Assembly (NCBI GenBank): GCA_001542995.1 | Contig: LFLA01000016.1 | Span: forward strand, 1-64,000 | DNA length: 64,000 nt | Reading direction: 5' to 3' | From: Nitrospina sp. LS_NOB | Lineage (GTDB): Bacteria; Nitrospinota; Nitrospinia; Nitrospinales; VA-1 | Shown: in pieces, positions 1 to 64,000 of the stretch | Numbering within the stretch: position 1 is the first letter of the stretch | Layout: each line of letters opens with the position of its first letter | The notes under the pieces: generated by a model | Databases searched by the model: none | What the model was told of the DNA's origin: nothing | Seen by the model: only the letters and a program-made list of their open reading frames with translations | Program-made: the position numbers and the translations under genes

Positions 1-141
1 GGCTCTGCCAAAAGTTACCGCCTGGGGATGAGATGGGAGCTTGATGCGTTGTTTGACCTGAACCTGACCGGTGAGCGTAGAGAGAGTAACAGCAGCACCA
101 CTGACCACGCCATCATGCTGAAAGGCGATATCCGGTTTTAA
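1..141 (+). CDS. Outer-membrane beta-barrel protein, C-terminal end (partial)
   Basis: An open frame runs from base 1 to the TAA at 139-141, giving 46 C-terminal residues of a gene that begins before the window. The residues alternate polar and hydrophobic in strand-sized blocks (YRLGMRWEL, FDLNLTGERRE, HAIMLKGDIRF), and the protein ends in Phe. A terminal aromatic residue on a last amphipathic strand is the usual BAM-recognised signature of outer-membrane beta-barrels. The barrel family (porin, autotransporter-like or other) cannot be told from this piece. It shows that the cell has an outer membrane. Confidence 0.6.
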   Translation, partial: GSAKSYRLGMRWELDALFDLNLTGERRESNSSTTDHAIMLKGDIRF

Positions 142-662
142 ACCGCTGGTCATTGAAGTGGTGCGGCTAAGGGATGCTTCGACAGGCTCAGCATGACAAA
201 CCGGCGTTTCCTGTCATTCTGAATACTTCGACTTCGCTCAGCACAGGCTCCGTGAAGAATCTCGCTTTTCTGTTTTATCAACTTATGCGAAGCTCTTTCT
301 CAAAGAGAGACCTTTGCATAACCTGAGATCCTTCGTCGCCTTCGGCTCCTCAAGGATGACAAAATGGCCCGGTATTGCCATAGTGAAGAATCCCCAGGTT
401 AGTGCAAGGCGAGATTACCCCTTCGGGGCAAGAAGGCAAAGGTCGAGTATCACTAGCTCAGCATGACCCCGAGAGAAAAACCAAAACCTGGATTGCCGCG
501 TCGGCTAAAGCCTCCTCGCAAAGACGGCAACCCCAAATCTCCCAAGCCTGTGCAACGGTCTTGCGCGGCTAAAGCCGCGCTTCCGGCAACCCTGTCCACT
601 TCTGGGGGTAGGTTCATTCCTCATGCGCACTTAGCGGATGACCTTGCAGGCAATGTGTCCCG
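142..662. repeat. Repeat-rich intergenic region with hairpins
   Basis: No convincing gene is seen. The stretch holds scattered short repeats of the type GCTTCGACAGGCTCAGCATGAC, CTGTCATTCTGA...GAAGAATCTCGC and GATCCTTCGTCGCCTTCGG, which read like the remnants of dispersed repeats. Two hairpins stand out: CCCC-TTCG-GGGC near 418-429, and a perfect 8-bp stem GCGCGGCT/AGCCGCGC at 563-580. A piece near 494-535 (GATTGCCGCGTCGGCTAAAGCCTCC) resembles the repeat at 51856-51880 (GGATTGCTTCGTCGCTATTGAC...). An open frame at 463-852 is rich in Pro and Lys, is built on these repeats and is not called. Confidence 0.5.
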
Positions 663-668
663 CTCTTG

Positions 669-845
669 TCAACCATCCCTCTCCACTATCACAAGCCCCT
701 GTTTTTCAGCCTCGTTAGCCCTTTTAATTAAAGGTTTTGCGGATTTTATTGCGGCCCGGATAATGCCGGTATCCCCCGGTAAATCAATTATTGACAGGGT
801 AGGGCAGACTGATATAATCCCGGCTCCAGTGGTTTGCTTCCCCAA
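669..845 (-). other. Possible small ORF or gene fragment (58 codons), unrecognised
   Basis: On the minus strand an open frame from a TTG at 845-843 to a TGA ending at 669 would encode 58 residues, with protein-like stretches such as SIIDLPGDTGIIRAAIK and a helical EAEKQGLVIVERDG end. I do not recognise the family. No ATG and no clear ribosome binding site precede it, and an in-frame TAA lies just upstream. It overlaps, on the opposite strand, the strong promoter-like sequence for nuo. It may be a fossil or chance. Confidence 0.15.
791..818 (+). promoter_or_regulatory. Sigma70-type promoter of the nuo operon
   Basis: TTGACA at 791-796 and TATAAT at 813-818 are both perfect consensus hexamers separated by 16 bp. 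Transcription would start near 825, leaving a leader of about 147 nt before nuoA. It is the only strong promoter match ahead of nuoA. The 16-bp spacer is one short of the optimum. Confidence 0.65.
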
Positions 846-971
846 TCTTTAAGGGCAGTGCTAACATATTATTGTTAAACGGGATTTCTGTTTTCCCGGC
901 AAGTGTTCCAGTTCACCATTAATAGAGGAACGGCCCTGGTTTTTTGGTCGGGGCCAATATTGAGGTACTTA

Positions 972-1315
972 ATGACCGAGTATTTCTACATTTCGTTATT
1001 CGCGGTGGTCGCCATTGTAGTGGTGGGAGCCTTGCTGGCATTGTCTACGGTGCTGGGTCCGCGCAATCCCAGCCCGCAAAAAATGCTTCCCTATGAGTGT
1101 GGTATAATCCCGACCGAAGAGGCCAAAGGCCGTTATCCAGTGCGGTTTGCCACCATCGCCATGTTTTTCATCATCTTTGATGTGGAAGTGGTGTTTATGT
1201 ATCCATGGGCGGTAGCTCTGGGCGAACTCAAACTGTTCGGATTGGTGGAAATGGCCATTTTCATAATCATTCTAGGAATCGCATACGTCTATATTTGGGG
1301 ACGAGGAGGTTTGGA

Positions 1316-1325
<10 letters not shown>
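972..1325 (+). CDS. nuoA: NADH-quinone oxidoreductase subunit A
   Basis: Membrane subunit of complex I (proton-pumping NADH:quinone oxidoreductase), close to the quinone site. The 117-residue product has three hydrophobic segments (about 5-27, 60-80 and 88-110) and the conserved loop with YECG, then [22 protein letters not shown], the family signature containing the essential acidic residues. The frame is open further upstream to 903, but the ATG at 972 gives the family-length N-terminus beginning MTEYFYI. It is the first gene of a 13-gene nuo operon and its last 10 bases overlap nuoB. Confidence 0.95.
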
Positions 1326-1896
<571 letters not shown>

Positions 1897-1900
<4 letters not shown>

Positions 1901-2427
1901 CGAGTGAGGAAATCGTCGAGAAAGTGAAAGCCGGCCTTGCCGATGCCATCCAGGATGCTGTCCTGCCTCAGGGCGATGCGGTGATATTTGTGGCTCCCGA
2001 CTGCCTGCAAAAGGTGGCGGCTTTCCTCAAGGACGACCCGTCCCTGAAATTCGATTACCTTTCTGACATTCGCGGGGTGGATTATCTCAATGAAGAACGT
2101 GATCCTCGCTTCGAAGCGGTTTACCAACTTTATTCCATCGACCATCAGCATTCCATTCGTGTCCGTGTTGGCATAGATGAAGAGAACCCTTCTGTGCCCA
2201 CCGTTTCAGAATTGTGGAAGGGAGCGTTATACCCAGAGCAGGAACTGTTCGATATGTTTGGAATCCACATCGAAGGGCATCCTAAAAATGAACGGCTGAT
2301 CATGCCGAAAGAGTGGGTCGGCCACCCGCTTAGAAAAGATTATCCGTTGACCACAGAGACCGTCACTTTCTCGTATAACCGGGATTTTAAAAGTGAACTG
2401 GTCAAATCGAAACCACCGACTCGTTAG
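1897..2427 (+). CDS. nuoC: NADH-quinone oxidoreductase subunit C
   Basis: The 30-kDa-type subunit of the complex I connecting module. It binds NuoD and carries no cofactor. The 176 residues include the family signature [18 protein letters not shown] (about 110-127) followed by [18 protein letters not shown], the typical end of this subunit. It is a separate gene and not fused to nuoD. The ATG overlaps the nuoB stop by four bases (ATGA), implying translational coupling. nuoD follows after 8 bases. Confidence 0.95.
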
Positions 2428-2435
2428 GACGACCC

Positions 2436-3635
2436 GTGAGCGTAACTGAACAAGGACTGCTGGAGCGCGATAAAGATACAATGACCCTGAACATGGGTCC
2501 CCAGCACCCGAGCACCCACGGGGTCTTCCGCGTCATCCTTGAAATGGATGGTGAGGTGGTAAAGACTGCCGAGCCGGAAATCGGTTATCTGCACACGGGC
2601 ATCGAAAAAAACTGCGAAAATAAAAGATACGTTCACGTCATCCCAATGACCGACCGATTGGACTACCTCAATCCGCCGGGAAACAATCTGGCCTTCTGCT
2701 TGTCGACGGAAAAACTATTGGGCATTGAGATCCCCGAACGGGCCAACGCACTAAGGGTCATCATGTGCGAGTTGTCCCGCATCGCCAGCCATCTGGTTTG
2801 GCTGGGTACGCATGCTCTGGATATTGGCGCCATGACAGTTTTCCTCTATTGCTGGCGCGAGCGCGAGATGATCCTCGATCTGAATGAAGAGGTTTCCGGC
2901 GTACGCATGATGACCAGTTATATTCGTGTTGGTGGTGTGGCGAAAGATGCGACCCGACCCTGGCTGGACGGCATCCGCGATTTCCTCGATTATTTCCCCG
3001 CCAAGGTGGATGAGTATGAAAGGTTGCTGACGAGAAACCCGATCTGGCTGGATCGAACCGAGGGTATCGGTGTGTTCACCCGGGAAGAAGCGATCAACTG
3101 GAGTTTAAGCGGGCCGGCATTGAGGGCCTCCGGAGTGAACTGGGATATTCGCAAATCCCAACCCTACAGCGGTTACGATAATTATAGTTTCGATGTCCCC
3201 ATACAGACCAACGGGGATATTTATGATCGCTACCGCGTGCGGGTTGAAGAAATGCGGCAGAGCCGGGCCATCATCAAGCAAGCTATGGAAAGACTGCCGG
3301 GCGGTGATTATAAAACGCCGGACAACAAAGTTTCTCTACCTGCCCGGGAAACCTTGCACACCAGTATGGAAGCATTGATCCATCATTTTAAGCTGGTGTC
3401 CGAGGGAATCAGCGTCCCGAAAGGCGAAACCTATGTGCCCATCGAAGGAGCAAGAGGTGAGGTGGGGTTTTATATCGTCAGTGACGGTACCAATGTTCCT
3501 TACCGGGTCAAGCTGCGGGCGCCTTCGTTCATGGCCATACCCGGCATGTGCAAAGCGATGGAAGGTTGTTATATCGCCGATGTGGTGGGCATCATTGGCA
3601 GCATCGATATTGTTATGGGTGAAGTTGACCGCTAG
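2436..3635 (+). CDS. nuoD: NADH-quinone oxidoreductase subunit D
   Basis: The 49-kDa-type subunit that forms the quinone pocket with NuoB. The 399-residue product begins at a GTG (2436) and carries MGPQHPSTHG near residues 21-30, with the quinone-binding His, and ends with the family C-terminus IVMGEVDR. The related hydrogenase large-subunit fold lacks the Ni-Fe cysteines, as expected. The TAG stop is followed directly by a two-copy dispersed repeat (3636-3886). This breaks an operon whose genes otherwise overlap or nearly touch. Confidence 0.96.
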   Translation: MSVTEQGLLERDKDTMTLNMGPQHPSTHGVFRVILEMDGEVVKTAEPEIGYLHTGIEKNCENKRYVHVIPMTDRLDYLNPPGNNLAFCLSTEKLLGIEIPERANALRVIMCELSRIASHLVWLGTHALDIGAMTVFLYCWREREMILDLNEEVSGVRMMTSYIRVGGVAKDATRPWLDGIRDFLDYFPAKVDEYERLLTRNPIWLDRTEGIGVFTREEAINWSLSGPALRASGVNWDIRKSQPYSGYDNYSFDVPIQTNGDIYDRYRVRVEEMRQSRAIIKQAMERLPGGDYKTPDNKVSLPARETLHTSMEALIHHFKLVSEGISVPKGETYVPIEGARGEVGFYIVSDGTNVPYRVKLRAPSFMAIPGMCKAMEGCYIADVVGIIGSIDIVMGEVDR

Positions 3636-3886
3636 CCACTAGGCGTGGGGCCAGCATGCGATAGCTTTATCGGGCTGGAAAAAGTTTATCTCGGCTTAAA
3701 AAATGCTTTGCTCATTGCTTCCCCTGTTAAGGGGCACTAGGCGTGGGGCCAGCATGCAATAGTTTTATTGGGCTGGCAAAAGTTTATCTCAGCTTTAAAA
3801 GGCTTTGCTCATTCAATGGCTCATTGAGCCGAGAGAATGTTTGTTCGCAGGGTAAGGATATTGCACTTGCCAGCGGAGGTTCTCCG
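3636..3886. repeat. Dispersed CACTAGGCGTGGGG repeat, tandem pair, inside nuo operon
   Basis: Two direct copies of a roughly 80-100 bp unit start at 3636 and 3735. Both begin CACTAGGCGTGGGGCCAGCATGC, continue through ATAG-TTTAT and GGGCTGG, and end with TTTATCTCGGCT or TTTATCTCAGCT and GCTTTGCTCATT. The second copy runs into a separate module, TTGCCAGCGGAGGTTCTCCG (3867-3886), that also occurs at 14185 and, with one change, at 15185. Nothing in it looks coding. It separates nuoD from nuoE by 277 bases; the nuoE ribosome binding site lies beyond it. Confidence 0.85.
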
Positions 3887-3912
3887 TAGAATTTTATAGG
3901 GAAACTTTTTTA

Positions 3913-4389
3913 ATGTCTGGATTCACGTTTTCTGAAAAGCAGGAAAAGGAAATTACGGGTATTTTATCCAAATATCCTTTTAAGAAGTCGGCGATGTTGC
4001 CTTTGCTGACTCTGGTCCAGCGGGCTGAGAGAGCGATCTCGCCGGAGGCCATGGTGGCGATCAGTGAAAAGCTGGATTGCTCGCCGGCCTATGTGCAGTC
4101 GGTCATGTCGTTTTACACGATGTATCACGCCGAGAAGGTCGGGAAATACATGATTCTTTTCTGCATCAACATCAGTTGCCAGTTGAACGGTTGCGACAAA
4201 CTGCTTGAGCACACGGCCAAGAAACTTAATATCAAGGTGGGCGAAACCACATCGGATGAAAAGTTCACCCTGCATCGAGAAGAATGCCTGGCAGATTGTA
4301 CGAACGCGCCGATGATGCGGATCAACGACACTTATTATGGGGATTTGACCGAGCAGCGCATCGACCAAATTCTCGATTCTTTGGACTGA
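3913..4389 (+). CDS. nuoE: NADH-quinone oxidoreductase subunit E
   Basis: The 24-kDa-type subunit of the NADH dehydrogenase module, with one 2Fe-2S cluster (N1a) and a thioredoxin-like fold. The 158 residues show an N-terminal helical region, then the four ligands as C-x4-C (CINISC, about residue 84) and C-x3-C (CLADC). An extra Cys follows the first pair (QLNGC). The start ATG follows AGGGAAA at suitable distance, downstream of the repeat insertion. nuoF follows after two bases. Confidence 0.95.
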   Translation: MSGFTFSEKQEKEITGILSKYPFKKSAMLPLLTLVQRAERAISPEAMVAISEKLDCSPAYVQSVMSFYTMYHAEKVGKYMILFCINISCQLNGCDKLLEHTAKKLNIKVGETTSDEKFTLHREECLADCTNAPMMRINDTYYGDLTEQRIDQILDSLD

Positions 4390-4391
4390 CG

Positions 4392-5648
4392 ATGACACAG
4401 ATTCTTTTTAAAAATATAAATATGAAAGACCTTCATACTATGAAGGTCTACGAAGAGCAGGGTGGTTACCAGGCCTTAAAGAAAGCCTTCGCCCAGAAAC
4501 CGGAAGAGATTGTTGAGGCGGTCAAAGCTTCTGGGTTGCGTGGGCGCGGCGGTGCGGGTTTCCCGACAGGATTAAAATGGAGTTTTCTCGCCAAGGATGT
4601 GTTTCCCCGTTATCTCTGTTGCAACGCCGATGAGTCGGAACCGGGAACCTGTAAAGACCGGGAACTCATGCTTAAAAATCCGCATAGTTTAATTGAGGGC
4701 ATGATCCTCTGCTCCTATGCCTGCCGGGTCGAAATTGGATACATTTATATGCGTGGGGAATTCCATGATTTGATCTTCAACATGGGAAAAGCCATAGAAG
4801 ACGCTTACGCCAAAGGGTATTTGGGTAAAAATATTCAAGGAACCGGGTTCAATTTAGATATTTATACCCATCTTGGTGCCGGGGCCTATATCTGTGGTGA
4901 GGAATCGGCCCTCCTGAATTCCCTTGAAGGAGAGCGCGGTGAACCGAGAATGAAACCTCCTTTTCCAGCTGTAGAAGGTTTGTATGCCAAGCCAACAGTT
5001 ATCAACAATGTCGAAACCCTGTGCGTGATTCCTTATATTGTCAACGAAGGCGCTGAAAAATATGCCTCAATGGGAACTGAAAAAAGCAAGGGCACCAAGT
5101 TGGTCAGTGTTTCCGGACATGTGAAAAAACCCGGAAACTATGAAGTGGTGCTGGGCACTCCGATCAGGGAAATCATTTATGATCTTGCTGGCGGAATCCG
5201 CGATGATAACAATCTGAAAGCATTTATACCCGGCGGCTCATCGGTCCCCATGCTTCCTGCCGACCAGGTAGACGTCTTATACGATTATGAATCATTGGCG
5301 GCGGCAGGCACCATGCTGGGTTCAGGTGCTATGATCGTTATTGATGATACCGTCAATATTGTCGAATCCACGTTGCGGTTGATCAGTTTTTATATGCATG
5401 AGTCGTGTGGCAAATGTACCCCATGTCGGGAAGGCACCCGCTGGCTCTACCAGATCGTTGAAAAGATCATGCAGAACAAAGGACAACTGGATTACATCGA
5501 AAAGATGGAAGATATTTGCGACAACATGAACATGAAAGCGTTTTGTCCGCTTGCCGATGCTTGTGTCTCTCCTGTTGTGAGTAGCATCAAATATTTCCGC
5601 TCTGATTATGAAGCATATTTTAAGAACACACCGGTAGGTTCGGTTTGA
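4392..5648 (+). CDS. nuoF: NADH-quinone oxidoreductase subunit F
   Basis: The 51-kDa-type subunit that binds NADH and FMN and carries a 4Fe-4S cluster (N3). The 418 residues include the Gly-rich nucleotide loop GLRGRGGAGFPTG (about 48-60), the FMN region CNADESEPGTCKDR, GAGAYICGEESALLNS, and the cluster motif ESCGKCTPCREG with the fourth ligand in AFCPLADA. The frame is open upstream into nuoE, but the ATG at 4392 gives family length. It pairs with nuoE and nuoG as the electron-input module. Confidence 0.96.
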   Translation: MTQILFKNINMKDLHTMKVYEEQGGYQALKKAFAQKPEEIVEAVKASGLRGRGGAGFPTGLKWSFLAKDVFPRYLCCNADESEPGTCKDRELMLKNPHSLIEGMILCSYACRVEIGYIYMRGEFHDLIFNMGKAIEDAYAKGYLGKNIQGTGFNLDIYTHLGAGAYICGEESALLNSLEGERGEPRMKPPFPAVEGLYAKPTVINNVETLCVIPYIVNEGAEKYASMGTEKSKGTKLVSVSGHVKKPGNYEVVLGTPIREIIYDLAGGIRDDNNLKAFIPGGSSVPMLPADQVDVLYDYESLAAAGTMLGSGAMIVIDDTVNIVESTLRLISFYMHESCGKCTPCREGTRWLYQIVEKIMQNKGQLDYIEKMEDICDNMNMKAFCPLADACVSPVVSSIKYFRSDYEAYFKNTPVGSV

Positions 5649-5655
5649 GGCAATT

Positions 5656-8157
5656 ATGTCTGACAATGAAGTAACATTAACGATTGATGGGAAATCGGTG
5701 ACGGTTCCCAAGGGCACCAAGGTGGTGGATGCGGCCAGAGAGGTTGATGTAGACATCCCTGTTTTCTGCTATCACGAGAAGATCGGCGCGCTCGGCTGTT
5801 GTCGGATGTGTCTGGTGGAAGTCGAGAAGATGCCAAAACTGATGACCGCCTGTACGATGGATGTCATGCCTGATATGGTGGTCAAGACCACCACCGACAA
5901 GGTGGAAAAAGCACAGAAAGGCGTTCTGGAGTTTACGTTGCTCAACCATCCCCTCGATTGCCCGGTTTGTGATAAGGGCGGCGAGTGTCCTTTGCAGGAC
6001 AACACCTTCAAGTACGGTCCGCCGGATACCCGCATGGAGTTTCACCGGGCTAACAACGCCAAGGCGACTCCGCTTAGCCCGGTTATTACTATCGACCGGG
6101 AGCGTTGTATTGCCTGCCAGCGGTGCACCGCTTATAGCGAGCGAATTGAACAAGACCAGGGACTGGTCATGCTGAACCGTGGTTTTTATAACGAGGTCGG
6201 CACATTTAATAATGAACCTTACAACAACCGCTTCTCTGGGAATGTCATAGATATTTGCCCGGTCGGTGCATTGACCAATACGGACTTTCGTTTTAAAGCC
6301 AGGACTTGGGATTTGACCAACACGGAAACGCTTTGTGCACATTGTGGCTGTAACTGCAATATCACGATGGGCACCAGGCTGAATGAACTCATGCGTATTG
6401 AGGCGCGTCCCAATGACGCAGTGGATGATGGCTGGATTTGCGATAAGGGCCGATGGGGTCACCAGTTTGTGCACAGTAAAAATAAAATCATCACTGCCAG
6501 GGAAAACAGTGTGGGCGGTGGCAAGCCGACTTCCTTTCCGGTTTTTCCTCATGATTGTACCATTCAGGATGCGGCGGGAAAGGTGGCCGAAGCATTTAAA
6601 AAGATCGCCGAAGAACACGGACCCGAAAGCGTTGGGTTCATCGGGTCTCCTTACACCACCAATGAGGAAAATTATCTTTACCAGAAATTATTCCGCCAGA
6701 GCCTGGGGTCAAACAATATAGATCATAAGTCTTATCAGGATACACCGGGTCTTCCGGTCGACCATTACGGGGTCGAGCAGATTGAAACCGCCAACGTGGT
6801 GTTGTTGATCGCCAGCGACCCGACGGAAGAATTGCCTGTTCTCGATTTGCGCATCAAAAAAGCAGTGACCAATTGTGGTACGCGGCTGGTGAGTTTGAAT
6901 GATCAAACAATTGCGTTGGATAAATACTCTTCTCAGTCGGTGCAATACAGGGTGGGTTCTGAAGCTTTGGCCATCGATGCTTTGGCCAATGGCCTGGCTC
7001 GGGAGTTGGGAGAACCTGCGCCAGCTAAAGATGCTGGCCAAACTGGAATTTCTGCGGAAGACATGAATACCTTGGTCGAGACGGTGCGCTCCAGCATGAA
7101 AATCTGCGTGGTGTACAATCCATCGGCTCTTTCCGGAGACGCGGTTTCGCGGGTCAAGCGTTTACTGAAATTGATTGCCAAAGTCCCGACCATGGAATGT
7201 GGTGCCATTCCTGCGGCTCCAATGACCAATGCAGTAGGGGCCATGGATATGGGACTGCTTCCCGATTTTTATCCAGGCGGAGTGCCAGTGACCAACCAGG
7301 ACGAAATAAAAAAACAATGGGGAGAAAATGCCCCGACAACGAAGGGCCTTTCCGCATTGGAAATGATTGCTCGTGCCGAGGCGGGAGAATTGAAAGCTCT
7401 GTTGGTTCACCGTTCTAATCCAGTGATTGATTTTCCCGGAGGGTCACGGGTTGCGGATGCCTTGAGAAAGTTGGATCTTCTGGTGGTGCATGACATGCTG
7501 GAAACCGAAACGACTGAACTTGCGCATCTCGTTCTGCCTTCAAACGGTCCTGGTTATGATGAAGGCACCACCACTAATATTGGCGGCCGGGTACAAGCTA
7601 GAAAAAAAGCGTTGGAAACGGCCCAAGCTCCGGACTGGAAAATCATCAACCTGATGCTCAATGCTCTGGGAGATGAAACCGACTACCAAAAGGTTTTGGA
7701 TGTGACCGATGAGATTGCCCAAAAAGTTCCGGGCTATCAGGAGATCAGCAGAAAGTCGTTGGGCAAAGCCGGGTGTGACCGGGCGCCTGTCACTTCGGTC
7801 GATGAAACGGTTGCTGAACAGTCGGCTGGTTCAGGAAAAAACGGAAACCTCCGGCTTCGTGTGGCCACGTCCCTCTTTTCGCATGACAAAATTCTTGATG
7901 CCTCCTCAAGACTGGCGCATCACTTTTTGCCTTCCACCGCGCATTTGAATGAGAAAGACGCTAAGAAACTCGGTATTCGGGATGGCGACACGGTTCTGCT
8001 TTCCGCCCAAGATGTCACGCTGGAAGCCACTGCGAGTGTCAACAATCGTTGCCAATCCGGCGGTGTGGTGGTGCCCAGGGCTTCAGATTGGCAGGGAGTG
8101 AATGGCTTGACCGGCGCAGATGGCGGCCCGACATGGGTGGAAGTTAGAAAAGTTTAA
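5656..8157 (+). CDS. nuoG: NADH-quinone oxidoreductase subunit G
   Basis: The largest complex I subunit, 833 residues. The N-terminal ferredoxin domain (1-80) has 2Fe-2S ligands in CYHEKIGALGCCRMC. It is followed by the His-Cys motif HPLDCPVCDKGGECPLQD and a second ferredoxin domain with RCIACQRC and DICPVGAL. The molybdopterin-oxidoreductase-like domain begins with CAHCGCNC and a later WICDKGR, the C-x2-C-x3-C and distal Cys arrangement for the extra N7 cluster. The long C-terminal domain is expected to be non-catalytic. The start follows GAGGCAATT. Confidence 0.95.
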   Translation: MSDNEVTLTIDGKSVTVPKGTKVVDAAREVDVDIPVFCYHEKIGALGCCRMCLVEVEKMPKLMTACTMDVMPDMVVKTTTDKVEKAQKGVLEFTLLNHPLDCPVCDKGGECPLQDNTFKYGPPDTRMEFHRANNAKATPLSPVITIDRERCIACQRCTAYSERIEQDQGLVMLNRGFYNEVGTFNNEPYNNRFSGNVIDICPVGALTNTDFRFKARTWDLTNTETLCAHCGCNCNITMGTRLNELMRIEARPNDAVDDGWICDKGRWGHQFVHSKNKIITARENSVGGGKPTSFPVFPHDCTIQDAAGKVAEAFKKIAEEHGPESVGFIGSPYTTNEENYLYQKLFRQSLGSNNIDHKSYQDTPGLPVDHYGVEQIETANVVLLIASDPTEELPVLDLRIKKAVTNCGTRLVSLNDQTIALDKYSSQSVQYRVGSEALAIDALANGLARELGEPAPAKDAGQTGISAEDMNTLVETVRSSMKICVVYNPSALSGDAVSRVKRLLKLIAKVPTMECGAIPAAPMTNAVGAMDMGLLPDFYPGGVPVTNQDEIKKQWGENAPTTKGLSALEMIARAEAGELKALLVHRSNPVIDFPGGSRVADALRKLDLLVVHDMLETETTELAHLVLPSNGPGYDEGTTTNIGGRVQARKKALETAQAPDWKIINLMLNALGDETDYQKVLDVTDEIAQKVPGYQEISRKSLGKAGCDRAPVTSVDETVAEQSAGSGKNGNLRLRVATSLFSHDKILDASSRLAHHFLPSTAHLNEKDAKKLGIRDGDTVLLSAQDVTLEATASVNNRCQSGGVVVPRASDWQGVNGLTGADGGPTWVEVRKV

Positions 8158-8198
8158 ATTTATTGTAAAACGGTAATTATTTTTGGAGCGGTTGGAGT

Positions 8199-9251
8199 TT
8201 GGACTGGATCACTGAAATATTAAATGTGACCTGGAATTTCATTGTTCTGTTTCTGAACGAGAATATTCCCTTGGTCGTGGGCAGTGTCAAGGCCGTGATC
8301 ATTGCGGTAGCTATTATGTCTGTAGTCCCTGCATTAGTTTGGCTGGAACGACGTTTGATGGGCCGGTTTCAGGTGCGCCTGGGTCCGAATCGGGTCGGGC
8401 CTTTTGGCCTTGGCCAGCCGATGGCGGATACGGTGAAGTTGTTGTTCAAGGAATCCATCATTCAATCTTCGGCGGATAAGTTTTTGTTTCACCTCGCTCC
8501 GGCTGTGGTTGTGATCACTGCGATTGCTGCGTTTGCGGTGATTCCTTTTGGTGAGCCTTTCGAGGTGTTCGGCCAGACCATCGAAATGTGGGGAGCCAAT
8601 GTGAACAGCGGAATTTTGTTCGTGTTCGCGATTTCAGGCATGGGTATTTATGGAATGGTTCTTGCCGGATTGTCATCGAATAATAAATATTCGCTGATGG
8701 GCGGCCTGCGTTCTTCTGCCCAGATGATCAGTTATGAGTTGACGCTGGGGCTTTCGGCGTTGAGTATCATCCTGCTCACCGGTTCTCTGAGTCTGGTGGA
8801 TATGGTCCGGGCTCAGGAAACTTATCCATTTATTCTTGTTCAGCCGTTGGCGTTTTTATTGTTTTTTATTGCCGGTATTGCGGAGACCAACCGGGCTCCT
8901 TTTGACTTGCCTGAAGCCGAGCAGGAACTGGTGGCCGGTTTTCATACGGAATATACAGGCATGAAGTTTGCCATGTTCTTCATGGGCGAGTACATCAATA
9001 TGGTGACCATGAGCGCGTTGGTGACGCTTTTGTTTCTCGGTGGATGGAACGCTTATGGTCTGCCTGTTTGGCCGATTGTGTCGTTTGCCGTTAAAGTATT
9101 TTTTCTGCTGTGTGTGTTCATCTGGTTGCGGTCGACGTTTCCCCGTATTCGTTATGACCGGTTGATGACGTTTGGTTGGAAAATTTTACTGCCATTATGT
9201 TTGTTGAATCTTATGGTCACCAGCACGGTGAAGGTGATCTGGTTTCCCTGA
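8199..9251 (+). CDS. nuoH: NADH-quinone oxidoreductase subunit H
   Basis: Membrane subunit at the junction of the two arms, forming part of the quinone channel. The 350 residues carry about eight hydrophobic segments, the motif LERRLMGRFQVRLGPNRVGP near residue 50, and ETNRAPFDLPEAEQELVAGF with conserved acidic residues. The start is taken as TTG at 8199, with GGAG at 8185-8188 ten bases upstream. There is no ATG before the first membrane segment. A 41-base gap separates it from nuoG. Confidence 0.95.
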   Translation: MDWITEILNVTWNFIVLFLNENIPLVVGSVKAVIIAVAIMSVVPALVWLERRLMGRFQVRLGPNRVGPFGLGQPMADTVKLLFKESIIQSSADKFLFHLAPAVVVITAIAAFAVIPFGEPFEVFGQTIEMWGANVNSGILFVFAISGMGIYGMVLAGLSSNNKYSLMGGLRSSAQMISYELTLGLSALSIILLTGSLSLVDMVRAQETYPFILVQPLAFLLFFIAGIAETNRAPFDLPEAEQELVAGFHTEYTGMKFAMFFMGEYINMVTMSALVTLLFLGGWNAYGLPVWPIVSFAVKVFFLLCVFIWLRSTFPRIRYDRLMTFGWKILLPLCLLNLMVTSTVKVIWFP

Positions 9252-9262
9252 GGGGATGAGCT

Positions 9263-9757
9263 ATGTTGCAAGCAACTTTTGATGGGATAAAACATCTTTT
9301 GATCGGAATGGGGGTCACATTCCGGAATATGCTGACCACGCCGGTCACCATACAGTATCCCGAAATCAAGCGAACCATGCCCAAGCGTTTTCGGGGGAGA
9401 CATTTCCTGAGCCGCGATGAAGACGGGCTGGAAAAGTGTATAGGATGCTCTTTGTGCTCTATCAATTGCCCGGTGGGGTGTATTCATGTAGTTTCGGCGG
9501 AGAACGACCCGGATAATCCGGTTTCCAAGGGCGAGCGCTATGCAGAGGTTTATGAGATCAATCTTCTGCGTTGTATCTACTGCGGGTATTGTGAGGAGGC
9601 CTGTCCGGTAGATGCTGTGGTTTTGCGTGAGCATTATGAGCTGGCGGATTATGACCGCGATAATTATATTGCGGAGAAACAGGATCTATTGGTGTATCCG
9701 GAGCCGAACCAGTTCCGTGTCAACATTCTTGGCAATACGGAGCGTATCAAAAAATAA
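9263..9757 (+). CDS. nuoI: NADH-quinone oxidoreductase subunit I
   Basis: Peripheral-arm subunit with two 4Fe-4S clusters (N6a, N6b). The 164 residues carry two ferredoxin motifs, CIGCSLCSINCPVGCI (about 59-74) and CIYCGYCEEACPVDAV (about 100-115), the typical TYKY subunit arrangement. An amphipathic N-terminus probably rests on the membrane. The stop at 9757 is followed by a dispersed-repeat copy that separates it from nuoJ. Confidence 0.96.
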   Translation: MLQATFDGIKHLLIGMGVTFRNMLTTPVTIQYPEIKRTMPKRFRGRHFLSRDEDGLEKCIGCSLCSINCPVGCIHVVSAENDPDNPVSKGERYAEVYEINLLRCIYCGYCEEACPVDAVVLREHYELADYDRDNYIAEKQDLLVYPEPNQFRVNILGNTERIKK

Positions 9758-9763
9758 CCGCCG

Positions 9764-9830
9764 CCACTGGGCGTGGGGCCAGCTTGCACTAGCTATTGTC
9801 GGCGAATGAAGAGTGTCTCAGCTAGCGGAA
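9764..9830. repeat. Dispersed repeat copy between nuoI and nuoJ
   Basis: A diverged copy reads CCACTGGGCGTGGGGCCAGC, then TTGCACTAGCTATTG and TGTCTCAGC. These match in order the modules of the copies at 3636 and 14207. It fills most of the 103-base nuoI-nuoJ gap. The nuoJ ribosome binding site (GAGGAGAGA) lies just past it. Confidence 0.7.
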
Positions 9831-9860
9831 GAAGTATTTTTGTTTTTGAGGAGAGAGTGA

Positions 9861-10406
9861 GTGTTGGAAATCGCTACGGTATTTGACTTCACGCATGATG
9901 CGGTAATTTTCGTGGTCGGGGTGACGGCTGTTCTTGCCAGCCTGGGGGTCATTCTATGCTCCTCACCGATCTACAGCGCCTTGTACCTGATTGGCCACAT
10001 GATTTGTCTGGCCCTTTTGTTCCTCCTTTATAATGCAGAGTTTCTGGCTGTAGTCCAGATCATTGTTTACGCCGGAGCAGTGATGATCCTGTTTTTGTTT
10101 ATCATTGCGCTTCTCGGCGGGAAAAAAGAAATTCAGGAAAACTCGTTGCACCGGTCGATGGCGTTCGCTTTCGTGTTCACCCTGCTGGGGGAATTGTATT
10201 TGTCAGCCACTGTGGGGCCGACTAAGCAGGTTCAAGGTGAAATTCCTGCTGAAATGTTTGGGTCTGCGAAAGCCATTGGTCTCGAATTATTTTCAAAACA
10301 TATTGTGGCGTTTGAGCTGGCTTCGTGCCTCCTTTTAGTCGCGGCGGTGGGTGTGATTTGTCTGGCAAAATTTTCTTTTGCTCCTTTGAGGAGGCGCGTG
10401 AGGTAA
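9861..10406 (+). CDS. nuoJ: NADH-quinone oxidoreductase subunit J
   Basis: Membrane subunit of complex I, 181 residues with five hydrophobic segments. The segment AEFLAVVQIIVYAGAVMILFLF (about 54-75) is the diagnostic stretch, including the pi-bulge helix of this family. The GTG start at 9861 follows a strong GAGGAGAGA. nuoK begins two bases after its stop. Confidence 0.94.
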   Translation: MLEIATVFDFTHDAVIFVVGVTAVLASLGVILCSSPIYSALYLIGHMICLALLFLLYNAEFLAVVQIIVYAGAVMILFLFIIALLGGKKEIQENSLHRSMAFAFVFTLLGELYLSATVGPTKQVQGEIPAEMFGSAKAIGLELFSKHIVAFELASCLLLVAAVGVICLAKFSFAPLRRRVR

Positions 10407-10408
10407 TT

Positions 10409-10708
10409 ATGGGTGAACAATTTGTTTTACTTATCAGCGCTTCTATTTTCTGTGTAGGGACAGCGGGGTTCGTCATTCGCAAGAATCCTCTCATCATGTT
10501 CATGTCTGTCGAATTGATGCTCAATTCGGTTAACTTTCTTCTGGTCTCTTATTCCAGTTTCCTGAACTCGTTGGATGGTCAGATATTTGCCTTGATGATT
10601 ATGACCGTTGCGGCAGCGGAAGTGGTGGTGGGGCTGGCGATCATTCTGACCATTTTCCGCACTCGGCACGATATGGATGTGGACCATATTGATGTATTGA
10701 AAGGATAA
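10409..10708 (+). CDS. nuoK: NADH-quinone oxidoreductase subunit K
   Basis: Small membrane subunit with three transmembrane helices, 99 residues, the family length. The motif SVELMLNSVNF (about 33-43) has one essential membrane Glu, and TVAAAEVVVGLAI (about 67-79) carries the second. The frame extends upstream to 10325 inside nuoJ, but the ATG at 10409 gives family length and is preceded by nuoJ-encoded GAGGCGCG. Confidence 0.95.
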   Translation: MGEQFVLLISASIFCVGTAGFVIRKNPLIMFMSVELMLNSVNFLLVSYSSFLNSLDGQIFALMIMTVAAAEVVVGLAIILTIFRTRHDMDVDHIDVLKG

Positions 10709-10712
10709 TCTT

Positions 10713-12581
10713 TTGTTCGCAAGTAGCTGGCTCATACTTTTGTTTCCTCTTCTTGGGTTTATTGGCCTGAGCTGGTTCGGGAGCCGCATTTCCGAGAAAC
10801 TGGCTGGACTCGTTGGCTGCGGAACCGTGGGCGCGTCTTTTTTCATGACGCTGGTGACGTTGAGCAATCTTTTGTTTTTGCCGCCTGAAGAACGGGTCGG
10901 GCATGTTCAGACTCTTTACCAATGGGTGTCAGCGGGATCGCTCAAGTTGGATCTGGCGATTCTTGTGGACCCGCTATCGGTGTTCATGTTTCTAATCGTT
11001 ACTGGTGTTGGGTTTGTGATTCATGTTTACTCTGTTGGTTATATGCATGATGATCCGGAGTACTCGCGGTTTTTCGCATATTTAAACCTGTTTATTTTTT
11101 CCATGTTGGTGCTTGTCGCGGCGGCTGACTTCTTTTTCCTGATCGTCGGCTGGGCGCTGGTCGGTCTTGCGTCTTATTTGCTGATCGGGTTCTGGCGCGA
11201 AAAAACCAGTGCTGTGCTTGCCGCCCGCAAAGCCTTTGTCATGAACGTGATTGGCGATGTGGGAATGGTCATCGCCGCTTTTGTTATTTTTGAGTCGTTT
11301 GGAACGCTGAGTTTTATAGATGTGTTTGCGGCCGCGCCGGGCATGTTCCGCCCCAATGATGACACCATGCTTTTGATCACCTTGTTGCTGCTGGTGGGTG
11401 CTTTTGCGAAATCCGCACAACTACCGCTACACACCTGGTTGCCGGACGCGATGGAAGGTCCGACCCCCGTCAGCGCCTTGATTCACGCCGCGACGATGGT
11501 TACGGCAGGAGTTTATTTAATCGCTCGTTGCCATGTGCTGTATGAGTTGGCTCCCTATACTATGTATTTTATTGCCGGTGTAGGAATTATTACAGCAGTC
11601 TTTGCCGGGTCGATGGCATTGGTTCAATATGATATTAAACGCGTGATTGCTTATTCCACTATGAGCCAGTTGGGTTATATGTTCATGGCTGTTGGCATCG
11701 GCGTTTACAGCATGGGCATGTTTCATTTGATGACGCATGCTTTTTTCAAGGCCCTGCTCTTTCTCGCGGCGGGAAGCGTGATTCATTCGCTGGACGGCGA
11801 ACAGGATATCCGCAAAATGGGAGGCCTGCAAAATGTCATGCCGTTGACCCATGCGACTTTTTTAATCGGAGCCCTGGCGTTGGCCGGGTTTCCGTTGACC
11901 AGCGGTTATTTCAGTAAAGAAGCGATTATCCTAAGTTCTTACCATGCCGAGATGGGGAACATTGTTTTCTGGGCGATCGCGGTGCTGACGGCGGGCATGA
12001 CGGCATTTTATATCTTCCGGGTTTATTTTTACACTTTTGTGGGCGGGCTCCGCAGTCCGGGGGCGCACCCACATGAATCGCCTGGGATTATGGTCATCCC
12101 TTTGGTAGTTCTAGCTGGTTTGGCCTTGCTGGGCGGATTGTTGGGGCCTTGGGTTGACAGTTTTCTGGCGCCGGTGTTTGGTCGTGTTGTCGAGCACCAT
12201 CATAATAGCGTGTTGGAGGCCATAGCTCTAACAGCAGGTATTGGCGGGATTGCGGCTGCAGGCTTGCTGTATATGGTGAGCAAGGATCGTATGGACCTTC
12301 TTAAGGAAGCGATGGCTCCACTATATGACCTCTTGTTCCACAAATATTATGTGGATGAGATTTATGATTTTTTGATCGTGCGCCCGACAAAAGCCATAGG
12401 CGTTTTTATGGAACAAAAAGGGGAACGCGAGGGCATAGACTTCACTGTTGATCAGGTTGGCCTTAAGGTTAAAGAGGTGAGCCATGGCATCAGTCTCTGG
12501 CAATCGGGGAAAGTGCGCGCCTATGCTTTAAATATGGTTGTCGGCATGGTGACCATTCTATTGTTTGTCGTATTCATGTAA
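10713..12581 (+). CDS. nuoL: NADH-quinone oxidoreductase subunit L
   Basis: Distal antiporter-like membrane subunit, 622 residues, with many transmembrane segments and a C-terminal lateral helix region. The proton-channel motifs are standard: FAKSAQLPLHTWLPDAMEGP (about 230-249) and SALIHAATMVTAGVYL. These include the conserved Lys, Asp and His positions, and further histidines lie in MTHAFFKALLFL. The start is TTG at 10713, with AAGGAT six bases upstream. nuoM follows after 11 bases. Confidence 0.95.
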   Translation: MFASSWLILLFPLLGFIGLSWFGSRISEKLAGLVGCGTVGASFFMTLVTLSNLLFLPPEERVGHVQTLYQWVSAGSLKLDLAILVDPLSVFMFLIVTGVGFVIHVYSVGYMHDDPEYSRFFAYLNLFIFSMLVLVAAADFFFLIVGWALVGLASYLLIGFWREKTSAVLAARKAFVMNVIGDVGMVIAAFVIFESFGTLSFIDVFAAAPGMFRPNDDTMLLITLLLLVGAFAKSAQLPLHTWLPDAMEGPTPVSALIHAATMVTAGVYLIARCHVLYELAPYTMYFIAGVGIITAVFAGSMALVQYDIKRVIAYSTMSQLGYMFMAVGIGVYSMGMFHLMTHAFFKALLFLAAGSVIHSLDGEQDIRKMGGLQNVMPLTHATFLIGALALAGFPLTSGYFSKEAIILSSYHAEMGNIVFWAIAVLTAGMTAFYIFRVYFYTFVGGLRSPGAHPHESPGIMVIPLVVLAGLALLGGLLGPWVDSFLAPVFGRVVEHHHNSVLEAIALTAGIGGIAAAGLLYMVSKDRMDLLKEAMAPLYDLLFHKYYVDEIYDFLIVRPTKAIGVFMEQKGEREGIDFTVDQVGLKVKEVSHGISLWQSGKVRAYALNMVVGMVTILLFVVFM

Positions 12582-12592
12582 CCGGAAAAACT

Positions 12593-14107
12593 ATGCTATC
12601 TCTCATTATATTCATACCCCTTGTTGCGGCATTCGGACTTCTCATGGTCTCCAGAGAAAATGTTGCTGCAATTAAGGTGGTTGCGGTGGGTGCAGCAGGG
12701 GCAAGCTTTGCCCTTTCTTTGTGGTTACTGTTTTCGTTTGATACCGCCAATGCTGAGATGCAGTTTGTTCAGATGTTCCACTGGGTGCCTGCCTTGCATA
12801 TCAATTATTTGGTGGGGGTAGATGGCATTAGCCTGTGGATGGTGGTGCTGACTGCGTTTTTAGGATTCATTGCCATTTTGTTTTCCTTCACCCAGAAGGA
12901 AGGACTCAGAAACTTTGTCGCCCTGATGCTGGCTCTTGAGGCGGGAACGCTTGGAGTCTTTCTGGCGCTCGATACTATTTTATTTTATGTATTCTGGGAA
13001 CTGATGCTGGTGCCGACTTATTTTCTCATTGGCATCTGGGGAGAGGGCCGACGGGTCTATGCCACGATGAAGTTCGTGATCTATACCCTGGTGGGAAGTC
13101 TGCTGATGCTGGTCGCGATTCTTTCCCTGACAATGATACATTATGGCGCCACGCATGACGTGACATTTGATTTGCGCGTGCTGACTCATACGCATATTGA
13201 CCCGGCCACGCAGATGTGGATGTTTTTCTTCTTTTTTCTGGCTTTTGCCATCAAGATTCCGGTTTTCCCCCTGCACAGTTGGTTGCCCCACGCTTATGTG
13301 GCGTGTCCCATTCCGGCTTTAATTCTGTTGACGGGAGCCATGTCCAAAACCGGTGCTTATGGTTTTCTACGTTTTTGCCTGCCGTTATTTCCCGAAGCGG
13401 TGGAGAGTTTTGCCGTGGTGATCGGGGTTCTGGCAGCCACTGGTATGGTTTATGGAGCCTGGATTGCTATCGCGCAAAAAGATTTGAAAGCCCTGGTGGC
13501 TTATTCCAGTATCAGTCACTTGGGATTTATTGTTATTGGTATCTTTGCTCATAATGAAACAGGCATCGAAGGCAGTGTGCTCCAGATGGTCAATCACGGC
13601 ATCATCGCATCGGCGTTGTTTTTGATCGTCGCATTTATTGAGATGCGAATGGGAACCCGCAACTTGAACGAACTGCGCGGCTTGAGCAAGGCCATGCCTG
13701 TTTTGTATGGAAGTTTCATGCTGATCATGCTGGCCGCCCTGGGACTCCCGGGGTTGAACGGCTTTGTCGGCGAATTTCTGATTCTGGCGGGAGTCTGGAC
13801 ATCCAGCATGTTTTCAGGATTATCAGGTATTCTGGTTTTGATGGGTGGATTGTCGATTGTCTTCGCTTCCATATATATGCTGTATATGTTTCAGGGTTCG
13901 ATGCAGGAAACGTCGGAAAACCTGCCCGACGGATTGACTGATATTGATCAGCGTGAGTTCAGACTTATTTTGCCCGCCTGCCTGCTCATTATATTTATCG
14001 GCCTTTATCCCAAACCTTTCATTGACCGGATTACCCCATCGGTAGACTCATTACTGCATCTGGAAAAAACGGTCAACCTCCATGCCGGAGAAGAAACCTC
14101 CCACTAG
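12593..14107 (+). CDS. nuoM: NADH-quinone oxidoreductase subunit M, with an altered loop
   Basis: Antiporter-like membrane subunit, 504 residues. The expected channel residues are seen: Glu in YVFWELMLVP, Lys in FAIKIPVFPLH, Lys in MSKTGAYG, His in SISHLG and NHGI, and Glu in GFVGEFLIL. The highly conserved WLPDAH-x-EAP-type loop, however, reads WLPHAYVACPIPALI. The Asp becomes His and the later acidic or polar position becomes Cys. The TAG stop falls in a CCCACTAG that belongs to, or borders, a dispersed repeat. It is the last nuo gene; no nuoN follows. Confidence 0.94.
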   Translation: MLSLIIFIPLVAAFGLLMVSRENVAAIKVVAVGAAGASFALSLWLLFSFDTANAEMQFVQMFHWVPALHINYLVGVDGISLWMVVLTAFLGFIAILFSFTQKEGLRNFVALMLALEAGTLGVFLALDTILFYVFWELMLVPTYFLIGIWGEGRRVYATMKFVIYTLVGSLLMLVAILSLTMIHYGATHDVTFDLRVLTHTHIDPATQMWMFFFFFLAFAIKIPVFPLHSWLPHAYVACPIPALILLTGAMSKTGAYGFLRFCLPLFPEAVESFAVVIGVLAATGMVYGAWIAIAQKDLKALVAYSSISHLGFIVIGIFAHNETGIEGSVLQMVNHGIIASALFLIVAFIEMRMGTRNLNELRGLSKAMPVLYGSFMLIMLAALGLPGLNGFVGEFLILAGVWTSSMFSGLSGILVLMGGLSIVFASIYMLYMFQGSMQETSENLPDGLTDIDQREFRLILPACLLIIFIGLYPKPFIDRITPSVDSLLHLEKTVNLHAGEETSH

Positions 14108-14358
14108 CTCACTAGGCGTGGTGCCAACGGGCAATACCCGCTGAGCCAAGAGATGGATTGTCCGTAGGATAAAGGTATTGCAAATTGCCAGCGGAGGTTC
14201 TCCGTTCACTAGGCGTGGGGGCCAGTGTGCACGTGATATTCTTCCTCAGCTTTCGTGAGCCTGTGATATCCCCACCCACAATCTCATGCCCCGCAGGGGT
14301 AGAAGGGGTAAACTGTAATAGCTTTTTATTGCTAGCAACGTTCTCTCGGCTTGACGAG
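14108..14358. repeat. Dispersed repeat cluster after nuoM
   Basis: Non-coding 300-base gap between nuoM and sfsA. A first copy begins CACTAGGCGTGGTGCCAAC at 14110 and contains GAGCCAAGAGA and the module GGATAAAGGTATTGCAAATTGCCAGC with CGGAG-GTT-CTCCG (to 14204). A second copy starts at 14207 with CACTAGGCGTGGGGGCCAG. It carries GTGATATTCTTCC and CATGCCCCGCAGGGGTA, modules shared with 28971-29050 and, inverted, with 60425-60531. It ends with AATAGCTTTTTATTGCTAGC and TTCTCTCGGCTT. I see no gene in it. Confidence 0.8.
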
Positions 14359-14413
14359 TTCATGCTATCCGCTTTCCCGAGGCATTCTCTGCAAATTTTG
14401 AAAGGCTCAGGTT

Positions 14414-15136
14414 TTGAGATTCGGCGAGAACATTGTTGATGGTATTTTTCTGGAGCGGCCGAATCGATATTTGGCGCGTGTCGAAGTGGAGGGGAAGGAG
14501 GTTCTGGCCCATGTTCCCGATCCCGGTCGGCTGCCTGGGTTATTGCTGGCTGGCAGAAAAGTGCGGCTGGTCCACCAACCCGGACCAAAACGTAAAACGG
14601 AATACACGCTGGTTTTGGTGCGGCACGGTTCCATATGGGTGTCGACATTCCCGGTGTTTGCCAATGCCCTCATCAAAGATGCATTGATGAAACGGACGCT
14701 TCCTTTTCTCAAGGGTTATTCCGACTTTGCCAGCGAAGTGAAAGTGAAAAACAGCCGCTTCGATTTTCGGTTGACGTTTCCGCTAAACCTCGCTTATGTT
14801 GAGGTGAAATCGGTGAGTCTGGTTGAAAAAGGACTGGGCCAGTTTCCCGATGCACCGACAGAGAGAGGGGTCAAACATGTTAAGGAGTTGATAGAGCTTT
14901 GCGCAAAAGGCTGCCGAGCCGCAGTGGTGTTTGTTTCGCAACGGTCTGACACGCGGTCCATCACCAGTAATGATGACATTGACCCGGTGTTTGGGGAGTG
15001 GTTGCGAAAGGCGCGTGATAAAGGGGTGGAACTTTATGGGATGAATTGCAAGGTCACCCCGACCACGATTTCTTTGTATAAAGCCGTTGAGGTGACCACT
15101 GGGCGCCGGCGAGTCGCCGGAGGCAATGAGCAATAG
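14414..15136 (+). CDS. sfsA: SfsA family protein (sugar fermentation stimulation homolog)
   Basis: A DNA-binding or nuclease-like protein of uncertain physiological role; in E. coli, SfsA affects maltose metabolism genes. The 240 residues match the family: an N-terminal OB-like part with LARVEVEGKEVLAHVPDPGRLPGLL, then KNSRFDFRL, YVEVKSVSL and GVKHVKELIEL, which carry the restriction-endonuclease-like D-(E)VK residues. The start is TTG at 14414, with no ATG near. The last 11 residues (GRRRVAGGNEQ) lie beyond the usual family end and are encoded by a dispersed repeat copy, including its CAATAG stop. Confidence 0.85.
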   Translation: MRFGENIVDGIFLERPNRYLARVEVEGKEVLAHVPDPGRLPGLLLAGRKVRLVHQPGPKRKTEYTLVLVRHGSIWVSTFPVFANALIKDALMKRTLPFLKGYSDFASEVKVKNSRFDFRLTFPLNLAYVEVKSVSLVEKGLGQFPDAPTERGVKHVKELIELCAKGCRAAVVFVSQRSDTRSITSNDDIDPVFGEWLRKARDKGVELYGMNCKVTPTTISLYKAVEVTTGRRRVAGGNEQ

Positions 15137-15234
15137 CCCGTTGAGCCGCGAGACGAATTGTCCACAGGATAAAGGTATTGCAAGTTGCCAGCAGAGGTTC
15201 TCCGCCCACCGGGCGTGGCCCGGCGGCGAGTGGG
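15096..15234. repeat. Dispersed repeat overlapping the sfsA 3-prime end
   Basis: The copy begins CCACTGGGCGCCGGCGAGTCGCCGG within sfsA and continues with AATGAGCAATAGCCCGTTGAGCCG. It includes GGATAAAGGTATTGCAAGTTGCCAGC and AGAG-GTT-CTCC, and closes with an inverted end, CCCACCGGGCGTGGCCCGGCGGCGAGTGGG. It supplies the sfsA stop codon and reaches the stop of the convergent gene at 15235, so the whole convergent gap is repeat. Confidence 0.75.
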
Positions 15235-15690
15235 TTATCCAAGAAACGCTTTCAGGTCGGGGATGATAACCCATTGCCCCTGATAGAGCAGCCATTCCTG
15301 CTCAATGAGCAGAGTTTGTAGTTTGGTGCGGGGCAATATTGCCATTTGATAGCGGATGACGACAATGGCTCGGTTAAAATCTTTTTCGGATAAACCGGCG
15401 AGCGGTACCCCGTCATTAAAAAGTTTGATGTCTAAAACGGCCGCTTCAAAAATAGTGATGCGCTTGACCATTTCCGGAGATTTAGCCATATATTCCGAGC
15501 GGTAAGTCGGGTGGACGAACCGGGCACTCATGTCGATCGCTTTGCTTTCAAACTCAAGGTTATACACCTTAATGCTTAAGTCCAAGTCTTCCTGCATTTT
15601 ATGGTAGCGGTCCAGCGTTTTACAGGAGACGGAAGCAAGAAGAAGCAAAAGAATTGCTGTGACTGATCGGAAATGGTTTGGTTTCAGCAT
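15235..15690 (-). CDS. Probable lipoprotein of unknown function
   Basis: The 151-residue product has an N-terminal signal with Arg, a Leu-rich core (AILLLLLAS) and a Cys at residue 23 (SVSC), so it is probably an outer-membrane lipoprotein. The Ser at -3 is not the usual Leu, so this is likely but not certain. The mature part is alternately helical and charged, with no motif I recognise; the end (LIEQEWLLYQGQWVIIPDL) resembles a small beta-rich NTF2-like tail. It is divergent from the methyltransferase at 15778 across 87 bases. Confidence 0.6.
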   Translation of the reverse strand: MLKPNHFRSVTAILLLLLASVSCKTLDRYHKMQEDLDLSIKVYNLEFESKAIDMSARFVHPTYRSEYMAKSPEMVKRITIFEAAVLDIKLFNDGVPLAGLSEKDFNRAIVVIRYQMAILPRTKLQTLLIEQEWLLYQGQWVIIPDLKAFLG

Positions 15691-15777
15691 AAGGTTGGAT
15701 GTGTTGGTGAAATAACTTGAGGGGTGAATAATCGCTTGCCTATTAATTATAGATGAAAACGAAACGGATTAATACCG

Positions 15778-16629
15778 GTGAAAATTAAAAAATACTCCCG
15801 AGACAGGAATAGAAAATTAAAAGTAAAGTCTTCGGGAAAGAAATCGACAAAGAAAATAGCAAAGAAAGAGCTGACGCTTTGGGATCAGGCGTCGCGGTGG
15901 TATGACTCACTGGTCGGCGGTCAGGGTACCGATTTTCAAAAAGACATTATCATGCCCGGCGTTTTCCGTTTACTGGCAGTCACTAAAAAAGACCGCGTTC
16001 TCGATCTGGCTTGTGGTCAGGGAGTTTTTTCCCGCTATTTGTCGCGCAAGGGTATTCAAGTCGAAGGGCTGGATTCTTCGGAGGAATTGTTGAGGTTCGC
16101 CCGGACGCGTTCGGGTTCATCTGTTCGCTATCATGTGGGAGACGCCGGCGATGCCAAAAACTTTGAAGAAGACCGCTTCGATGGTATCGCCTGCCTGATG
16201 GCGATACAAAATATCGAAAGGATGGACCTGCTTTTTAAAAGCGCAGCCCACTGGTTGAAACCGGACAAATGTTTTGTGGTGGTGATGACGCACCCGTGTT
16301 TTCGTATTCCCCGCCAAACTCATTGGGGGTGGGATGAAGAAAAGAAACTGGAATACCGGCGGGTGGATCATTATATGACGGAGACCAACGTTCCTATTCT
16401 GACCCCGCCCTTTGCCGATTTCAAATCGTTCACGCTCACCTACCATCGTCCGATGCAGAGTTATGTTTCTGCGTTGGTCAAAGCCGGGTTCTGTGTCGAT
16501 GCGATGGAGGAATGGATTTCCAACAAGAACAGTCTTCCGGGCAAGCGGTCCAAGGCCGAAAACCGAGCCCGAAAAGAAATTCCATTATTTCTGGCTTTAA
16601 GAGCCCGGCTGATCGCGGAGAACTCTTAA
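15778..16629 (+). CDS. Class I SAM-dependent methyltransferase
   Basis: The 283-residue protein has a very Lys-rich N-terminal tail (about 1-32), then a Rossmann methyltransferase domain with motif I VLDLACGQGVFSRYL (about 73-87), an acidic residue in VEGLDSS, and a motif IV-like region DGIACLMAIQNI. A short His/Trp-rich stretch (THPCFRIPRQTHWGWDEE, about 171-188) follows. The substrate cannot be told. The GTG at 15778 is the first start in frame and has no clear Shine-Dalgarno; a basic leader could be part of the protein. A short unknown gene follows four bases after its stop. Confidence 0.75.
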   Translation: MKIKKYSRDRNRKLKVKSSGKKSTKKIAKKELTLWDQASRWYDSLVGGQGTDFQKDIIMPGVFRLLAVTKKDRVLDLACGQGVFSRYLSRKGIQVEGLDSSEELLRFARTRSGSSVRYHVGDAGDAKNFEEDRFDGIACLMAIQNIERMDLLFKSAAHWLKPDKCFVVVMTHPCFRIPRQTHWGWDEEKKLEYRRVDHYMTETNVPILTPPFADFKSFTLTYHRPMQSYVSALVKAGFCVDAMEEWISNKNSLPGKRSKAENRARKEIPLFLALRARLIAENS

Positions 16630-16633
16630 TAAA

Positions 16634-16990
16634 ATGCCTAGCTATAGCTACGAACTTCCTGAACAGGGGCGGCTCTTGTCACTCATCCGCGAGAACCTGA
16701 GCAAGGTCGGGGAGGAGTGGAAAAGGATGGCGGATTTAATGTTGGAAGGCCATGTCGAATACAAACCGCTACGGGCGAATCCGATGCGGTCAGGCACTCA
16801 GTTTGTTTACCAGAGGGCGAAACTCAACCTGACACTTTATTTTCCCGAACGCATTTTCGAACACTTCATCAATGAGTTAGATTCTCAAAAATTGGAACTG
16901 CTCAAGGCGGTTGTGCAATCCTCCCTTCCTAAGCGATCCGGATACGATATTCATGAATTCAAGATTCTTGGAATCATTGACAGAGTCTGA
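16634..16990 (+). CDS. Conserved hypothetical protein, 118 aa
   Basis: The ATG lies four bases after the methyltransferase stop, so the two are probably cotranscribed. The product is soluble and charged with no signal peptide. It contains AKLNLTLYFPERIFEHFINELD and ends with IHEFKILGIIDRV. I do not recognise a family. It ends 11 bases from the convergent tgt stop. Confidence 0.6.
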   Translation: MPSYSYELPEQGRLLSLIRENLSKVGEEWKRMADLMLEGHVEYKPLRANPMRSGTQFVYQRAKLNLTLYFPERIFEHFINELDSQKLELLKAVVQSSLPKRSGYDIHEFKILGIIDRV

Positions 16991-17001
16991 CTCTGTGGCG
17001 T

Positions 17002-19813
<2,812 letters not shown>

Positions 19814-19889
19814 TGCAGTCTTTGGTTGGTTAGAATTTTATTTTTTGAAACCTATTTTGATGATCACAACTGTATCATTGATTGGGTTT

Positions 19890-20786
19890 CTATAACAATG
19901 TTTCAAGGATAGCTTTTTGAACATGGAGCCGGTTCTCAGCCTGGTCGAAAACAATGGAATGTTTGCCGTCCAGGACTTCCGATGTGATTTCTAATTCCCG
20001 GTGTGCGGGAAGGCAGTGCATCACCATAGAATCCTTTTTCGCGGCATCGACCAGCTTCTGGTTTATCTGGTAGGGGAGAAGAAGTTTCTTTTTATTTTCT
20101 GTGTCTTCCTCCTTTCCCATGCTGATCCAGACATCGGTGTAAATGATATCCGCATTCTTGACAGCTTCAAAGGGGTCCTCAATAATTTCGACGTTCCCAT
20201 TTCCGCTCAGTTTGGGAGACGGATTGGGTTGGCAGCTCTTAGGACAGGCAATCACTAGATGCATCCCCATTAATGAAGCCCCCATCATCCATGAATAGGC
20301 GACATTATTCCCGTCGCCAACATAAGCCACTTTCACCCCTTCGATGCCACCGAGTTTTTCCTTGATGGTAAAAATATCTGAAAGAATCTGCACGGGATGA
20401 TTGAGATCGGTAAGTCCGTTGATCACCGGTATCGTAGCATGCTCGGCAAGAGCGATGACTTCATCGTGATCGTAGGTCCTTATCAGAATACCATTCAGGT
20501 AGCGGGAGAGGACCTGGGCTGAATCCCTAAGAGTTTCACCGCGTTTCAACTGAAGTTGGTCGCCGGTCATAAACAGCGCATGACCGCCAAGTTCAAACAT
20601 GCCCACTTCAAACGATATGCGGGTTCGGGTGGAATGTTTGTTGAATATCATCCCCAGGGTCTTGCCTTTTAAAGGTAAATGCTCGATTCCTTTTTGATGC
20701 TTTTCCTTGAGGTCGACGGACATTTCAAACAGGTCAAGAATTTCTTCCCGGTTAAAGTCGCTGATGGTTAGTAGATCTTTATTCAT
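19890..20786 (-). CDS. argF: Ornithine carbamoyltransferase
   Basis: Makes citrulline from ornithine and carbamoyl phosphate in arginine synthesis. The 298 residues carry the carbamoyl-phosphate loop STRTR (about 52-56), NHPVQILSD (His-Pro-x-Gln), the SMG loop DVWISMGKE, which binds ornithine in this subgroup, and the catalytic HCLPAHRE. It lies 30 bases downstream of argD on the same strand, giving an argD-argF operon. The gap at 19814-19889 holds no clear terminator. Confidence 0.95.
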   Translation of the reverse strand: MNKDLLTISDFNREEILDLFEMSVDLKEKHQKGIEHLPLKGKTLGMIFNKHSTRTRISFEVGMFELGGHALFMTGDQLQLKRGETLRDSAQVLSRYLNGILIRTYDHDEVIALAEHATIPVINGLTDLNHPVQILSDIFTIKEKLGGIEGVKVAYVGDGNNVAYSWMMGASLMGMHLVIACPKSCQPNPSPKLSGNGNVEIIEDPFEAVKNADIIYTDVWISMGKEEDTENKKKLLLPYQINQKLVDAAKKDSMVMHCLPAHRELEITSEVLDGKHSIVFDQAENRLHVQKAILETLL

Positions 20787-20816
20787 TTTCAGGTTTTGTT
20801 GAAACTTAAAGGTTTG

Positions 20817-22013
20817 TTATTTATCAATCAGTTTAGTGAGGCTGTCAGATAGCACAGGAATCAGACTGTCGATGTCTTTTCGGGAAATATTTAGCGGCGG
20901 GATAAACCGCAATACGTTTAACCGGATGCAGTTGATCAAAAAACCACGGTCCATGCAGTCGATGACCACGTCGCCACCTGGTTTGTGTAGCTCCAGTGCG
21001 AGAAACATTCCCATGCCACGGGCTTCTTTGACGATGGGATTGTTTTTGGCGATTTCTTTCAGGCGCTTTAAAAAATAAGTTCCGGTGGCGTTGGCTTTGT
21101 CCAAAAAGTTTTTTCCGGTCAGCACTTTCAAGGATGCCAAAGCGGCGGCACAGGCCAAGGGGTTGCCGCCAAAGGTTGCGGCATGGGTGCCAGGAACAAA
21201 AGATTTCATGACCCGGTTGGTGGCTGCCAGAGCTCCTATCGCAACGCCGCCTCCCAAAGCTTTTGCCAGCGTCATGATATCCGGTTTTGTTTTATAGAGT
21301 TCATAGGCGAACAGTTTCCCCGTGCGTCCGAAACCTGTTTGCACCTCATCAAAAATTAGAAGAATGCCATGTTTCTGACAGAGCTTTTTCAGTCCTTTCA
21401 GGTAGGAAGAATCGGGGATGTTCACTCCGCCTTCTCCCTGCAGGGGCTCCACCAGAATGGCGCAGGTTTTTTGCGTTATTGCTTTCCGGGCCGATGGCAA
21501 ATCATTAAATGGAATATATTTGAAGCCTGGAAGAAGCGGTTTGAACCCGGTATGAAACTTCGTCTGCGCTGTTGCCGAGAGTGAACCCAGGGTGCGGCCA
21601 TGAAACGAGTTGTGCATGGTGATGATTTCGGTTCGCTTGGACTGCCCCTGATCGAAAAAATACTTGCGGGCGAGTTTGATCGCGCCTTCATTGGCTTCTG
21701 TTCCGCTATTGCAGAAAAATACTTTGTCGGCAAAACTCAAGGACGTTAGTTTTTCAGCTAATTGGGATTGCGGTTCGATATGATATAAGTTGGAAACGTG
21801 GATCAGTGTTTCGGCCTGATTTTTTATGGCCGAGACCACCGAGGGATGACAATGTCCGAGGTTATCAACGGCAAGTCCGCTGACAAAGTCGATGTATTGT
21901 TTTCCCGACTTGTCCCAGACCTTGGAACCTTTTCCTTTGACCAGGGCAATCGGGTAACGTCCGTAAGTCCCGGCGACGTGTTTTTCCGTAAGCTGGATGA
22001 TGCTCTTGTTCAT
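20817..22013 (-). CDS. argD: Acetylornithine aminotransferase
   Basis: PLP enzyme converting N-acetylglutamate semialdehyde to N-acetylornithine. It may also serve in lysine synthesis. The 398 residues show FCNSGTEANEGAIKLARKY (about 101-119), the PLP-binding Asp in LIFDEVQTGFGRTG, and the Schiff-base Lys in MTLAKALGGG, followed by HAATFGGNPLACAAAL. It is the first gene of argD-argF and is divergent from comF across 194 bases. Confidence 0.94.
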   Translation of the reverse strand: MNKSIIQLTEKHVAGTYGRYPIALVKGKGSKVWDKSGKQYIDFVSGLAVDNLGHCHPSVVSAIKNQAETLIHVSNLYHIEPQSQLAEKLTSLSFADKVFFCNSGTEANEGAIKLARKYFFDQGQSKRTEIITMHNSFHGRTLGSLSATAQTKFHTGFKPLLPGFKYIPFNDLPSARKAITQKTCAILVEPLQGEGGVNIPDSSYLKGLKKLCQKHGILLIFDEVQTGFGRTGKLFAYELYKTKPDIMTLAKALGGGVAIGALAATNRVMKSFVPGTHAATFGGNPLACAAALASLKVLTGKNFLDKANATGTYFLKRLKEIAKNNPIVKEARGMGMFLALELHKPGGDVVIDCMDRGFLINCIRLNVLRFIPPLNISRKDIDSLIPVLSDSLTKLIDK

Positions 22014-22207
22014 CAGATTTTTTGTGAGAGTGATTGAGGAAGGAACTTTAGCATAAAAGTTTCCAGAAAAATATAAAAACCTTGGTATTTAACGCCTTGT
22101 TTTTCAGGTTGATAGGTCTAAAAAAGCAAGGGTGTTCGTGAAAGTTTGATAAACATATTTGAGGGCATGGCCGCCCACGGTTTTTTTAAGAAGACCAGTG
22201 AGGAATT

Positions 22208-22996
22208 ATGCAGGTTGGATCGGAAAAAATTGTCGCTGGGGTTTTGCGCGGGTTCAGAAAGGTTTTGGATTTTGTGTTTCCGCAGAACTGTATTTCCTGT
22301 GATGGCAAAATCCAGGAGTATTTCCTCTGTGCCAGCTGTAGGGATGATATCGGGTTTATTCGACAGCCGTATTGTTTTCAGTGCGGGGTGCCGGCGGACC
22401 TGTCTTATGCTTATCCGCATGAAGAGTTTGTGTGCGGGGTTTGCCGACAAAGCCCTTATCAATTTGATCAGGCCAGAAGCATGGGATTTTATGACACGGT
22501 TTTGCGGACCACCATTCACCATTTCAAATACCGCAGGCAGATGGGGGTGCTCCCGGAGATGGACCGCCTTCTGGAAAAATATTTTGAGGAGAACCCGGGT
22601 TTTTGTCAGGATTTTACCGTTTCTCCGGTGCCGTTACATTTCAATAAAATGAAGGAGAGAGGGTTTGACCAGGCCTTTCTTATTGCCCGGCAAGTTGCGA
22701 GGATTTTAAAATTACCTCTTGAAGGTGGATTGTTGCGGCGGGTCAAGGCCACCAACCCGCAAGCGACCATGACCCGTGTAGAAAGAGCTCGTAACATTAA
22801 AGGAGCCTTTGAGATCAATCGTCCCGAACTGGTCGTGGAAAAAAATATTCTACTGGTGGACGACGTGTTCACAACCGGAGCAACGGTTAATGAGGCCGCA
22901 AAGATATTAAAGAAAAATGGGGCCGGGAAGGTTTATGTGTTCACCCTGGGAAGAGTGGTGGTGGGAAAAGGGGCCACTCCGCGTGGGGCGAACTAA
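22208..22996 (+). CDS. comF: ComF family protein (phosphoribosyltransferase-like)
   Basis: The 262-residue protein has an N-terminal zinc-finger region with CISC, CASC, CFQC and CGVC pairs (about 28-82). A PRTase domain follows with SPVPLH, RGFDQAFLIAR and the PRPP loop ILLVDDVFTTGATVNEA (about 217-233). Relatives (ComFC) are needed for natural transformation and bind single-stranded DNA machinery; no other com gene is near. The final residues GATPRGAN and the stop are encoded by a dispersed repeat copy (GCCACTCCGCGTGGGGCG...), and the same tail occurs in the methyltransferase at 30286. Confidence 0.85.
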   Translation: MQVGSEKIVAGVLRGFRKVLDFVFPQNCISCDGKIQEYFLCASCRDDIGFIRQPYCFQCGVPADLSYAYPHEEFVCGVCRQSPYQFDQARSMGFYDTVLRTTIHHFKYRRQMGVLPEMDRLLEKYFEENPGFCQDFTVSPVPLHFNKMKERGFDQAFLIARQVARILKLPLEGGLLRRVKATNPQATMTRVERARNIKGAFEINRPELVVEKNILLVDDVFTTGATVNEAAKILKKNGAGKVYVFTLGRVVVGKGATPRGAN

Positions 22997-23097
22997 ATAG
23001 CTTTATCATGTGAACAAAGGGTTATCTCGGTTCAATGAAGTCGTTGCTAGTTCTCCCCTCCCTCCGGCGGCTCGCCGGGCGCCGAGTGGGCTAGTGC
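22974..23097. repeat. Dispersed repeat between comF and nhaD
   Basis: Starts with CCACTCCGCGTGGGGCGAAC inside comF, then AATAGCTTTAT, GTTATCTCGGTTCAATGAAG and GTTGCTAGTTC. It closes with CCGGGCGCCGAGTGGGCTAGTG, an inverted match to the start. It provides the comF stop, and its far end (CACTAG on the minus strand) is the nhaD stop. The whole convergent gap is repeat. Confidence 0.75.
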
Positions 23098-24416
23098 GGT
23101 GTTACAAAGTACCAGCAAACAATGCTGGCTATATAACCCAGCGCGATGACGGGAGCCCATTTCAAATGCGACATGAACGTATAATATTTTCGGTCGACCC
23201 CCATTACCGCAACCCCTGCCGCAGACCCCACGGAGAGTAGACTGCCCCCAACCCCGCAGGTCAGGGTGATCAATAGCCATTGATCAAGACCCATTTCCGG
23301 GCTCATTTTTAGAACCGCGTACATGACAGGGATGTTGTCAACAATAGCGGAAAGGACACCAATAATTATATTGGAGGTTGTTGGCCCCAGGGTTCCATAC
23401 ATGTTTTCACTGACCAGTGCCAGATAGCCAATGTACTGCAACGCCCCTACGGCGGTGAGAACTCCGAAAAAGAAAAGCAGGGTGTCAAACTCCACCCCTT
23501 CCACTTTGGTGAAAATATCAAAGCGGCGGGGTTGGTCCCTTCGATCGTCAGTAATGCCTATTTCCTCAAGATATTTTTTCTCTCCCCAGCGTTTTAAATA
23601 CCATCCTTTTACCATCAATAAGCCTAGCCCGAACATCATTCCCAGGAAAGGGGGAAGGTGGAGGAATTGATGAAAAGATACTGCAGTGGCAACAGTGAAT
23701 ATGCCCAGTCCAATGATGCCCTTGGCTCCCGGTTTGAGCTTTACTTTCTCTTCTCCCACTTCAGGATACTCATCGGGAACGGCGAAATACATGATGCTCG
23801 CAGGAACGATCCAGTTGACGATGGAAGGCAGTAACAGATAGGAGAAATCCATGGTAGCAACTTTTCCCGAAGTCCAGACCATCAGGGTGGTGATATCTCC
23901 GAAGGGACTCCATGCTCCTCCTGCGTTGGCCGCGACCACAATATTGACGAATGCAGGAACAATGAAACGCCCATTGCCATTACTGACTGCTAGCGCTACG
24001 GTGGACATCAATAGGGCGCTGGTCAGGTTGTCTGCAATGGGTGAAAGCAGGAACGTGATTCCTCCTGTCGCCCAGAATAATTTTTTAAACCCCAGGCCCT
24101 TTTTGAGCAACCAGGACCTTAACGCTTTAAAGACATTCCTTTCATCAAGGGTATTGATGTAGGTCATTGCTACCAGGAGAAAGAAAAATAGCTCGCCGAT
24201 TTCGCCGATCAACTCTTTGACGAAGTGATGCGCCTTTCCATCGCCCCCCTGCATGGCTTCGTAGAGGCCAATGAGAGCCCACATAAAACAACCGATCAAA
24301 ATGACCGGCTTGGATTTCCGCATATGGATCTGTTCTTCGAATATGACCAGAGTATAGGCCATACAAAAACAGATGATAGAGGCATAACCGACCCAGGTTT
24401 CAGTGAGACTATGCAT
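23091..24416 (-). CDS. nhaD: NhaD-type Na+/H+ antiporter
   Basis: Inner-membrane sodium/proton antiporter of the ion-transporter superfamily, 441 residues with about 12 hydrophobic segments. Motifs include SPIADNLTSALLMSTV (about 124-139), AANAGGAWSPFGDITTLMVW (about 162-181), SAIVDNIPVMYAVLKM and GGSLLSVGSAAGVAVMG. The paired Asp-Asn and Gly/Ser-rich re-entrant segments are typical of NhaD. The C-terminal stop TAG lies in a repeat-derived CACTAG. Upstream is a 20-bp perfect palindrome placed in a promoter-like sequence. A role in salt tolerance or pH balance follows from the family. Confidence 0.88.
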   Translation of the reverse strand: MHSLTETWVGYASIICFCMAYTLVIFEEQIHMRKSKPVILIGCFMWALIGLYEAMQGGDGKAHHFVKELIGEIGELFFFLLVAMTYINTLDERNVFKALRSWLLKKGLGFKKLFWATGGITFLLSPIADNLTSALLMSTVALAVSNGNGRFIVPAFVNIVVAANAGGAWSPFGDITTLMVWTSGKVATMDFSYLLLPSIVNWIVPASIMYFAVPDEYPEVGEEKVKLKPGAKGIIGLGIFTVATAVSFHQFLHLPPFLGMMFGLGLLMVKGWYLKRWGEKKYLEEIGITDDRRDQPRRFDIFTKVEGVEFDTLLFFFGVLTAVGALQYIGYLALVSENMYGTLGPTTSNIIIGVLSAIVDNIPVMYAVLKMSPEMGLDQWLLITLTCGVGGSLLSVGSAAGVAVMGVDRKYYTFMSHLKWAPVIALGYIASIVCWYFVTPH

Positions 24417-24511
24417 TCTTCGATTCTATAGAGAAAGGTGAAAAGCTGGCCGGAGCGGAATAGTTGGAATCGCTTTGGCCTCGTGACGAACTCAACAATC
24501 TGATTTATTTA

Positions 24512-24539
24512 AAGATACTGATTTATCATGATAAATCAA
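24512..24539 (-). promoter_or_regulatory. Promoter-like site of nhaD overlapping a 20-bp perfect palindrome
   Basis: On the minus strand, TTGATT (24539-24534) and TATCTT (24517-24512) are spaced by 16 bases. The perfect palindrome TGATTTATCATGATAAATCA occupies 24519-24538, covering the -35 and spacer. That is the position expected for a repressor operator. A further TGATTTATTT lies at 24501-24510. About 95 bases separate the site from the nhaD ATG. The rest of the 24417-24778 gap holds no gene that I can see. Confidence 0.5.
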
Positions 24540-24749
24540 CATTCTGAGAAAAACAAGCGTTTGTCAACTTTGACACATATTTGAGACATAAGTGAAAAAT
24601 GAGCTCGGTTTGTCAGATCGGCGCCGGTGGGTTGGAATAAAATTAGGTCGTCCCGTTAACCTATCTTCGCCGGGTTGCCAGTCCAGGATTTTAGCGCCAA
24701 CAACTTATAAATTAAGGATTTCCAAAGGGTGGGAAGCCCAACAATAAAG

Positions 24750-24777
24750 TTGACTGTGCGGGATTATGTGTTAAGAT
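24750..24777 (+). promoter_or_regulatory. Promoter-like sequence before ispA
   Basis: TTGACT at 24750-24755 and TAAGAT at 24772-24777 are spaced by 16 bp. If used, transcription would start at about 24784, after the most upstream TTG start of ispA (24779). That would favour one of the in-frame TTG codons at 24824-24845 as the true start. Confidence 0.4.
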
Positions 24778-24778
24778 T

Positions 24779-25735
24779 TTGGACGATAGGTGGTTAAGTT
24801 TTACCCTCGATAATAATTATCAATTGATTGATTTATTGAACGGTTTGTCTGCATCTCAGTACCTTTCTGAAGGTAAAAAGTTAATTGATGAAGGGATACT
24901 GAATCTTTTGCCGGAGGAGAAGGCCTATCCTGAAATCATCCATAAAGCGATGCATTACAGTCTTCTCGCCGGAGGGAAGAGGTTACGTCCCGTTTTGGTT
25001 ATTGCCGCTTCGGAAGCGGTAGGGGGAGACCGGAAAGCGGTTCTGCCATTTGCGGTGGCCGCCGAGTTGATACATACGTATACCCTGATTCACGACGATC
25101 TCCCTGCTTTGGATAACGATGACCTGCGACGGGGGAAACCTACAAACCATAAAGTTTTTGGAGAAGCTGTCGCTATTTTAGCGGGCGACGCTCTGCTGAC
25201 TCAGGCGTTTATCCTGATGACCCGGTCAGCAGGGATGGAAACTATTCCACCTGAGTGCATTCTCAATGCCACTCATGAGATGGCAACGGCACTGGGGTCT
25301 ACAGGTATGATTGGCGGTCAAGTGGTTGACCTCGAGTCAGAGGGTAAACCGATTGATGCGGAAACTCTGGAATATATTCACATTTACAAAACAGGGTTTC
25401 TGATTCGAGCTTGTATCCGGTGTGGCGGCATACTTAGCCAAGCCACTCCCCGTCAGTTGAATTCATTGTCCCGGTTTGGGGCCCATATTGGGCTTGCCTT
25501 TCAGATTATCGATGACATTCTCGATATCACGGGTGATGAAAAACAGCTGGGTAAGGATATTGGCAGTGACCGGACTAAAGATAAGGCGACTTATCCGGCC
25601 CTTTATGGGTTGGAAAAATCTCGCCGGAAAGCTGAAGAGTTGGTCGAAGAAAGTTTGGCTTGTCTTGAAGAATTTGATAATCGGGCAGATCCTCTCCGAG
25701 AGATTGCCCGGTTCTTTGTGCAACGAACATTTTAA
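24779..25735 (+). CDS. ispA: Farnesyl/geranylgeranyl diphosphate synthase
   Basis: Short-chain isoprenyl diphosphate synthase. The first Asp-rich motif is HDDLPALDNDDLRRGKPTNH, with two residues between the Asp pairs typical of bacterial IspA. The second is QIIDDILDITG. LAGGKRLRPVL precedes them. There is no ATG at the N-terminus. TTG at 24779 gives 318 residues, while comparison with the family (which starts just before the segment QYLSEGKKLIDEG) and the promoter position favour a start near 24845, about 22 residues later. It is followed within 16 bases by dxs, so precursor supply and chain elongation are coexpressed. Confidence 0.88.
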   Translation: MDDRWLSFTLDNNYQLIDLLNGLSASQYLSEGKKLIDEGILNLLPEEKAYPEIIHKAMHYSLLAGGKRLRPVLVIAASEAVGGDRKAVLPFAVAAELIHTYTLIHDDLPALDNDDLRRGKPTNHKVFGEAVAILAGDALLTQAFILMTRSAGMETIPPECILNATHEMATALGSTGMIGGQVVDLESEGKPIDAETLEYIHIYKTGFLIRACIRCGGILSQATPRQLNSLSRFGAHIGLAFQIIDDILDITGDEKQLGKDIGSDRTKDKATYPALYGLEKSRRKAEELVEESLACLEEFDNRADPLREIARFFVQRTF

Positions 25736-25750
25736 TTGACTGGGACCTCT

Positions 25751-27769
25751 ATGAGTAAGTTCTTAAGTGGAATCGATAGTCCCGAAGATTTAAAAAAACT
25801 TTCAGTCGAAGAGTTACCGCTTCTTGCCCGGGAAATTCGCGACAAGCTTCTGGAAACCATTTCCGAAACCGGTGGGCATCTGTCCTCCAACCTGGGTGTC
25901 GTGGAATTAACCATGGCGATGCATTATGTCTTCGATAGCCCGAAGGATAAGTTTGTCTGGGATGTGGGCCATCAGTCTTACGTCCATAAATTGCTGACAG
26001 GAAGGAAAGACCGGTTCGGTACTCTTCGCCAGCATGAAGGGTTATGCGGTTTCACCAAACGCGAAGAAAGCGAACACGATCATTGGAACTGTGGGCACGG
26101 CGGCACTTCCATTTCCGCTGCACTGGCTTTTGCCATAGCGCGGGACCTGAAAAAAGCAGACAATGATGTCATTGCGATCATTGGGGATGGTTCACTGACT
26201 GCAGGAATGGCTTTTGAAGGGCTCAACCATACCGGACATATTCAGAATGACATGATTGTTGTGCTCAACGATAATGAATGGTCTATTTCTGCCAATGTAG
26301 GCGGCATGTCCGCACATCTCAGTAAGATCATGACCGGGCAGGTGATGTTGAAAATCAAACAGGAAATCGGTCAGCTTTTGATGTCTGTTCCCGGTATCGG
26401 TAAGGAAATCACCCGATATGCACATAAGATAGACGAGGCTATAAAGGGAGTGTTTATTCCCGGACGTTTATTCGAAGACCTGGGGTTTCGTTATGTGGGG
26501 CCGATAGATGGCCATAATGTCCAGGAGTTGATCGATTCGTTTAACAGTGTGAAAGATCTTGAAGGTCCGACCTTGATGCATGTCATCACCCGCAAGGGAA
26601 AAGGTTATGAACAGGCAGAAGAGAAAGCCGATGTCTGGCACGGTGCCAAGCCCTTCAATATTTCTACTGGCGAATTTCATAAGAAGAAAGCCAACCCGGC
26701 TTATACCGCTGTGTTTGCGGATGCCCTGATTCAACTGGCTAGAGAGGATGAAAAAGTTATTGGCATTACCGCGGCGATGCCGGATGGGACGGGAATCAGT
26801 AAGTTTGGTAAGGAGTTTCCCGACCGAACCTTTGATGTGGGCATGGCTGAGCAACACGGAGTTGCATTTGCCGGGGCGCTATCGATAGAAGGTTTTCGTC
26901 CGGTTGCTGCCATTTATTCCACCTTTCTGCAAAGGGCGTATGATCAGGTTGTTCATGACATCTGTTTGATGAACTTGTCGGTGACGTTTGCCATGGATCG
27001 GGCGGGAATAGTTGGGGAAGATGGCGCGACGCATCAGGGTTTGTATGATATTGCGTTTCTTCGCACCTTGCCGAACATGGTGGTCATGGCTCCGAAAGAT
27101 GAAAATGAATTGCGGCATATGTTGAAAACGGCGGTTTACCATCCTGGCCCGGCGGCTCTTCGTTATCCCAGAGGTTCTGGATTGGGAGTACCGCTCGATC
27201 CTGAAATGAAGGAACTTGAGATCGGCAAGGGAGAAGTGATTCGGGATGGAACGGATATCGCCATATTTGCCTATGGGCATACGGTGGAATGGGCGGAAAA
27301 GGTTGCTGACAAGTTTGAGAAAGAAGGCGTGAGCGTTGCCGTTATCAATGCTCGTTTTGCCAAACCGGTGGATAAGAAATTGATTGTCAAATACGCCCAT
27401 AAAGCACGGTGTCTGGTCACCACGGAAGAACATTCTCTCAAAGGTGGTTTTGGATCTGCTATTCTGGAAGCCCTGCAGGAAGAGCAGATAGTGCATATTC
27501 CGGTTAAATGTATCGGGCTCGGTGACATTGTTCTGGAGCACGGTTCGCCCACTATACAGCGTAAAATTCTTAAGCTGGACCCGGATGGCATTTTTGAAAC
27601 CATCATGACTTTTTATGGGACGGTTGCCGAAATGGCGGCCTCCGGCAACGGCAAAGAATGGGCGGCCGGTAACGGCAAAAATTCTCACTCTGCCAATGGA
27701 AAAAAAGCTGCCTATTCCAGTAATGGCAAAAAAGAAGAGACCAAAGTTAAACAACCTCTGAATGGCTAG
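25751..27769 (+). CDS. dxs: 1-deoxy-D-xylulose-5-phosphate synthase with NGK-rich tail
   Basis: Thiamine-diphosphate enzyme making DXP from pyruvate and glyceraldehyde-3-phosphate, the first step of the MEP pathway. The 672 residues show HLSSNLGVVELT, DVGHQSYVHKLLTGR, the ThDP motif GDGSLTAGMAFEGLNHTG...NDNEWSI, DVGMAEQHGVAFAGAL and DRAGIVGEDGATHQG. After the normal family end (TFYGTVAEMA) there is a tail of about 44 residues with four NGK units in a Ser/Ala/Lys-rich setting. The ATG at 25751 is preferred to a TTG at 25736. The last 8 bases overlap hisB. Confidence 0.95.
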   Translation: MSKFLSGIDSPEDLKKLSVEELPLLAREIRDKLLETISETGGHLSSNLGVVELTMAMHYVFDSPKDKFVWDVGHQSYVHKLLTGRKDRFGTLRQHEGLCGFTKREESEHDHWNCGHGGTSISAALAFAIARDLKKADNDVIAIIGDGSLTAGMAFEGLNHTGHIQNDMIVVLNDNEWSISANVGGMSAHLSKIMTGQVMLKIKQEIGQLLMSVPGIGKEITRYAHKIDEAIKGVFIPGRLFEDLGFRYVGPIDGHNVQELIDSFNSVKDLEGPTLMHVITRKGKGYEQAEEKADVWHGAKPFNISTGEFHKKKANPAYTAVFADALIQLAREDEKVIGITAAMPDGTGISKFGKEFPDRTFDVGMAEQHGVAFAGALSIEGFRPVAAIYSTFLQRAYDQVVHDICLMNLSVTFAMDRAGIVGEDGATHQGLYDIAFLRTLPNMVVMAPKDENELRHMLKTAVYHPGPAALRYPRGSGLGVPLDPEMKELEIGKGEVIRDGTDIAIFAYGHTVEWAEKVADKFEKEGVSVAVINARFAKPVDKKLIVKYAHKARCLVTTEEHSLKGGFGSAILEALQEEQIVHIPVKCIGLGDIVLEHGSPTIQRKILKLDPDGIFETIMTFYGTVAEMAASGNGKEWAAGNGKNSHSANGKKAAYSSNGKKEETKVKQPLNG

Positions 27770-28349
27770 AACTTCCCACGTAAAGCGCTCCACCAGCGAG
27801 ACACAAATTGAGATCAGCTTGAATCTGGATGGAACCGGGGTCCAGGATATAAAGACCCCTGTCCCATTTTTGGATCATATGCTGTCACAATTGTCTAAGC
27901 ATGGTTATTTCGACCTCACTGTTAAAGCCCAGGGGGACACCCATATAGACTTTCACCACACGGTGGAAGATGTTGGTATAGCTGTTGGGCAGGCTTTCAA
28001 GGAGGCGTTAGGGGATAAAAAGGGCATTCGCCGGTTCGCGGAAGCCAGCGTACCTCTTAATGAGGCTTTGGCCCAATGTATTATTGATATCAGCGGTCGG
28101 GCTTTCTTTGTATTCAACCTGGAACTTCCCAAGGCCAAACTTGGCGAGTTCGATGTCGAACTTGTGCCGGAATTTTTCCAGGCCTTTGCTGCTAACAGTG
28201 GCCTGACCCTGCATTTCAATTCTCCTTACTGGAATAATCTTCACCACATAACCGAAGCGTTGTTCAAATCTTTTGCCCGCGCTTTAGACTCTGCCTGTAC
28301 GTTGGACTCCCGCTCTGGAACCATTCCTTCGACCAAAGGGACCCTATAG
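27762..28349 (+). CDS. hisB: Imidazoleglycerol-phosphate dehydratase
   Basis: Manganese enzyme of histidine synthesis, monofunctional (195 residues, no phosphatase domain). Metal-binding histidines lie in FLDHMLSQLSKHG (about 38-50), DFHHTVEDVGI (about 65-75), HFNS and NLHHITEALFKSFARAL. The start overlaps the dxs stop by 8 bases and hisH starts directly after its stop, so the three genes form a single transcript. Linkage of histidine genes to ispA-dxs is not the usual his operon. Confidence 0.95.
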   Translation: MARTSHVKRSTSETQIEISLNLDGTGVQDIKTPVPFLDHMLSQLSKHGYFDLTVKAQGDTHIDFHHTVEDVGIAVGQAFKEALGDKKGIRRFAEASVPLNEALAQCIIDISGRAFFVFNLELPKAKLGEFDVELVPEFFQAFAANSGLTLHFNSPYWNNLHHITEALFKSFARALDSACTLDSRSGTIPSTKGTL

Positions 28350-28976
28350 TTGATCGCTATCATTGACTACGGAATGGGTAATCTCCGTTCCGTGCAAAAA
28401 GGTTTCGAAGCGGTGGGTGCCGAGGCGATTGTTACCAGCGACTCCAAAAAAATCCTTTCAGCCAAATCTGTGGTGCTTCCCGGTGTCGGGGCATTCAAGG
28501 ATTGTATGGCGAATCTGGAGAAGCTGGATCTTATTGGTACTGTGCACCAGTCGGTCAAAAGCGGCAAACCTTTTTTGGGGATCTGTCTTGGGCTGCAACT
28601 TCTCTTCAACCAAAGTGAAGAATTCGGTCAGGTGGACGGGCTGGGTATCCTGCCCGGAAAAGTAGTGGGATTCAAAGATGCCAAGTCCGACTCTGGTGAG
28701 CCGCTAAAAATCCCCCATATGGGATGGAACACGGTGCGGGTGGTTCCGGGTAATCCATTGTTTGACTCGGTGGCCGATGAGTCCTACTTTTATTTTGTGC
28801 ATTCTTATTATATTGTGCCGCAGGATCCGGCGATCGTCGCCACCACCACCTGTTATGGAATCGATTTTGCCTCAGGAATCCATCACGAAAATATCCATGC
28901 GTTCCAGTTTCATCCGGAAAAAAGCCAGCGCTTGGGACTCACCATGCTGAAAAATTTTTCCAACCTTCACCACTAG
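28350..28976 (+). CDS. hisH: Imidazole glycerol phosphate synthase, glutaminase subunit
   Basis: Class I glutamine amidotransferase subunit that feeds ammonia to HisF. The 208 residues show IIDYGMGNLRSVQKGFE, VVLPGVGAFKDCM, the nucleophile GICLGLQLLF (Cys about 79) and the His-Glu pair FHPEKSQ near the end. The start is TTG at 28350, directly after the hisB stop. No hisF is in the window, so its partner is elsewhere. The TAG stop is the TAG of a dispersed repeat CACTAGGCGTGGGG. Confidence 0.95.
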   Translation: MIAIIDYGMGNLRSVQKGFEAVGAEAIVTSDSKKILSAKSVVLPGVGAFKDCMANLEKLDLIGTVHQSVKSGKPFLGICLGLQLLFNQSEEFGQVDGLGILPGKVVGFKDAKSDSGEPLKIPHMGWNTVRVVPGNPLFDSVADESYFYFVHSYYIVPQDPAIVATTTCYGIDFASGIHHENIHAFQFHPEKSQRLGLTMLKNFSNLHH

Positions 28977-29235
28977 GCGTGGGGCTGTGATATTCTCTTT
29001 CCGCAAACTTCATGCCCTGAAGGGGTACAATGAGCAATAAATTTCTTTGGCGAGTAACAGTTTTTATCGGCTGGATAAGTCCTTGCCCAGTTGCCCTTGC
29101 GGAGATTCTTCCTTCAGGAGTAGGGGGAGCTTCAATGGACCCCTCTTTTTCAAAGTACCCGTGTCGGGCACGAGGGCTTTGGAACAATATCACGAGGGGC
29201 TGGGGTGATTTACAACTTCTCACGCAATATGTAGG
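28970..29235. repeat. Dispersed mosaic repeat between hisH and the EamA gene
   Basis: Begins CCACTAGGCGTGGGGCTGTGATATTC at the hisH stop, then CATGCCCTGAAGGGGTACAATGAGCAATAAATTTCTTTGG and TTTTTATCGGCTGGATAAG. A second part has AAGTACCCGTGTCGGGCACGAGGG and AATATCACGAGG. This resembles, in inverted order, the stretch ACCCGTGCCGGGCATAAG...TTATCACAGCACGG at 60460-60510. No gene is seen in the 262-base gap. Confidence 0.75.
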
Positions 29236-29238
29236 CTA

Positions 29239-30144
29239 GTGGCTCCTACCCATTACTTTCGTGGCATTTTGTTATCCCTTGCCACCGCTCTGCTTTGGGG
29301 CGTATTACCAATTTTTTTGAAGATTGCCCTGCAGGGTTTTCATGCCGGAACGATTTCATGGTTCCGTTTCCTGTTTGCATTTTTGATCCTGATCGTCATC
29401 CTGCAATTGAAAGCGCATCAACCTCTGAATATTCTTCGCAAACCCCCGTGGATGGGAATTCTGGGAGGGGCCTGTCTTTCAGCAAATTATTATTGGGTGA
29501 CGGTGGGGGTGGATTTGAGCGGACCCTCCAATATGGCGGTTCTGATACAGACCGCTTCGGTGTTTCTGGTGCTGGCTGGAGTTTTTGTTTTTCATGAGCG
29601 CCTGGCTCTCAGGCAGGTTCTGGGAATGGTCATTGCGGGAAGTGGCTTGTTTCTGTTTTTTCATGACCAGCAAAGCCGCATTCAGGAACCGGGAGACTAT
29701 TACTACGCAGACTTTTTAATTGTTCTTGCCGGTCTGGTGTGGGTGGGATATATGGTCTCACAAAAATTTCTCAGTCGGCAATATGGGGCTCAGTCTTTAA
29801 ACCTGCTGGTCTACGCAGTTGCCACATTTACGTTGATAGGTGGAGTGGAGTGGGCCGACTTTGCTCGGGCAGGACTCACGGCCTGGTTGTCGCTGATCTT
29901 TTGCGGGTTCAACACGCTACTCGCTTATGGCACTCTTGCCGAAGCTGTGAAATATATTCCCCTGGCCCTAATCAGCGTCATCATTTCCTTGAATCCACTG
30001 ATAACCCTTTGGGGCATGAAGATTCTTCCTGAAATCGGTTTTGCCGGACTGCAAGCCGACCCGGTCGGGTCACTGGGATATTTTGGCGGTGTGGTCGCCG
30101 TCAGTGGAGTGATCCTGGTAGTCTATTGCCCCATTAGGCGCTAG
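29239..30144 (+). CDS. EamA/DMT-family membrane transporter
   Basis: The 301-residue protein has ten hydrophobic segments in two homologous halves, as in the drug/metabolite transporter superfamily: LSLATALLWGVLPIFLKIAL near the start and LIVLAGLVWVGYMVSQKFL in the middle. The substrate is unknown. The GTG start at 29239 lies in GGCTAGTGGC just after a repeat region, with no clear ribosome binding site. The last residues (CPIRR) and the TAG lie in a repeat copy that contains the palindrome AGCGTGACGCT. Confidence 0.8.
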   Translation: MAPTHYFRGILLSLATALLWGVLPIFLKIALQGFHAGTISWFRFLFAFLILIVILQLKAHQPLNILRKPPWMGILGGACLSANYYWVTVGVDLSGPSNMAVLIQTASVFLVLAGVFVFHERLALRQVLGMVIAGSGLFLFFHDQQSRIQEPGDYYYADFLIVLAGLVWVGYMVSQKFLSRQYGAQSLNLLVYAVATFTLIGGVEWADFARAGLTAWLSLIFCGFNTLLAYGTLAEAVKYIPLALISVIISLNPLITLWGMKILPEIGFAGLQADPVGSLGYFGGVVAVSGVILVVYCPIRR

Positions 30145-30310
30145 CGTGACGCTGGACCCAAAGTGTAATAATGTTATCTGGTGGATAAAGGCTTGTCTCG
30201 GTCTGAGAAAAAGTCTGCTTCTCCCATGCATATAGCAAGAGCTTATTAAGCCGCCAACACGGTTTGATTGCAGTAAATGTTATTGCTAGTTGGCTCCACG
30301 CCTAGTGGCG
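30131..30310. repeat. Dispersed repeat pair between convergent genes
   Basis: The left end reads CATTAGGCGCTAGCGTGACGCTGG, shared in part with 62877-62892 (CTAGCCAGCGTGACGCTGG). The right end, GTTGGCTCCACGCCTAGTGGC, is an inverted CACTAGGCGTGG. Between them are GCTTGTCTCGGTCTGAG and TTATTGCTAG modules. It supplies the stop of the EamA gene (TAG 30142-30144) and, on the other strand, the last seven codons and stop of the O-methyltransferase. Confidence 0.75.
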
Positions 30311-31284
30311 GTTACGACTCCGGTGGGGATGGCATCTATACGGAAATGGCGAATATCGGAAACTCCAGTTCCTTTAAGCCAGTCGATTTTTTCCTGAACA
30401 GGATGTGCTCGTCCGCCTTCGGTCAGCATGCCAATATTGAGGCTGAACAGTGTGTCACCCAGAGGGCCGGTCTGGTTTTCATTGGTGCAGAAACCGTGGA
30501 TGATGATGCGGCCACCCGGTTTCACGGCTTTCACAGCTTTGGTGACCAGGGCTCGACTCATATCCGCGTCGTACATATGCAGGATATTGGCCATGAGTAC
30601 CAGATCGTATTGGCTGTCTCCTAAATCATCTTTATGGAAATCACCCGGTTTGGTATCAACCTGATCCTGCAACCCATAGGATTCGATATAATTTTTTGCA
30701 ACTTCCAGAACCGGTGCAATATCGAAAACCGTGGCTTTAAGATGGTTGTGCAGTTTGCACCATTCCAGCGAATAGGTTCCTGGTCCGCCTCCGACATCCA
30801 GCATGGTTTTTGCGTCCCCAACAGGAATTTCGCGGGCGATCAGCCAGGTGGCTTTGAGAGCCTTGTCGTGCATGGCATCGGTAAACGCCCTCATTTTATG
30901 CGGATCACCGCCTAGCATCTCCATGATACTTTTAATAAGAATACCGGATTTTATAAAAGAGGAGAGCTGGCCCCAAACCGGATAAAGGTCGGCCGAGAGC
31001 TGAATCCATTGCTGAAGAGAATGGCTCCCGCCTGTTATGAGATATTCGTGAGCGGCTTCTGGCAGGTGGTAGGTCTGGTTTTCCTTGGTAACAATTTCCA
31101 GTGAAGTGAGGGCGTTGAGCAGGCGTTCGGTGGCTTCTGGGTCCAGGTTCAAGGTCTTTGCGACTTGTGCTGCTGTTGTCGGTTGTTTGAGCTGGTCGAA
31201 CAGTTTTAACTCATTCGCCGTCATGATAACGCATGCCGGTTGATAACCCTCCAGTATTTTACCGATCACCTTGTCCAGTTCCAT
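30286..31284 (-). CDS. O-methyltransferase-like SAM-dependent methyltransferase
   Basis: The 332-residue protein has an N-terminal winged-helix dimerisation domain (about 1-95: VAKTLNLDPEATERLLNAL) and a C-terminal methyltransferase domain with motif I TMLDVGGGPGTYSLEW (about 160-175) and the post-motif KPGGRIIIHGF. This is the architecture of the acetylserotonin/plant O-methyltransferase family. The substrate is unknown. ATG at 31284 is preferred to GTG at 31293 because AAAAGG lies eight bases before it. Its last seven residues, ATRRGAN, are encoded by a dispersed repeat and match the ComF tail. Confidence 0.78.
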   Translation of the reverse strand: MELDKVIGKILEGYQPACVIMTANELKLFDQLKQPTTAAQVAKTLNLDPEATERLLNALTSLEIVTKENQTYHLPEAAHEYLITGGSHSLQQWIQLSADLYPVWGQLSSFIKSGILIKSIMEMLGGDPHKMRAFTDAMHDKALKATWLIAREIPVGDAKTMLDVGGGPGTYSLEWCKLHNHLKATVFDIAPVLEVAKNYIESYGLQDQVDTKPGDFHKDDLGDSQYDLVLMANILHMYDADMSRALVTKAVKAVKPGGRIIIHGFCTNENQTGPLGDTLFSLNIGMLTEGGRAHPVQEKIDWLKGTGVSDIRHFRIDAIPTGVVTATRRGAN

Positions 31285-31359
31285 TCCGTACACCTTTTTA
31301 TTTAATAGGACAAGCAGGATAAAACAAATAAGCGCTGTTATTCAATTTCTTTTATTGGG

Positions 31360-31818
31360 TCAGCGGTTTCTGGATTTCATAGCTCGGTCGATTTCGCGCT
31401 CAGACTCGCGTTTCTTAAGTGCAGCGCGTTTGTCGTAGAGTTTTTTCGCTTTGGCAATGCCGAGATCGACTTTTGCCACCCCGTTCTTGAAATAAACTTT
31501 TAAGGGAATCAGAGTGCAGCCTTTTTCCTGCGTTTTCCCGATGAGTTTACTGATTTCTTTTTTATGTAAAAGCAGTTTGCGCTTTCGCATGGGGTGATGG
31601 TTGAACTGTGTGGCCGGGGTGTAGGCATCAATATGGAAATGGTTGAGCCATGCTTCCTCGCCGTCGATAGTGGCGTAGCTGTCGACCAGGTTGGCTTTTC
31701 CATTTCTCAAGGATTTGACTTCTGTGCCTTTCAGCACCAGTCCGGCCTCGATAGTGTCTTCGATGGAATATTCGTGCCGCGCCTTTTTATTCTGGCAGAC
31801 AATTTTGATGTCGCTCAC
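31360..31818 (-). CDS. smpB: SsrA-binding protein SmpB
   Basis: Binds tmRNA and delivers it to stalled ribosomes for trans-translation. The 152 residues match throughout: NKKARHEYSIEDTIEAGLVLKGTEVKSLR, AWLNHFHIDAYTPA and the basic C-terminal tail KKLYDKRAALKKRESEREIDRAMK, which enters the decoding channel. The start is GTG at 31818 (MSDIKIV). I looked for an adjacent tmRNA gene and saw none. It lies downstream of the SAM hydrolase gene on the same strand. Confidence 0.95.
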   Translation of the reverse strand: MSDIKIVCQNKKARHEYSIEDTIEAGLVLKGTEVKSLRNGKANLVDSYATIDGEEAWLNHFHIDAYTPATQFNHHPMRKRKLLLHKKEISKLIGKTQEKGCTLIPLKVYFKNGVAKVDLGIAKAKKLYDKRAALKKRESEREIDRAMKSRNR

Positions 31819-31880
31819 GATTAATAACCGGATACAGGGGGGCAGACGGGCTCTTTTTTAATAGCCCATCCATAGATAGT

Positions 31881-32723
31881 CTAGTTGGCTTTCAGGGTCA
31901 CGGATTGTCCGATTCTGGCTTTCAGTTTTTTTTTGGCGCTATCTTCACGGTAGAAAATTTCCAGATAGTTCCAGCTATTGATGACGGCTCCGGGCTGACC
32001 GGATTTCATCTGGTAATAACCGCTTACCAGTCCATTGATTCGATGCCTTCCAATCTGCACCTTTATTGTATCTGAAGAAATAAAGGTTTCGTGGATTAAT
32101 TCTGCAGAAATATTAGTGGTGAGGTTGCCGAAGTGGTCGATATGAATGATTTCCCCGTGCAAGGTTGCTCCTTTCAACTGGGGCTGGGAAAAGTCCTGGC
32201 GGACAGGTTTCAACACCCTCGGCCCCATTTTGGAATGTTGAACGCCGCTGGCAATCCACCCTGCGCAGGGAGCGAATACATCGCGCCCGTGAAAGGTGTT
32301 GGAGACGTTTTTAAGAAAATATTTTTTATTGGTGATCTCGTAAACCCGGCTATCGCTGTGGAGGGCAGGGGCAAGCACCCCGTTGTCGGGTCCGACAAAG
32401 GTCTGGAATTTGGACTGCACTACCATGGCCCTTCGGATTACCGGGCCAGGGCCTCCTGCATTTTTTGAGGGAGCTTTGCCGGTGCTTTTTTCTCCACCCC
32501 CGACACCGGGATCAACCACCACCACATGAATAGTTTTTCTGGGAAACCAGGGATAGGTAGCGTTGAGGATCAATGCGGCCTGGGTGATATTTTGTGGTTC
32601 GATATTGTGGGTGATGTCAACGATCTGGGCATCTGGCACAATATTAAGAATGACTCCTTTCATGATGCCGACAAAAGGATCATCAAGGCCGAAGTCTGTA
32701 GTGAGGGTGATTACTGGACGCAT
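31881..32723 (-). CDS. SAM hydroxide adenosyltransferase (DUF62 family)
   Basis: The family hydrolyses S-adenosylmethionine to adenosine and methionine, and is related to fluorinase and chlorinase. The 280 residues show ITLTTDFGLDDPFVGIMKGV (N-terminus), VVVDPGVGG (about 70-78), FVGPDNGVL, TFHGRDVFAPCAGW and the C-terminal domain HIDHFGNLTTNIS. After VDPGVGG there is an unusual Gly/Pro/Lys-rich insertion of about 16 residues (EKSTGKAPSKNAGGPGP). The start overlaps the mtaB end by 13 bases. Confidence 0.88.
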   Translation of the reverse strand: MRPVITLTTDFGLDDPFVGIMKGVILNIVPDAQIVDITHNIEPQNITQAALILNATYPWFPRKTIHVVVVDPGVGGGEKSTGKAPSKNAGGPGPVIRRAMVVQSKFQTFVGPDNGVLAPALHSDSRVYEITNKKYFLKNVSNTFHGRDVFAPCAGWIASGVQHSKMGPRVLKPVRQDFSQPQLKGATLHGEIIHIDHFGNLTTNISAELIHETFISSDTIKVQIGRHRINGLVSGYYQMKSGQPGAVINSWNYLEIFYREDSAKKKLKARIGQSVTLKAN

Positions 32724-34030
32724 CCTGTGACCTGATGTTCGGAAACCTTCTGCAAGGTGACGGGAACCAGGCTGTTTTTCAATGCGTCAGCGCCTTCCAG
32801 AATAACTGGAATATAGTTGCCGGTATGGCCTTTGAGCCATCCTGATTTTGTGTCCCGTTGGTTTTCAAGCAGAACAGTTTCCTGTTGCCCTAAAAATTTC
32901 TCGCGATATTTCAAGGCCTTTTGACTGGCCAATTGGGTCAGGTTCTTATTTCTTTGTTTCTTTATATTTCCGGGAACATCGTCTTTGAACTGGTGGGCCT
33001 CGGTGCCTCGGCGCGGTGAGTAGGAAAACACATGCAGATAGGAGAAAGGCAATTGTTCTATCAGTTTGCGGGTGTTTTCAAACTCTTCTTCAGTTTCTCC
33101 CGGAAAGCCGACGATAACATCCGCCCCCAGTCCCAGTCCGGGAATAGCGGTGACTGCGCGTTGAACGACTTCGAGATATTGATGACGGGTATAATTTCTA
33201 CGCATGGATTTCAAGATTATCTCATCACCACTTTGTAAAGGAATATGCAGGTGCGAACAGAGCTTTTCGGTTTCTGCAATGAGTCGTATGAGGTCGTTGT
33301 CGATTTCCATGGGATTGATCGAACTCAACCGAACTCGAAAATCTCCCGAAAGCTTAATGATATCGCGAACCAGGGAAGAAAAGGTTTCGTTTCGATCCAT
33401 GCCCCAAGTGCCAAGGTTAATGCCGGTGAGAGTGATTTCCTTAAACCCGGATGCGACGGCCTGTTGCACATTATAGATAATATTTTCCCGCGCATCGCTG
33501 ACTGACTTGCCTCGTGCTTTAACAACGGTGCAGAATGAGCACCTCTCATCACAGCCGGTTTGGACTTTGATGAAGGCTTTGGTCATGCCCTGAAAATTTC
33601 GCACCGGGATGGTTCTGAATATCCGTTTTTTATGGATGTCGGACATGATGATCTCGGAGTCAGAGCTTTTTTTCCATGACAGGCCGGGATTTAAAAGTTT
33701 CTTTTTTAAAATGTTAGCGATTTCCAGCTTGTCGGCATTGCCCAGAACGATGTCGAGGCCGTGTATTTTGGAAGCTTCTTCCGAATTCAACTGTGCGTAG
33801 CATCCGGTGAACACGACCAGAGCTTCAGGGTTGATCGCCAGAGATTTTTTAACCGCAAGACGGGAACTGTAATCGCTCCGTTGCGTCACTGTACAAGTAT
33901 TGATGACATAGGCATCGGCCTTTTCTTTACCATTGACGATAGAGAAACCTTCCTGCTCAAGCAGGGTCTGCATTTCTGCAGTGTCGTGCTGGTTGGTTCT
34001 GCATCCCAATGTAACGCAGGCGATTTTCAT
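32711..34030 (-). CDS. mtaB: tRNA t6A37 methylthiotransferase MtaB
   Basis: Radical-SAM enzyme adding a methylthio group to t6A37 of ANN-decoding tRNAs. The 439 residues show the UPF0004 domain with three cluster cysteines (TLGCRTNQ, NTCTV, TGCYAQ), the radical-SAM motif CDERCSFC (about 158-165), LHIPLQSGDEIIL and a C-terminal TRAM-like domain. The threonylcarbamoyl subtype is chosen for the TLGCRTNQ and IKVQTGCDERCSFC signature. It heads the reverse block mtaB-SAM hydrolase-smpB-methyltransferase. Confidence 0.92.
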   Translation of the reverse strand: MKIACVTLGCRTNQHDTAEMQTLLEQEGFSIVNGKEKADAYVINTCTVTQRSDYSSRLAVKKSLAINPEALVVFTGCYAQLNSEEASKIHGLDIVLGNADKLEIANILKKKLLNPGLSWKKSSDSEIIMSDIHKKRIFRTIPVRNFQGMTKAFIKVQTGCDERCSFCTVVKARGKSVSDARENIIYNVQQAVASGFKEITLTGINLGTWGMDRNETFSSLVRDIIKLSGDFRVRLSSINPMEIDNDLIRLIAETEKLCSHLHIPLQSGDEIILKSMRRNYTRHQYLEVVQRAVTAIPGLGLGADVIVGFPGETEEEFENTRKLIEQLPFSYLHVFSYSPRRGTEAHQFKDDVPGNIKKQRNKNLTQLASQKALKYREKFLGQQETVLLENQRDTKSGWLKGHTGNYIPVILEGADALKNSLVPVTLQKVSEHQVTGCVQ

Positions 34031-34073
34031 GGAGTTAAAGCGTGTTAAAAAGTTTTCAGATAATTTTCACTTC

Positions 34074-34103
34074 ATCTTAGACCATGCGTTGGAGAGGAAT
34101 CAA
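34074..34103 (-). promoter_or_regulatory. Promoter-like sequence before mtaB
   Basis: On the minus strand TTGATT (34103-34098) and TAAGAT (34079-34074) are spaced by 18 bases, about 44 bases before the mtaB ATG. It is divergent from the promoter at 34144. Confidence 0.4.
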
Positions 34104-34143
34104 CTTGTAATTGCAGGGTTTTAAAAAGTCTGCAAGTCCATGC

Positions 34144-34172
34144 TTGACCGCATGGGGTGAGTCTGCTACTAT
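34144..34172 (+). promoter_or_regulatory. Sigma70-type promoter of the fis-glm operon
   Basis: TTGACC at 34144-34149 and TACTAT at 34167-34172 with an ideal 17-bp spacer. Transcription would start near 34179, about 57 bases before the fis ATG. Confidence 0.55.
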
Positions 34173-34235
34173 CCCCGCATTCAAGCCATCTGTGACCCTG
34201 GGGAGGACGTCAATGTTTTATGATCCGGGGCTTTA

Positions 34236-34517
34236 ATGAATCCTCCTGCTATGAAAAAAACCCAAAAAGAAGTTACCACTTTTCTTGAAAAATGGCTGGA
34301 CAAATCCATCCGGAAATATGTCGGCGCGATGGATGAAAAAAACAATGGGCATCTGCATGAGTTGATCATGGGAGGCATTGAAAAACCGCTGGTTGAAATC
34401 GTTCTGAAGGAAACCAGCGGCAATCAGACTAAGGCCGCGAATATTTTGGGAATCAACCGCAACACGTTAAGAAAAAAAATCGCCGAATATAAGATTAAAT
34501 GCAGCAGCAGGACCTAG
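34236..34517 (+). CDS. fis: Fis-type DNA-binding protein
   Basis: The 93-residue product ends with a Fis-type helix-turn-helix: IEKPLVEIVLKETSGNQTKA followed by ANILGINRNTLRKKIAEYKI (about 47-86). The match to E. coli Fis covers LYELVLAEVEQPLL as well as the HTH, so this is a small Fis-like nucleoid or regulatory protein and not a fragment of an NtrC-type activator. The start may be ATG 34236 or 34251 (MKKTQKE). Its last 19 bases overlap the next gene (GlmU uridylyltransferase), implying coupling of a regulator to amino-sugar synthesis. Confidence 0.82.
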   Translation: MNPPAMKKTQKEVTTFLEKWLDKSIRKYVGAMDEKNNGHLHELIMGGIEKPLVEIVLKETSGNQTKAANILGINRNTLRKKIAEYKIKCSSRT

Positions 34518-35251
34518 CGGTCATCATTTTAGCGGCGGGTAAAGGCACCCGCATGCGATCTTCTCTTGCCAAAGTTCTTCTTCCCGTTGCTGGTCATCCT
34601 CTTCTTCACTATGTACTTGATCTTTCTTCTCGATTGAATCCCGCTCGGACAATAGTAGTGGTGGGACATCAGGCTGATCAGGTGCGAGAAGCCTTTGCTG
34701 ACCGGGAGGTTGAGTTCGTGGTCCAAGAAGAACAGTTGGGTACGGGCCATGCCGCGCAACAAGCCAAGGCGAAATTGGAGAACTTTGACGGGCTGGTTTT
34801 AGTGTTATGTGGGGACATGCCTTTGATCCGGCCTAATACCCTGTTGCAAATGGTTCAAGGGCATAAAAGGAGCGAAGCCAAGTGCACGGTGCTGATCCTT
34901 AAAAGTAGTGGGTGCCATGATTTTGGCCGGATCATTCGTGATGGAAAGGGTTCAATATTAAAGATCGTGGAGCTCAAGGACGCTTCGGAAATTGAGAAAA
35001 AAGTTGACGAATTCAATTCCGGAGTATATTGTTTTGACAATAGGTTGTTTTTCAAGGTCTTAGAGCAAGTTAGCCCCAAAAATATTCAGAAAGAATACTA
35101 TTTGACCGATACAATAGAATATCTGGTACGAAAGGGGTATCCCGTTCAGGCGATTCAGACCCAGGATGCGAACGAGGTACTGGGAATTAATTCTCCAGAT
35201 GATTTAAACCGGGCGGAACGACTGTTGGTCGATCATCGTCAGCCTTCGTAA
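34499..35251 (+). CDS. GlmU-type UTP:GlcNAc-1-P uridylyltransferase domain protein
   Basis: The 250 residues match only the N-terminal half of GlmU: LAVIILAAGKGTRMRSSLAKVLLPVAG (nucleotide loop with Arg and Lys), QLGTGHAAQQA, LCGDMPLI with the metal Asp, FNSGVYCFD, and NSPDDLNRAERLL as an abrupt end. Bacterial GlmU normally has about 450 residues with a left-handed beta-helix acetyltransferase domain, which is missing here; the stop is clean and no downstream frame continues it. The next gene encodes a second nucleotidyltransferase plus a beta-helix. The expected activity is formation of UDP-GlcNAc from GlcNAc-1-P. Confidence 0.82.
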   Translation: MQQQDLAVIILAAGKGTRMRSSLAKVLLPVAGHPLLHYVLDLSSRLNPARTIVVVGHQADQVREAFADREVEFVVQEEQLGTGHAAQQAKAKLENFDGLVLVLCGDMPLIRPNTLLQMVQGHKRSEAKCTVLILKSSGCHDFGRIIRDGKGSILKIVELKDASEIEKKVDEFNSGVYCFDNRLFFKVLEQVSPKNIQKEYYLTDTIEYLVRKGYPVQAIQTQDANEVLGINSPDDLNRAERLLVDHRQPS

Positions 35252-35285
35252 CTAACTTTATCCTTCCCAATCAGGATTTTTTCAA

Positions 35286-36491
35286 ATGAAAGCCATAATC
35301 CTAGCTGCGGGTGAAGGCACCCATCTCAGCCCATTTTCAGAAACCCGGCCCATCTCCATGATTGGAGTTGCGGGGCGCACTCTGCTGGATAATACCATCG
35401 GTTTGCTTAAAAGCGCAGGAATCAACGACATCTTTGTGGTGGCTGGACACAAGAAAGAAAAGTTAATCGAACGGATTCAGCAGCAGGACCACAATGGATT
35501 GAATCTGCATCACGTGGAGCAAAAACGCAAGCTGGGAATCGGTCATGCGGTGATGCAGGTCAAAAATAAAATTCTTCCGGGTGAATATTTCCTGCTTGCG
35601 TATGGAGATATCCTGACGGCGAATAATATCTTCAGCAAAATTCAGCAATCCTTTCATTCCTTCAAATGTCCGGTGGCCTCCATATGCCTGCCGCCTTCCA
35701 ATCAGATGTTTGGAAACGTTTTCCTGAATGCGCGTATGGAAATCACAAAAATCATCGAGAAACCCAAAGGCCACAAGCTCGGCAATTATGTCCTGGCCGG
35801 AGTGTTTATATTGCCAGCCTCTTTTTTTCAGTTGCTGGAATCTTCAGGGAATTCCATGGAGAAGGCGTTGAAGAAAGTGGTGGCCGGAGAAGGGCTACGT
35901 GCCTCCATGTGGGAAGATGAATGGCTGGATGTGGTTTATCCCTGGGAAATTCTGACGGCGAACAAGATAATCATGGATTCGTGGCAGGAGACTTCTGTCG
36001 CCAAAGACGCAACACTGGAAGCCAATGTGACCCTGCAGGGAGTCGTCCGCGTCGAGGCGGGAGCGGTCATTAAATCTGGCGCCGTACTGGAAGGGCCTTG
36101 TTGTATTGGGGAGGGAAGCTATATCGGTAATAACTCTCTTGTCAGAAGCTACACCTCTGTTGGAAAAAATTGTTCGGTAGGTAGCGGTGTGGAATTAAAA
36201 AACTGCGTGGTGATGGAAAATTCCCAGATAGGTCGGCTTTCTTTTGTCGGAGACAGTGTGCTGGGTGAAAATGTGGATATGGGGGCAGGGTGCATGACCG
36301 TGAACCGGGACATAGACTGGAAACCGATTTTTGTGAAAAACGGCAAGCGGCCTATGTCGACGGGAATGAAAAAATTGGGTGCTTTTCTCGGTGATGGAGT
36401 TGTTGTTGGGGCCGGAAACACCCTGCAACCCGGAACGATTGTTGCCCCCGGGAAAACCCTTCCCGCATGCTACTCCGTAAAACATAAATAA
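35286..36491 (+). CDS. Sugar-nucleotidyltransferase/beta-helix protein with degenerate active sites
   Basis: The 401 residues have a nucleotidyltransferase domain (1-235) followed by hexapeptide left-handed beta-helix repeats (about 240-395), the architecture of archaeal-type GlmU (ST0452-like). Key residues are changed. The loop reads LAAGEGTHLSPFSETRPISM where GTR and RPK are expected. In the beta-helix the GlmU catalytic His (GHLTYLGD in E. coli) is Arg (GRLSFVGD). The second metal Asp region WLDVVYPWEILTAN is kept. It could have altered chemistry, act as a structural partner of the preceding half-GlmU, or acetylate by another residue. Confidence 0.75.
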   Translation: MKAIILAAGEGTHLSPFSETRPISMIGVAGRTLLDNTIGLLKSAGINDIFVVAGHKKEKLIERIQQQDHNGLNLHHVEQKRKLGIGHAVMQVKNKILPGEYFLLAYGDILTANNIFSKIQQSFHSFKCPVASICLPPSNQMFGNVFLNARMEITKIIEKPKGHKLGNYVLAGVFILPASFFQLLESSGNSMEKALKKVVAGEGLRASMWEDEWLDVVYPWEILTANKIIMDSWQETSVAKDATLEANVTLQGVVRVEAGAVIKSGAVLEGPCCIGEGSYIGNNSLVRSYTSVGKNCSVGSGVELKNCVVMENSQIGRLSFVGDSVLGENVDMGAGCMTVNRDIDWKPIFVKNGKRPMSTGMKKLGAFLGDGVVVGAGNTLQPGTIVAPGKTLPACYSVKHK

Positions 36492-36507
36492 CAGGTCGAA
36501 AATAAGT

Positions 36508-38328
36508 ATGTGTGGAATTAGTGGTGCGGTCGGATTAAAAAATATATCCGAACTTCTTTTTGAAGGGATCAGGAACCTGGAGTACAGGGGCTATGACTCT
36601 TGCGGCGTTGCTTTAATGAACAAAACACGCCTCATCATTAAAAAAGACATTGGAGGTGTGGAAGAGTTTTATCGCAAACACAATGTCCTTGATCAGAAAA
36701 GCAAGATAGGCATTGCCCATACCCGCTGGGCCACACACGGAAAAGTGACGCAGAACAACACCCACCCGTTCACCTCCCGCGATGGTAATTTTGCAGTGGT
36801 TCACAATGGAATCATTTCCAATTACCGCACTTTGAGAGACCAATTAAAAAAAGAAGGCTTCAAGTTTTCTTCGGAAACCGATACCGAAATTCTCGCCCAC
36901 CTTTTAGAGAAGTTTTACAAGCGCAGCCGAAACGTGGAAAAGGCTTTTTTGAAGATGCTGGGCCTCATTGAGGGAACCTATGCGATAGCATTTATTTCCT
37001 CCTATCTTCCCGATCAGATTTTTTGCGCGAAAAAGGAATCACCACTGATGCTGGGTATCGGTGATGAGATTAAATTTATTGGTTCCGATTTCAACGCTTT
37101 CATCGACCATACCAAGAATGCCGTGATTCTGGATGATGGAGAATATGCCATTCTTTCCCGGGATACCTATGTCGTGAAAAGCCTTTTGAGCAAGGACGAA
37201 GTCACGAAGCCCATCACTAAAATTGAATGGGACAGTGAGACTTCCAAAAGGGGGGGCTATCCTCATTATATGCTCAAGGAAATTTATGAACAGCCTCAAA
37301 CCATTTCCAATGCGTTGGATCTGGAGGCCTCAGGGCTGGATGAGGTTGTTGATTTGTTCGCAAAATCCAAGAACTCTTATTTACTGGGTGTGGGGACCAC
37401 TTTTTATGTTGTTAAATATGCAAAATATATTTTTTCGCAGTTAGCGCAGGAGTTTTTTCCTTCCATCAGTTCCGATGAGTTCATGGCATTAGCCAATGTG
37501 AACAAGCAGTCTCTGGTTTTTTCCGCTTCGCAATCCGGTGAAACCTTTGACACCTTGTCGGCGTTGAAGTACGCCAAATCCAAGGGGGCCCGGACAGCGG
37601 CGGTTGTCAATGTCATGGGTTCCTCCATTGCCAGGCTTGTTGATAAAGTCGTTCTCCAGGGATCGGGACCTGAAATTTGTGTGATCAGTACTAAGGCCGC
37701 GTTATCGCAAATGGTGATACTTACGGTGATGGCTATGAAGCTCGCTTTAAAAAAGAAAGTGATCACCCGAAAAACCTATAACCAGCACTTGCAGGCTTTA
37801 CAGGATCTCCCTGAAATTATTCAGGGAATTTTGAACGAGCGATCTGGTTTTATTCATCGCCTTGCCCATAAATATTCCGGGAGCCGCAACTGGCTCTATT
37901 TAGGGCGGGGAGTTTATTATCCTATTGCCTTGGAAGCAGCTTTAAAAATGAAAGAGGTTGCCTACGTTCATGCAGAAGGAATGCCCGGTGGATTTTTAAA
38001 GCACGGAACGTTGGCTATGATTGATGACGATGTGTTTTCAATCGTGTTCGTTCCGCCTCCTGAAGATAAAGTACTCTATGAATCCACGATGCATTGCATA
38101 GAGGAAATTCGTGCCCGGTCAGGTTTTGTTCTGGGAATTCATTTCAGCGAGCAGGGGAAAAACCAGGATTTATACAGTGAAGAATTGATCCTTCCCAAAG
38201 TGCCTCCTTTGACTGCGCCCCTTATTCAGTTGGTCATTGGCCAGTTGTTTGCATATTTTACCGCCACCTCTCTGAAGCGCAATATCGACAAACCCCGATC
38301 TCTTGCCAAATCCGTTACCGTTGCCTGA
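36508..38328 (+). CDS. glmS: Glutamine-fructose-6-phosphate aminotransferase
   Basis: Makes glucosamine-6-phosphate, the first step to UDP-GlcNAc. The 606 residues show the N-terminal nucleophile Cys2 (MCGISG), YRGYDSCGVAL, HTRWATHG and VVHNGIISNY. Two SIS domains follow, with SASQSGETFDTLSAL and GPEICVISTKAAL, the ring-opening region LEAALKMKEVAYVHAEGMPGG-FLKHGTL, and the Schiff-base Lys in LAKSVTVA at the end. Several segments (LGVGTTFYVVKYAKY, SISSDEF, MPGGFLKHG) differ from enterobacterial GlmS and suggest a separate subfamily. It is the third metabolic gene of the fis-glm operon; no glmM is here. Confidence 0.92.
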   Translation: MCGISGAVGLKNISELLFEGIRNLEYRGYDSCGVALMNKTRLIIKKDIGGVEEFYRKHNVLDQKSKIGIAHTRWATHGKVTQNNTHPFTSRDGNFAVVHNGIISNYRTLRDQLKKEGFKFSSETDTEILAHLLEKFYKRSRNVEKAFLKMLGLIEGTYAIAFISSYLPDQIFCAKKESPLMLGIGDEIKFIGSDFNAFIDHTKNAVILDDGEYAILSRDTYVVKSLLSKDEVTKPITKIEWDSETSKRGGYPHYMLKEIYEQPQTISNALDLEASGLDEVVDLFAKSKNSYLLGVGTTFYVVKYAKYIFSQLAQEFFPSISSDEFMALANVNKQSLVFSASQSGETFDTLSALKYAKSKGARTAAVVNVMGSSIARLVDKVVLQGSGPEICVISTKAALSQMVILTVMAMKLALKKKVITRKTYNQHLQALQDLPEIIQGILNERSGFIHRLAHKYSGSRNWLYLGRGVYYPIALEAALKMKEVAYVHAEGMPGGFLKHGTLAMIDDDVFSIVFVPPPEDKVLYESTMHCIEEIRARSGFVLGIHFSEQGKNQDLYSEELILPKVPPLTAPLIQLVIGQLFAYFTATSLKRNIDKPRSLAKSVTVA

Positions 38329-38415
38329 ATAAAATCCCAATATTTTATTACCAGCTTTCAAGACGGTCTGTTACATTAGACCCTCCTTGTTTTCCTACAT
38401 TGAAGAGATTGATTT

Positions 38416-39774
38416 ATGTCTGACAAAACTGTAGTAGCTTTGACGATAGCCGGGTCGGATTCCGGAGGGGGCGCTGGCATTCAAGCCGATCTTAAAACAT
38501 TTTCTGCTCTTGGGGTATTTGGCAAAACAGTGATCACCTCCATCACTTCCCAGAATACTCTGGGGGTCCAGGCTGTGAATGATTTGCCAGTTGGTGTTGT
38601 GGAAAGCCAGCTTAAATCCATTTTTGAGGATGATAAATGCCAGGCCGTAAAAACAGGCATGCTGGGCAATGAGCAGATTGTCGATCGGGTTGCCTCCCTG
38701 CTCAAACGTTATCGGGTTAAAAACCTGGTTATCGATCCTGTCATTTTTTCTTCTTCAGGAAAAAAACTGCTCACCCCATCCGGGGTGGAGATGATAAAGA
38801 AACGCTTGTTCCCTCTGGCGCGTCTTGTGACCCCAAATATCAGGGAAGCTGAAATATTATCCGGAATAAAAATCCGCCGACCTGCGGACAGAAAGCGTGC
38901 GGCACGCAAAATTCTTAAATCGGGAGTGCGAGCGGTGGTGCTCACGGGTGGGCACTTGAAAGGAAAACCGGAGGATCTGTTTCTGGATAACAATGGTATG
39001 GAGATTTTAAGTTCAGAGCGATTGTCGGAATCGGATCCTCATGGAACAGGTTGTGTTTTTTCGTCAGCAATTACCGCTGGACTGGCTTTGGGCAGACAAA
39101 TCTTGCCGGCGGTAATAGAAGCCAAGGATTTTATTGGACGGGCTATTCTTGGAGAAGTGATTTCTGGAAGCGGCAAGGCGAGTGTGGAGCCGCTATCCTC
39201 GCTGTACAGGGAAAATGAAAAAGCCCAGGCTTTAGAAGGAATGAATCGGGCCATCCGGGTATTCCGGGAAGAAAGAATTGGGTCATTGGTTCCTGAGGTT
39301 CAAACCAATATCGGGTTGGCGCTAAAAAATGCTAAAAATCATGAGGATGTTCTCGCCATCCCAGGACGCATTATCAAAAATGGGGAGGATATTTTCACCG
39401 GTGCCGAACCTGAGTTTGGAGGTTCCCGGCATGTCGCCAATATTGTTTTGACGGTCATGCGTTTTGATCCAGAAAAATGCGCTGTCATGAATATCAAATA
39501 TACGGACGCGCTGTTAAAAATATGTCAACGCCTGCGGTTTAAGATTGCTTCGTTTGACAGGGCGGAGGAACCTAAAAATATAAGAGTTCGGGAAGGGTCT
39601 TCACTGGAATGGGGCACCCAAAAGGCGCTTATGGATTTCGGCTCGGTGCCGGATATCATTTATGATCTGGGGGGGATAAGAAAGGAAGAGATGATTCGGG
39701 TTATTGCTGAGGACATCGAATCATTGACAAACAAAATTCTAAAAATTCACCGACTGTATAAAAAGACGGTCTAA
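38416..39774 (+). CDS. Fused HMP(-P) kinase and ThiN-type thiamine phosphate synthase
   Basis: The 452 residues begin with ThiD: ALTIAGSDSGGGAGIQADLKTF (about 8-29), VIDPVIFSSSGKKLL, and DPHGTGCVFSSAI, the anion-hole motif. From about 285 the C-terminus matches ThiN, the non-ThiE thiamine phosphate synthase common in archaea: LVPEVQTNIGLALKNA, VLAIPGRI, EPEFGGSRHVANIVLTVMRFDP and MNIKYTD. The fusion would phosphorylate HMP twice and couple it to the thiazole. I searched the 87-base upstream gap for a TPP riboswitch and found none. Confidence 0.88.
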   Translation: MSDKTVVALTIAGSDSGGGAGIQADLKTFSALGVFGKTVITSITSQNTLGVQAVNDLPVGVVESQLKSIFEDDKCQAVKTGMLGNEQIVDRVASLLKRYRVKNLVIDPVIFSSSGKKLLTPSGVEMIKKRLFPLARLVTPNIREAEILSGIKIRRPADRKRAARKILKSGVRAVVLTGGHLKGKPEDLFLDNNGMEILSSERLSESDPHGTGCVFSSAITAGLALGRQILPAVIEAKDFIGRAILGEVISGSGKASVEPLSSLYRENEKAQALEGMNRAIRVFREERIGSLVPEVQTNIGLALKNAKNHEDVLAIPGRIIKNGEDIFTGAEPEFGGSRHVANIVLTVMRFDPEKCAVMNIKYTDALLKICQRLRFKIASFDRAEEPKNIRVREGSSLEWGTQKALMDFGSVPDIIYDLGGIRKEEMIRVIAEDIESLTNKILKIHRLYKKTV

Positions 39775-39820
39775 ACCCAAAATTAAATCAAGACTTTGCA
39801 AATTCACCGGGCTATAAAAA

Positions 39821-41752
39821 TCACATCAAGGTTTTGTCGATCATAATTTCCGCTCGGGCTTTCAGGTTTTCCACCCACTCCTGAAACATTTGGCGACTTT
39901 TTTCCTGTTTGATGCGTTGGATTATTTTTTTGGTTTGTTCTTTGTCGGGTTCTCCGGCGGCTTCTTTATCCACCCGTTTAAACAGGTAAAAACGGTTTCT
40001 CACTTTCGCGGAGGAAGTATCTCCCACCGCCATTGCCAAAGTTTTTTCCTTGATTTCTTTGATATTGCCAATCCCCGGAATGGAGTCTGCCATGCTGAAG
40101 AACGGCGTGTGTCGGACGCTCAAATCCAGCCCTTTGATGACTTTTTCAAGATCCTTATCCTGCGCCAGCTTTTGTTCCAGTTCCTTGAACTTGGAGGAGG
40201 TCTGCTCTTCATTGATGCGTTCGGTTAAAGCTTGTTCAACAGGTTTTCTGACTTCCTTCAACTCTGGGATATAGGATTCTTTGTTGCCGGCGAGTTTTAA
40301 AACGAAAGACGCTTCCTGGGTGTGCACAGGTTGGCTGACCCTGTTTTCCCCTAAGATGAAGGCTGTGTTGTAGAACTGGGGATTGTTGCCTATCTCAATG
40401 AGATTATGATTTTCTCTGGAAAAAAAATCGGTGGTGGTTGTCTGAGCCTGATTCTTTTCAGCGGCTGATTTCAGGTTGCCATCCTTTTCCGCTTCCCGAT
40501 GGATATGTTTTGCCGTTCTTCTGACCCTTTGCCGGGCCTTGATATTCTTCAGGGATTGAATGACTTCTTCGCGAACCTCCTTCAGCGGTTTGAACCGTTC
40601 CTCCTCTAAGCCTTCCAGTTTGATAATGTGGTAACCAAAAGGGGTTAGAACAGGTTCACTAATTTCTCCAACCTTCAACTTTTCCAAAGCCGACTCAAAA
40701 GCGGAGACCATGGTTCCTTTGGGAAATTCTCCCAGGCTTCCCCCCTCGGATCCTGAGCCGGGATCATCGGAATGTTTTTTTGCAATTTCTCCGAAGTCGG
40801 CACCGGTTTTAACTTTTTCCAGAAGTTCAGTGGCACGTGCTTTCGCTTTATCTTCCGCCTGTTTCTGTTTTTCTTCAGGAGAAGCATCTCCTTCAATTTC
40901 CGATGATTTTATATGGACAAGTATATGGCTGGCCCGGTACATTTTCTTAACGCGAAAATCAGCAATCTTGGTCTGGTAATAGTCTTCAATGTCTTCATCC
41001 CGAGGTTTGATTTCTGCAAGATAGGTCTGGGGCTCAATTTTTACATATTCAACCTTGATTTGCGGCGGTACCTCAAACTGCTTTTTGTTAGCTTGAAAAA
41101 AATCATTGAGTTCCTGATCGGTAAAAGTTTTTGCAACCTGAAAGTGATCGTCGTTAAATCGCACGTAGTCCAGTTTGGCTTTTTCTTCCTCGTTGATGAA
41201 GGCTTCACGGATTTCACTTTGTGAAACTTTGGAGCTGGTTCCGAACAGTTTCTCCAGCTTGTTTAAAACCAGGTTCTCGCGCTGGTTGTCTTCAAACTCG
41301 CCGGGAGTGACCCGTTGAAACTGAAGATAATTTCGATAAGATATTTCGCTGAAATTTTTATCACTTTGGAATACCTGCAAGCCTTGAATATGGGAAATCA
41401 GTTCTGCATTGCTGACTCGCAAGTTTTGTTTCTCGGCTTCTTGCAGTAATAATTTTTTCTGGATTAAAGCCTCCAGAGCCTGGGTTTTCAGATCGAGCGT
41501 TTTGATCATCTCGTCAGAAAACTGGTTCCTGAATTGTTGTCGGTAAAAATCCACAAGGTTATTAAAGGTGCGATCATATTCGCCTTGATAAATATTTTCT
41601 CCTTCAACGGTCGCTATGATCCCGCCCCCGGAGTTGGAAGCGCCCCCCATTCCCCATGAATAGAAAATAGTTCCTACAAAAGCCAGAATGATCATCCATA
41701 GAATGGATTTAATCAGCCAGGAATCAGCATGTTCTCGAATTGTACTCAGCAT
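39821..41752 (-). CDS. ppiD: PpiD/SurA-type periplasmic peptidyl-prolyl isomerase
   Basis: Membrane-anchored periplasmic folding factor. The 643 residues have one N-terminal membrane helix (about 12-36), a SurA-like N-terminal chaperone domain (about 50-230), one parvulin domain (about 272-380: RASHILVH, FGEIAKKHSDDPGSGSEGG-SLGEF, PFGYHIIKLE), and a C-terminal region with a second chaperone-like part. The frame is open upstream to 41818, but ATG at 41752 (MLSTIREHADSWL) gives the PpiD-type start, and a promoter-like site lies within the upstream extension. Confidence 0.88.
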   Translation of the reverse strand: MLSTIREHADSWLIKSILWMIILAFVGTIFYSWGMGGASNSGGGIIATVEGENIYQGEYDRTFNNLVDFYRQQFRNQFSDEMIKTLDLKTQALEALIQKKLLLQEAEKQNLRVSNAELISHIQGLQVFQSDKNFSEISYRNYLQFQRVTPGEFEDNQRENLVLNKLEKLFGTSSKVSQSEIREAFINEEEKAKLDYVRFNDDHFQVAKTFTDQELNDFFQANKKQFEVPPQIKVEYVKIEPQTYLAEIKPRDEDIEDYYQTKIADFRVKKMYRASHILVHIKSSEIEGDASPEEKQKQAEDKAKARATELLEKVKTGADFGEIAKKHSDDPGSGSEGGSLGEFPKGTMVSAFESALEKLKVGEISEPVLTPFGYHIIKLEGLEEERFKPLKEVREEVIQSLKNIKARQRVRRTAKHIHREAEKDGNLKSAAEKNQAQTTTTDFFSRENHNLIEIGNNPQFYNTAFILGENRVSQPVHTQEASFVLKLAGNKESYIPELKEVRKPVEQALTERINEEQTSSKFKELEQKLAQDKDLEKVIKGLDLSVRHTPFFSMADSIPGIGNIKEIKEKTLAMAVGDTSSAKVRNRFYLFKRVDKEAAGEPDKEQTKKIIQRIKQEKSRQMFQEWVENLKARAEIMIDKTLM

Positions 41753-41789
41753 AGATGTTACTCTCGGTTCTCGGTTAAAGAAGGAACCT

Positions 41790-41818
41790 ATACTATAAAA
41801 CACGCAAGAGAATCGCAA
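41790..41818 (-). promoter_or_regulatory. Promoter-like sequence before ppiD
   Basis: On the minus strand TTGCGA (41818-41813) and TAGTAT (41795-41790) are separated by 17 bases. Transcription would begin near 41783, 31 bases before the chosen ppiD ATG and inside the longer open frame. This supports the shorter protein. Confidence 0.5.
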
Positions 41819-41925
41819 GCCATTATTAATGAGTGAGTAACGAGGTTTGGTGAGGAGCGCTGATTATCTGTTGCTGCATTTGGTCCAAACGGTAGTGGTA
41901 TGGCGAACGCGCGCCGGGATTTGTC

Positions 41926-41954
41926 TTGCATTTTATACGGCCCCTTGCTATAAA
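41926..41954 (+). promoter_or_regulatory. Promoter of the mre operon
   Basis: TTGCAT at 41926-41931 and TATAAA at 41949-41954 with a 17-bp spacer. The start would be near 41961, about 54 bases before the mreB GTG. It is divergent from the ppiD promoter. Confidence 0.5.
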
Positions 41955-41993
41955 GAAACCTGAGGAAAAACAAGAAGTTACGTAAATTCATGA

Positions 41994-43037
<1,044 letters not shown>

Positions 43038-43039
43038 CG

Positions 43040-43855
43040 GTGCCCAGAAAAGGAAATAAAAGCAAAAAAAATATTGTTCTTGTTTCTGCTATTCTCCTGT
43101 TTTCTCTGGCGTTGATGACTTTGAACGCCAAGCAGGAAAAAGGCACCGGTTTTCTCGATTCCGTAGCGGGTTTCATCCTTTCCCCATTCCAGAATTTTTT
43201 TACCCAAACCATTCAGTCTGTCTCCGATAGCATCAATCATCATTTTCTCCTTGTCGATGTGGCGAGGGAAAATGACCAGCTAAAGCTGGAAATTCAGCGC
43301 CTCATAAGCGAAAAAAACCAACTCATTGAACGTCTCGCCAGCCAAAAGCGTCTTGCTAAACTCATGGCTTATGAAGACGATTGGGATAAGAAAATTGTGG
43401 TGGCCTCGGTCATTGGCAGGGATGCCACCCAGTGGTCAAAGGTGGTGGTTATTAATAAGGGAACGCAAAACGGGATAAGGGATCACTTGGCCGTGGTTAC
43501 CGATGCTGGAGTGATCGGGCAGGTGATTCATGCCGGTGTCAACACTTCGAAGGTGCTTTTGATTATTGACGGCCGTAGCGCGGTGGATGCCTTGTTTCAG
43601 GATAACCGAGTATCGGGAGTCGTTGTTGGCATGGGGGAAGATGAGTGTAAATTAAAATTTGTTCCAAACACTGCAGATGTCAAAGTGGGAGACACGATGC
43701 TTTCCTCGGGGCTGGGTGGAATTTTCCCGAAGGGCTTGGTCATTGGAAAAGTCTCCCAGGTATCCAGGAAGAAACAAGGGTTGTTTCAGGAGATTACCTT
43801 GACTCCTAGTTCAGATTTCTCGCGCCTGGAAGAGGTGCTTGTCCTTTTGCCTTAG
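43040..43855 (+). CDS. mreC: Rod shape-determining protein MreC
   Basis: Elongasome scaffold linking MreB to the penicillin-binding protein. The 271 residues have a basic N-terminus, one membrane helix (about 10-27), a coiled coil (ENDQLKLEIQRLISEKNQLIER, about 75-96) and the beta-rich periplasmic domain (VVASVIGRD, VINKGTQNGI, LSSGLGGIFPKGLVIGKV). The start is GTG at 43040, directly after mreB. Confidence 0.93.
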   Translation: MPRKGNKSKKNIVLVSAILLFSLALMTLNAKQEKGTGFLDSVAGFILSPFQNFFTQTIQSVSDSINHHFLLVDVARENDQLKLEIQRLISEKNQLIERLASQKRLAKLMAYEDDWDKKIVVASVIGRDATQWSKVVVINKGTQNGIRDHLAVVTDAGVIGQVIHAGVNTSKVLLIIDGRSAVDALFQDNRVSGVVVGMGEDECKLKFVPNTADVKVGDTMLSSGLGGIFPKGLVIGKVSQVSRKKQGLFQEITLTPSSDFSRLEEVLVLLP

Positions 43856-43861
43856 GTTTTT

Positions 43862-44380
43862 ATGTATTATTTTTCGCAGGCACTGATTGCCGTTTTTTTG
43901 TTTTCTGCCCAGACGACCTGGTTGGAAATTTTTTCCTTTGGCGGTGTTACCCCGGACTTGATTCTGGTGTGGGTGGTCTATTGTGGAGTTCGATATTCCC
44001 GGTCGAGCGGGATTGGAGCCGGGATTGCTTTGGGGCTTGCCCAGGACAGCCTTTCAGGGGGACTGTTGGGAGTGAACACGCTCTCGAAAAGTCTGATCGC
44101 TTATTTTTTTTCCACGCTTAAGAATAAGTTTTATGTTGAAGGCATGATACCGATAGGGATATTTCTTATTGTTTCTTCAATTTTTGATGGCCTGGTGTTT
44201 TATTTTTCCATGGGCACGATTCTGAAGGGAGAGGTCGCTTCCAGCTTTTTGTATCAGTCGTTGCCCATTTACAGTATTTATAATGCATTAATAGGCCCCT
44301 TTATGTTTGTGGTATTGGATAAAATTGATGATTGGTTGCAGCCGAAAATGTCTAATCCTTATATGGGGATGAGAAGATGA
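43862..44380 (+). CDS. mreD: Rod shape-determining protein MreD
   Basis: Integral membrane elongasome component, 172 residues with five or six hydrophobic segments. The FGGVTPDLILVWVVYCGVRY and GIALGLAQDSLSGGLLGVNTLSKS stretches are the usual conserved parts. It is identified mainly by these and by its position between mreC and mrdA. Its stop overlaps the mrdA start (ATGA). Confidence 0.92.
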   Translation: MYYFSQALIAVFLFSAQTTWLEIFSFGGVTPDLILVWVVYCGVRYSRSSGIGAGIALGLAQDSLSGGLLGVNTLSKSLIAYFFSTLKNKFYVEGMIPIGIFLIVSSIFDGLVFYFSMGTILKGEVASSFLYQSLPIYSIYNALIGPFMFVVLDKIDDWLQPKMSNPYMGMRR

Positions 44381-46236
44381 GTCTGTTTCGTTATGGCACC
44401 GAAACCAATGATGTGATTAAAAAGAAGATACATGTCTTCGCCATCCTTGTTGTGGTTTCATTTCTGTGCTTGTGGATGCGTGTCTGGTATTTGCAGATTT
44501 TAAAATGGCAATACCTGACAGGGCTTTCAGAGAACAACCGGGTTCGAATGGTGACCCTGCCTGCAAACCGGGGAATGATTAAAGATCGAAACGGTGAGAC
44601 TTTAGTCAGCATTCGCCCTGCTTTCAATTTGTATTTAACTCCTGAAGATGCCGGGGACCTGGGTCCCTCTCTGGACAAACTATCCCCAAAAATTTCCTTT
44701 GACCGGAAAAAATTGAAAAAGGCAATGGCTCGGAGCAAATCCTTCAAAGAAGTTTTAATAAAGGGAGATATTTCTCGGGAGGAAGTGGCTTTTGTAGAAG
44801 AGAACAATATGAACCTTTCTGGAATACACATCAGGGCTGAACCTTTAAGGAATTATGTGTTCAATAACCTGGCATCCCACACGCTGGGCTATCTTGGAGA
44901 GATTTCCAAAGCAAGCTTGGAAAGCCTTAAAGACCCCAAGTATAAGCAGGGGGATTTTGTCGGGAAAAACGGCCTGGAAAATATATATGAGTCTATTTTA
45001 CGAGGCGAAAAGGGCTACAAAGAAGTTGAGGTGGATGTTTCTGGTAGGGAGTTGAAATTATTACGCAAACTACCTCCAGAAAGCGGGAATAATCTGATTC
45101 TTACCTTGGATGTAAGGATACAACAGGAATTAGAAAAATTAATGGTTGGAACTGTGGATCAGAATATGAATGGTTCCGTGGTGGTGATGAAGGCGCAGAC
45201 GGGTGAGATCATTGCAATGACCAGCAGCCCATCCTTCGATCCCAATAAGTTTGCGGCGGGGATCAGTCCTCAAAACTGGAATGCGTTAGTGACTGACGAG
45301 TGGCACCCGTTACAGAACAGGTCTATTCATGGCCAATATCCCCCTGCTTCTACCTACAAAATTGTGATAGCGCTTGCAGGCCTTGAAGAGGGCGTGATTA
45401 AACCGGATACATCTATCTTTTGTCCTGGGCATTTCAGGTTGGGCAGGGGTCGGTATCGGTGCTGGAAAAAATCCGGGCATGGTCCGATGAATTTGCATGA
45501 CGCGCTGGTGCAATCTTGTGATGTTTATTTTTATACCATCGGTCATCGTTTGGGCATCAATACAATTGCGAAATATGCTAAACGTTTTGGGCTGGGCAGT
45601 TCTACCCGTCTGGGCTTGAGCCAGGAAAAAAGGGGATTGGTTCCTACTACCCAGTGGAAATTGTTAAACAAGAAGGAGCCCTGGCTGTTGGGCGAAACCA
45701 TTTCCGCGTCCATTGGTCAGGGTTATAATCTGGTGACTCCCATACAACAGGCAAGTATGATGGCCTCCGTGGCTAATGGAGGCATTCTGCTCAAACCTTA
45801 TCTGGTGAAGCGTATCGAAGGACCCGAGGGAAAAACTAAGAAAGAATTTTTCCCGAATATAGTCGGCCAATTAGGGGTGGATCCCGACCATTTAGAACAG
45901 ATCAGGAAGGCCCTACGCGATGTGGTGAACGGCACACGAGGGACAGGAAAAAGATCCCGCTTGAAAAACATAATTGTTTCTGGAAAAACCGGAACGGCCC
46001 AGGTTGTACGGATGAAATCAAATGAGGAGTTGGAGAAGGGTGAGGTCATACCTGTCAGGTATCGGGATCATGCATGGTTCGTAGCTTTTGCGCCCTATGA
46101 AAAACCCGAGATCGCTGTGGCCATTATCATTGAACATGGAGGCCATGGCGGGGCCACCGCTGCACCGATTGCCAGAAAAATCTTCAAGGAGTACTTCAAG
46201 CTCTATCCTCCCGGGCCTTCCGCCCAATCCTCATAA
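44377..46236 (+). CDS. mrdA: Penicillin-binding protein 2 (elongasome transpeptidase)
   Basis: Monofunctional class B PBP for lateral wall synthesis. The 619 residues have a membrane anchor (about 18-38), the pedestal domain starting with LPANRGMIKDRNGETL, and a transpeptidase domain with active Ser325 in STYK (QYPPASTYK). The second motif is SCD (380-382), where SxN is usual in PBPs and SxD occurs in PBP2 proteins, and the third is KTG (537-539). ATG overlaps mreD by four bases. No rodA follows; the next gene is a broken PilZ protein. Confidence 0.95.
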   Translation: MSLFRYGTETNDVIKKKIHVFAILVVVSFLCLWMRVWYLQILKWQYLTGLSENNRVRMVTLPANRGMIKDRNGETLVSIRPAFNLYLTPEDAGDLGPSLDKLSPKISFDRKKLKKAMARSKSFKEVLIKGDISREEVAFVEENNMNLSGIHIRAEPLRNYVFNNLASHTLGYLGEISKASLESLKDPKYKQGDFVGKNGLENIYESILRGEKGYKEVEVDVSGRELKLLRKLPPESGNNLILTLDVRIQQELEKLMVGTVDQNMNGSVVVMKAQTGEIIAMTSSPSFDPNKFAAGISPQNWNALVTDEWHPLQNRSIHGQYPPASTYKIVIALAGLEEGVIKPDTSIFCPGHFRLGRGRYRCWKKSGHGPMNLHDALVQSCDVYFYTIGHRLGINTIAKYAKRFGLGSSTRLGLSQEKRGLVPTTQWKLLNKKEPWLLGETISASIGQGYNLVTPIQQASMMASVANGGILLKPYLVKRIEGPEGKTKKEFFPNIVGQLGVDPDHLEQIRKALRDVVNGTRGTGKRSRLKNIIVSGKTGTAQVVRMKSNEELEKGEVIPVRYRDHAWFVAFAPYEKPEIAVAIIIEHGGHGGATAAPIARKIFKEYFKLYPPGPSAQSS

Positions 46237-46393
46237 CCTTTGAGAAAACGCCACATTGAGCCTGTATTTAATGTAAATGTTTTTTTTCCTTGTATATCTG
46301 TATGAGGTTGTTTAATTTGTTTTCTTGCCGATACAAATAAGGTGCGGTTGCTATGATTCTGGCGAGTTGTGATTCATTAGAGGTTATTGATCA

Positions 46394-46935
46394 ATGCCTA
46401 TAAAAAGCGATGAAATCCCTTTTGTGATGGGACAGAAAGTGACCGCGACCATTCGCGGTGAGGTCTTTTCCGTTTGTATCAGGGGATGGATGAAGGGGCA
46501 ATATGTGATCACCGATTTGCCCAGGGTGGGGGCTGAAGCCTATCGGGTTGCTCCTCAAACCGGAGTGCAAATTCATTTCATTAAAGAGGGGTTGTTTGTC
46601 AACTTCAAGACTTCTTCCAGTTATGCTCTGGCTCAGGCGATAAAAAATATGAAGATTCTGGAATTATAAGAGATATCAGTTCGGGAGGGGCATTGATCAG
46701 TCATAGCAGCCAAGTGACCAAAAAAAACATGCTATATGTCACTGCAGAGATGCCTACTGGCGGGAGTTTCAATCTACAAAAGGCGGATGTTAAAAACTTA
46801 AGAAAGAATCAGAAAAGTGACTCTGCTCCTTATGTAACTGGAGTTAAATGGCAAGAGCTTCTCCCAGAGTCGGAAGCGGGGATTGCCAGACTCATTGCTC
46901 AAAGAACGAAGGACCACAGGGAAACCCCAAGATAG
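46394..46935 (+). pseudogene. PilZ-domain protein, frameshifted and internally deleted
   Basis: The first frame (46394-46669, 91 aa) reads like the N-terminal YcgR-type domain (GQKVTATIRGEVFSVCIRGWMKGQYVITDLPR). A -1 shift gives a second frame to 46935 that contains GIIRDISSGGALI, the D-x-S-x-x-G signature of the c-di-GMP-binding PilZ domain, upstream of its first ATG. The run A AAA AAT at 46642-46648 lies in the overlap. The upstream RxxxR half of the PilZ site is absent from all three frames, so a deletion as well as a frameshift is likely. A functional two-product arrangement or programmed frameshift is possible but less likely. Confidence 0.6.
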
Positions 46936-46939
46936 TATT

Positions 46940-48931
46940 TTATAGAATAATTTCCAGATCCTTTTCCCGAAGGCGTTTGATTCGGTCCCGGAGTTCAGCG
47001 GCTTTTTCAAACTCCAGATCTTTTGCCACAGAGAGCATTTGCTTTTCCAGTTCCGCGATCAACTGCAGAACCGGCTTTCCTGATTCATAGGTTTCCTCTT
47101 CCTCCATGACCTCGAACGCAGGTTCCGGATTCTCCGAATATTCCATGGAGACTTCAATGGCTCTTTGAATGGAGCGCGGGGTTATATGGTGTTCCCTGTT
47201 ATAAGCAAGCTGGATTTCCCTTCTGCGACTCATTTCATCGATTGCGGCTTGCATGGATCGGGTCACCCGATCGGCATAAAAGATAACTTTTCCTGAAATG
47301 TTTCTTGCGGCCCTGCCCGAGGTTTGGATCAGAGACGTGGTGGACCGCAGAAAACCTTCTTTGTCTGCATCCAGAATAGCGACTAATGAGACCTCAGGAA
47401 TATCAAGTCCTTCCCGAAGTAAATTGATACCTATTAGCGCGTCGAATTCGCCCAGTCGGAGTTCCCGGATGATCTGGGTTCGTTCCAGAGTTACGATGTC
47501 GGAATGCAGGTATTTGACCTTCAATCCGAGTTCAGAAAAATGCTCTGCCAGGTCCTCAGAAAATCTTTTGGTCAGCGTCGTGATCAAACAGCGCTGGTTT
47601 TTTTCCGCCCGTGAACGGATTTGGTTATATAAATCGTCCACCTGACTGGACACGGGTTTGATTTCAATCTCCGGATCCACCAATCCCGTGGGTCTCGCGA
47701 TCAGTTCCACCGGAGGATTTCCGGATTTTTCCAATTCATAGGAGCTGGGGGTGGCAGAAACATAAATAATATTGCGGACATGCTGGTCAAATTCCTCAAA
47801 CTTTAGAGGCCGGTTGTCAAAGGCTGAGGGAAGCCTGAAACCATACCGGATCAGGGTCTCCTTGCGAGAGCGGTCGCCCTTGTACATGCCTTGCAGCTGC
47901 GGAAGGGTCACGTGGCTCTCATCAATAATAAAAAGCGAATCATTGGGAAAATAATCCAGCAAAGTCGGTGGCGGCTCGCCTGCAGGTCTGGCCATGAGGT
48001 GGCGTGAATAGTTTTCGATGCCTTGGCAGTAACCGACTTCCTTGATCATCTCCAGATCAAACAGGGTTCTCTGATCAATTCTCTGGGCTTCGATAAGAAG
48101 ATTCTGGCTTTCAAAATAAGCCACCCGTTCAATCAGTTCTTCTCGGATGTCTTCCATGGCCTTTTCCATGAGTTCTTTCGGGGTGGCATAATGACTGGCC
48201 GGGTAAATGGCGATGCGGTCCAACTCTCGGATTGATTGGCGGGTGAGTGGATCAAAAGCGGAAATCCGGTCTATCTGGTCGCCGAAAAATTCGATCCTGA
48301 GGGCTTCGTTTCTTTCGTAAACCGGTAGGACTTCCAAGACATCTCCCCGCACCCGGAAGGTGCCGCGTTGAAAATCCACATCGTTTCTTTTGTATTGGAT
48401 TTCCACGAGTTTCTGCAGGGCTTGATCTCTCTCAAGAGTTTTGCCTCTTTCCAAAAACAACAGCATGCCGTGGTAGGCTTCCGGCGAACCCAGGCCATAA
48501 ATGCAGGAAACGCTGGCGACGATGATGACATCCCGGCGTTCAAATAGAGCATGGGTGGCCGAATGGCGCATTTTATCAATCTCGTCATTGATGGAGGCGT
48601 CCTTTTCAATATAGGTATCGGTTTGGGCCAGGTAAGCTTCGGGCTGGTAGTAATCGTAATAGCTGACAAAATAGCCCACCGCGTTATTCGGGAAAAAAGT
48701 TTTAAACTCATTGTAAAGTTGAGCCGCCAGGGTTTTATTGTGGGCGAGCACCAAGGTCGGTTTTTGCACCCGTTCGATGACATTGGCAATGGTGTAGGTT
48801 TTTCCGGATCCTGTTACCCCGAGAAGGGTCTGCGAACTTGGGTTGGAATCCAGACCCTGCACCAGTTTTTCTATGGCCTGGGGCTGGTCCCCGGCGGGTT
48901 TGTAGTCGGCTTGAAGCTTAAACGGTTGCAT
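46940..48931 (-). CDS. uvrB: Excinuclease ABC subunit B
   Basis: Damage-verifying helicase-like subunit of nucleotide excision repair. The 663 residues show Walker [15 protein letters not shown] (about 39-52), the beta-hairpin region [21 protein letters not shown] (inserts into damaged DNA), Walker [11 protein letters not shown], helicase motifs ([43 protein letters not shown]) and a C-terminal UVR domain ([22 protein letters not shown]). No SOS-box-like palindrome is evident upstream. Convergent with the broken PilZ gene, only 4 bases apart. Confidence 0.97.
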
Positions 48932-49096
48932 GGAAAAGACCGATTCAATACTAAAGGGGTTTATGTTAAATTAGGGGTCTCATGATTTAAAGGGTAATCC
49001 TGTTTACCGATGCAGTCTCCCTCATTTTAACCCAATTAATTTTTTGTTGCTTGTTTGGCAAGTTTGGTTGTTCTCTACTATTCAGGAAAGGATACT

Positions 49097-50287
49097 GTGG
49101 AAAAGCAAGAAGATGTTATTAAAACTGTTCATCTCGGTGAATCAGAAGTGACCTTGATGGGAACGGCCCATGTCTCCAAATTGAGCGTGCAAATGGTCGA
49201 GGAACATATTCAAAACGGCGACTACGACTGTGTTGCGGTGGAATTGTGTCCTCCGCGCCTGGAAAACCTCACCAACCAGACCTGGTGGAAGAATCTCGAC
49301 ATCTATCAGGTTTTCCGCAAAAAGAAAGCCGGGCTTCTGCTGATCAACCTTGCTTTGACCGCCTATCAAAAACGCCTGGCTGAACGAATTGGCGTTGAGG
49401 CCGGACAGGAAATGATTCGAGCCGTTGAACTGGCGCATGAAAAAAATATCAGGCTGGAAGTCATTGACCGGAATATATCGACCACCCTGCACCGGCTGGT
49501 CACCGAAGTGTCGTTCTGGCAAAAACTTAAAATTGTCGGGGGCATGATTGCTGGAGTGTTTGTTGGCGAAGAGATCAGCCAAGAGCAAATTGAAGAACTT
49601 AAGCAAGGAGACTTATTGCATTCAGTGGTGAGTGAGTTTGGTGAGGAGTTGCCGGAAATCAAAAGAGTTCTGATCGATGAGAGGGATCAGTACATGGTGG
49701 GGCGTTTGGCGCAGATTGCCCATGAACCAGATGCTCCAAAAAGAATTTTGGCAGTGGTCGGCGCCGGACATTTAATCGGCATGCTCCCAGCCATGGAGTC
49801 TCCTCCTGATTCGGATCATCTTAAAATGCTGGATCAAAAACCGCCTCCAAGCCGGGTTGGCTACTTCATAGGTTGGGGCATTTGCGTATTTATTCTGGCC
49901 ATGTTTGTGGTTGGTTTTCGCCAGTCTCCCGAACTGGGAGAGCAGTTGGTGATAACCTGGATTTTATTCAACGGGGGTTTCTGCGCGCTAGGAACTTTGA
50001 TTGCCTTTGGGCACCCTGTCTCTATCATCACCGCTTTTTTCGCTGCCCCTTTGACATCTTTAAATCCCACAATTGGGGCGGGAATGGTTGTGGGTTTGGT
50101 GGAATCTTATATGCGTAAACCTAAAGTGAGTGACTTTGAAACCCTGCGCGAAGATATTGCTGTCTATTCCATGTGGTGGAAAAACCGTGTTGCCCGGTTG
50201 TTTCTAATTTTCTTTTTTTCCAGTATGGGTTCCATGATTGGCACCTATACTGCCGGTGCTTCCATTGTGACCCAGATTTTGGACTGA
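49097..50287 (+). CDS. TraB/PrgY-family membrane protein
   Basis: The 396-residue protein has an N-terminal TIKI/TraB-type domain: VTLMGTAHVSK (Gly-x-x-His, about 19-29), CVAVELCPPRLENL, LEVIDRNISTTLHR and VVGAGHLIGM. About five membrane segments follow (from about 258), with AFGHPVSIITAFFAAPLTSLNPTIGAG between them. Relatives include enterococcal pheromone shutdown protein PrgY; the family is thought to be metal-dependent peptidase-like. GTG at 49097 was chosen because GGAAAGGA precedes it; the frame is open to 49055. A dehydrogenase gene follows after 3 bases. Confidence 0.82.
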   Translation: MEKQEDVIKTVHLGESEVTLMGTAHVSKLSVQMVEEHIQNGDYDCVAVELCPPRLENLTNQTWWKNLDIYQVFRKKKAGLLLINLALTAYQKRLAERIGVEAGQEMIRAVELAHEKNIRLEVIDRNISTTLHRLVTEVSFWQKLKIVGGMIAGVFVGEEISQEQIEELKQGDLLHSVVSEFGEELPEIKRVLIDERDQYMVGRLAQIAHEPDAPKRILAVVGAGHLIGMLPAMESPPDSDHLKMLDQKPPPSRVGYFIGWGICVFILAMFVVGFRQSPELGEQLVITWILFNGGFCALGTLIAFGHPVSIITAFFAAPLTSLNPTIGAGMVVGLVESYMRKPKVSDFETLREDIAVYSMWWKNRVARLFLIFFFSSMGSMIGTYTAGASIVTQILD

Positions 50288-50290
50288 ACA

Positions 50291-51217
50291 ATGGATGCTC
50301 CAAGAGTGGCGGTTACCCCTCCGGCTTTCTGCAAATCATCCTCACTGCGAACTGAATTATTGCGTCACTTTCCTAGCGCGATATTCAACGAAAATGACAG
50401 ATACCTTTCAGTCACCGAACTGGTCGATTTTCTGGCGGATGCCGATGCCGCTTTGATAGGAAGAGATACTGTCGATGCCGAACTGATTCGTTCCTTGCCT
50501 AAACTGAGGATGATTGCAAAATATGGAGTGGGACTGGACAATCTGGATCAGGAAGCGTTAAGCCATGCCAACATTGAACTGCGAGTGACCTCGGGCACTA
50601 ACAGAAGGTCTGTGGCCGAACTGACACTGGGGTTCATGATTGGGCTCTGCCATAATATGTTATCCGAAGAATTAAAAAGAGGGGGCTGGCAACGCGATGG
50701 GGGACAGGAACTCAGCGGAAAAACCGTGGGCATCATTGGTTGCGGTAATGTCGGGCAGGAACTGGTGCGCCTGCTGCAACCGTTTCAATGCCGGATCCAG
50801 GTGCGGGATATTGCAGACCGTAGCGAATTTTGCCATCAGTTCGGCGCAGTGGAAGTAGGATTCGATGAACTCATTAGAGAGTCAGATATTGTGACCCTTC
50901 ATGTGCCCTTGACCGAAGATACCGAAGTCCTTATCGACAAAGCGGTGTTCGCGAAAATGAATGCGTCGGCGTTTCTTGTTAATACCAGCAGAGGTCAGGT
51001 GGTTCATCAGGGAGACCTTCATCAGGCCTTAATATCGGGAGAAATTGCCGGTGCGGGATTGGATGTGTTCTGGGAGGAACCCCCAACAGATACCGAATTT
51101 CTTCAGCTTCCCAATTTGATGGTGACTCCGCATATTGGAGGCAACGCCCGCGAAGCGGTTGAGGCGATGGGTCAGGCGGCTATTCAGAACCTTGTTGAGT
51201 ATTTTGCTTTGTCATGA
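50291..51217 (+). CDS. D-isomer-specific 2-hydroxyacid dehydrogenase (phosphoglycerate dehydrogenase-like)
   Basis: NAD-dependent dehydrogenase of 308 residues. The catalytic and cofactor regions are KYGVGLDNLD, GKTVGIIGCGNVGQELVRLL (NAD loop, about 143-162), VNTSRGQVVHQGDL (Arg), WEEPPTDTEFL (Glu) and TPHIGGNAREA (His). It lacks the C-terminal ACT domain of full SerA, so it could be a short SerA-type or another 2-hydroxyacid dehydrogenase. It sits between the TraB gene and a methyltransferase, overlapping the latter by 4 bases. Confidence 0.85.
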   Translation: MDAPRVAVTPPAFCKSSSLRTELLRHFPSAIFNENDRYLSVTELVDFLADADAALIGRDTVDAELIRSLPKLRMIAKYGVGLDNLDQEALSHANIELRVTSGTNRRSVAELTLGFMIGLCHNMLSEELKRGGWQRDGGQELSGKTVGIIGCGNVGQELVRLLQPFQCRIQVRDIADRSEFCHQFGAVEVGFDELIRESDIVTLHVPLTEDTEVLIDKAVFAKMNASAFLVNTSRGQVVHQGDLHQALISGEIAGAGLDVFWEEPPTDTEFLQLPNLMVTPHIGGNAREAVEAMGQAAIQNLVEYFALS

Positions 51218-51822
51218 ATCAGAAATCAAAAGAATACAGCCAAGAAGACTGGCAAGGCCATTATGAATCCAATGACCTGGGTTGGGACCTGGGCCAGGTG
51301 GCTCCCCCCTTTGTCAAGTTGTGGCAAGAGGAAAAACTGCCTGTGGGCAAAGTGCTGGTCCCTGGATGCGGAAGAGGGCACGAAGTGGTATTCCTGGCGG
51401 AAAATGGGTTTGAGGTTACGGCCATTGATTTTTCTGAAGGAGCCGTCACTTATTTAGAAAACGCTTTGAACAAACGTAACCTTAAAGGCCGGGTTTTGCA
51501 TCAGGACTTTTTCAGTCTTGATGACTCCCACGATGGCGTTTATGACCTGGTGCTCGAGCAGACATTTTTTTGCGCCATCTCCCCCCGGCAAAGAATGGAC
51601 TATGTCCTGAACGTTGCAAGAATTTTGCGGTCGGGGGGAATACTGGTGGGATTGTTTTATCACACGGATAAGGAGGGTGGGCCTCCCTACAACACCACCC
51701 GTGAAGATATTGAAACAAACTTTTCAAAGAAATTTGAAATTCAGGAGCTCGATAAAACGTCCTTGTCTGCTGAGCAGAGAAAAGACAAAGAATGGCTGGG
51801 TATTTTTAAAAAGAAAGGTTAG
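51214..51822 (+). CDS. TPMT-family (thiol) methyltransferase
   Basis: The 202 residues fit the thiopurine S-methyltransferase family: DWQGHYESNDLGWDLGQVAPPFVKL near the N-terminus, KVLVPGCGRGHEVVFLAENG (motif I, about 45-64), VTAIDFSEGAV and VLEQTFFCAISPRQR. Such bacterial enzymes methylate thiols, halides, or Se/Te compounds. The substrate cannot be set. It overlaps the dehydrogenase stop (ATGA), so the three genes from 49097 form one transcript. Confidence 0.82.
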   Translation: MNQKSKEYSQEDWQGHYESNDLGWDLGQVAPPFVKLWQEEKLPVGKVLVPGCGRGHEVVFLAENGFEVTAIDFSEGAVTYLENALNKRNLKGRVLHQDFFSLDDSHDGVYDLVLEQTFFCAISPRQRMDYVLNVARILRSGGILVGLFYHTDKEGGPPYNTTREDIETNFSKKFEIQELDKTSLSAEQRKDKEWLGIFKKKG

Positions 51823-51945
51823 TTGGCGGTGTGGCGATCCAGGTTTTTTGGATTGCTTCGTCGCTATTGACTCCTCGCAATGACGATCAAGGATAGTTGT
51901 CAGTAAAAAACCATTTCAAGTCACCTGCGGAGGTACTCCGCTAGA
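51823..51945. repeat. Dispersed repeats between convergent genes
   Basis: Holds GGATTGCTTCGTCGCTATTGACTCCTCGCAATGACGATCAAGG, a dispersed element related to one near 494-535. It then carries TTTCAAGTCACCTGCGGAGGTACTCCGC (about 51914-51942), which is the CGGAG-GTN-CTCCG module. The inverted form at 58991-59018 (GCGGAGAACCTCCGCCGGTGACTTGCAATGG) is nearly the same sequence. The module runs into the 3-prime end of the SRAP gene. Confidence 0.65.
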
Positions 51946-52574
51946 ACTTCCGGGTGGTTGTTTTTCGGTGAATTGACTTCTTTGGATACCGGATGAAAGT
52001 CGAATTCCTCTGAGGGAAAGGCCGTTATAAGACGGGTATCAAAACCTGAATCCGGCGCAAGCCAGGTTTCGTATTGCTCTGCAGGTAAAATGACCGGCAT
52101 TCGTGCGTGGATCGGCGTCAGCTTTTCGTTGGCTTCGGTCGTTAGAATGGTATAGGTGCTCAAACTCTTTCCACCGGGGCTGTTCCAAATGGACCAAAGT
52201 CCGGCAAAGGCGAAGAGAGAATGGGTCTTTAAAAATATATGGTAAGGCTGTTTTTCAGTTCCTCGCCATTCCAAAAAACCATCCGCAGGAATCAGGCAAC
52301 GTTGGTTTTTCAATGAGTTTTTAAAGCTGGGTTTTTCGTGCGCGGTTTCTGACCGGGCGTTGATGAGTTTCATTTTTTCATCCTTTGCCCAGGACGGCAC
52401 CAGCCCCCATTTCATTTCTATCAATTCCCTTTGTCCGGAACGGTTGATGACGACCGGAGACCATTGGCTGGAAGCAATGTTGTAGCTCGGTCGATATTCC
52501 AGATCGATACGGATGGGGCCGAAATGAGACTCGATGGTCTTTAAAGGTTTTGCCAGGGTATATCGTCCGCACAT
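51921..52574 (-). CDS. SRAP (YedK/HMCES-type) abasic-site processing protein
   Basis: Forms a covalent DNA-protein crosslink with abasic sites in single-stranded DNA through Cys2. The 217 residues carry the catalytic set: MCGRYTL (Cys2), RPSYNIA (Asn), WGLVPSWAKD, INARSETAHEKPSF, IPADGFLEW (Glu) and TPIHARMPVIL (His). The final residues AEYLRR and TGA are encoded by the CGGAG/CTCCG repeat module, so its native end has been replaced or the module has fitted into the frame. Confidence 0.92.
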   Translation of the reverse strand: MCGRYTLAKPLKTIESHFGPIRIDLEYRPSYNIASSQWSPVVINRSGQRELIEMKWGLVPSWAKDEKMKLINARSETAHEKPSFKNSLKNQRCLIPADGFLEWRGTEKQPYHIFLKTHSLFAFAGLWSIWNSPGGKSLSTYTILTTEANEKLTPIHARMPVILPAEQYETWLAPDSGFDTRLITAFPSEEFDFHPVSKEVNSPKNNHPEVLAEYLRR

Positions 52575-52606
52575 AAAGGGAGAATTCGTTCTTTAATAAA
52601 CCGGGG

Positions 52607-52635
52607 TTGGGCCACGTTTCCGATTAGTGTACTAT
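52607..52635 (+). promoter_or_regulatory. Promoter-like sequence before the M24 peptidase gene
   Basis: TTGGGC at 52607-52612 and TACTAT at 52630-52635 with a 17-bp spacer. The start would be near 52642, 41 bases before the ATG. It lies between divergent genes. Confidence 0.45.
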
Positions 52636-52682
52636 TAAACCCTGTGAACAAAAATATGATTTAGGGAAGTTTTAAAAAAATT

Positions 52683-54101
52683 ATGAAGATATCGAAAAAA
52701 GTTCATACAGGAATATTCCGGGATGGCGATGCGGGGGCTTTTGCAAAACGAAGGTTTCGTGAAAGAAGAAAAAAGTTGATGGTGAAGGAAGGCCAGCTTA
52801 TGGTCATTGCCGGTGTCCCTTATGGTCCGGGCGGAAAGACAACCTGGTCCTATGCCCATTGCCCCACTTATCAGGAGCCAGCAATGATGTATTTAACCGG
52901 TATTAACCAGAATAACGTCATCCTGTTGCTGGACCCGGGTTCAAAAGTATCGGATGAAATTTTGTTTGTGGATAACAAGGATCGAATCCTTGAGTTTTGG
53001 GAGGGGGTCCGTTTTGGGGTCGGGGATGAACAAAGCTTGAAGGAAGTGCGGTCGGTTACGGGGATCCAGGATGTTCGCGATATTCGTGAATTTAAGGATG
53101 TCCTGAAAGAGCGGTTCATGAAGCAGAAGAAAAAAACGCTGGGAACGCTCTGGCTGGAAGGCACCCGAAAGGGCAAAGTCGCCAGCATCACCACGGATCA
53201 TAATTATGATTTTAAAAAGAAACTTGAGGGGTGGTTGCGGTCCTGGAAAGCTCCAAAAGTGGCTTTAAAAAATATCATGAAGAATCATTTTGAACTGCGC
53301 CTGCCGCTGGATAAATATGATGTTGCGAATGCCCGGAAAGCTCAAGATATAACTAACGGCGGATATAAGGTGATGCTCAAAAACTTCAGGAACTTTAAAA
53401 ATGAGTGTCAGGTGCAGGGGTTTCTCGAAGGCCAGATGCTGATGAATACGCCTTTTGGCCTCAGCTATCCTTCCATCGTGGCATCAGGAGCTAACGCAAC
53501 CATTCTCCACTATACAAAGAATGATGATAATTTTTCAAAAAACGAAATGATGCTGATTGACTTTGGAGTACGCTGGATGACAATGCATGCCGATATTACT
53601 AGGACTTTTCCTGTGTCCGGGCGGTTCAACCCCATGCAGAAAATACTTTATGAAATCGTTCTTAAAGCCCAGGTTGCGGTAGAGAAAAAGGCGCGGGCTG
53701 GATTGACGATTGAAGAGTTGAACACCGTATGCTGGGATAAGGTCAATGAGGGACTCGAGTGCGACTTCAAGGCAATCGGGGGAAAGCTTAAGTTGCAATA
53801 TGAAGGAAGGCCGCACGGGGTGAGCCACTTGATGGGGGAACAGGAGCATGATGGGGATCCCTTCCGTAATTACGTCAAGCAACCCATGAAGCCGGGCTGG
53901 ATGATCAGCAATGAACCCGGGTTGTATGGGGAGTTTCGTCTGCGCCTGAATGGAAAAAACTATGATGAAAAGATAGGTATTCGCATCGAAGACAATTTAG
54001 TGATGACCGCGACCGGTTGTCTGAATCTTTCCAGCAAGATTTCCAGAACTGTAAAACAGATTGAGAAATTAATGGCCCGGCGAGCCGCCGGGGGCAGATA
54101 G
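52683..54101 (+). CDS. M24-family aminopeptidase (Xaa-Pro aminopeptidase P/II-like)
   Basis: The 472 residues have an N-terminal creatinase-like domain (HTGIFRDGDAGAFAKRRFRERRKKL, ATMMYLTGINQ-like region) and a pita-bread catalytic domain. The dimetal ligands are MLIDFGVRW (Asp), MHADITRTF (Asp), GRPHGVSHLMG (His), ISNEPGLYG (Glu) and GIRIEDNLVM (Glu). The set is complete, so an active Xaa-Pro peptidase is expected. The last residues (ARRAAGGR) lie at the edge of a dispersed repeat (CGGCGAGCCGCCGGGGGCAG). Confidence 0.87.
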   Translation: MKISKKVHTGIFRDGDAGAFAKRRFRERRKKLMVKEGQLMVIAGVPYGPGGKTTWSYAHCPTYQEPAMMYLTGINQNNVILLLDPGSKVSDEILFVDNKDRILEFWEGVRFGVGDEQSLKEVRSVTGIQDVRDIREFKDVLKERFMKQKKKTLGTLWLEGTRKGKVASITTDHNYDFKKKLEGWLRSWKAPKVALKNIMKNHFELRLPLDKYDVANARKAQDITNGGYKVMLKNFRNFKNECQVQGFLEGQMLMNTPFGLSYPSIVASGANATILHYTKNDDNFSKNEMMLIDFGVRWMTMHADITRTFPVSGRFNPMQKILYEIVLKAQVAVEKKARAGLTIEELNTVCWDKVNEGLECDFKAIGGKLKLQYEGRPHGVSHLMGEQEHDGDPFRNYVKQPMKPGWMISNEPGLYGEFRLRLNGKNYDEKIGIRIEDNLVMTATGCLNLSSKISRTVKQIEKLMARRAAGGR

Positions 54102-54178
54102 TACGGTTCATCAAGCCGAGTTAATCTATTGTTTGCCAGCGAAAGTTATTGCTCATTGGCCCCACGCCGAGTGGCAAG
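54075..54178. repeat. Dispersed repeat between convergent M24 peptidase and bcp genes
   Basis: Starts CCCGGCGAGCCGCCGGGGGCAGATAG and contains ATCAAGCCGAGTTAATC and TTATTGCTCATTGGCCCCACGCCGAGTGGC, an inverted CCACTAGGCGTGGGGCC with one change. It provides the peptidase stop and reaches the bcp stop. Confidence 0.75.
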
Positions 54179-54179
54179 G

Positions 54180-54653
54180 CTACGCCTTGTAGATTTCCTT
54201 CAATGCGGAAAGGACTTCTTCGATGTGGATTTTTACTTTGACCTTGGGGAATATTTTTTGGATCGTACCTGTCTTATCGATGATGAAGGTTGTTCGAACA
54301 ATTCCCATAAAGGTTTTCCCATAGAGCTTCTTTTCCTGCCAGACTCCGTATTTTTGCACCACTTTTTTATCGGTGTCAGCAAGGAGAGTAAAAGGAAGGT
54401 CGTATTTTTCAATAAACTTCTGGTGCCTTTCGGTTGAATCGATGCTAACGCCGAGGACGACAGTATTTTTAAATTTTTTGTGCTGGTCGCGGAAGTCGCA
54501 GGCTTGCGTGGTGCATCCGGGAGTCATGTCTTTAGGGTAAAAATAGAGCACGACATGCTTCTTACCTTTAAAAGAACTGAGTTTGATTTTTTTTCCGTTC
54601 TGATCAATCGCCGTAAAGTCCGGCGCCTTTTTTCCTTCTTTCAATTCAGCCAT
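54180..54653 (-). CDS. bcp: Thiol peroxidase of the Bcp/PrxQ family
   Basis: Atypical 2-Cys peroxiredoxin that reduces peroxides with thioredoxin. The 157 residues show PDFTAIDQNGKKIKLSSFKGK, then TPGCTTQACDFRD with peroxidatic and resolving Cys five apart (PrxQ alpha type), and the Arg-containing FMGIVRTTFIIDKTG. It starts six bases after the stop of the secreted protein gene upstream on the same strand. Confidence 0.93.
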   Translation of the reverse strand: MAELKEGKKAPDFTAIDQNGKKIKLSSFKGKKHVVLYFYPKDMTPGCTTQACDFRDQHKKFKNTVVLGVSIDSTERHQKFIEKYDLPFTLLADTDKKVVQKYGVWQEKKLYGKTFMGIVRTTFIIDKTGTIQKIFPKVKVKIHIEEVLSALKEIYKA

Positions 54654-54659
54654 GGTTGC

Positions 54660-55115
54660 TTAACTGGGCAGTTGGGCCAGCAGTTCATCAATGTTTTTGT
54701 TTAGACCGTTCAATTTTTCCAACACCTTTTCTTTGGGTTGCCGATCAGCAGCTCTATTGAAAATCATTCTGGCATCACCAATCAGGTTTAAAATTAAATT
54801 ATAAAGCTTTTGGGTAGGGGTTTTGCCTTCTTGACAAAGGTTTTCAAATGAAACGATCAGGCGTTGCAGTTTGCCGTCAATTTGCAGTCCTAATATGGAT
54901 TTGTTTTTCAGAGCGGAAGATTGTTCAAGGTACCCCCAAATCCCTCCTTTAGTCTGAATAATTCCCTGACTATTTTGTAATTCCTTCAGTCCATCCCTAC
55001 AAATATCTTCGGCAAAGGTTGTTGGAGTTTGAATCAGAAGAAAAACTAATGAGAAAAAAGTTGCGAAAACTACAAAAATTTTCCGATTCTTAGTTGGATA
55101 TTGGAATGTGGTCAT
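54660..55115 (-). CDS. Secreted protein of unknown function, 151 aa
   Basis: The N-terminus is basic and then strongly hydrophobic (about 11-30), ending FAEDIC, so a signal peptide cut after TFA is likely. The mature part is helical with two Cys (CRDGLKE and NLCQEG), possibly a disulfide, and ends in KLNGLNKNIDELLAQLPS. I do not recognise a family. It is paired with bcp downstream. Confidence 0.55.
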   Translation of the reverse strand: MTTFQYPTKNRKIFVVFATFFSLVFLLIQTPTTFAEDICRDGLKELQNSQGIIQTKGGIWGYLEQSSALKNKSILGLQIDGKLQRLIVSFENLCQEGKTPTQKLYNLILNLIGDARMIFNRAADRQPKEKVLEKLNGLNKNIDELLAQLPS

Positions 55116-55156
55116 TGTTGGGCTCCCCGTACCTTGGGTTCATGGGGTCTTTACGG

Positions 55157-55184
55157 AAAAAATAAAGCAGCAACATTGTGCTGC
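55157..55184 (-). terminator. Rho-independent terminator after the TPR gene
   Basis: Read on the minus strand: a stem GCAGCA, a six-base loop CAATGT, TGCTGC, then TTTATTTTTT. It lies 57 bases past the TPR-gene stop, just before the next minus-strand gene, and would end the gatB-DUF1566-TPR transcript. Confidence 0.65.
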
Positions 55185-55240
55185 ATTAGACAGGAACGTA
55201 AAATTAAAGTCAAACTTAACTTTTTGTTAAGACATGTGGA

Positions 55241-56857
55241 TTACTGAACTAAAGTTCTGAAAGATTCGAGAGCCCTTAACTTCTCAAAAGTCGGGTCTGA
55301 GGTGATGACTTTTTTCATGTTTGGGTTCAGTTTCATAACTATTTCAAGATTTTTGATCCCGTCTCCAAGGTCCCCGTTCATGACGTAAGACCGGGCCAGT
55401 AGCAATCGGTGGGCGATGATATGTTCGTGGTTGGGATGAATCACAAACAATCTTTCCAGAATAGAGATAGCTCGGGTGTATTTTTCGTTTTTATAATTGG
55501 TGGCGGCGGTATTGAGTAGAGTGGTGAGGTTGGTGGGGTCCATTCTCAAAACCATGGAATAGATTCCCAGGGCTCGTTGATACATTCCAAAATGAGCAAA
55601 AATCTCTCCCTTCCTGTTCAACGCCTCGGTAGGATTGATGAACAAATTATTCGGGTTCAGAGGTTGCCGCTCTGTCGAATCAAATTTCTTTGGGAATTCA
55701 TCCAGAGAGGCCTTGGCGATTCCATTAGGATCTCCCAGACCCTTGGCCTTTTCATAGAGGTCTTTGGCTTTACTCAAGTGTCCTCGAAGAACCTCTATGT
55801 CTGCTAATTCCTGGTATCCCCGGCTCTTAAGTTTGTCATCGTCTTTGGTGTATTTTATAAATTGCTCGACAGATTTTTCCGCCATGTCCAACCGCAAAAA
55901 CATACTGTGGAGTCCAACAAGGATCTCCTGGATTGTCATGTCATCGGGGCTTAGTCGTGCGGCAGTTTCCGCCTCAATGAGGCATAAACCGAATTGTTTG
56001 GACTGGTAAAGGGATTTGGACCGGCTCAAATGATACTGTCCCGGGACAACTTTCAAGGGCAATTTGTCTGTTTCATTTTTATAAATATATTCTTTGAGCA
56101 GTTTAGCCGACTCCGCCTTGGGTTGATCCCGATGGTTGTCCAGAATGTGGTTGATATAGGATTCCGCCTGTTCTTTGTCGCTCCGTGTGGCATAAAGATA
56201 AGCGAGCTGATAAGCCGCTTCAACATTGCTCTTGTCGAGTGAAAACGCACGCTTGAAAGATATTTCGGCCTCATTGTTCTGATTCAGATAATTAAAAATC
56301 ATCCCCCTTTCGTAAGGGTAGGTTGAATTTTTCGGGTCTAGCCTGGCGCTTTCCGCCAACTCCTTATTAGCTTCTTTTGCCTTGCCTCGAGCCATCAAAG
56401 TTAAAGCAAATTCATAATGTGCCAGAGGATCTTGATGGTGTTGCTGGGCGGCGATGATACAGGCCTTTTCTGAGATCAGGCCGTTGCCCAGTTTGCGGTG
56501 GATCTGGCAGAAAGTAAAATGCAGGGCAGGGTGCTGGCGTTCCTTTTTAAATCCGGTCAGCAGAACTTCCAGAGCTTTCTTGGGTTCATCCTTTTCATTT
56601 AAAATCACTGCTTTCAGAATTTCAGGAGTTGCTTCTTTAGGTTGCTGGATGATTTTCCTGTCAAGAATTGCAAGTGCTTCGTCAAATTGTTTTTGCGAAA
56701 CCAGATCCCGGACCTTCTGGTAGTCTGGATCATTTTTTTCATTGGAGACCGAAAGATCCCAGTGCGCAACATCCGGCAAAGGGTAGGTCGCGTTTGCGGG
56801 AGCAACGGTTGCAAGGAACAGAACGGTAACTAATATTGCCTTTTTAAGAGATGTCAT
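55241..56857 (-). CDS. Exported tetratricopeptide-repeat protein
   Basis: The 538 residues start with a signal peptide (MTSLKKAILVTVLFLATVAPANA). They continue with many helical TPR units of about 34 residues, for example HYEFALTLMARGKAKEANKELAESARLDP, AEISFKRAFSLDKSNVEAAYQLAYLYA and ILERLFVIHPNHEHIIAHRLLLARSYV. It is probably a periplasmic or outer-membrane-associated scaffold. No enzyme domain is seen. It is followed by a hairpin terminator. Confidence 0.78.
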   Translation of the reverse strand: MTSLKKAILVTVLFLATVAPANATYPLPDVAHWDLSVSNEKNDPDYQKVRDLVSQKQFDEALAILDRKIIQQPKEATPEILKAVILNEKDEPKKALEVLLTGFKKERQHPALHFTFCQIHRKLGNGLISEKACIIAAQQHHQDPLAHYEFALTLMARGKAKEANKELAESARLDPKNSTYPYERGMIFNYLNQNNEAEISFKRAFSLDKSNVEAAYQLAYLYATRSDKEQAESYINHILDNHRDQPKAESAKLLKEYIYKNETDKLPLKVVPGQYHLSRSKSLYQSKQFGLCLIEAETAARLSPDDMTIQEILVGLHSMFLRLDMAEKSVEQFIKYTKDDDKLKSRGYQELADIEVLRGHLSKAKDLYEKAKGLGDPNGIAKASLDEFPKKFDSTERQPLNPNNLFINPTEALNRKGEIFAHFGMYQRALGIYSMVLRMDPTNLTTLLNTAATNYKNEKYTRAISILERLFVIHPNHEHIIAHRLLLARSYVMNGDLGDGIKNLEIVMKLNPNMKKVITSDPTFEKLRALESFRTLVQ

Positions 56858-56889
56858 TTTTTGTTTTCTGCCTTAAGAAAGTAGCTGTG

Positions 56890-57438
56890 TCAGTCCGTAT
56901 TGATTCGAACGGCCCGAGTGGCCTTTCGAGATCGGGATCTTTTATTGCTGTTAAACACCGCGCCGGTATTGAAGACCACTCCAAATGCGTTGTAGCGCCC
57001 ATTTTCCTCTGCCGACCACAGGGAGCCGCTCCCATTTTTTTCAAATATTGGGTCCGCGTGGATTTTCATTTCTTTTCCTGCCTGGGAACTGTTGACCTTT
57101 TCCGGTTCGTAAAGGGTTTTCAGTTCTTCAGTGGAAGGCAACTGCCAGTCGATGTATTGGGCAAATCCCTCATCATTGAGTTTCCGGATATATTCGTGAG
57201 CCTCAAGCCAGTTGAGCCAGTGGCCGGAATGAAGATAGGAATCTTCTTTCATCCACATCAGTCCGGTTTTTGTGTCGGTAATCGTGCCGTCGCCATGATC
57301 CAGATAACGCTTGTCATCGGATTCTACAGAGCCCGCAAGAGCGCTCGAACTTAGAATTCCCAATAAAAGAAATAACGCCACAAAGGAAATGGGTTTCAAA
57401 TAAAAAATTTTGGATGGGTAGAAGATTGATTGTGCCAT
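56890..57438 (-). CDS. Exported DUF1566-domain protein
   Basis: The 182 residues have an N-terminal hydrophobic signal (about 14-36) and a DUF1566 (Lcl C-terminal-like) domain: YLDHGDGTITDTKTGLMWMKED, HEYIRKLNDEGFAQYIDWQLPSTEEL, and GSLWSAEENGRYNAFGVVFNTGAV, ending in RAVRIN. The family occurs in exported or surface proteins; its biochemical role is unknown. The ATG at 57438 sits in a TGATG overlap with the gatB stop; a GTG codon directly before it is an alternative. Confidence 0.78.
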   Translation of the reverse strand: MAQSIFYPSKIFYLKPISFVALFLLLGILSSSALAGSVESDDKRYLDHGDGTITDTKTGLMWMKEDSYLHSGHWLNWLEAHEYIRKLNDEGFAQYIDWQLPSTEELKTLYEPEKVNSSQAGKEMKIHADPIFEKNGSGSLWSAEENGRYNAFGVVFNTGAVFNSNKRSRSRKATRAVRINTD

Positions 57439-58874
57439 CACCCTATTTTTTCTTTCAGTAATTTATTGACCATGCCCGGGTTGGCTTTGCCCTTGCTCGC
57501 CTTCATGATTTGACCGACCAGAAAACCGAGCACTTTTTCTTTGCCACCCTTGAACTCCTCCACTTGGCTGGGGTTGGCTTGAATTATTTCATCGACAATT
57601 TTTTCTATGGCAGAACTATCGGTGATTTGTTTCAGTCCCTTTTCCTCAACGATACGGTCGGCCGGTTTTTGCGTTTGATACATTTCTTCAAAAACCCCTT
57701 TGGCGATATTACCGCTGATCGTTCCAGAATCGATCAGTTTAAGCAGGTTCACCAGTGCGGAGGGCGAAACTGGGCACTCTTTAATGCTCCTGCCATCCTT
57801 TTTCAATTCCCGCAACAAGTCTCCCATCACCCAGTTGCTGATGATTTTAGCTTGCGGAAACTGGGCTGCACACTGCTCGAAATAATCTGCCAGAGGCTTC
57901 GAGGAGGTCAAAACTCCGGCGTCGTATTCGGGGATTTTGTAACTGCTGGCAAAACGCTCGCGTTTCTGTTCGGGGAGTTCGGGAATTGTTTTGCGAATTT
58001 CTTCCACCCATGCGTCATCGATCACTATGGGAACCAGGTCCGGGTCGGGAAAATAACGATAATCGTGAGCTTCTTCTTTGCTTCGCATGGAGAAGGTCTC
58101 GCCCCGATCCGAATCATAAAGCCGGGTTTCCTGTTTTACACTCTCTCCCTGATCCAAAATTTTCGTTTGCCGTTCCACTTCATACTCAATAGCCTTCTGA
58201 ACGAATTTGAAGGAGTTGAGATTTTTCAACTCTGCACGGGTTCCTAACTCTTTTTGCCCAACGGGACGAATGGAAACGTTGGCGTCACAGCGCAGGCTTC
58301 CTTCTTCCATATTACAATCGCTGACTTCGGTGTATTCCAGAATGGCTTTCAACTCGGTGAGGTAGGCTCGGGCTTCTTCCGGCGAGCGCATGTCGGGCTC
58401 GCTGACCACTTCACATAGTGGGACTCCGGTTCGATTAAAGTCGACATAGCTTTTTCCCGGACTTCCCAGGTTTTCCCCGTGGATCAGTTTTCCCGCATCT
58501 TCTTCCATATGAATGCGGGTCAATCCGATCCTTTTCTTCGTGCCGTCTACATTGATGTTGATGAATCCGTTCGTTCCCAAAGGGAGTTCAAATTGGGAGA
58601 TCTGGTAGCCTTTGGGAAGGTCGGGATAAAAATAGTTTTTCCTTGCGAAACGGTTCATCGGTTCAATTGTGCAATGAGTCGCCAGGCAGGCCTTCATGGC
58701 GGCATCTAGAAAACGTTTATTCAAAACGGGAAGAACTCCGGGCATTCCCAGACAAATCGGACAGGTATTCGCATTCGGGGGTTTGCCGAATTCGGTGGAG
58801 CAGGAGCAGAATATTTTCGTTTTGGTTTTAATTTGGACGTGAACTTCCAGCCCAATGACAGTCTCGTACTTCAT
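57438..58874 (-). CDS. gatB: Asp-tRNA(Asn)/Glu-tRNA(Gln) amidotransferase subunit B
   Basis: tRNA-binding and kinase subunit of GatCAB, which makes Gln-tRNA (and possibly Asn-tRNA) by transamidation. The 478 residues show [43 protein letters not shown] (zinc Cys pairs), [35 protein letters not shown] and the C-terminal YqeY-like tail domain ending [15 protein letters not shown] at 58874 ([10 protein letters not shown]) is preferred to an upstream TTG at 58910. gatA and gatC are not in the window. Confidence 0.95.
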
Positions 58875-58945
58875 AAATGAATCCGTATCCTCAAGCCTTT
58901 CGAGTGACAAGGTCGGTGTATGTTGAGATTTTTCAAGTGGCTCTG

Positions 58946-58974
58946 ATTTTAATCATCTGCGGGGGTTCCGTCAA
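58946..58974 (-). promoter_or_regulatory. Promoter of the gatB-DUF1566-TPR operon
   Basis: On the minus strand TTGACG (58974-58969) and TAAAAT (58951-58946) are separated by 17 bases. Start near 58939, about 65 bases before the gatB ATG. The dispersed repeat begins just upstream. Confidence 0.55.
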
Positions 58975-58977
58975 GCA

Positions 58978-59193
58978 CTGTCCTCAATGGGCGGAGAACC
59001 TCCGCCGGTGACTTGCAATGGCTGTTTACTGCTAAATTATGCTCCCGGCTCTATGCGTCATGGCTATTTGCCCCTGCGGCGAGTGGGTGCGAACCGCCAC
59101 AGGTAATGACTAATGGTTTTATTGGGCCGAGAAAGATTTTTGCTTGCTCATACATGCTATTTGCTAGTCGCCTCCCCTGCGAAGGGGCTAGTG
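58978..59193. repeat. Dispersed mosaic repeats between gatB promoter and SDR gene
   Basis: Contains GCGGAGAACCTCCGCCGGTGACTTGCAATGG (58991-59021, the inverted CGGAG-GTT-CTCCG module), TGTTTACTGCTAAATTATGCTC, and GCGGCGAGTGGGTGCGAACC. It ends with GGTTTTATTGGGCCGAGAAAGATTTTTGC, TTTGCTAGTCGCC and CCCCTGCGAAGGGGCTAGTGGG. Several are inverted relative to the nuoD-nuoE copies. The right edge gives the SDR stop (CACTAG on the minus strand). No gene is seen. Confidence 0.7.
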
Positions 59194-59928
59194 GGCTGTG
59201 AAACCGCCATCCACTGGAAGAACCGTGCCTGTGATAAAAGATGACTCATCGCTGGCTAAAAAAAGGCAGGCGCCGGCCACATCCTCAGGTTTTCCGAACC
59301 GGCCTATCGGATAATCCTTGCTCCATTCCTGCATCAGCGCCTCGTCCTTCATGAGGTCGGCGGTCATGTCGGTTTCTATCAGGCCCGGACAAATGGAGTT
59401 GGAGCGGATGCCATAACTGCCGTATTCCACAGCGATGGACCGGCTCAGTTGAATCAGGGCTCCTTTGGAAATATTATAAGCCGCCACCTGAGGCACTGCG
59501 ATGATGCCAAGGATGGAACTGATATGGATGATGCTTCCGCCTTTTTGTTCCATCATCACTGGGAGTACCTTGCGGGTCAACTGGAACACCGATCTCATAT
59601 TGATGTCCATCATTTCATCGTACTGTTCATCAGAAATTTCGTGCAGAGGAGCGCCTTTAAAAAGGCCGGCATTGTTGACCAGTATGTCGATGCGATGGAA
59701 CTTGCTTTGGGTTTCCTGGACCAGCCGGTCGAGGTCTTTGCTTTGGGTCATGTCTCCCTGGACCGTCATGGCCCGGGAACCCAGTTCCTGGGCTGTTTCT
59801 TTTAGTTTGTCTTCTCTTCGACCAAATAAAACCACATTGGCGCCTTCCTGGTAGAAAGCCCATGCACAGGCTTGTCCTATTCCCGATCCACCGCCGGTGA
59901 TGATCGCCGTTTTGTTTGCGAGCCGCAT
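59188..59928 (-). CDS. Short-chain dehydrogenase/reductase (FabG-like)
   Basis: Classical SDR of 246 residues: NAD(P) loop TGGGSGIGQACAWAF (about 11-25), Arg in FGRRED (suggesting NADP), LVNNAGLF, catalytic Ser in HISSILG, YNISK (Tyr and Lys), and the end ITGTVLPVDGGFTAH. The substrate is unknown; FabG paralogs of this kind often act on other alcohols or ketones. The stop TAG lies in a repeat-derived CACTAG. Confidence 0.85.
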   Translation of the reverse strand: MRLANKTAIITGGGSGIGQACAWAFYQEGANVVLFGRREDKLKETAQELGSRAMTVQGDMTQSKDLDRLVQETQSKFHRIDILVNNAGLFKGAPLHEISDEQYDEMMDINMRSVFQLTRKVLPVMMEQKGGSIIHISSILGIIAVPQVAAYNISKGALIQLSRSIAVEYGSYGIRSNSICPGLIETDMTADLMKDEALMQEWSKDYPIGRFGKPEDVAGACLFLASDESSFITGTVLPVDGGFTAH

Positions 59929-59943
59929 TTCATTTCCTAATGA

Positions 59944-59972
59944 TTATAAAATGGAACTAAGGTATGTATAAT
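59944..59972 (+). promoter_or_regulatory. Promoter-like sequence before the small membrane protein
   Basis: TTATAA at 59944-59949 and TATAAT at 59967-59972 with a 17-bp spacer. The -10 is perfect but the -35 is poor. Start near 59979, about 78 bases before the ATG at 60057. Confidence 0.35.
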
Positions 59973-60056
59973 ATGGCATAGTGTTTTTAACATCATAATC
60001 CAAGTCTTGCAGATTTTTCCAGTTGAATCGATGCGTTCCATCGGTGGACATCAATA

Positions 60057-60296
60057 ATGAAATACGCATATTATGGTTTTGGGGCTTTTATCGGGTTTGT
60101 CTGCGGGATGGGTATCAACCTTATTTTTTACTGGCTGGATCAGTCCGGGGTGAAGTTTGCCCATTACCTTATCGAGAACTTTGGGTTTATGGGGGAATAT
60201 CTGCTTGAATTGATCAACGCCCTGCCTGTTATAGGAGCGGCGTTGGGGATCATTTTAGTCAAGCTCCTCTTCGAGCGGGAACTGACTGATCGCTAG
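60057..60296 (+). CDS. Small membrane protein, 79 aa, unknown function
   Basis: Two hydrophobic segments (about 5-26 and 49-70) flank a loop with DQSGVKFAHYLIENFGFMGEYLLE. The ATG has a weak upstream site (GGACATCAATA). I do not recognise the family. Its stop TAG is inside the start of a dispersed repeat (CGCTAGGCACCGGGC). Confidence 0.5.
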   Translation: MKYAYYGFGAFIGFVCGMGINLIFYWLDQSGVKFAHYLIENFGFMGEYLLELINALPVIGAALGIILVKLLFERELTDR

Positions 60297-60533
60297 GCAC
60301 CGGGCAACGCCCGGTGGTAATGAGCAATAGCTGTTTATTGCCAATAAACGTTTTCTCGGCTTAAGAGGAATGGAGTAAGACCCCATCAAGCAGAGACAAC
60401 TCTTTGCTCACTCCTAAAAGTCATTTCACATTGTACCCCTGCGAGGCATGAAATACCCGTGCCGGGCATAAGTAATAATGAAAAGGTTATCACAGCACGG
60501 AAGAATACCACGGCCCCACGCCTAGTGGGATTA
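60294..60533. repeat. Dispersed mosaic repeat, composite element
   Basis: Left part: TAGGCACCGGGCAACGCCCGGTGG (a perfect CACCGGGC/GCCCGGTG inverted repeat), AATGAGCAATAGCTGTTTATTGCCAATAAACG, TTTTCTCGGCTTAAG. Right part is an inverted long-form copy: TGTACCCCTGCGAGGCATGAAATACCCGTGCCGGGCATAAG, TTATCACAGCACGGAAGAATACCACGGCCCCACGCCTAGTGGG. Two oppositely oriented repeat ends thus bracket the element. The region from 60297 to 60592 has no gene; only the promoter at 60538 follows. Confidence 0.8.
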
Positions 60534-60537
60534 GCCC

Positions 60538-60565
60538 TTTAACAGCAGAGAATTAATGATAGAAT
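60538..60565 (+). promoter_or_regulatory. Promoter-like sequence of the small-ORF/two-component operon
   Basis: TTTAAC at 60538-60543 and TAGAAT at 60560-60565, 16 bp apart, with transcription expected near 60573 and the ATG at 60593 preceded by AAGGGTCGAAA. It lies directly after the repeat. Confidence 0.4.
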
Positions 60566-60592
60566 GGGGATCGGAATAATTAAGGGTCGAAA

Positions 60593-60799
60593 ATGAGTAA
60601 AAAGTTCAACGACAATATTTTAAAAGCCTTGGAAGCCTCCCATGAGGCGGTGAAAATATGCAAGCAGGCCATGATTGATGCTAATGATGAAAGTTGCCGG
60701 GCCATGTATTCCGCGATCCAAAAAGATTGTGAAAAGCATGTTGAAATGTTGAAAGGAGAGATAGAGCTTCATAAAGTGCAAAAAAAATGGGATGGCTAA
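60593..60799 (+). CDS. Small Cys-containing helical protein, 68 aa
   Basis: All-helical, charged, no signal peptide, with three Cys at about 23, 35 and 46 (EAVKICKQAM, DESCRAMY, KDCEKHVEML). The 11-12 residue spacing would place them on similar faces of a helical bundle. I do not recognise the family for certain. It has a good ribosome binding site (AAGGGT), and its TAA directly abuts the response-regulator ATG (TAAATG). It is thus the first gene of a three-gene operon with the two-component system and may be a metal or redox accessory (inference). Confidence 0.65.
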   Translation: MSKKFNDNILKALEASHEAVKICKQAMIDANDESCRAMYSAIQKDCEKHVEMLKGEIELHKVQKKWDG

Positions 60800-61468
60800 A
60801 TGCGTATATTGATTGTAGAAGATGAGAAAAAAGTTTCCGGTTTCATTAAAAAAGGCCTTGAAGAGGAAACATATGCTGTAGATGTTGCGCCCGATGGGGA
60901 AGAGGGCCTGTTTCTTGGGGAGCAGAATCAGTATGACCTGATTATTCTGGACCTCATGCTCCCAAAAATTGACGGGCTGGAAGTTTTATCCACCCTGAGA
61001 GACCGAAAGATCGAAACCCCCATTCTTCTTCTCACCGCTAAGGATTCCGTAGAAGACAAGGTGACCGGCCTTAACAAAGGCGCCGATGATTATCTGACCA
61101 AGCCTTTCGCATTTTCGGAACTTTTGGCCAGGATACGCGTCCTGCTCCGAAGAGGGAAAGCCGAAGCTCGGACGACACTGGAGATTGCCGACCTGACACT
61201 GGACTTGGTCAGTCACAAAGTGAAGCGTGAAGAGCAGGAAATTGAACTTACCGGGAAAGAATACAGCTTGCTTGAATATTTCTTGCGGAACCAGGGCAAG
61301 GTACTGACGAGAACAATGATCGCCGAGCATGTCTGGGATTATAATTTTGATACCTTCACCAACGTGATCGATGTTTACGTCAACCATTTAAGAAAAAAAA
61401 TTGATAAAAACTATTCCCAAAAGCTTTTGCATACCCTCCGGGGCGTTGGATACATTATGAAAGAATAG
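60800..61468 (+). CDS. OmpR/PhoB-family response regulator
   Basis: The 222 residues have a receiver domain with acidic pocket VEDEKK, phospho-acceptor Asp51 in LIILDLMLPK, Thr in LLLTAKD and Lys101 in LTKPF. A winged-helix output domain follows (GKEYSLLEYFLRNQGKVLTRTMIAEHVWDYNFD, VIDVYVNHLRKKID, LHTLRGVGYIMK). It is the partner of the kinase that starts two bases later. The pair resembles CusRS/CopRS-type systems in overall sequence style. Confidence 0.93.
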   Translation: MRILIVEDEKKVSGFIKKGLEEETYAVDVAPDGEEGLFLGEQNQYDLIILDLMLPKIDGLEVLSTLRDRKIETPILLLTAKDSVEDKVTGLNKGADDYLTKPFAFSELLARIRVLLRRGKAEARTTLEIADLTLDLVSHKVKREEQEIELTGKEYSLLEYFLRNQGKVLTRTMIAEHVWDYNFDTFTNVIDVYVNHLRKKIDKNYSQKLLHTLRGVGYIMKE

Positions 61469-61470
61469 CT

Positions 61471-62907
61471 ATGGCTTTCAAATCCATTCGGTCCAGGTTG
61501 ACGGTCTGGTACATCCTGTTACTGGCTATCATCCTCATCCTATTCAGTGTTTTTCTTAATTATTTTCTTTCCAAACGACTTTATGAAAGTGTCGACAACT
61601 CCTTGACGGTTTCGGCCACCGTTGTTGCTACCTCGGCAGTGATGAAATTCAACCGTTCACCCTTGCCCGGACTCGACCAGCTTTTCGAGCAGTTCATGGG
61701 AACCAGTAATCTCAACAAGTTTTACAGAATCTATGATGGCTCCGGCAATGTTGGGTCGCGATCTAACAATATTGATGCCTCCAAGTTCCCATTATCACAA
61801 ACTGCCTATGCCGATGCCCTTGAGGGTAAAAATTCCTACGAAACATTTCTTGTGGATGGCAAGCACCCCATTCGAGTGATCACCATGCCTATCATTCGGG
61901 AAAAAAAACTGGTCAACCTGGTTCAAGTAGGGACTTCATTGGAGGCGGTGCGGGAGACTCTGAAGAACCTGAGAATATTCTTGTTCACTGCCGTTCCCTT
62001 GGTGCTCGTTCTGGCTACACTGTTCGCGCGATTTCTGGCCCGGCGCGCTTTGAAACCTATATCCAAAATCATTCAAACCGCCCGGGATATCGGGCAGGGA
62101 CAGGAGTTGAGCCAGCGCATTCCCGTGCTAAAAGTCAAGGATGAGTTGGGCCAGCTGGCCCTGACCTTTAATGAAATGATGGATCGGCTGGAAAACTCTT
62201 TCGCCCAGATGCGGCAATTCAGCAGTGATGCTTCGCATGAGTTGAGGACTCCGTTGACGGTTTTACAGGGGCAAAATGAATTGGTGCTGAGTAAACCTCG
62301 TGAACCGAAAGAGTATCAGGAGGTGATCGCCAGTAACCTCGAAGAGATCAACTATATGTCCAAAGTGCTGGAAGACTTGTTTGTCCTCTCCAAGTCCGAC
62401 GAAAACCAGATTCTCCTCAACTGCAAGCCAATGGACTTGAGAGATCTGGTGGAGGAAGTGTGCAAACATGCCGAAGTGTTGGCCGGTGAAAAAGATATCT
62501 CTATCGTCATTGCGTTTCTGGAGCCGGTGAAAATCAACGGAGACGAGGTGCGGCTCCGGCAAATGGTTTGGAATGTTCTGCACAATGGGATTAAATACAC
62601 GCAACCGGGCGGCGAGTTGAAAGTTTCTCTGCAGGAGGAAGCAGGGTTAGCCTTATTGTCGATACAAGATACTGGCATAGGAATACCAGAAAAAGACCTG
62701 CCATCCATCTTTGACAGGTTCTACCGGGTAGATAAAGCCCGGTCACGCGATGAAGGGGGCAGTGGCTTGGGACTCAGCATCTGCAAGCATATTGTCGAAG
62801 CCCATAAAGGAAAAATCGAAGTCGAGAGCAAACTGGGTGTGGGCACCCGCTTCAAAATCCGCATCCCTGTCTCTAGCCAGCGTGACGCTGGACTCAATAA
62901 GCAGTAG
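61471..62907 (+). CDS. Sensor histidine kinase (heavy-metal-sensor-like)
   Basis: The 478 residues show TM1 (about 11-34, SRLTVWYILLLAIILILFSV), a periplasmic sensor region (35-165), TM2 (about 167-190) and HAMP (RRALKPISKIIQTARDIGQG). The H-box is SSDASHELRTPLTVL (His256), and the ATPase boxes are WNVLHNGIKYT (N), IQDTGIGIPEKDL (G1), FDRFYRVD (F) and GGSGLGLSICKHI (G2). All catalytic boxes are intact. After the usual end (FKIRIPVS) about 10 residues (SQRDAGLNKQ) are encoded by a dispersed repeat with its own CAGTAG stop. Confidence 0.93.
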   Translation: MAFKSIRSRLTVWYILLLAIILILFSVFLNYFLSKRLYESVDNSLTVSATVVATSAVMKFNRSPLPGLDQLFEQFMGTSNLNKFYRIYDGSGNVGSRSNNIDASKFPLSQTAYADALEGKNSYETFLVDGKHPIRVITMPIIREKKLVNLVQVGTSLEAVRETLKNLRIFLFTAVPLVLVLATLFARFLARRALKPISKIIQTARDIGQGQELSQRIPVLKVKDELGQLALTFNEMMDRLENSFAQMRQFSSDASHELRTPLTVLQGQNELVLSKPREPKEYQEVIASNLEEINYMSKVLEDLFVLSKSDENQILLNCKPMDLRDLVEEVCKHAEVLAGEKDISIVIAFLEPVKINGDEVRLRQMVWNVLHNGIKYTQPGGELKVSLQEEAGLALLSIQDTGIGIPEKDLPSIFDRFYRVDKARSRDEGGSGLGLSICKHIVEAHKGKIEVESKLGVGTRFKIRIPVSSQRDAGLNKQ

Positions 62908-62945
62908 CTTTTTACTGTAGGCAAACCTTCTCTCGGCTTAATGGG
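62877..62945. repeat. Dispersed repeat at the histidine kinase 3-prime end
   Basis: Reads GCCAGCGTGACGCTGGAC (palindromic CCAGCG-TGA-CGCTGG), then AATAAGCAGTAGCTTTTTACTG, GGCAAACCTTCTCTCGGCTTAATGG. Module order equals that of the copies at 60296 and 14340. It supplies the kinase stop. The rest of the gap to 63253 holds an aldehyde dehydrogenase fossil and otherwise nothing I recognise. Confidence 0.7.
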
Positions 62946-63006
62946 GGTATTGCCAGTTTGGGGACGAAGGCGGAGGAAGAATATTACGCCCACTGGTTGG
63001 CTGGGC

Positions 63007-63105
63007 TTAGTGGTGCAGTTGGAGGATGACGTTTTTGACCTGCGTGTAGTTTTCCAGAGCGTGAATACCCATTTCTCTGCCGAACCCACTTTTCAGACTT
63101 GGGAT
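63007..63105 (-). pseudogene. Fossil C-terminus of an aldehyde dehydrogenase
   Basis: On the minus strand the frame ending at TAA (63009-63007) reads SLKSGFGREMGIHALENYTQVKN and then VILQLHH. KSGFGRE and ALENYTQVK are the hallmark end of NAD(P)-dependent aldehyde dehydrogenases, which dock the oligomerisation tail. An in-frame TGA lies at 63108-63106, and nothing upstream (63110-63250) continues the family, so about 31 codons remain of a roughly 490-codon gene. Confidence 0.7.
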
Positions 63106-63253
63106 TCAATAAAAAGGCAAACCCCAACTTACATTTTAGTTTTAGCCTGATTATTATATTGATCGGCAATGAAATAAAGCTTTTTTTGCAGTTATTATAT
63201 AGAAGGGCGTGGGAAATCTGATTTTAATGGGGGTGGAAAGGGAAAATGGAGGG

Positions 63254-63706
63254 TTACTGAATCCACACAAGAGGACGATAAATCCATGCCTTATCGCCTG
63301 AAGCGTCTTTCACGTGCACCCAGTTGTTCTCGATTTTGAGGACTTTCATGGAAAAATATTTGTCCACAGGTGCCCATTTCACTTTTGGATGTTCGGTCCC
63401 GGGCCCTTTTCTGAGGTTGGTCTGGTTATTTTTGATGGCGGCGCACTTATATTTCTGGGTGGTGAGTGGAGCATGGACCCAGTAGGTGTCTCCGTCCAAA
63501 TCTTCTACCTGTTTCCAGTTACCTTTGGTCGATAAAAGTTTGAAGGGCATGTATTGGTACACCTGCCAGAGTTTTTCGTGCCTGGTGCCGGGTCCCTTTC
63601 TTAAATTGGCTTTCTCGTTTTTGATGCAAAGAGCCATCGCGGAGCTTGCCCCAACGAAAAAAAAGATCAAGCTAAATAGAAAAATAGATATGCGAGTTTT
63701 AATCAT
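63254..63706 (-). CDS. Exported protein with two bacterial SH3 domains
   Basis: The 150 residues have a signal peptide (MIKTRISIFLFSLIFFFVGASSAMA) and two tandem SH3-type repeats, each beginning NLRKGPGT (about 33 and 96) with a Trp-rich end (YWVHAPL, AWIYRPLVW). The domains usually bind peptidoglycan peptides. The ATG at 63706 gives a proper signal sequence; the frame is open upstream to 63790. Confidence 0.8.
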   Translation of the reverse strand: MIKTRISIFLFSLIFFFVGASSAMALCIKNEKANLRKGPGTRHEKLWQVYQYMPFKLLSTKGNWKQVEDLDGDTYWVHAPLTTQKYKCAAIKNNQTNLRKGPGTEHPKVKWAPVDKYFSMKVLKIENNWVHVKDASGDKAWIYRPLVWIQ

Positions 63707-63871
63707 GGTGTTCGGAGTTACTAGTGAGTGGAGCAACGAGCAATATGTTAAGCTTTGTTGGTCTTCTCTGCGGCTATCTTTCTGAAGCATAACAAATTAT
63801 TCAGCCCTGATCAGCTTTTTCTTTTTTCTCAACGGGAAACTTTCTTGCTACAAATAGTAACATTTCTGCAG

Positions 63872-64000
63872 TTGATATTAATTGTGGCGGTGATTGTTTA
63901 CCTGACGGTGAACATGATTCACCTGGTTCGCCTTGAACCGATTTTATATCCGCCGGATGACCCGCCTATGGTTTCAGTCTGTGTTCCTGCCAGAGATGAA
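63872..64000 (+). CDS. Family 2 glycosyltransferase, N-terminus (partial)
   Basis: The frame runs off the end of the window. The visible 43 residues hold a membrane helix (LILIVAVIVYLTVNMIHLV) followed by PPDDPPMVSVCVPARDE, the typical opening of a GT-A family 2 domain (VSVxxPARNE). Start is uncertain: TTG at 63872 is used, but the frame is open upstream to 63752 with other TTG codons (63755, 63851). Confidence 0.65.
   Translation, partial: MILIVAVIVYLTVNMIHLVRLEPILYPPDDPPMVSVCVPARDE

Follow-up and report, generated by a model that had tools for sequence, protein, structure and literature searches.

Gene ends at the repeat copies

The window, i.e., the whole stretch of 64,000 nucleotides analysed here, comes from a Nitrospina-family MAG (host genome assembly of 2.65 Mb, 98.8% complete). 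Several genes in it end within or next to copies of a dispersed palindromic repeat, whose terminal hairpins we call heads, the commonest being the A head:

3635..3718, plus strand: repeat copy directly after the native stop of a NuoD-type gene (PF00346) (nhmmer)
15096..15136, plus strand: repeat-derived end of SfsA (Pfam SfsA), ..TGRRRVAGGNEQ (..VAGGNEQ) and stop at 15136
22208-22996, plus strand: comF gene (Pfam DZR_2/Pribosyltran)
22970..22996, plus strand: last codons of comF, GATPRGAN and stop, repeat DNA (sequence; orthologues)
22973..23052, plus strand: repeat copy at the comF 3' end, occupying most of the gap to nhaD (nhmmer hit)
28970..28982, plus strand: head CCACTAGGCGTGG; HisH stops at the TAG of this head (28974-28976); His-stop native (relatives)
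30128..30154, plus strand: repeat-derived end of an EamA-family gene, ..CPIRR and stop at 30142-30144 (orthologues)
30227..30309, minus strand: repeat copy (head hairpin and palindromic centre) at the O-methyltransferase 3' end (nhmmer, E 2e-14)
30286-31293, minus strand: O-methyltransferase gene (Pfam Methyltransf_2/Dimerisation)
30286..30312, minus strand: last nine codons of the O-methyltransferase gene, TATRRGAN and stop (stop TAG 30288-30286; core CACTAGGCGTGG 30307-30296)
54075..54101, plus strand: M24 peptidase end ..RRAAGGR and stop, from a CCGGCGAGCCGCCGG head (orthologues end in LMAPS, LMAVSAMLD, and others)
62877..62907, plus strand: repeat-derived end of a histidine kinase (Pfam HATPase_c/HAMP/HisKA), ..QRDAGLNKQ and stop at 62907

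The last codons of the O-methyltransferase gene, ACC GCC ACT AGG CGT GGA GCC AAC TAG (30312-30286, minus strand), and those of comF, GGG GCC ACT CCG CGT GGG GCG AAC TAA (22970-22996), are translated as TATRRGAN and GATPRGAN, respectively, each followed by the stop. The initial annotation had described both tails as translated repeat plus its stop, and this description is exact at the coordinates, which lie inside repeat copies. It had also derived from the repeat the tails VAGGNEQ of SfsA and DAGLNKQ of the histidine kinase, in agreement with both the sequence and the orthologue ends: the former consists of a broken A head CCACTGGGCG (15096-15105), followed by a second head CCGGCGAGTCGCCGG (15106-15120) and AGGCAATGAGCAATAG, and the latter, of head CCAGCGTGACGCTGG (62877-62891) and ACTCAATAAGCAGTAG. 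The copy at the NuoD-type gene exemplifies another class, with the stop immediately before the head. The EamA gene (29239-30144) and the O-methyltransferase gene (30286-31293) are convergent, and both end in one block, on its opposite sides; EamA orthologues have tails RRGANEQ in genome G008 and RRGAN in G010.

HisH, a PF00361 protein (NuoM/N type), NhaD, and an SDR had been listed in the initial annotation as further recipients of the repeat stop. All four end with CAC TAG, the TAG lying inside the CACTAGGCGTGG core only in HisH, and relatives lacking the repeat at that point share the His-stop (NLH/LQH, ESHH/ESDHH, VTPH, FTAH). Judging by these relatives, the four ends are native and merely coincide with or abut the repeat, contrary to the original assignment.

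Structure and distribution of the repeat

The unit is approximately 80-100 nt long and has an imperfectly palindromic centre between small interchangeable hairpin heads, the order being head hairpin, GCCA/GGCA with a AATGAGCAATAGC-like junction, centre (..TTTGGCTAGCAAAGAGTTNTCTCGGCTTAA..), second junction, and head. In the A head, CCAC-TAGGC-GTGG, TAG sits in the loop, and AACTAG or CAATGAGCAATAG often comes next. Along with it, we observed heads CAGC-GTGAC-GCTG, CCGGCGAGCCGCCGG, ACCGGGCAACGCCCGGT, GGAGGTTCTCC, and CCCCTTCGCAGGGG; the loops of several heads contain a stop codon. Among pentamer loops, TAGGC, counted together with its complement, shows the strongest enrichment for a perfect 4-bp stem (60 vs. 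3.9). When heads were picked by the loop and a downstream anchor only, the stem was fully paired in 80 out of 113 cases vs. 36.5 in shuffles, and fully paired non-CCAC stems, including CCGC/GCGG, CTAC/GTAG, and CTGC/GCAG, numbered 23 vs. 1.5, the shuffles treating copies as independent and ignoring their relatedness. Conservation of the hairpins is evident from these comparisons, by which the A-head stem is maintained through compensatory changes.

Heads may also be nested at one junction: CCACTNGGCG is directly followed by another head in 11 out of 56 cases vs. a background of approximately 1%, which suggests head-into-head replacement. One example is at 15096-15120, where CCACTNGGCG is followed by a second, different hairpin in place of TGG. 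A further module (GTGATATTCTTCCTCAGCTTTCGT and ATGCCCCGAAGGGGTA-like hairpins) is found in or near the same blocks, at 14227-14256, 60502-60528, and 62964-62993.

The core CACTAGGCGTGG is over-represented both in the 64-kb window (11 matches with at most two mismatches vs. 2.3 expected) and genome-wide (163 matches with at most one mismatch vs. 11 with the reversed pattern). A repeat profile, which yielded zero hits on the reversed sequence, identified 165 blocks spanning 19 kb, or approximately 130 per Mb, in a sample of 1.26 Mb (about 48% of the genome) with 1,078 genes, called by an in-house simple codon-usage caller, not curated annotation, which sets the gene 3' ends. Blocks are present in 30% of convergent gaps, 11% of tandem gaps, and 12% of divergent gaps. 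Dispersed copies have diverged (median 82% over 66 nt) and none are recent, as no dispersed pair of at least 60 nt reached 95%; in genome G000, at C24:165667-166136 (locus L119), there is a tandem array of units with 99-nt spacing, several of them almost identical.

Within the genus, the repeat is abundant in many members, with up to 293 hits (G015), and the other genera tested are near the control level almost throughout; one sister genus, g6, slightly exceeds it. Public records carrying the repeat are nearly all Nitrospina, Nitrospinaceae, or Nitrospinota MAGs. Exact 18-nt matches were also seen at loci L141 and L196, in MAGs labelled Neomarinimicrobiota and Litorilinea, and may be due to binning error, chance, or transfer. 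No Rfam match above the gathering score was found in the 64-kb window, and no account of this repeat in Nitrospina was found in open-access papers.

Protein tails and reading phases

The initial annotation had proposed to search the proteome for the shared C-termini and to compare the end of homology with the repeat boundary. Both checks gave consistent results. RGAN ends six of the 1,078 genes (0.011 expected from composition), NEQ ends five (0.12 expected), and NKQ ends two (0.115 expected), and all 13 ends lie in the repeat; internal RGAN occurs eight times in 328,632 residues. Altogether, 62 genes (5.8%) end within a block.

For the comparison with orthologues, three further RGAN-ending genes chosen from the census, encoding a hemerythrin, an AstE-like protein, and an acyltransferase, were added to ComF, the O-methyltransferase, SfsA, and the histidine kinase. 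In all seven families, homology stops short of the repeat, repeat-less orthologues terminate in other residues, and those with other modules carry other repeat-derived tails. For example, ten ComF orthologues in the genus without the repeat end in VVVGK(G/S)xxx (VVVGKGSGL, GLGL, GMEL, etc.), and the ends deviate in G000 and G003, both with repeat DNA at this place. The O-methyltransferase ends in PTGVITGVKP or similarly outside the genus, and its tails within the genus, readable in the local DNA, are ATRRGAN (G000, G003), ATRRGAS (G008), ATRHEVQ (G006), GVAAGGNEQ (G010), GRRH (G012), and others. The SfsA repeat tail occurs in none of 29 other orthologues, nearly all of which stop at about residue 228 of 240 with the native EVVL end; in G012, a repeat copy lies two bases 3' of the native stop. 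Histidine kinase tails vary with the local module (RAANEQ, SRGTNEHH, HVANEQ, PGSNGQ), and those without repeat-like ends terminate with IPRL or TLSAVG. Similarly, LLFPATRRGAN contrasts with LLFPAVEGKEE.. in the hemerythrin and LPWPTRRGAN with LPWS and stop in the AstE-like protein, and the acyltransferase has six tails in six genomes, each by the local module (ARRGAN, TRRGAN, QRDAGPDKQ, QRDAGPDRQ, QRDAGLN, GARPNEQ).

These comparisons establish the origin and the turnover of the tails at the level of sequence: the tails are repeat DNA, missing in repeat-less orthologues, and recur since the DNA recurs. This bears out the central claim of the initial annotation, that unrelated families share C-terminal tails through a DNA repeat, as the Pfam families are unrelated; identical tails in repeat-less orthologues, the observation named there as refuting it, were looked for, and these orthologues lack them.

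In the gap between comF and nhaD (22997-23090), several repeat-less relatives have a GGCGGGGC stem-loop of the GGCGGGGCAAA..TTTGCCCCGCC type, and here the gap is mostly repeat. Simple insertion was considered for ComF/NhaD and SfsA and rejected: relative to the relatives, the native gap has been replaced or rebuilt, beyond mere lengthening.

Where a gene entering the A head stops depends on the reading phase. Of all copies, 49% give a stop within two codons in the CAC TAG phase (vs. 8% in shuffles) and 44% give one within nine codons in the ACT AGG phase (vs. 29% in shuffles); the CCA CTA phase runs for a median of 21 codons before a stop. Hence the earlier claim of stops in several phases holds for two out of three phases entering the CCACTAGG end and fails for the third, open one. 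A clear phase bias is seen in the gene ends inside the element, which number 12, seven, and one, respectively, in the host genome, and 42, 11, and one in independent MAG loci from other assemblies, retrieved with the TAG-bearing head as query, a choice that favours the CAC TAG count.

Origin of the tails and known 3'-end repeats

Taking all this into account, the tails very probably result from translation of the edge of a dispersed palindromic repeat, REP/BOX-like and abundant in the genus, with the stops supplied by the repeat; the same tails are shared by unrelated proteins because the same repeat DNA recurs. Units are located almost solely between genes, gene 3' ends being a very frequent site. 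Once a unit has removed or overrun the final native codons, the reading frame runs into the head. One phase gives an immediate stop, CAC TAG, with His as the last residue; another, a stop after about eight codons, as in ACT AGG CGT GGG GCC AAC TAG (TRRGAN and stop) or ..AAT GAG CAA TAG (NEQ and stop; RGANEQ and stop); the third has no stop for about 20 codons and hardly ever forms a gene end. Other heads yield QRDAGPNEQ and AAGGNEQ. Element-borne stops likely make insertion or deletion at gene ends tolerable, so selection would keep copies there. The best supported reading is thus that a repeat tolerated at gene ends alone passively supplies codons and stops, selection likely acting as a filter on copy location.

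That the same peptide is repeated on unrelated proteins could also be expected of a selected C-terminal signal, e.g., for turnover or sorting, with the DNA similarity secondary to the protein. We consider this highly improbable and reject it, as the DNA similarity continues beyond the stop and orthologues exchange tails freely, those without the repeat lacking them; moreover, most copies encode no gene end, and a different reading phase of the repeat core yields only a His-stop. There is a modest chance that head hairpins are kept at stops because they act on the 3' end, protecting mRNA or terminating transcription or translation, the heads having replaced native 3' ends and the added codons being a side effect. 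Consistent with that are the stem covariation, the different heads adjoining the same stop in orthologues, the loss of the native ComF-NhaD stem-loop where the repeat is present, and the peak of hairpin starts of any sequence right after stops (position 0, 31 starts; position +1, 25 starts; background, 6.8). However, RNA folding of one whole copy was no better than that of shuffles, a terminator scan found no U-tract terminator at these gaps (the ComF and O-methyltransferase repeats were unmatched), and the enrichment in convergent gaps, which also fits such an element, is equally expected from a passive promoter-avoiding one.

The register between stops and heads bears on both this element and a targeted mobile unit. 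Stops preceding a head cluster at distance zero (10 out of 38 in the host genome and 21 out of 96 in the MAG loci), gaps of 11-60 nt are almost missing (two out of 96 MAG loci), and seven copies in the host genome have a stop at +23/+29. Selection by itself does not account for why stops fall so sharply at head-relative positions 0 or +7; the candidate explanations are spacer DNA trimming, targeted insertion, and selection favouring a hairpin at the 3' end. Of 31 distance-zero stops preceding the A head, 30 are TAR, with TGA accounting for 35% of stops genome-wide, and CTAR is found in 20 out of 30 (loci L142, L144, L165, L198, and others), as would be expected if CTAR or similar stop-codon sequences were the target recognised by mobile units. 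Yet CTAR is missing beside copies away from gene stops (0 out of 30 and 0 out of 64) and hence was rejected as a general insertion target; five cases with inverted A heads at both ends have unmatched flanks, i.e., no target-site duplication; and recent copies and an associated tyrosine transposase are both lacking, so such targeting seems unlikely. RAYT was rejected as a mobiliser, as the Y1_Tnp search gave no link to the repeat: Y1_Tnp occurs in four out of 16 genus genomes, was not found in the repeat-rich G003, G012, and G015 (incomplete MAGs), and has no adjoining repeat in the host genome. It is doubtful, if conceivable, that swappable hairpins in strict register with stops form, genus-wide, either a working stop and mRNA 3'-end unit replacing native ends or a product of stop-recognising spread.

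In the half of the genome that was sampled, about 6% of the genes called end within one repeat family, so repeat DNA rewrites protein C-termini across a marine lineage related to nitrite oxidisers. The orthologue panels are a clean natural experiment, where the gene is constant, the module differs, and the tail differs; annotation and phylogenetics ought to treat such tails as repeat DNA, and the exact hairpin-stop registration makes it possible to test whether REP-like repeats have a function at 3' ends.

Repeats supplying gene ends are already known in other bacteria. GTAG/CGTC REPs, whose termini often supply a TAG stop to flanking ORFs and which lie within 20 bp of 3' ends, are likewise small many-copy palindromes near gene 3' ends, enriched between convergent and co-directional genes (PMC3733652). 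The Nitrospina repeat shares with REP/BIME elements the high copy number of short palindromes, intergenic location, and position downstream of genes, but differs in that its single palindromic centre is flanked by heads of diverse sequence, it has no linked tyrosine transposase, and there is no GTAG/CGTC tag before the A head, where the four positions preceding CCACT carry at most 0.35 bit each.

QMITE1/QMITE2 of Coxiella burnetii also overlap gene 3' ends, the element giving the C-terminal residues of EnhC in strain Dugway (PMC5896051), but they are MITEs carrying direct repeats as well as terminal inverted repeats; in the Nitrospina repeat, inverted heads at both ends were seen in five cases, with unmatched flanks, and at two sites comparison with relatives indicates gaps replaced, not simply lengthened. 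As with Rickettsia palindromic elements and other in-frame MITEs, translated within unrelated host proteins (PMC2229807), Nitrospina repeat DNA is translated as part of unrelated proteins; however, Rickettsia elements also lie inside reading frames, whereas nearly all Nitrospina copies are intergenic (only three out of 165 blocks were not assigned to intergenic regions) and the gene end alone is affected. In E. coli, ribosomes can be stalled by REPs located no more than 15 nt from a stop codon (PMC12306157, citing Liang et al. 2015); these resemble the Nitrospina repeat in having a hairpin beside the stop codon, whereas in the latter the stop lies directly before the hairpin or in its loop.

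The design is closest to BOX of Streptococcus pneumoniae, which encodes a stop codon at the extreme CDS 3' end in 36 cases (PMC3049150): both are modular mosaics over-represented between convergent genes, with combinable modules encoding stops of flanking CDSs, the likeness being one of design. For BOX, orthologue alignments gave no strong evidence of altered polypeptides (PMC3049150), whereas for the Nitrospina repeat altered protein ends are clear. Because the tag and transposase of REPs are missing and the design is BOX-like, the Nitrospina repeat can be classed with the known palindromic repeats of gene 3' ends, its effects on protein C-termini being unusually clear.
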